Translations under genes and position numbers: made by a program | Notes under the pieces: generated by a model | What the model saw: only the letters and a program-made list of their open reading frames with translations | What the model was told of the DNA's origin: nothing | Database searches by the model: none | In this document: positions 1 to 19,656 of the stretch, piece after piece | Layout: every line of letters begins with the position of its first letter | How positions within the stretch are numbered: position 1 is the stretch's first letter | From: Paenarthrobacter nitroguajacolicus JCM 14115 | GTDB taxonomy: Bacteria; Actinomycetota; Actinomycetes; Actinomycetales; Micrococcaceae | NCBI GenBank assembly: GCA_001313365.1 | Contig: BBFS01000093.1 | Location: 1 to 19,656 of the forward strand | DNA length: 19,656 bases | Direction of reading: 5' to 3'

Positions 1-23
1 CCCCAACCCCCAGGATCTTCCCC

Positions 24-1660
24 ATGACATTTCCCAGCCCCCCACCTGTCCCGCCGCCAAATGCTGGCCGCAAGTGCCGCCGTCGTGGTCGCCTTCTCCG
101 CCGCGTCCTGCACTCAAGCGGAAAGCCCGACGCCGGTTCCCACCCCGGCGGTCCGGCACCTACCCCTTCAGATCCGTGGCGGCCCGTTGCGCACCTCACC
201 GCTGAGAAGAACTGGCTCAACGATCCCAACGGCCTCGTCTACCACGACGGCACCTACCACGCCTTTTACCAGTACAACCCGCAGGCAACTCGTGGGGGGG
301 CAACATGTCCTGGGGGGGCACTCCACCAGCAAGGATCTGGTGCATTGGGAGCAGCAGCCCGTGGCCATGGAGGCGAGCCCCGAAGAGGAAATCTTCTCCG
401 GCTGCATTGTGATGGATAAGAACAATGCCTCCGGTCTTGGCTCGGCGGAAACCCCCCCACCATGGTGGCCCTCTACACCAGCGCCTATGGCAAGAACGGC
501 GCTCTGCCTCAAGGCTCCCAGGCACAATCAGTCGCGTTCAGCCTGGACAACGGGACCACGTGGCAGAAGTATCAGGCAACCCGGTCCTGAACCTTGCACC
601 CACCAACAACAACTTCCGCGACCCGAAAATCACCTGGTACGAACCCGGCCGATACTGGGTGATGACCACCGTGGTTGCCGACGCCAGGTAGTCAAGCTGT
701 TCAAGTCCACAGACCTCCTCCGCTGGGAATACCTGAGTGATTTCTCCGGTGTCGGCGCCCAAGGAGGCCTGTGGGAGGTGCCGGAACTCCTCCACATGGA
801 CGTGGAGGACTCCACGGCAAAGAAGTGGGTCATGCTGCTGAGCATCAACCCCCGGCGGCATTGCGGGCGGCTCGGGTATGCAGTACTTCGTGGGCGAATT
901 CGATGGAAGGCGCTTTACGGCGGAAAACGCGGCAGCCCCCCCGGCGCCCCGCTCACCGAATCCCAATGGCTGGACCACGGCGCAGACTACTATGCCGCCA
1001 ACTCCATCTCCGGCGCGCCCGGGGGGGACAAGCCCGTTCTCCTGGGATGGATGGGCAACTGGGACTACGCCAGGATGTGCCACCACCCCGTGGCGCGGCT
1101 CCATGGCTATTCCCCCCCGCGAACTGACTTTGGTTCGGGGGGGCGAAACGGCTTGAGCTCCGGTCTGCCGTAGCCGGCGCGGCGCGGGAAACGCTGGACC
1201 GCTCCGGTGAAGTGAAGAGCAAAAACCTCACCGTTGGCTCCTCGCTCCAGGACCTTGGCCAGGAGTTCCGGGGGGACGTACCCAGCTGATCGAACTGGAC
1301 ATGGACCTGAAGTCGGCGCGCGAAGCCGGTGTTCTCCTCCGCCACTCATCCTCCGCTTCCGAGACAGGATTGCGGATCTCCTATAACAAGGAAACAGGCA
1401 GTGTCAGGGTGGACCGGTCACAGGCCGGAACCAGCAACTTCTCCGGAAAGTTCAGCCCATTCCATGAAGTAGCCCTGCCGTCCCCAGGCAGCAAGGTCCA
1501 TCTCACGATCCTCCTCGATTCGTCCTCGGTGGAAGTCTTCGCGGCGGGTGGAACTGCGGTGATTTCGGATACGTTCTTCCCGGACTGGGACAACACAGGG
1601 TCCTCGGCGTTCAGCATGGAAGGCGACACGGACTTCACCGTCACGACACGCGGTCTTTAA
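24..1660 (+). CDS. GH32 fructan/sucrose hydrolase (levanase/invertase type), Tat-type lipoprotein; frame broken
   Basis: A secreted glycoside hydrolase family 32 enzyme that hydrolyses beta-fructosides (levan, inulin or sucrose). The three family motifs are visible: WLNDPNG with the nucleophile Asp (codon 222-224), FRDPK (614-628) and EVPEL with the acid/base Glu (codon 775-777). The C-terminal beta-sandwich region reads cleanly at 1301-1660. If one C is removed from the C run near 37-42, the ATG at 24 leads into [17 protein letters not shown], a twin-arginine motif, then a hydrophobic stretch ending SAASC, a plausible lipobox. The frame changes at least seven times (near 40, 150, 285, 315, 455, 580, 685 and beyond), yet conserved protein continues on each side, so these look like consensus errors. 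Expected length is about 540 residues. Levanase versus invertase cannot be settled from sequence alone. Confidence 0.85.
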
Positions 1661-1663
1661 AGG

Positions 1664-1679
1664 CCCGCCCTAGGGCGGG
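1664..1679 (+). terminator. Hairpin after GH32 gene
   Basis: CCCGCCC and GGGCGGG form a perfect 7-bp stem around a TA centre, four bases after the TAA stop. No clear T run follows, so this is a probable rather than classical intrinsic terminator. Confidence 0.5.
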
Positions 1680-1763
1680 ATCTCACCCTTTACAACCGCT
1701 CTTGAGGACGAGATCCAACTCCTCGTTGCCCGGGAAGCGCCCATTGAGGATAGTTTTGTCCCT

Positions 1764-3516
1764 ATGACATCCAGCGATGCCGCATTTGAACAGCTGCTCA
1801 CCGACGCCCGCCAATGGGCTTCCCAAGACCCGGACCCGGCGACGTCGGCTGCTCTCATTGAGTTGGCCGGGCTTGCCAGCGGCGGTGATGCGGGAGCAGC
1901 CCAGGAACTGGGCGACAGCTTCAACGGCACCCTGCAATTCGGCACAGCCGGCCTCCGCGCAGCGCTCGGCCCGGGCCCCAACCGAATGAACCGCGTTGTT
2001 GTCCGCCGTGCAGCTGCAGGCCTGGCGGCCTTCCTCACCGAATCGGTAGCCGCAGCTGCGCCGGGAACCCGGCCGCGCGCCGTCGTCGGCTTCGATGCCC
2101 GGTATAACTCGGACATCTTCGCCCAGGAAACCGCTGCAATCTTTACGGCAGCGGGCATTGAGACCTTCCTGATGCCGGCAGCGCTTCCGACGCCGTTGCT
2201 TGCCTATGCGGTCAGGTCACTCGATTGCGACGGCGGTGTTATGGTCACAGCGAGCCACAACCCGCCGCAGGACAACGGTTACAAGGTCTACCTGGGACGC
2301 CATGCAGTATCTGAGAGCGGGCGCGGGTCTCAAATCGTGGCGCCGTACGACGCTGAGATCGCCGCGAAGATCGAGGGCGTGGGGGGGCGCTGGATTCCAT
2401 TGAACTCGCAGAAAACGGCTGGACAGTGCTGCCCACGTCCGTCGCCGCAGAATATGAAGCTGCGATGGCGGGACTGGTGGATAGGGAACACTTCCCGGCA
2501 CGGGACCTCAAGATCGTCCTGACGCCCATGCACGGTGTCGGCGGTGAAACGGCCGTCTCAGTCCTGAACGCCGCCGGTTTCGCCGATGTCACGCTCGTGG
2601 CCGAACAGGCCGAGCCGGATCCGGACTTCCCCACCGTCGCTTTCCCTAACCCGGAAGAGCCCGGGGGGCACTGGACCTGGCCCTTGCCGCTGCTGCGGAC
2701 TCGGATGCGGACATCGTTTTGGCCAACGACCCCCGACGCCGATCGGGCTGCGGTTGCCGCATTGGATCCCGCCACGGGAAGCTGGCGGATGCTTCGCGGT
2801 GACGAAGTGGGGGGGGCGCTGCTTGGTGCGCACGTAGTAGCGCGAATGGCTGCCGGTGCCGGGGACGAGCCGCAGACCGGAGTGTTCGCCAACTCGATCG
2901 TGTCCTCCCGGCTGCTCTCACGCATCGCTGCCGCAGCGGGTTACGCCCACGAGGAAACACTCACCGGCTTCAAATGGATTTCACGGGTTCCCGGCCTCAC
3001 CTACGGGTACGAGGAAGCACTGGGATACTGTGTGGCGCCTGACCTGGTGCGCGACAAGGACGGCATTTCAGCGGCTGTGCTGATCGCCGAACTCGCCGCA
3101 ACTGCCAAGCCGAAGGCAAGACGATCTTCGACACCCTCGATGACCTGTATCTGGTGCACGGACTGCATGCGAGCGACCAACTCAGTATCCGGGTGGCCGA
3201 TTTGGGACTGCTCGATGCCATGATGAACCGCCTGCGGGTCAACCCGCCGGAAGCGTTCGGAGGCTCCGCCGTCGAGGTTTCAACCGATCTCGCGGAAGGA
3301 AGCGAAGCCCTGCCTCCCACGGACGGCCTGCTGTACCTGACCCGGGACCAGAGTCGTGTCATCATCCGTCCCAGTGGCACCGAGCCCAAGCTCAAGTGCT
3401 ACCTGGAAGTCATCCAGGCCGTGGAAACCGCGGCGGAACTTCCCGCAGCACGCCAGGCAGCGTGGACGTCCCTGGATGATGTTCTCAGGGACGTCCGCGA
3501 AGCCTTGGGCTTATAG
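1764..3516 (+). CDS. Phosphoglucomutase/phosphomannomutase (alpha-D-phosphohexomutase family); frame broken
   Basis: A cytosolic phosphohexomutase that moves phosphate between C1 and C6 of a hexose. The active-site serine loop TASHNPP is at 2247-2267 (Ser codon 2253-2255), the metal loop DPDADR at about 2728-2746, a YGYEEALGY sugar-recognition segment near 3004-3030, and the phosphate-binding loop RPSGTEPK near 3367-3390. The N-terminal FGTAGLR segment is typical of the large bacterial (about 570-residue) members. The frame breaks near 2383 (run of seven G), between about 2665 and 2732 (run of six G, then five C where DPDADR needs four) and near 3110 (one missing G in AKAEGKT). Each break is flanked by conserved sequence. 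It converges on nirD with a five-base gap. Substrate (glucose or mannose phosphate) cannot be assigned. Confidence 0.88.
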
Positions 3517-3521
3517 GACTC

Positions 3522-3883
3522 CTAGAGTTCAACCTCGATGAAGCCGTCCACCAAACGGGTGGCGAACGCGTCGAGCTTGAGTTCCGGGTTGGTGAAGCAT
3601 TCACCGGTTTCGAGGTCGTAGACTCTTTGTGCAGCGGCGACGCGATGGTCGGCCGGCTTCCCCGGGATCCAATAATCCCGCGGGCCATAACGTTGGCGAG
3701 CGTCGCCGGGTCCTGCTGTGCCACAGCGAAGACCTCTGTGGGCGCTGTGCGGAACAGCGCAACCTGACGGCCGGCGATCAACGCAGCCTCGCCCCAAGCC
3801 AGTTCGAGTTCGTCCACCGGGCAAACACGGTGCCATGTGGCGGTTGTGGTCAGGTCCTCGGCACGGTCCAGAATTACGGTCAT
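3522..3883 (-). CDS. nirD: Nitrite reductase (NADH) small subunit NirD; one frame break
   Basis: The small, Rieske-fold subunit of assimilatory NADH nitrite reductase, partner of NirB. It reads MTVILDRAEDL, then CPVDELELAWGEAALIAG, QDPATLANVMARGIIG, ASPLHKE, and VYDLETGECFTNPEL. The QDP, RGI and SPLHK blocks are characteristic of NirD, which keeps the Rieske fold but lacks the CxH iron-sulfur ligands, as here. Length is about 120 residues, usual for the family. I chose the ATG at 3883 because GAGAGG lies seven bases upstream; an in-frame GTG at 3898 is the alternative. One G appears to be missing in the codon after HKE (near 3622). It is on the strand opposite nirB, whereas the two genes usually form one operon, and shares its upstream region with nirB. 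Confidence 0.88.
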
Positions 3884-4035
3884 TTCAGCCCCTCTCACTG
3901 TGTCCGGGTGTTGGCTTTTCCACCGTCACTCCCCCCCGGACCGGGCCACACTTGCGGCCACTACTCCAAACTAGGACCCGGGTGTTTCATCGGTTGTCCG
4001 CGTTTGTGTCGAACGCGTAAAAGAGACCTCACACC

Positions 4036-4054
4036 TCACGAAATGCGTTCGTGA
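4036..4054. promoter_or_regulatory. 19-bp palindrome TCACGAA-N5-TTCGTGA upstream of nirB
   Basis: TCACGAA (4036-4042) and TTCGTGA (4048-4054) are exact inverted repeats around ATGCG. A third copy of TCACGAA is at 4069-4075, 33 bases (three helical turns) downstream of the first. It overlaps the GlnR-type series. It could be the site of a second regulator, for example the NnaR-like protein encoded at 7863-9032, but that link is inference. Confidence 0.5.
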
Positions 4055-4099
4055 TGCAGAAGTTAAGATCACGAAACAAAAGGGAAACTGAAGCGAAAC
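4040..4099 (+). promoter_or_regulatory. Phased series of GlnR-type half sites between nirD and nirB
   Basis: GAAAC occurs at 4073-4077, 4084-4088 and 4095-4099, each separated by exactly six bases, and GTTAA lies one period upstream at 4062-4066. Continuing upstream at the same 11-base step are GTGAT (4051) and GAAAT (4040). GlnR of actinobacteria binds gTnAC-n6-GaAAC pairs, also written AC-n9-AC, which is the spacing seen here. The four downstream sites are convincing; the two upstream ones are weaker. nirB is a known GlnR target in Streptomyces and mycobacteria. Confidence 0.72.
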
Positions 4100-4115
4100 T
4101 GCCCGTCCCTAGGCT
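4088..4115 (+). promoter_or_regulatory. Candidate nirB promoter
   Basis: CTGAAG (4088-4093), a poor -35, is 16 bases from TAGGCT (4110-4115), a fair actinobacterial -10 of the TANNNT type. The -35 sits inside the last GlnR half sites, the arrangement expected for an activator-dependent promoter. It would give a leader of roughly 45 bases before the nirB start. Confidence 0.3.
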
Positions 4116-4166
4116 GGAACCACAAGTTGCGGAGATCCGTCTGCAACATCTGCGAAAGGCCCACCA

Positions 4167-6804
4167 GTGACCGGACACACTTCAAGTACAGAGAACCCGC
4201 GCCGCATCGTCGTCGTCGGCGGCGGCCCCGCTGCCCACCGTTTCGCCGACGCCATGTTCAATCGCGGACTTGAAGGTTGGCAGGTTACGGTGCTGACCGA
4301 AGAGGCACACCTCCCGTACGACCGCGTTGCGCTGAGCAAGGCCCTCACGGAAACCGGCGTGGACCTCACCTTGGGCGATGCATCCATGTGGGACCACGAA
4401 GCCCTGACTTTGGTCACCGGCGAGCGCGCCGTGAAGATCGACTCCGTGGCCAAGAGCGTCCTCACCGCCGCCGGCAACAAGTACGAATACGACCACCTGG
4501 TAGTGGCTTCGGGTTCCGACGCAGCCCGGCTCCCCCCCATCCCCCCCGGTTCCGAGCACACCCACGTTTACCGCACCCTCGAGGACGTCTGGGCCATTAA
4601 CAAGGCCATCGCCGAGCTGCGCGAGAAGCTCGGCCGCAAAGTCAACGCGGTCACCATCGGTGGTGGCTTGCTTGGACTTGAGTCCGCTGCCGGCACCGAA
4701 CAGCTGGGCGCCACACCGATCGTCATCAACGGCGCACCGTGGCTGATGAACACCCAGCTGGATGAGGGTGCCGGCCAGGCGCTCGGCCGCCTGATTGAGG
4801 CCAAGGGCTTCGAAGTCCACGGTGGCGTCTTCCCTTCCGAGGTAGTCACGGACGACGACGGCAACGTCACCGGTGTCCTGATGGCTGACGGCCGGACCAT
4901 CGACGCGGACCTCGTAATCGTGGCTATCGGCGTGAAGCCCGGGACGACCTCTTCCGCGCGGCAGAAGGCGAAGAGCAGCTGTTTAGCCTGGGCCAGCGCG
5001 GCGGCGTTGTCATCAATGATTTCTGCGCCACGGAAGTGGATGGCATCTGGCGATCGGCGAAGTGGCCAACTTCGAGGGCATGTGCCTGGGCCTCGTGGCT
5101 CCGGCCAACACCATGGCCGAGATCGTTGCTGACCGCCTGCATGGTGGAGAAGCAACCTTCCCGGGCTTTGACACTGCCACCAAGCTCAAGTTGTCCGGCG
5201 TTGACGTTGCCAGCTTCGGCGACGCGTTTGCCCGCACCGAGCACTCCCTGGAGATCGTCTACGCCGACCCCGCGCGTGGCGTCTACCAGAAAATTGTCAC
5301 CACAGATGATGCCAAGACCCTCCTGGGTGGCATCTTCGTGGGCGATGCTTCCCCGTACATGAGCCTCCGCCCGCTTCTGGGCCGCGAACTGTCCGCCGAA
5401 CCGGGTGCCTACCTGAGCGCTGCCGGAGGTGGCGAGGCCCCTGAAACCGAACTTCCGGACGACGCCATCCTGTGCTCCTGCAACAACGTGGCCGCCGGAA
5501 CTATCCGTGACACCATCAACGGCTGCGGTGCCTGCGAGGGCAACTCCCCCCCGGTGCAGGAGCTCGGCGAGCTGAAGGGCTGCACCAGGGCGGGCACCCA
5601 GTGTGGTTCGTGCGTTCCCATGCTCAAGAAGCTCCTTGAAGGCGAACTGAAGAAGTCCGGCATTGAGGTCTCCAAGGCACTGTGTGAGCACATCAGCCTT
5701 TCCCGGCAGGAACTCTTCGATGCCATCCGCGTCCTTGAGCTCACGTCCTTCGAAGACATCATGGCCAAGTACGGCACCGGAGCGGGCTGCGATATCTGCA
5801 AGCCGACCATTGCTCCATCCTGGCCAGCCAGCACTCCGCCTACGTTCTGGATGCCGGACGTGGTGCGCTGCAGGACACCAACGACCGCGCCTTGGCGAAC
5901 ATGCAGAAGGACGGCACCTATTCGGTGGTCCCCCCGCATCGCTGGTGGCGAGATCACGCCAAAGGGTCTCGGCGTCATCGCGGCTGTAGCGGAGAAGTAC
6001 AACCTGTATACGAAGATCACGGGTGGCCAGCGCATCGATATGTTCGGTGCCCGCCTGGAGCAGCTGCCGGACATATGGAAGGAACTGGTGGACGCCGGCT
6101 TCGAATCAGGACAGGCCTACGGCAAGAGCCTTCGCACCGTGAAGTCCTGCGTTGGTTCTACATGGTGCCGCTTCGGTGTGCAGGACTCGGTGGCAATGGC
6201 CATCGCCTTGGAGCTGCGCTACCGCGGCCTCCGCAGCCCCCACAAGCTGAAAATGGGTGTCTCCGGCTGCGCCCGTGAATGTGCCGAAGCCCGTGGCAAG
6301 GATGTTGGCGTGATCGCCACGGCCGACGGTTGGAACCTGTACGTAGGCGGTAACGGTGGCGCCACCCCGGCGCACGCCCAGCTGCTGGCCAAGGACCTGG
6401 ACGACGAAACCCTCCTGAAGTACATCGACCGTTACCTCATGTACTACATCCGCACCGCTGACCGCCTCCAGCGCACCGCGCGCTGGCAGGAAGAGCTCGA
6501 CGGCGGAATCAAGCACGTCGAGGAAGTAGTGGTCAACGACTCCTTGGGCATTGCCGACGAGCTTGAAGCCGCCATGGCCAAGCACATCGACACCTACGAG
6601 GACGAGTGGGCCGAGACCCTGAAGGACCCGGAGCGCCTCCGCCGTTTCCGTTCGTTCGTCAACGCTCCCAACCAGAAGGACGAATCCATTTCCTTTGTTC
6701 CGGAGCGCGGCCAGATCCGTCCGGCCACCAACGAGGAAAAGGGCGGCGTGCTCATCGCTTCCACTATCCCGGTCCGCAGCGAAACCGTCGGCGTAGAAAA
6801 CTAG
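4167..6804 (+). CDS. nirB: Nitrite reductase (NADH) large subunit NirB; frame broken
   Basis: The siroheme-containing large subunit that reduces nitrite to ammonium with NADH. In order: an FAD/NAD domain (VVVGGGPAAHRF at the start, VTIGGGLLGLES in the middle), a C-terminal reductase segment, a BFD-like [2Fe-2S] domain (CSC at 5473-5481, then GCTRAGTQCGSC), the ferredoxin-like half domain (NLYTKITGGQRIDMFG), and the siroheme/4Fe-4S cysteines CVGSTWC (6148-6168) and CAREC (6268-6282). The start is GTG 4167, with GAAAGG seven bases upstream. About 875 residues, normal for NirB. Frame changes near 4940, 5049, 5812 and 5931 look like single-base errors. Three seven-C runs (near 4531, 4541, 5546) stay in frame but each adds a proline inside conserved sequence. 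The next gene starts nine bases after the stop. Confidence 0.93.
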
Positions 6805-6813
6805 GGGTTCACC

Positions 6814-7850
6814 ATGCAGCTCACCATTGATCTCACCGGCCGCGACGTCCTTGTCACGGGGATCTGAAAAGTCTGCCCGCCAGGCGGTCCGCCGATACCA
6901 GAGCGCCGGTGCCAACGTGTACCGGCTGAGCGCCCCGGAAGGTGTGCCGGGCGACGGCCAACTTCCCGAGCGCCCTTTCCTGGTGGCGGTAGTGGACGAC
7001 GGCGGGTCCGGCTGGCTGCCGCTGGTGGAACGGTGCCGCGACGCCGGGATTCCCGTAGCCTTCGAGCCTGCACCCGGCGCCGAAGGCCAGGTGACCCTGG
7101 TGGGTGGAGGCCCGGGAGCCTGGATCTGCTCACGGTGGGTGCTGTGGACGCCCTGCGCGATGCCGATGTGGTGTTCTACGATCGGCTTGCTCCCTATCAG
7201 GAACTGGCTGATCTGACCTCTGCGGAGCTCGTAGACGTTGGAAAGCAGCCCGGGCTTCACAAGGTGACTCAGAGGGACATCGAGAAATTGATGGTGGAGG
7301 CTGCACTGCTGGGCAAGAACGTGGTCAGGCTCAAGGGCGGCGATCCGTACGTGTTTGGCCGCGGCGGAGAAGAAGTGGCTGCGTGTGTTGCTGCCGGCGT
7401 CCCGGTGAGGGTCATCTCCGGTGTCACCAGTGCCATTTCCGTTCCCGCTGCAGCCGGAATCCCGGTGACGCACCGCGAGGTCAGCCACATGTTCACCGTG
7501 GTATCCGGCCATGCCCCGTTGACGGAGAAGGAACACACCCACCTTGCCGGACTTGGCGGGACTATCGTGGTCCTCATGGGCATCGGCACCCTGCCCCCCC
7601 AGCTGGCGGCCGGGCTCCGCCGAGCGGGGATGAATTCGGACATGCCAATGGCCGTGGTGAACGTGGGTACCGCCCGGGACAGCGCACCACCATCGCTGAC
7701 CTCGGTACCATCGAAACGGCAGCCACCGGCTGCAGCAACCCGGCCGTGTTGGTCATTGGCGAGGTGGTCCGGGTTGCTGAAGCCAACCGGAATCATGCCG
7801 AAGCATCCGCTGAACTGAGCCGACTCGCGGCTTCGCTCCTTGAAGCCTGA
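6814..7850 (+). CDS. cobA: Uroporphyrinogen-III C-methyltransferase (SUMT) with short Rossmann-like N-terminus; frame broken
   Basis: Methylates uroporphyrinogen III twice with S-adenosylmethionine to give precorrin-2, the first step towards the siroheme cofactor of NirB. SUMT motifs are clear: VTLVGGGPG, DVVFYDRL, VRLKGGDPYVFGRGGEE, ISGVTSAISVPAAAGIPVTHR, VVSGHAP and VVLMGIGTLP. About 85 residues precede this domain (DLTGRDVLVTG, then KSARQAVRRYQSAGANVYRL), resembling the start of the CysG dehydrogenase domain but too short to be complete. Frame breaks occur near 6860 (one extra G), 7113 (one base missing in GGGPGSLDLL) and 7668 (one G missing in VVERGYRPGQ). A seven-C run at 7594 adds one proline in frame. 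Nine bases after nirB and 12 before the next gene, so almost surely cotranscribed. Confidence 0.88.
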
Positions 7851-7862
7851 AGGTAAGAACAC

Positions 7863-9032
7863 ATGACTGTTGCACGTGCCATCGAAGTCCAGGACGCTAC
7901 TGCAGCGCCGGAAGTTGCCGAAGCTGTAGAAGCGCCGTTGGACGGATTCCGCATTGGCGTCACCTCGCACCGCCGCTCCCGCGACCTCATTGAGGCACTG
8001 GAGCGCCGCGGTGCGAGCGTGTTGCACGCGCCCGCCCTGAAGATCGCCCCGGTGCAGGAGGACATGGTCCTCATCGAGGACACCCGCACCATCATCGAGG
8101 CCAAGCCGGACATCTGCATCGCCACCACCGCCTACGGCATGCGCCGCTGGTGTGAGGCCGCTGATTCCTTTGGCATCGGCGAGCAACTGCTGGACACGCT
8201 GTCCGCCTGCCGCATGTTCGTCCGTGGCCCCCCCAAAGCCCGCGGTGCCGTTCGGGCGGCCGGCCTTGCCGACGTCGGAATCAGCAGTGACGAAACCACC
8301 GCCACGCTGGTGGACATGCTCCTGGCCGAAGGCGTGCGCGGCAAGACCGTGGCCGTCCAGTTGCACGGCTACACGGACGTCCGCCAGCTGGAACGGCTGC
8401 GTATGTCCGGAGCTACTGTCTTGACGGTGACTCCGTACCGCTGGGTGAAGCCCGACGGCGAAGACAAACTGCCGCGCCTGATCGAAGCCGTGGTCAGCGG
8501 AAACCTCGATGTCCTGACGTTCACCAGCGCCCCCCCGGCAGTGGACGCCATGTGGAGCACCGCACATGAAATGGGGCTGTACCGCCCGCTCATCGAAGCT
8601 CTCAAGGGCCCGGTAACCGTTGCGGCCGTCGGTCCGGTCACCGCTCAACCGCTGGTCGACGCCGGGCTCACCCCCCCGTTGATCCCTGATCGTTACCGCA
8701 TGGGTGCGCTCATCAGGCTGGTTACCGAACATCTTTCGCTGAACCACGTGCGGCGCTTGGAAACCAAGAGCGCCACCATCGAGCTCCGTGGACGCTGCCT
8801 GCGGATCAACGGTGAGGTGGTGGACCTTGCACCGGCTCCCCCCCTCCTGCTGCTGCGGGCGCTGCTCGGCGCGGGTGGGGCTGTCCTGTCCAGGGAAGCT
8901 CTCTCCGACCTGCTGGACCTGCGCGGTTCCGTACACGCTTTGGACATGACGGTCAGCAGGCTCAGGTCTTCCCTTCCTGATGGCAAACTTGTGGAAACCG
9001 TAGTGAAGCGCGGCTACCGGCTGCGGGCTTAG
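7863..9032 (+). CDS. nnaR: NnaR-like nitrite-assimilation regulator: HemD-like domain fused to winged helix
   Basis: Residues about 25-290 form a uroporphyrinogen-III synthase-like domain (VTSHRRSRDLIEALERRGA, VRGPPKARGAVRAAGL, TVAQPL-type ending). Residues about 295-389 form an OmpR-type winged helix that ends in the typical wing LVETVVKRGYRLR. This architecture is that of NnaR of Streptomyces and Mycobacterium smegmatis, a GlnR co-activator of nitrate/nitrite genes, and of mycobacterial Rv0260c. Here it follows nirB and the siroheme methyltransferase, which supports the same role; residual synthase activity is uncertain. The ATG at 7863 follows AAGG at a suitable distance, 12 bases after the previous stop. 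The frame is open throughout, but seven-C runs near 8229, 8530, 8671 and 8839 each seem to add one proline (for example RGPPKARG instead of RGPKARG). Confidence 0.88.
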   Translation: MTVARAIEVQDATAAPEVAEAVEAPLDGFRIGVTSHRRSRDLIEALERRGASVLHAPALKIAPVQEDMVLIEDTRTIIEAKPDICIATTAYGMRRWCEAADSFGIGEQLLDTLSACRMFVRGPPKARGAVRAAGLADVGISSDETTATLVDMLLAEGVRGKTVAVQLHGYTDVRQLERLRMSGATVLTVTPYRWVKPDGEDKLPRLIEAVVSGNLDVLTFTSAPPAVDAMWSTAHEMGLYRPLIEALKGPVTVAAVGPVTAQPLVDAGLTPPLIPDRYRMGALIRLVTEHLSLNHVRRLETKSATIELRGRCLRINGEVVDLAPAPPLLLLRALLGAGGAVLSREALSDLLDLRGSVHALDMTVSRLRSSLPDGKLVETVVKRGYRLRA

Positions 9033-9296
9033 GTGTGAATGTTGGCGATAAACGGCGGTCTTTTGCGGAGCTAGATGTCGCCCTGCTGGTCCCCCCCAAG
9101 CACTCCTGACCGCCTGTAGAACGTCGCTCGGGACACCTCGGGATCAGGCGGAGTCGAACTTTTCTCCGTCGAACTCATCATTGTCACGGGTTCTCTGTCG
9201 TAGGAGACTTGAGGCGACGGCATTCCATCTTGGACCGCCCGCGGGGGCCACCCGGCTGCGGGGCCTCACAGCACCTTGTAGCGGCCTGGTGGATCA
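9033..9296. other. Intergenic stretch without a clear gene
   Basis: I see no conserved protein, RNA gene or strong hairpin in these 264 bases. The only coding-like item is the 36-residue reading frame on the minus strand at 9071-9181, listed separately. A seven-C run occurs at 9091. Confidence 0.5.
9071..9181 (-). CDS. Very short unassigned ORF, possible transposase or recombinase remnant
   Basis: A 36-residue frame starting MMSSTEKSSTPPDPEVSRAT and continuing FYRRSGVLGG before a TAG. The SRATFYRR segment looks like a helix-turn-helix recognition helix, and the TPPDPEV lead-in resembles the N-termini of some actinobacterial transposases. There is no good ribosome-binding site (the upstream bases are ACCCGTGACA). 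It may be a decayed fragment or chance. Confidence 0.2.
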   Translation of the reverse strand: MMSSTEKSSTPPDPEVSRATFYRRSGVLGGDQQGDI

Positions 9297-10088
9297 ATGA
9301 GTTCCATGACACCCCCCCGAAAAGGCCGCTCGGCGGTCGCGCCATCTCTTGCCCTTGGTGACTATCGCACTGATTGGATGCCTCGGTGGGTGCGAGTATG
9401 CATCTAAAGACGCCTCCCTGCCGTCATCCAGTTCTCCGATTACGGAGGCTCGCACGGACCCACCGCTGCCGGAGAGTCGCGACAATCGCAAGGTCCACCC
9501 GCTGCCGAGAGTGGCGATATCGATGCCGGCACCTACCTGGTCCCCGTCGCCGGCTACAAGGAGCCTTTCCAGATCACCGTCCCAGGCGGCTGGTCTGCTC
9601 TCGACGGCAACAGCCTGGGCAAGGACGACCCGGATCACCCGGCTGAATGGGCCGTCTACCTGACTCTTTCACGCGCGTACTATGTGGCGATGGACGCATG
9701 CACCTGGCGGGGGGCGCCCTTGCCGATTCCGGTCCGTCGGCCAAGGCATTCGTTGACGCGATGGCGGCGCAGTCGTCAACGGCAAGCACCCCCTCCCGCC
9801 AAGGTCATGGTAGGCAATTACTCCGGCTTCGAGTTCGACCACTCCATCGAGGACAACGTGGACATCACAGCCTGCAACGGCAGCGGGCTATGCATCCACT
9901 CAGAAGACACACAACGCTGCTCAAGCGGGTACGTAAATCAGAATCAACACGAAACCTACCGGGTGGTCGACCTGAACGGCAAGCGGGCTGTCGCCGCGGT
10001 GGGCCATATCGACGAATCGATCAATCCGGAGCTGATGAGAGAGGCACGCACTGTCTTCGACTCGATCGTGTTCGAGTCCGACAAATGA
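9297..10088 (+). CDS. Small lipoprotein of unknown function; frame broken
   Basis: Not recognised. The start region reads MSSMTPPEKAARRSRH, then LLPLVTIALIGCLGGC, a basic n-region, hydrophobic core and LGGC lipobox, so the protein is probably lipid-anchored on the outer face of the membrane. A Ser/Pro-rich linker follows, then a domain with GTYLVPVAGYKEPFQITVPG and GW, MDACTWRG, ALADSGPSAKAFVDAMAAQ and a C-terminal part from VMVGNYSGFEF to VFDSIVFESDK with several cysteines (TACNGSGLC, RCSSG). About 260 residues. The frame changes at the seven-C run near 9311, in the linker near 9380-9480, at the six-G run near 9710 and at the C run near 9790. ATG 9297 or ATG 9306 could be the start. It converges with the umuC gene. 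Confidence 0.6.
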
Positions 10089-10102
10089 CCAGCTGAACCG
10101 AT

Positions 10103-10116
10103 GGGCGATCCCGCCC
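10103..10116. terminator. Small hairpin between converging genes
   Basis: GGGCG-ATCC-CGCCC, a 5-bp GC stem, sits in the 37-base gap between the lipoprotein stop and the umuC stop. It could end transcription from both sides, but it lacks a T run. Confidence 0.35.
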
Positions 10117-10125
10117 GCTGACACG

Positions 10126-11430
10126 CTAGGCCGCCTTCACCAGGGGAAGCTCGTCCCAGTTGGTGGTGTAGCGGGGGCTGAGCATGTCGCGTTTCATGGA
10201 CCAGTCCGGGCCGCCTTTGATGCCCGCATGGCCCAAACCGATGGAGCCACGGCCATAGCGCTTGCTGACCTGCTCGAGCAAGGGGCTATGCCCCCGTTCT
10301 TCATGCCGGTTCTCGAAGATTTCCAGCGGTTTCTGGTTGCCGCTGGGTCGGAGGTCCGTGACCATGATTCCAGCTTTGGCGTACCTCACCCCTTCCTGGA
10401 TTTTTGGAACCAGCGCGTGCGCGGCCTTGGTCAGCAACACCGGATCCGAGGTGGGCATTGGCAGCTTGACGTTGACAGTGGGGGGAACGATTTGTCGTTT
10501 GGGTTGTAGACCGATGTTGCGGCAAAGGCAGTCAGCAGCTTGGCTTGCAGGTCATGCTTGGCCAGCCTGGCACTGGCCATCTGGCCATAGACACTCAGTA
10601 CCTGCCGCAGCTCGGCTGCTGAGGTTATTGGTGTGGAGAAGGACCGGGAGAAGATCAGTTGATCCCGTCCGATCCGTTCCTCCTCCATGGGGATGCAGGG
10701 GGTGCCTTGCAGTTCCAGCACAGTCCGCATCATGACGATGGAGAACTTGTCCCGCAATGCCACGGGGGTCGGCACGGACCAGGTCCAGGATGGAGAAGAT
10801 CCCCCATCGCGTTCAGGCGTTTCGTGAGCCTGGTGGCGACGCCCCAGATTTCGATCACGGAGAGCCGTGCCATGAGTGCTTCGCGTTGGGGGGCTCCGGG
10901 ATGGAGTCCCACCGGCACACGCCATTGAAGGCCGGGTTGTGCTTTGCCCACTTGTTGGCCAGCTTGGCAAGCGTCTTGGTGCGCGCGATTCCTACGCAAA
11001 CGGGAACCCCCACGTGTCGTTGGCAGGCAGCTTTGATGGTGCGCCCTAGCTCCAGCAGATCCTCGGGTTGCCCTTTGACTCCGAGGAACGCTTCATCAAT
11101 GGAGTACACCTCCTGCCATGCTGAGTACCGGGCCAGGAGCTCCATCACCCGCGAGCTGATGTCTCCATACAGTTCATAGTTGCTTGAGAGTGCAATGAGT
11201 CCCCATTCCTTGGCGCGTGGAGCAAGCTTGAACCAAGGCTCGCCGAGTCCGATTCCCAGTCTTTTGGCCTCCGGCGATCTGGTCACAGCGCAGCCGTCGT
11301 TGTTGGACAGGACGATCAGCGGCTTGCCCTCCAACGCAGGATTGAAGGCACGTTCTGCCGACGCATAGAAGCAGTTGATATCCACGTGGGCGATCTCCTG
11401 CATGCGATGCATGAGCGCTGGCTTGGACAT
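10126..11430 (-). CDS. umuC: Y-family DNA polymerase, UmuC type; frame broken
   Basis: Error-prone translesion polymerase of the UmuC branch. The catalytic region is seen in HVDINCFYASAERAFNP (first Asp) and YSIDEAF (second acidic pair). KPLIVLSNNDGCAVTRSPEAK is characteristic of UmuC, and the C-terminus GIKGGPDWSMKRDMLSPRYT, continuing TNWDELPLVKA, matches the small DUF4113 tail of this group. ATG 11430 is preceded by AAGGAG at four bases. Breaks near 10892, 10801, 10765 and 10482 coincide with C/G runs that are one or two bases longer than the protein requires (for example IPEPQREALMARLS). About 430 residues. No umuD neighbour is visible: the upstream gene is a transporter ending before a strong terminator. 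A LexA box lies upstream, so it is probably an SOS gene transcribed alone. Confidence 0.9.
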
Positions 11431-11493
11431 TCCGCTCCTTGGCTCGCACTAGCACGCGTGGCCTGCATCCGAGTGCGCGCCACGCCATACATT

Positions 11494-11507
11494 CGAACAT
11501 ATATTCG
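11494..11507 (-). promoter_or_regulatory. LexA (SOS) box upstream of umuC
   Basis: CGAACATATATTCG fits the Gram-positive/actinobacterial LexA site CGAACnnnnGTTCG with one mismatch. It is the core of an 18-base near-perfect palindrome, TTCGAACATATATTCGAA (11492-11509). It lies 64 bases upstream of the umuC start, in the expected promoter region. Confidence 0.82.
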
Positions 11508-11547
11508 AATACCTTCACTGTACCGCCAGCCCCCTGACAAGAAGACA

Positions 11548-11584
11548 TCCCGCCCGCAGGACTACGGGAGTCCGGCGGGCGGGA
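11548..11584 (-). terminator. Long GC hairpin after the MFS transporter gene
   Basis: TCCCGCCCGC (11548-11557) pairs perfectly with GCGGGCGGGA (11575-11584); inside, GGACT (11559-11563) pairs with AGTCC (11569-11573) around a five-base loop. On the minus strand it follows the MFS stop by 18 bases and is followed by TGTCTTCTTGTC. It separates the transporter from the umuC promoter. Confidence 0.78.
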
Positions 11585-11602
11585 TGCCAACGGTGCGGAG
11601 CT

Positions 11603-13095
11603 CTAAGAAGTTGCTGCCGGCTCCTTCTTGTGCACCAGGTAGATGGCACCGGTGGTCACATCTTCTTCGAGTGCCTCCAAGGTGCGTCCGCGGGTTTCGG
11701 GAACCTGCGTGTAGATGAAGACGAGGGCCAGGATCCCAACAATCCCAAAGAGGAAGAACGTTCCCGTAATCCCCACGCCCGCCACCAACGTGGGGGAAGA
11801 AGAGGCCGAGGAGGGCATTGGCGATCCAGAGGCAGAATACCGACAGGCCGATCGCGAAGCCGCGAACATGCAGCGGGAAGATCTCGGACAGCATCACCCA
11901 CACGGCGATGTTGAGGAATGTCTGCATGGATCCTACAAACGCCACCACCAGGAACAAGATAACGAAGGGGGGGCGTGCGGCATTGCCGACGGGCAGGACG
12001 ATCGAGGCGATTCCGATGAGGAAGTGGCAAACGGTGGTCAGCGTGAATCCAAGGAGCAGGGTGGTGCGTCGATTAATCCGTTGCATGAGCGTCAAGGCAA
12101 TGACGCCACCGACCACCGCAATGACACCGGGGGGGGCAATGTTGGCAATGAGGGCTCCACTTGAGTCGAAGCCGGCTTCAACCAGCACGGACTGCCCGTA
12201 ATACATGATCGAGTTGATGCCGGTTAGCTGCTGAGCCACGCCCAAGCCGATACCTACCAGCACAATGCGCAGGATCCATTTGTCCTTGAGTGCCCCCCCC
12301 AAGAGGTTGCTTTTGAAGCCCGTTCCTCGTCAGCCAAGTGCTTCACATCGGCCATTTCAGCCTCGGCTCGCTCCACGGATCGGATGGTCTTCAGCACTTC
12401 CAGCGCTTCTTGCGACCTCCCCCCCTTGGAAATGAGCCAACGCGGTGACTCAGGCATGCGCAGCATACCGAAGAACAGAGCTATGGCGGGCAGGGCTGCG
12501 ACCGCAAGCATGATGCGCCAGACTCCCCCCCGAATTCACCCCCCCAGACATTGCCGATGATGGCGTTGACTACGAAAGCCGCGAGCTGCCCAATGACGAT
12601 CATGAGTTCGTTCCGTCCCGCAAGGGAGCCACGGATTTCATACGGCGCCAGCTCGGCAAGGAACACCGGGACCACGGTAGAGGCGCCACCGACAGCCAGG
12701 CCAAGGATGACCCGCCCCCCCAGCACCATTACTTCGAAGCTCGGTGCGAAGACGCAGGCAATGGTCCCGGCAAAGAACAGGACGGCCAACAGGATGATCG
12801 TTTTGCGGCGACCCCCCCAACCATCCGACAAGCGCCCACCGCCAACCGCTCCGGCAGCCGCTCCGAACAAAAGGGAGCTGGTGACGATTCCTTCTGTCAG
12901 CGGCGTCAATGCGAGGTCCACGGTCATAGGCCTCAGTGCGCCGTTGATAACTCCGGTGTCGTAGCCGAAGAGAAGACCGCCGAAGGTGGCTACCAAGGCA
13001 ACGAGGCCGAGGCGCTTTCTGTTCGGACCGTTAGTCAGCGGAGGGAGTGAGGCGCCATCGGCGGCTCCCCCCCGCTGCGTTTGTGTGGCAGACAT
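11603..13095 (-). CDS. MFS sugar porter (sugar or inositol:H+ symporter); frame broken
   Basis: A 12-helix inner-membrane transporter of the sugar-porter family. Signatures: LFGYDTGVINGAL in helix 1, the loop motif DGWGRRKT, PESPRWL before the central loop, QQLTGINSIMYYGQ in helix 7, and PETRGRTLEALEED at the end. SEIFPLHVRG is also typical. About 490 residues. ATG 13095 has AAAGGAG five bases upstream. The frame breaks near 12525-12541, 12294-12300 and 11795 (runs of C or G). Seven- or eight-base runs near 11967, 12129, 12716, 12812 and 13068 stay in frame but add a Pro or Gly codon. Adjacent, divergent LacI regulator at 13231 suggests local control by the transported sugar. The substrate cannot be told; IolT-like inositol and xylose/galactose carriers share these motifs. 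Confidence 0.88.
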
Positions 13096-13118
13096 CAAGA
13101 CTCCTTTGTCAGTGTGGT

Positions 13119-13137
13119 GCGGGTCATATTCACCCGC
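13119..13137. promoter_or_regulatory. Inverted repeat in the MFS leader
   Basis: GCGGGT (13119-13124) and ACCCGC (13132-13137) are exact inverted repeats around CATATTC, 24-42 bases upstream of the MFS start. It could be an operator or a leader hairpin. It lacks the central CG step usual for LacI-family operators, so the identity is open. Confidence 0.3.
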
Positions 13138-13230
13138 TCTGGATACAGACTAACGCGCGAAAGGCTTAAATGTAAGGTCAAACTAACAAATGTCTGGGTT
13201 CGTGACTTTCCGCCATGGGAGGATGAGGGC

Positions 13231-14265
13231 ATGGTTATCGACAACCGCCATCGTTCGGCCACTCAAAGCGACGTCGCCAAGGAAGTCGGCGTCTCCCGAA
13301 CCCTCGTGTCTTTTGCCTTCCGCGGTGCGCCGGGCGTCAGCGAGGAAACCAAACAGGCGATCTTCGATGCCGCAAAGCGTCTGGGCTACCGACCCAACGC
13401 AGTAGCTGCCGATCTCGCACGAAAGCATCGGTCCGCCGTCGGGCTCCATCTCCTGGACATCCGCAACGAGGTCTACGCTGACATCCTCAGCGGCGTCCGC
13501 ATGGCACTGCCCCCCCAGGACGGCAACAGGCTCATCCTGAGTGTCTCCCGGTCTGTTGACGGCGAGGACCACGGCGCGCTGGAATCACTGATTGAGGCGC
13601 GAGTGGGGGATAATCATTGCCGCCACCCTGCTGGATTCCGACGAACGGGTCCATGAATTGGCCAAGATCGTTCCACTGGTCAGCGTGACGCGTCCCGTGG
13701 ATGGCGTGGACAGCGTCTATTCAGACGATGCCGCCGGCGCCCGCGCAGCCACCGAACACCTCATCAGGCTGGGCCACACGAGAATCGCCCACCTGGCGGG
13801 CCCCCCCGTCTACGACGGCCATACGGTCCGCAGGCAGAGTTACGCACAAACCATGCGCGACGCCGGGCTGAAGCCACTACTGCTCGAGGCCGATGACTTT
13901 ACGCAGGACGCAGGACAGCGGGCGGCCGCCAAATTGCTCGCCATGACTGACCGGCCAACGGCAATATTCACCCACAACGACCCGCTCGCCCTGGGCGCCC
14001 GCGAGGCTGCGTACGCACAGGGCCTTTCGTTGCCGTCGGAGCTTTCCCTGGTGGGATACGACAACTCGAGGACCTCCGGACTTCACGGCATCGACCTCAC
14101 ATCCGTTGACCTCCATGCTGTTGAACTCGGGCGGATTGCGGGAACCGTTGCCCTGGAACGCCTCAGCAATCCCGATGGGCCCGCCGCAGACAGCGCCTCA
14201 CACCGCAGCTCGTGGTGCGAAACTCGACAGCCCCGCCAGTTGGAAACAGTCATATCGGTAACTAG
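13231..14265 (+). CDS. LacI-family transcriptional regulator; frame broken
   Basis: A sugar-responsive repressor. The N-terminal helix-turn-helix is clear: SATQSDVAKEVGVSRTLVSF, then the hinge region KQAIFDAAKRLGYRPNAVAADLA. The effector-binding domain follows (AVGLHLLDIRNEVYADILSG; HLIRLGHTRIAHLAGP; RPTAIFTHNDPLALGA; LSLVGYDNSR; LTSVDLHAVELGRIAG). ATG 13231 has GGGAGG eight bases upstream. The frame breaks near 13606 (VGIIIAATLLDSDE) and near 14196, where adding one C restores the normal C-terminal RLTPQLVVRNSTAPP and a stop at 14263-14265. Seven-C runs near 13510 and 13801 add a proline in frame. About 340 residues, usual for the family. It is divergent from the sugar transporter, which is its likely target. 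Confidence 0.9.
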
Positions 14266-14463
14266 CGTTATTCCTTTTGGCGTTATTGGGTGCGCGAAGG
14301 CGGACTGATCCTGGGCTGGATTGGCGATGACGCAACTCAATATGGCTCCGATGAGGGTGCTGGTAGTTCTGCTCCCGAAGAACCTACGGCCCACCCCTGA
14401 CATTTGATCCCGGCTCGTTGGCTCCAGCTTTGAGGTCTGCCCGAAGGGGGGGGACCGAGACGA

Positions 14464-14495
14464 AAACCCGGCCCGTTCTTTGTCTGGGCGGGTTT
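14464..14495. terminator. Bidirectional intrinsic terminator
   Basis: AAACCCGGCCC (14464-14474) pairs with GGGCGGGTTT (14486-14495), with one bulged G. A-tracts and T-tracts flank it in both directions. It lies between the end of the LacI gene and the end of the converging gene at 14559, so it can serve both. I see no gene in the remainder of 14266-14558. Confidence 0.8.
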
Positions 14496-14558
14496 CTTGT
14501 CAATCCGTTTGAGCAGCTTGGTTTGAGGCGCTGCTGGCTTCTTGCACTTCGCCGACGC

Positions 14559-15744
14559 TCAGACTTCCGAACTTCCGTGGGGGGGCGAGAAGTGGAAGAA
14601 CTGGTTCCCCGACGTGGACGGTTTGCGCCGGTCTGCTTGGCGCAACGGCAGGTCGATGAAGCTATTTCGTTAGACGAGCCGCTGATCCGTTCGTAGGCCC
14701 TTAGCATCTCCGGGCCGAGTCGAATGGCATTGGCAGACAGTTCAACCGCGGCAAAGCGCTGGGGTCCTGAGCCATCCGTGTATGTGGGCAATTTTTGCGA
14801 GAGGTCCTGCACGGGACGTTGGTCCGCGATTGGGCCGATCGCTTTGGCTGTAAGCACCTCATCGTGGCTGATCAGTACCAGTTCTCCTGGGAAGCCTGCA
14901 AACTTTCTCCTTGCTACGTTCCAGAGTGAGTGAATGGCCCGGATGATCAGTTCGATGAGGAAGAGGTCCGTTGCGAGACTGGGGGGGAAGGACGTAGTTG
15001 CCCACCAGCTGCGTGGGCTGTTGTGATTTGCCGGGTCGTTCGGCTTCTTTTGGAGGTAGGTAATGCCTATCCCGCCTGCAACGCGGATGTCACCAAGATT
15101 CACGTCTCCGTGATCGGCCGGGATGCCAACTAGGCCGTGCTTCGCGGCGTTATAGAGGTTCGCCTGCCCGGTAATTTGATCGGCGACGACGCGGAGAAGT
15201 TCTCGAAAACCGTTGACAGAGTCTTCCCAACTCTCTTTAGGAATTGCTACGCCTGCCTCTTCCGGTGTTCGGCCGCCAAGGAAGACGGAAGCGATGTCGT
15301 CTGCTGTCATGTGGCTAGTGTCGGCGTTTGCATACTTTTCTGCTTCAATCTTGAAGTCCCTGGCTGAGGTCAGGCTGGCCACCGCGAGCCAGGGGCAGAG
15401 CGAAGATTCCTTGTGTGCAAACCACAGACGAAGGAGGGACTCTCCTGCATGATGAAGCAGTACCGTGGACTCCATCTGCGCGTAGCGAGCCCTTGCTTCT
15501 TCGCTCATGCGCATCGACGCTTGCCCTCTCAGCGGGCCGACGTTCAGGCCGAGATCGAGAATTTTTTCTGCTTCTTCACTGTCAGTGAGAGTGAAGATGA
15601 TGGCCTGCAGGCGTGCCCGTATGTATTCATGGGGGGGCCTCCCGAGACATAGAAGGTAGCGTTCAGCTCGGAGTACTGCTCGGTCGCCAGCTGCGGAGCA
15701 GTTTTTCGATCCGTGTTGCCATTTCCGGGTTTGTTGCCGATCAT
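14559..15744 (-). CDS. Protein of unknown function; frame broken
   Basis: Not recognised. ATG 15744 has GAGGAG four bases upstream, and the protein begins MIGNKPGNGNTDRKTAPQLA. After a frame change near 15635 (seven-G run; VSGRPHEYIRARLQ) it is open for most of its length. It is largely helical by composition (SEEAEKILDLGLNVGPLRGQ; DLFLIELIIRAIHSLWNVAR) and contains LYNAAKHGL (about 15130-15157), an N-x3-H-type segment such as is seen in all-helical HEPN-like proteins. Near 14660 one missing base restores SFIDLPLRQADRRKPS and NQFFHFSP, ending at a TGA at 14559-14561, just before the terminator. About 390 residues. No signal peptide or membrane segment stands out. It lies 131 bases downstream of the gene at 15876, on the same strand. 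Confidence 0.6.
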
Positions 15745-15875
15745 GCCGCTCCTCATTATTGCTATGACAGGCGCCGATCCTCGACCTGCTGGCAATCCGT
15801 TTGTGTGCAGGCCCCACTAACTGTGCAACGGCGCCGAATACCCGGTTGCCACGTCACGGGATCTGAGATCGGGAT

Positions 15876-17565
15876 TTATGACTCTTGCTCAACCATCTTT
15901 ACGGGTATACCGGCACTATGGAGTGCTTTCGTGACCAGTATCGACAGAGGTACTTCGCCCCATGTTCGAGAGGCGGCCATCAACTGCTGTATGGCTTCAT
16001 CATGAGGAGCTAGTTCTGCCAAGACCTCGCCCGGATCGGATCGGAACGGAACTACTAGTTCTTCGGCTGAGTAGTTCTCTCGGCGCGCGTCGATGCCGCC
16101 ATCACGCAGAATGGATGCCACAGTTCCTACGAGCCATCAGTAGTCAATTCCAGAACGAGGCGGTTGCCCGAGGAGTTTGCTGAATGCCGACGCGGGTCCG
16201 CTTCTGCCCTGACGGCACCTATCCATTCCGGCAGAGTGAGCTCCGCCAGGGCGGTGGCGAAAGCCTGGCGCTCTTGTTCGCGTTCGCGTTCGACCCGTGC
16301 AGCCTCAGTTTCGGCACTCACCATTTTCGCAAGCTCGGCGGCCAGAACGTCTTCGGCGGCTATCAGAGCAGCGCTCAAGCGTTCTAGCTCTTGCGGAAGC
16401 TTTTGGGGGGATCAGACACTGTGATGCTTGCGTGTCCGCTTTCATCAATATGGAAATTGGCAGCTCGGCGTTCACCTATGACAAGGGCCTGGAGCGCATC
16501 CCTCCAGACGTCGAAGGATTCGGGTTCCGGGACACTGGCGATAGTCAGGGTCAACTGCCCGCTGCGCTGGCTGGTTGAATGCCATCCGGCTTGCTCTATG
16601 ATCGCCGGTCCGTTCCCGACTCGCGGGCGTCGGCGGGCGAGATGCCATCGGGCACGGCGGTCGACAGCTTCCTGGGCCGGGGCTGCTTCGAAGGCTATCA
16701 GCCACCAAAAGACGAAGTTCATTGCCCGTTCTGCATCACCTCGGTCCGCGAAGAAATGCTCTCTGCGGGCCTGAAGGAACCAAGCCAGTTCGCCGGGGGG
16801 GTCAATGGCCAAGGGCGAGTAGAGGGCCATTCCCCACATTCGGTCTATTTGCCGCTGAAGGCGGTCGTGGCCTTCCTTATCGAGCGCCTTAAATGAGAGC
16901 GATTCGGAGTAAAAGCCGCTGATAGGGCCGGCGAAAGAACTCCACTCCGCCGAGGCCTTCTGGAAAAGCTGGACGAACTTTGAGACGGCTTCTTCCGGCT
17001 CGTCTCGTTCGATTAGAGCTGCTGCTTCCTCGAAATCCGCCCGTAGGTCCAGGCGACGTATCGCAAGTCCCAGGGAGACCTGGCCAAGCTGGCGCCATAC
17101 GCGGCAAAGACAAGGCTCTCGATAAACCCGGGGGGGCTGCAACGCTCCAGGATTCCACGTCCGTCCGGTCCGACCCCAAGCCTCATGCTGCTGTTTGTTC
17201 CGAGCCAAATGGAGCTTGCGTATTGCTGGCAGGTGCCCGGGCGACCAGGCCGCACCCAGTGATGCCCGCACATTTCCTACAAGTTGAGCGAAGTCGTCTC
17301 TTTTTTGTGCCACCGCCTGCGAGACCGCAACCATGTGAACGGCTCGCTCGCACGCTGCGTCCAGGAGTACCACGGCTGTAGATCGGCTGATTTCATCTTG
17401 TTTGCGCGCGGTTCGGACGGCCAAGTCCAGCATCCCGCGAAGGGCCAGAAGATCTTTGGTCAGGACGGGGGGGTCAAGGGAGCCAGCTTCGGTCTGCACC
17501 AGCCCAGCATAGAACCGTTCACGGTCCACTTCTGCCGCTCCGGCTCCGTGGCCCCCTAGATTCAC
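15876..17565 (-). CDS. Unknown protein with RNxxxH (HEPN-like) motif; frame broken
   Basis: Not recognised as a named family. Residues about 40-120 are helical and end in IRKLHLARNKQQHEG; RNKQQH (17185-17202) fits the R-x4-6-H motif of HEPN ribonuclease domains, in its usual place after a long helix. A helical middle follows (FEEAAALIERDEPEEAVSKF; FFADRGDAERAMNFVFWWLI), then a charged coiled-coil segment (AAELAKMVSAETEAARVERE). Frame changes are needed near 17195, 17130, 17085 and 16405 (DPQKLPQELERLSAALIAAE). Near 16128 the frame hits a TAG; if one G is missing it reads through as TDGSVGTVASILRDGGIDAR to a stop at 15876. Otherwise 15876-16121 is a separate 81-residue protein starting with GTG. 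The start is uncertain; GTG 17565 is my choice. About 560 residues if single. Confidence 0.5.
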
Positions 17566-17775
17566 GTTGCACACGCTCAGAATCGGGCCATGGCAGACAA
17601 TCACGAATCGGGCTGCGCTACAGCCCCCCCCGGACTCATCTTGCAGAGTCGCAGGGGGTACTCCTGAACGCCATTGGCGTGTAGCCGGCAAAGTGGCTCG
17701 AGGATGAATGCCACCGGATCTGAGAGATCCAGGGGGCATTCGGACGGAGGTGTCAGCTCCGTGCGGATGGTCTGT

Positions 17776-18201
17776 TCAGTCTGTGGTCCGTGTGAGGTCT
17801 CTGTAGAGGGATTGAACGCGGGTTTTGATGTCGTCGCGGATCAGGCGCATGCGTTCCATGCCTTCGATGCCGCGTTTGGAGGGTTCGTCGGTTTCCCAGA
17901 TTTCGAATCGTGTTCCTTCCACGGGTTCGAGTTTGGCTTCGGTTCCGAGGACGATGACGGCGTCCACGGAGTTGAGGACTTCATCGGTGACCGGTTTGGG
18001 GTATTCGCCGGTGACGTCGATACCCAACTCAGTCAGGGACTCCACGGCTTGGCTATTCAAGGATTCAGCGGGTTTGGTGCCGGCTGAGTAGACCGTGACG
18101 TCATCCTCGGCGAGGTCGCGCATGAGGCCGGCGGCGAGTTGGGATTTTCCGCCGTTTTTGCTGCAGACGAACAGGACTGCGGGGGGGTGTTCGGAGGTCA
18201 T
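17776..18201 (-). CDS. arsC: ArsC-like low-molecular-weight phosphatase family protein (second arsenate reductase)
   Basis: A 141-residue protein of the LMW tyrosine phosphatase/arsenate reductase fold. It starts with VLFVCSKNGGKSQLAAGLM, the catalytic loop CSKNGGKS in which the usual Arg of CX5R is Lys. YSAGTKPAESLN, the DVTGEYPKPVTDE block, VIVLGTEAKLEP and the WETDEPS acid-loop region complete the fold. Such Lys-containing versions occur next to normal ArsC proteins in actinobacterial ars operons. The frame is intact. Its ATG overlaps the upstream arsC stop (TAATG), so the two are translationally coupled. It is probably the last gene of the operon. Whether it reduces arsenate itself is not shown by the sequence. 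Confidence 0.85.
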   Translation of the reverse strand: MTSEHPPAVLFVCSKNGGKSQLAAGLMRDLAEDDVTVYSAGTKPAESLNSQAVESLTELGIDVTGEYPKPVTDEVLNSVDAVIVLGTEAKLEPVEGTRFEIWETDEPSKRGIEGMERMRLIRDDIKTRVQSLYRDLTRTTD

Positions 18202-18858
18202 TAGAGTGCGGCTTCTTTCGTGAGGGAGGCGACCAGGTTCTTCACGCGGTCGTGGATTTCATCGCGGATGGCCCGGACGGTCTCCAGGGACTGGTCGGCG
18301 GGGTCGGTGAGTTCCCAGTCTTCATAGCGCTTGCCGGGGTATATCGGGCAGGAGTCGCCGCAGCCCATGGTGATGACCACATCGGAGGCGCGGACGACGT
18401 CGTCGGTGAGCGGCTTGGGGGTATTCCTTGCCCAGATCCAAGCCCATCTCGTTCATTACTGTCACGACGTTGGCGTCGAGTTCTGGTGCGGGTAGGGACC
18501 CGGCGGAGCGGACACGGATTTTGCCTTTGGCTTCGACGGTGAGCAGGGCCGCGGCCATTTGGGAGCGGCCGGCGTTCTGCACGCAGACGAACAACACTTC
18601 CGGGACTTCGGAGGCAAGGGAGCCTTTGGACTTGGCCAGGGCGTGGAGCCTGTCGTTGGCGAAATGCTCGGTAGTCGCGGGCAGGTAGGCGCTGACCTTC
18701 GCGGTGCGGGCCAGGGCGGTGTAGGACTCGAAGACGTAGCGTTCGACAGTCTCTGCGGCGAAGATCCCTGCGTAACGTCCGGCGAGCCGGTCACTGATGC
18801 GGTGGAGTACTTCGGTGTTGTCCTGCAGGCCGAGCGTGGTTTCCTGGTGGTCGGTCAT
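18201..18858 (-). CDS. arsC: Arsenate reductase ArsC with N-terminal three-helix domain; one frame break
   Basis: Reduces arsenate to arsenite, which is then exported. Residues 1-80 form a helical domain (VLHRISDRLAGRYAGIFAAE; FANDRLHALAKS) found on actinobacterial ArsC proteins, and the catalytic domain begins at VLFVCVQNAGRSQMAAALL with the complete CX5RS loop. Further markers are SAGSLPAPELD, GLDLGKEYPKPLTDDVV, TMGCGDSCPIYPGKRYEDWE and LTDPADQSLETVR. The frame is lost in the G run near 18420 and recovers in the next frame, with the stop TAA at 18201-18203. About 218 residues. ATG 18858 is preceded by GGAG at eight bases. It follows the oxidoreductase gene by 33 bases and overlaps the next gene by one base. 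Confidence 0.9.
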
Positions 18859-18891
18859 GACAGTGCTCCAATGGTTGGTTTGGTGACTGGC

Positions 18892-19656
18892 TTATTGGTT
18901 GGTGGTGCCGGAGCGGCCGTGTGCGAGCCCGGTCGGGAAGCCGACGAAAGCCGGTTCGGGTGTGGCGCAGCACCCCCGACTCAGGTTCCTGCGACGCAGT
19001 GGTGGCTGCGGCGGGGGACGTCGCAGCTGGTGCCGGCGTCCGCGGAGCAGACACCGGTTTCGGGGGAGTTCAAGGTGGACGGTGTCCGCCGATGCCTGGT
19101 CACCGGCGAGGGCTGCGGCGACGGAACGGACCTGTTCGTAGCCGGTAGCGAGCAGGAAGGTCGGGGCCCGGCCGTAGGACTTCATTCCGACGATGTAGAA
19201 GTCCTTTTCGGGGTGGGCCAGAACCTTCGCGCCATGCGCAGGGACGGTGCCGCAGGAGTGGAATTCAGGGTCGATCAGCGGGCCGAGCTCGGTGGGGGCT
19301 TCAACGGCGGGGTCCAGGTTCAGGCGCAGTTCGCGCAGGATCTCCAGGTCCGGGCGGAAACCGGTGCAGGGAACGACGACGTCGGCTTCGATGGTGCGTC
19401 CGTCGACGGCTTCGACGCTCACGTGCGAGTCGAGGTTTTTCAGGGCGGCGATGCCGAACCGGTGTGAAGTTCGATGGTGCCGGCTTCGACCAGGCGGCGG
19501 AGGCGGGATCCGAGTTGGCCGCGTGCAGGGAGCCCGTCGGCGTCACCGCCGCCGTAGACCTTCTCCGCGGAGCTGCCGCGAACGGCCCACAGGATGCGGG
19601 TGTCGGGCTCGTCTTTGGCGAGGTCGGCGAGGTTGATCAGGGTGTTCGCGGCCGAG
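18892..19656 (-). CDS. FAD/NAD(P)-dependent oxidoreductase of the ars operon, partial; frame broken
   Basis: The C-terminal two-thirds or so of a flavoprotein; the start lies beyond 19656. Visible parts are AANTLINLADLAKDEPDTRI, LWAVRGSSAEKVYGGGDADG, VDGRTIEADVVVPCTGFRPD, DPEFHSCGTVPAHGAK and DFYIVGMKSYGRAPTFLLA, with the second dinucleotide domain and the ATG-type FAD segment of the CzcO/thioredoxin-reductase-like group that accompanies arsC and acr3 in actinobacteria. Frame breaks lie near 19455 (one T missing in HTGFGIAALK), 19062 (one extra C, LPETGVCSADAGTSC) and 18975. The tail is rich in cysteine (GVCSADAGTSCD, then GCCATPEP) and ends GFPTGLAHGRSGTTNQ. The substrate is not known; a role in arsenic redox or organoarsenical handling is inferred from the neighbours. 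Confidence 0.78.

Follow-up and report, generated by a model that had tools for sequence, protein, structure and literature searches.

The closest described systems are the operators of the nitrogen regulator GlnR and the promoters at which it acts together with a second regulator, NnaR. The GlnR a-b-a-b operator has the form gTnAc-n6-GaAAc-n6-GtnAC-n6-GAAAc (Tiffert 2008, as cited in PMC10704036), and in the GlnR complex four sites are occupied head to tail by four DNA-binding domains, while the receiver domains form a bridge to the polymerase (PMC10704036). The motif published for NnaR of M. smegmatis is ctCAC[a/c]-N16-[t/g]GTGag; most NnaR targets have a GlnR motif near the NnaR motif at similar spacing, and EMSA at nirB has been published for both proteins (PMC6277429). 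Co-activation by NnaR and GlnR is already known (PMC6277429), and so are divergent gene pairs under GlnR control, six of which have been described in M. smegmatis (PMC3662644). In the accessible accounts, the way in which NnaR assists GlnR seems unsettled: the two cooperate on DNA, yet their association was weak by pull-down and absent by two-hybrid (PMC6277429). In Arthrobacter sp. M7-15, nirBD was higher on nitrate than on ammonium, with GlnR named as a possible regulator (PMC12010642). The literature searched (including PMC6277429, PMC10704036, PMC3662644, PMC11162112, PMC12010642, PMC6988585 and PMC12830290, in the parts accessible) contained neither a mirror-image, two-armed NnaR-GlnR geometry nor an account of NnaR in Arthrobacter, a limited negative result as subscription literature lay mostly outside its scope.

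Here, we describe the region between nirD and nirB in the window, that is, the whole stretch of 19,656 nucleotides from Paenarthrobacter nitroguajacolicus that was analysed. The arrangement and conservation of its sites point with good confidence to a bidirectional, mirror-symmetric NnaR-GlnR operator for the divergent nirD and nirB promoters, with a central NnaR dimer and outward GlnR arrays, by which two nitrogen regulators probably switch on both halves of nitrite reductase together in Arthrobacter-group soil bacteria.

Genomic context

Among the genomes compared, the nearest to the window was G001, and the closest named match was Arthrobacter sp. M2012083 (L031). The genes around the control region are as follows:

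3485..3898, minus strand: nirD, nitrite reductase small subunit (Rieske_2 match; the ortholog L031:5357-5734 is NirD, TIGR02378)
4167..6804, plus strand: nirB, nitrite reductase large subunit (Pfam; the ortholog L031:6001-8631 is NirB, TIGR02374)
7033..7818, plus strand, as nirB: partial uroporphyrinogen-III methyltransferase of the siroheme branch (TP_methylase; L031 ortholog TIGR01469)
7863..9032, plus strand: NnaR-like regulator with a HemD-like and an OmpR-type DNA-binding domain (HEM4 and Trans_reg_C)

The reading frame of nirD is broken in the window, and the open frame of nirB is broken near 5060-5130. Aligned with L031, window positions 1-10968 showed 60 gap openings over 10.9 kb. Many of these were 1-2 bases long and lay within genes, and the frames of PGM, nirD and nirB were split; this looks like uncorrected sequencing error. 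None of the gap openings fell inside 3968-4115.

In L031, a uroporphyrinogen-III methyltransferase gene and then the NnaR-like gene lie close behind nirB. The order nirB-cobA-nnaR, in which the NnaR-like gene is the third in the row, was found in 75 of the 80 named loci; the exceptions were L063 and L100, without cobA or nnaR within the fetched 12.8 kb, and the short loci L071, L083 and L110. A divergent nirD was present in all named loci (79/80) except L108, where none was found and the locus begins 243 bases before the match. The claim of the original prediction that the control region is common to divergent nirD and nirB is borne out. In the nirB leader, a possible short inverted repeat, GTTGC...GCAAC, was observed at 4121-4160, just 5' of the likely ribosome site; in many relatives the repeat reads GCAGA...TCTGC. 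A search of Rfam returned nothing at gathering scores.

Parts of the proposed operator and their conservation

Loci L001-L110 and the window were aligned and 16 duplicate rows removed, which left 95 distinct rows; the analysis of the nirD side and of the mirror used 94 rows, L108 being too short. It should be noted that the row counts below are not independent, because the rows are related. The parts of the operator are:

3968..3973, minus strand: putative nirD -10 box TAGTTT (TANNNT)
3984..3988, minus strand: GlnR-type half site GAAAC, in 91/94 rows, 15 bp upstream of the nirD -10 box, start to start
3995..3999, minus strand: weak third half site of the nirD arm, variable in the 94 rows, most commonly TGCAC or CGCAC
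4006..4010, minus strand: GlnR-type half site GACAC, in 90/94 rows
4017..4021, minus strand: GlnR-type half site TTTAC, in 93/94 rows
4028..4032, minus strand: left half of the NnaR palindrome, CTCAC on the plus and GTGAG on the minus strand (CT[CA]AC in 95/95 rows, CTCAC in 80/95)
4040..4043, plus strand: GAAA, exact centre of the NnaR palindrome (GAAA[TC] in 92/95 rows)
4051..4055, plus strand: right half of the NnaR palindrome, GTGAT, in 95/95 rows
4062..4066, plus strand: GlnR-type half site a1, GTTAA, in 95/95 rows
4073..4077, plus strand: GlnR-type half site b1, GAAAC, in 95/95 rows
4084..4088, plus strand: GlnR-type half site GAAAC of the second pair, in 94/95 rows
4095..4099, plus strand: GlnR-type half site GAAAC of the second pair (GAAAC in 87/95 rows, GAAAT in 8), 15 bp upstream of the nirB -10 box, start to start
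4110..4115, plus strand: putative nirB -10 box TAGGCT (TANNNT), in 95/95 rows

Toward nirB, GAAAT at 4040, GTGAT at 4051, GTTAA at 4062 and GAAAC at 4073, 4084 and 4095 follow one another in exact 11-bp steps in the window. These had been predicted as six 5-bp GlnR half sites in strict 11-bp phase, and the phase at 4040-4099 proved to be conserved and beyond chance: GAAAC-N6-GAAAC-N6-GAAAC occurred once in the window and in none of 200 dinucleotide shuffles, and 27 of 31 genomes of the genus had it, each in a single copy except G023 with two. Conservation in related genomes had been proposed as a check, and both the phasing and the GAAAC copies are conserved among the 95 distinct rows. With regard to GlnR itself, four of the six sites are GlnR-like, whereas GTGAT is the right half and GAAAT the centre of the NnaR motif; GAAAT at 4040 is unlikely to be a GlnR site because of this central position. 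GnnAC-type sites with 6-bp gaps, as in a GlnR operator, are present, GTTAA deviating at the last base, and all of the GlnR-type sites (GTTAA, three GAAAC, TTTAC, GACAC and the nirD-side GAAAC) have A at position 4, as does the weak nirD site in 54/95 rows. The distance from the operator to the nirB start differs among relatives, while the inner spacing of the operator is constant. One turn of the DNA helix takes ~10.5 bp, so sites in 11-bp steps drift slowly round the helix and their placing on one face is approximate.

The published NnaR motif could be recognized as CTCACA-N16-CGTGAT at 4028-4055, with an exact core CTCAC-N18-GTGA (4028-4054). The window departs from it at the flanking [t/g], which is C, and at the last g, which is T, the plus-strand half being GTGAT as against the published GTGAG. 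The core in the form CTMAC-N18-GTGA occurred only once in the window, and at least once in 45 of 200 window shuffles; taken alone this match is weak, and it is conservation that carries the argument.

Another palindrome had been predicted, TCACGAA-N5-TTCGTGA, and it was confirmed at 4036-4054; a further TCACGAA, the third copy, lies at 4069-4075. None of 200 shuffles contained the palindrome. Among the 95 distinct rows, 2 had it whole, 4 had its left arm and 72 its right arm, and 59 had the third TCACGAA; the palindrome was rejected as a separate operator.

The original prediction covered the nirB half only, and the whole feature spans 3968-4115: a mirror-image array at identical spacing, absent from that prediction, points toward nirD. 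On the minus strand, GTGAG (79/94 rows; GTTAG in 15/94), TTTAC, GACAC, the weak site and GAAAC follow at 11-bp steps, and then the -10-like box. In each arm, the NnaR half and the -10-like box are 59 bp apart (4051 to 4110; 4032 to 3973), and the last GAAAC lies 15 bp from the box. When mirror centres between 3985 and 4075 were tested in half steps, 4041.5 was the best, with 20 of 33 conserved pairs complementary (next 11), and it also gave the highest correlation of conservation. Both -10-like boxes were in exact register in 93/94 rows. The exception was L100, in which the nirD box fails; it appears to be a natural variant with 17 bp extra between the arms, and an extra GTGAT-N6-GTTAA copy was observed there. 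In G052:C1, the arms are 36 bases apart instead of 19.

Test of the geometry

The arm score was built after the Arthrobacter arms had been seen, and the period and the -10 distance were therefore left free on regions outside the genus; the half-site weights of this grid search were our own and followed the published GlnR consensus. With a period of 11 and a distance of 15, the mean z was 4.63 for the 60 nirB regions outside the genus (next best 2.14) and 3.51 for the 31 nirD regions (next best 2.63); every other period remained below 1. Among regions with a good array, GTGA was found exactly 11 bp upstream of it in 18 of 41 nirB and 16 of 19 nirD regions, and at other distances from 5 to 30 bp once in each set. 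In the 80 named loci (1.97 million positions, both strands), all 141 arm scores of at least 21 fell no further than 400 bases from the nirB start; with the threshold lowered to 20, there were 153 inside the nirD-nirB gap versus 15 outside.

In 45 of the 74 named loci longer than 12 kb (L055:10995-11060, L106, L091 and others), a GlnR-like array that is likewise 15 bp from a TANNNT was also observed after nnaR. In sampled loci it adjoins a different palindrome, for example GTTACCGGCCGGTAAA. The genes downstream of it in L055, L106 and L091 look alike, and one such gene, when searched, resembled the N-terminus of NirB below its cut-off.

Distribution in the genus, order and class

Within the genus, the composite-promoter pattern had matches in 56 of 61 genomes and none in the reversed control, and 38 of the 56 showed it in both orientations. 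The full pattern gave no sign of a wider regulon in the 61 genomes: among the matches listed, all look like nirB or nirD arms by sequence. Second places in G023, G044, G046, G052 and G055 carry another version of the pattern, and a second divergent nirB-nirD copy with the mirror operator kept was observed in L224 (G052:C5) and L225 (G044:C80). A search of six genomes with the NnaR palindrome plus TNA gave 12 matches, 6 of them at nirB, against 10 in the reversed control; the other six had neither NirB nor NirD in the fetched 3 kb.

A strict search with the NirB N-terminus matched 8 of 149 genomes of the order and 4 of 197 of the class and was then widened, which gave matches in 129 of 396 genomes of the order. 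We examined 65 of these 129 (L143-L146, L203-L223 and 40 more chosen down the list for spread); with four further loci the total was 69, 60 of them outside the genus, L141 and L142 being in neither count. Three loci (L203, L205 and L207) share an identical 111-bp block with rows of the first set. Forty of the 69 were divergent and 29 were without NirD in the fetched DNA. The best nirB and nirD arms, picked independently, lay 17-20 bp apart in 28 of the 40 divergent loci (the distance in the window being 19 bp), some of which were weak (for example, L144, whose nirD side is without TANNNT), and in 19 of the 31 outside the genus. The third position of the nirD arm was often weak in other families too. 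No mirror was found in 12 of the 40 divergent loci (L208, L209, L210, L214, L218, L228, L231, L232, L235, L237, L243 and L252). Four of these, L231, L232, L235 and L237 (genus g36, same family), have divergent nirD and nirB without a recognisable arm, and the operator system may therefore have been lost or replaced in that genus.

The single-arm set comprised 35 nirB upstream regions at 34 distinct places (L150 is the same as L248), with 32 rows lacking a divergent nirD in the fetched DNA. A four-site arm was the best fit, with z>3, in 17 of the 35 regions, at least one of which (L239) looks spurious, and had z>6 in 13; no arm with z>3 was found in 15 of the 35. At the class level, a looser pattern gave 56 listed matches in 49 of 246 genomes and 9 matches in the reversed control, and 55 of the 56 were analysed after removal of one of two overlapping G449 rows. 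The last site was at offset 43 in 17 of the 55, 16 of them in two families, under a pattern whose maximum of 43 could not reach 44; a strict 11-bp step is thus not universal. Two matches in one genus (L171 and L172) were upstream of NarK-family genes, with scores of 316 and 303 bits where the cut-off is 311.7.

Candidate regulators and proposed mechanism

Among 14 Trans_reg_C matches in G001, a GlnR-like protein (L177) had its best PDB match in 8hih, with 255 bits over nearly the full length. This entry, titled just 'Transcriptional regulatory protein', is what we take to be the GlnR complex. The same protein scored 97 bits against RegX3, 83 against MtrA and 78 against PhoP, and 91 bits over the receiver domain against 4o1h, an entry named GlnR. 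A GlnR ortholog is present in this nearest genome, and the gene at 7863-9032 of the window and its L031 ortholog have the domain make-up of NnaR; the NCBIfam name of the L031 protein is uroporphyrinogen-III synthase PRK07239, not NnaR. For the predicted meeting of two regulators, a GlnR-like protein (in G001) and an NnaR-like protein (in the window) exist; the TCACGAA palindrome on which it was placed is not conserved.

On the basis of these results, we propose that an NnaR dimer would occupy the central palindrome CTCAC-N18-GTGA, and that GlnR protomers would line up head to tail on each side on the 11-bp direct repeats in phase with the NnaR half site, on GTTAA/GAAAC/GAAAC/GAAAC toward nirB and on TTTAC/GACAC/weak/GAAAC toward nirD. 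The outermost GlnR protomer, at the -35 region and 15 bp (start to start) upstream of TANNNT, would recruit RNA polymerase. Low nitrogen, through GlnR, and a nitrate/nitrite-linked signal, through NnaR, could then switch on both subunits together, and nnaR, as the third gene in the nirB row, might provide positive feedback. The cooperative loading of GlnR suggested originally fits the published head-to-tail complex of four protomers. The length of the series, taken at the time as unusual for GlnR, is not so by itself, because four-site operators and a three-box amtB promoter have already been published (PMC10704036).

Alternative explanations

The alternative that survives best, with a little less than an even chance, is that two independent promoters share one NnaR palindrome and that their arms do not cooperate. 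The mirror symmetry would then arise because each arm needs the same geometry, and the shared palindrome alone would suffice for it. In agreement with this explanation, single arms of the same geometry precede nirB in loci whose fetched DNA showed no divergent nirD, among them L241, L255 and L261, and in L209 and L214 both arms score well, yet lie far apart; nothing observed here speaks decisively against it.

It seems unlikely that the array serves chiefly as an operator for MtrA, or that MtrA represses at ample nitrogen until GlnR displaces it, although this would be compatible with the NnaR-GlnR operator. MtrA and GlnR have nearly identical motifs and DNA-binding domains, and MtrA binds mycobacterial nirB (PMC6277429); it competes for GlnR sites, and deletion of mtrA in S. 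coelicolor overexpresses nirB in nitrogen-rich medium (PMC6988585). Recognition of GlnR sites, or of sites that overlap them, has been described for MtrA, PhoP and AfsQ1 (PMC6277429, PMC6988585). However, the array is coupled at exactly 11 bp to the NnaR half and at 15 bp to the -10 box, which looks like the layout of an activator; MtrA on the same sites would still be compatible with it.

Finally, the originally predicted filament of GlnR on all six sites, with an unrelated second regulator on the TCACGAA palindrome, is very improbable: all six sites are in phase, GAAA[TC] at 4040 is well kept and GTGAC-like sequences are GlnR sites in some promoters (PMC6988585), but GTGAT and CT[CA]AC fit the NnaR motif at its published spacing in every row, GAAA sits at the mirror centre and that palindrome is rarely whole.

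The mirror-symmetric NnaR-GlnR operator might be extended further, and we offer this only tentatively. The NnaR dimer could be a symmetric hub that nucleates two outward GlnR chains and places polymerase on both promoters from one complex, with a fixed NirB:NirD ratio, NnaR end-capping a mixed head-to-tail filament of OmpR-family proteins; the design could be general in actinobacteria, one-armed nirB and narK promoters being half of the two-armed form. The fixed 11-bp step from the NnaR half to the GlnR chain suggests a testable answer as to how NnaR helps GlnR, namely that neighbouring OmpR-type domains stack on DNA, and the mirror form has an internal control because both arms share one NnaR site. 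It also offers a possible way for an enzyme to keep its two subunits co-expressed although their genes lie on opposite strands.

Comparison with known systems

In pho box promoters of the PhoB type, 11-bp direct repeats read by an OmpR-family protein replace the -35 element, ~10 bp upstream of the -10 box. The nirD-nirB region is alike in having 11-bp repeats, putatively read by OmpR-family proteins, at -35, and differs in regulator and regulon. It shares with the described GlnR a-b-a-b operators a series of four 5-bp half sites at 11-bp intervals, upstream of nitrogen genes including nirB; in contrast to the available description of those, the sites here keep phase with an NnaR palindrome and occur as two mirror-image sets, and the first is GTTAA rather than GTnAC and the third GAAAC rather than GtnAC. 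The nirD arm with its weak third site resembles the nas promoter of A. mediterranei (a1-b1-b2, with a2 dispensable), whereas the second, mirrored arm and the NnaR site of the present region are not mentioned in the accessible part of that account (PMC10704036). Compared with the co-regulated NnaR-GlnR promoters (nirB, narK and nasA of S. coelicolor; nirB, narK and trHbN of M. smegmatis), the region differs in its mirror two-promoter form and its 11/15/59-bp rule, neither of which the accessible text of that report describes, and agrees with them in that an NnaR palindrome adjoins a GlnR box, the spacing between the two being fairly conserved, and that the start site, here predicted, is downstream of the GlnR motif (PMC6277429).
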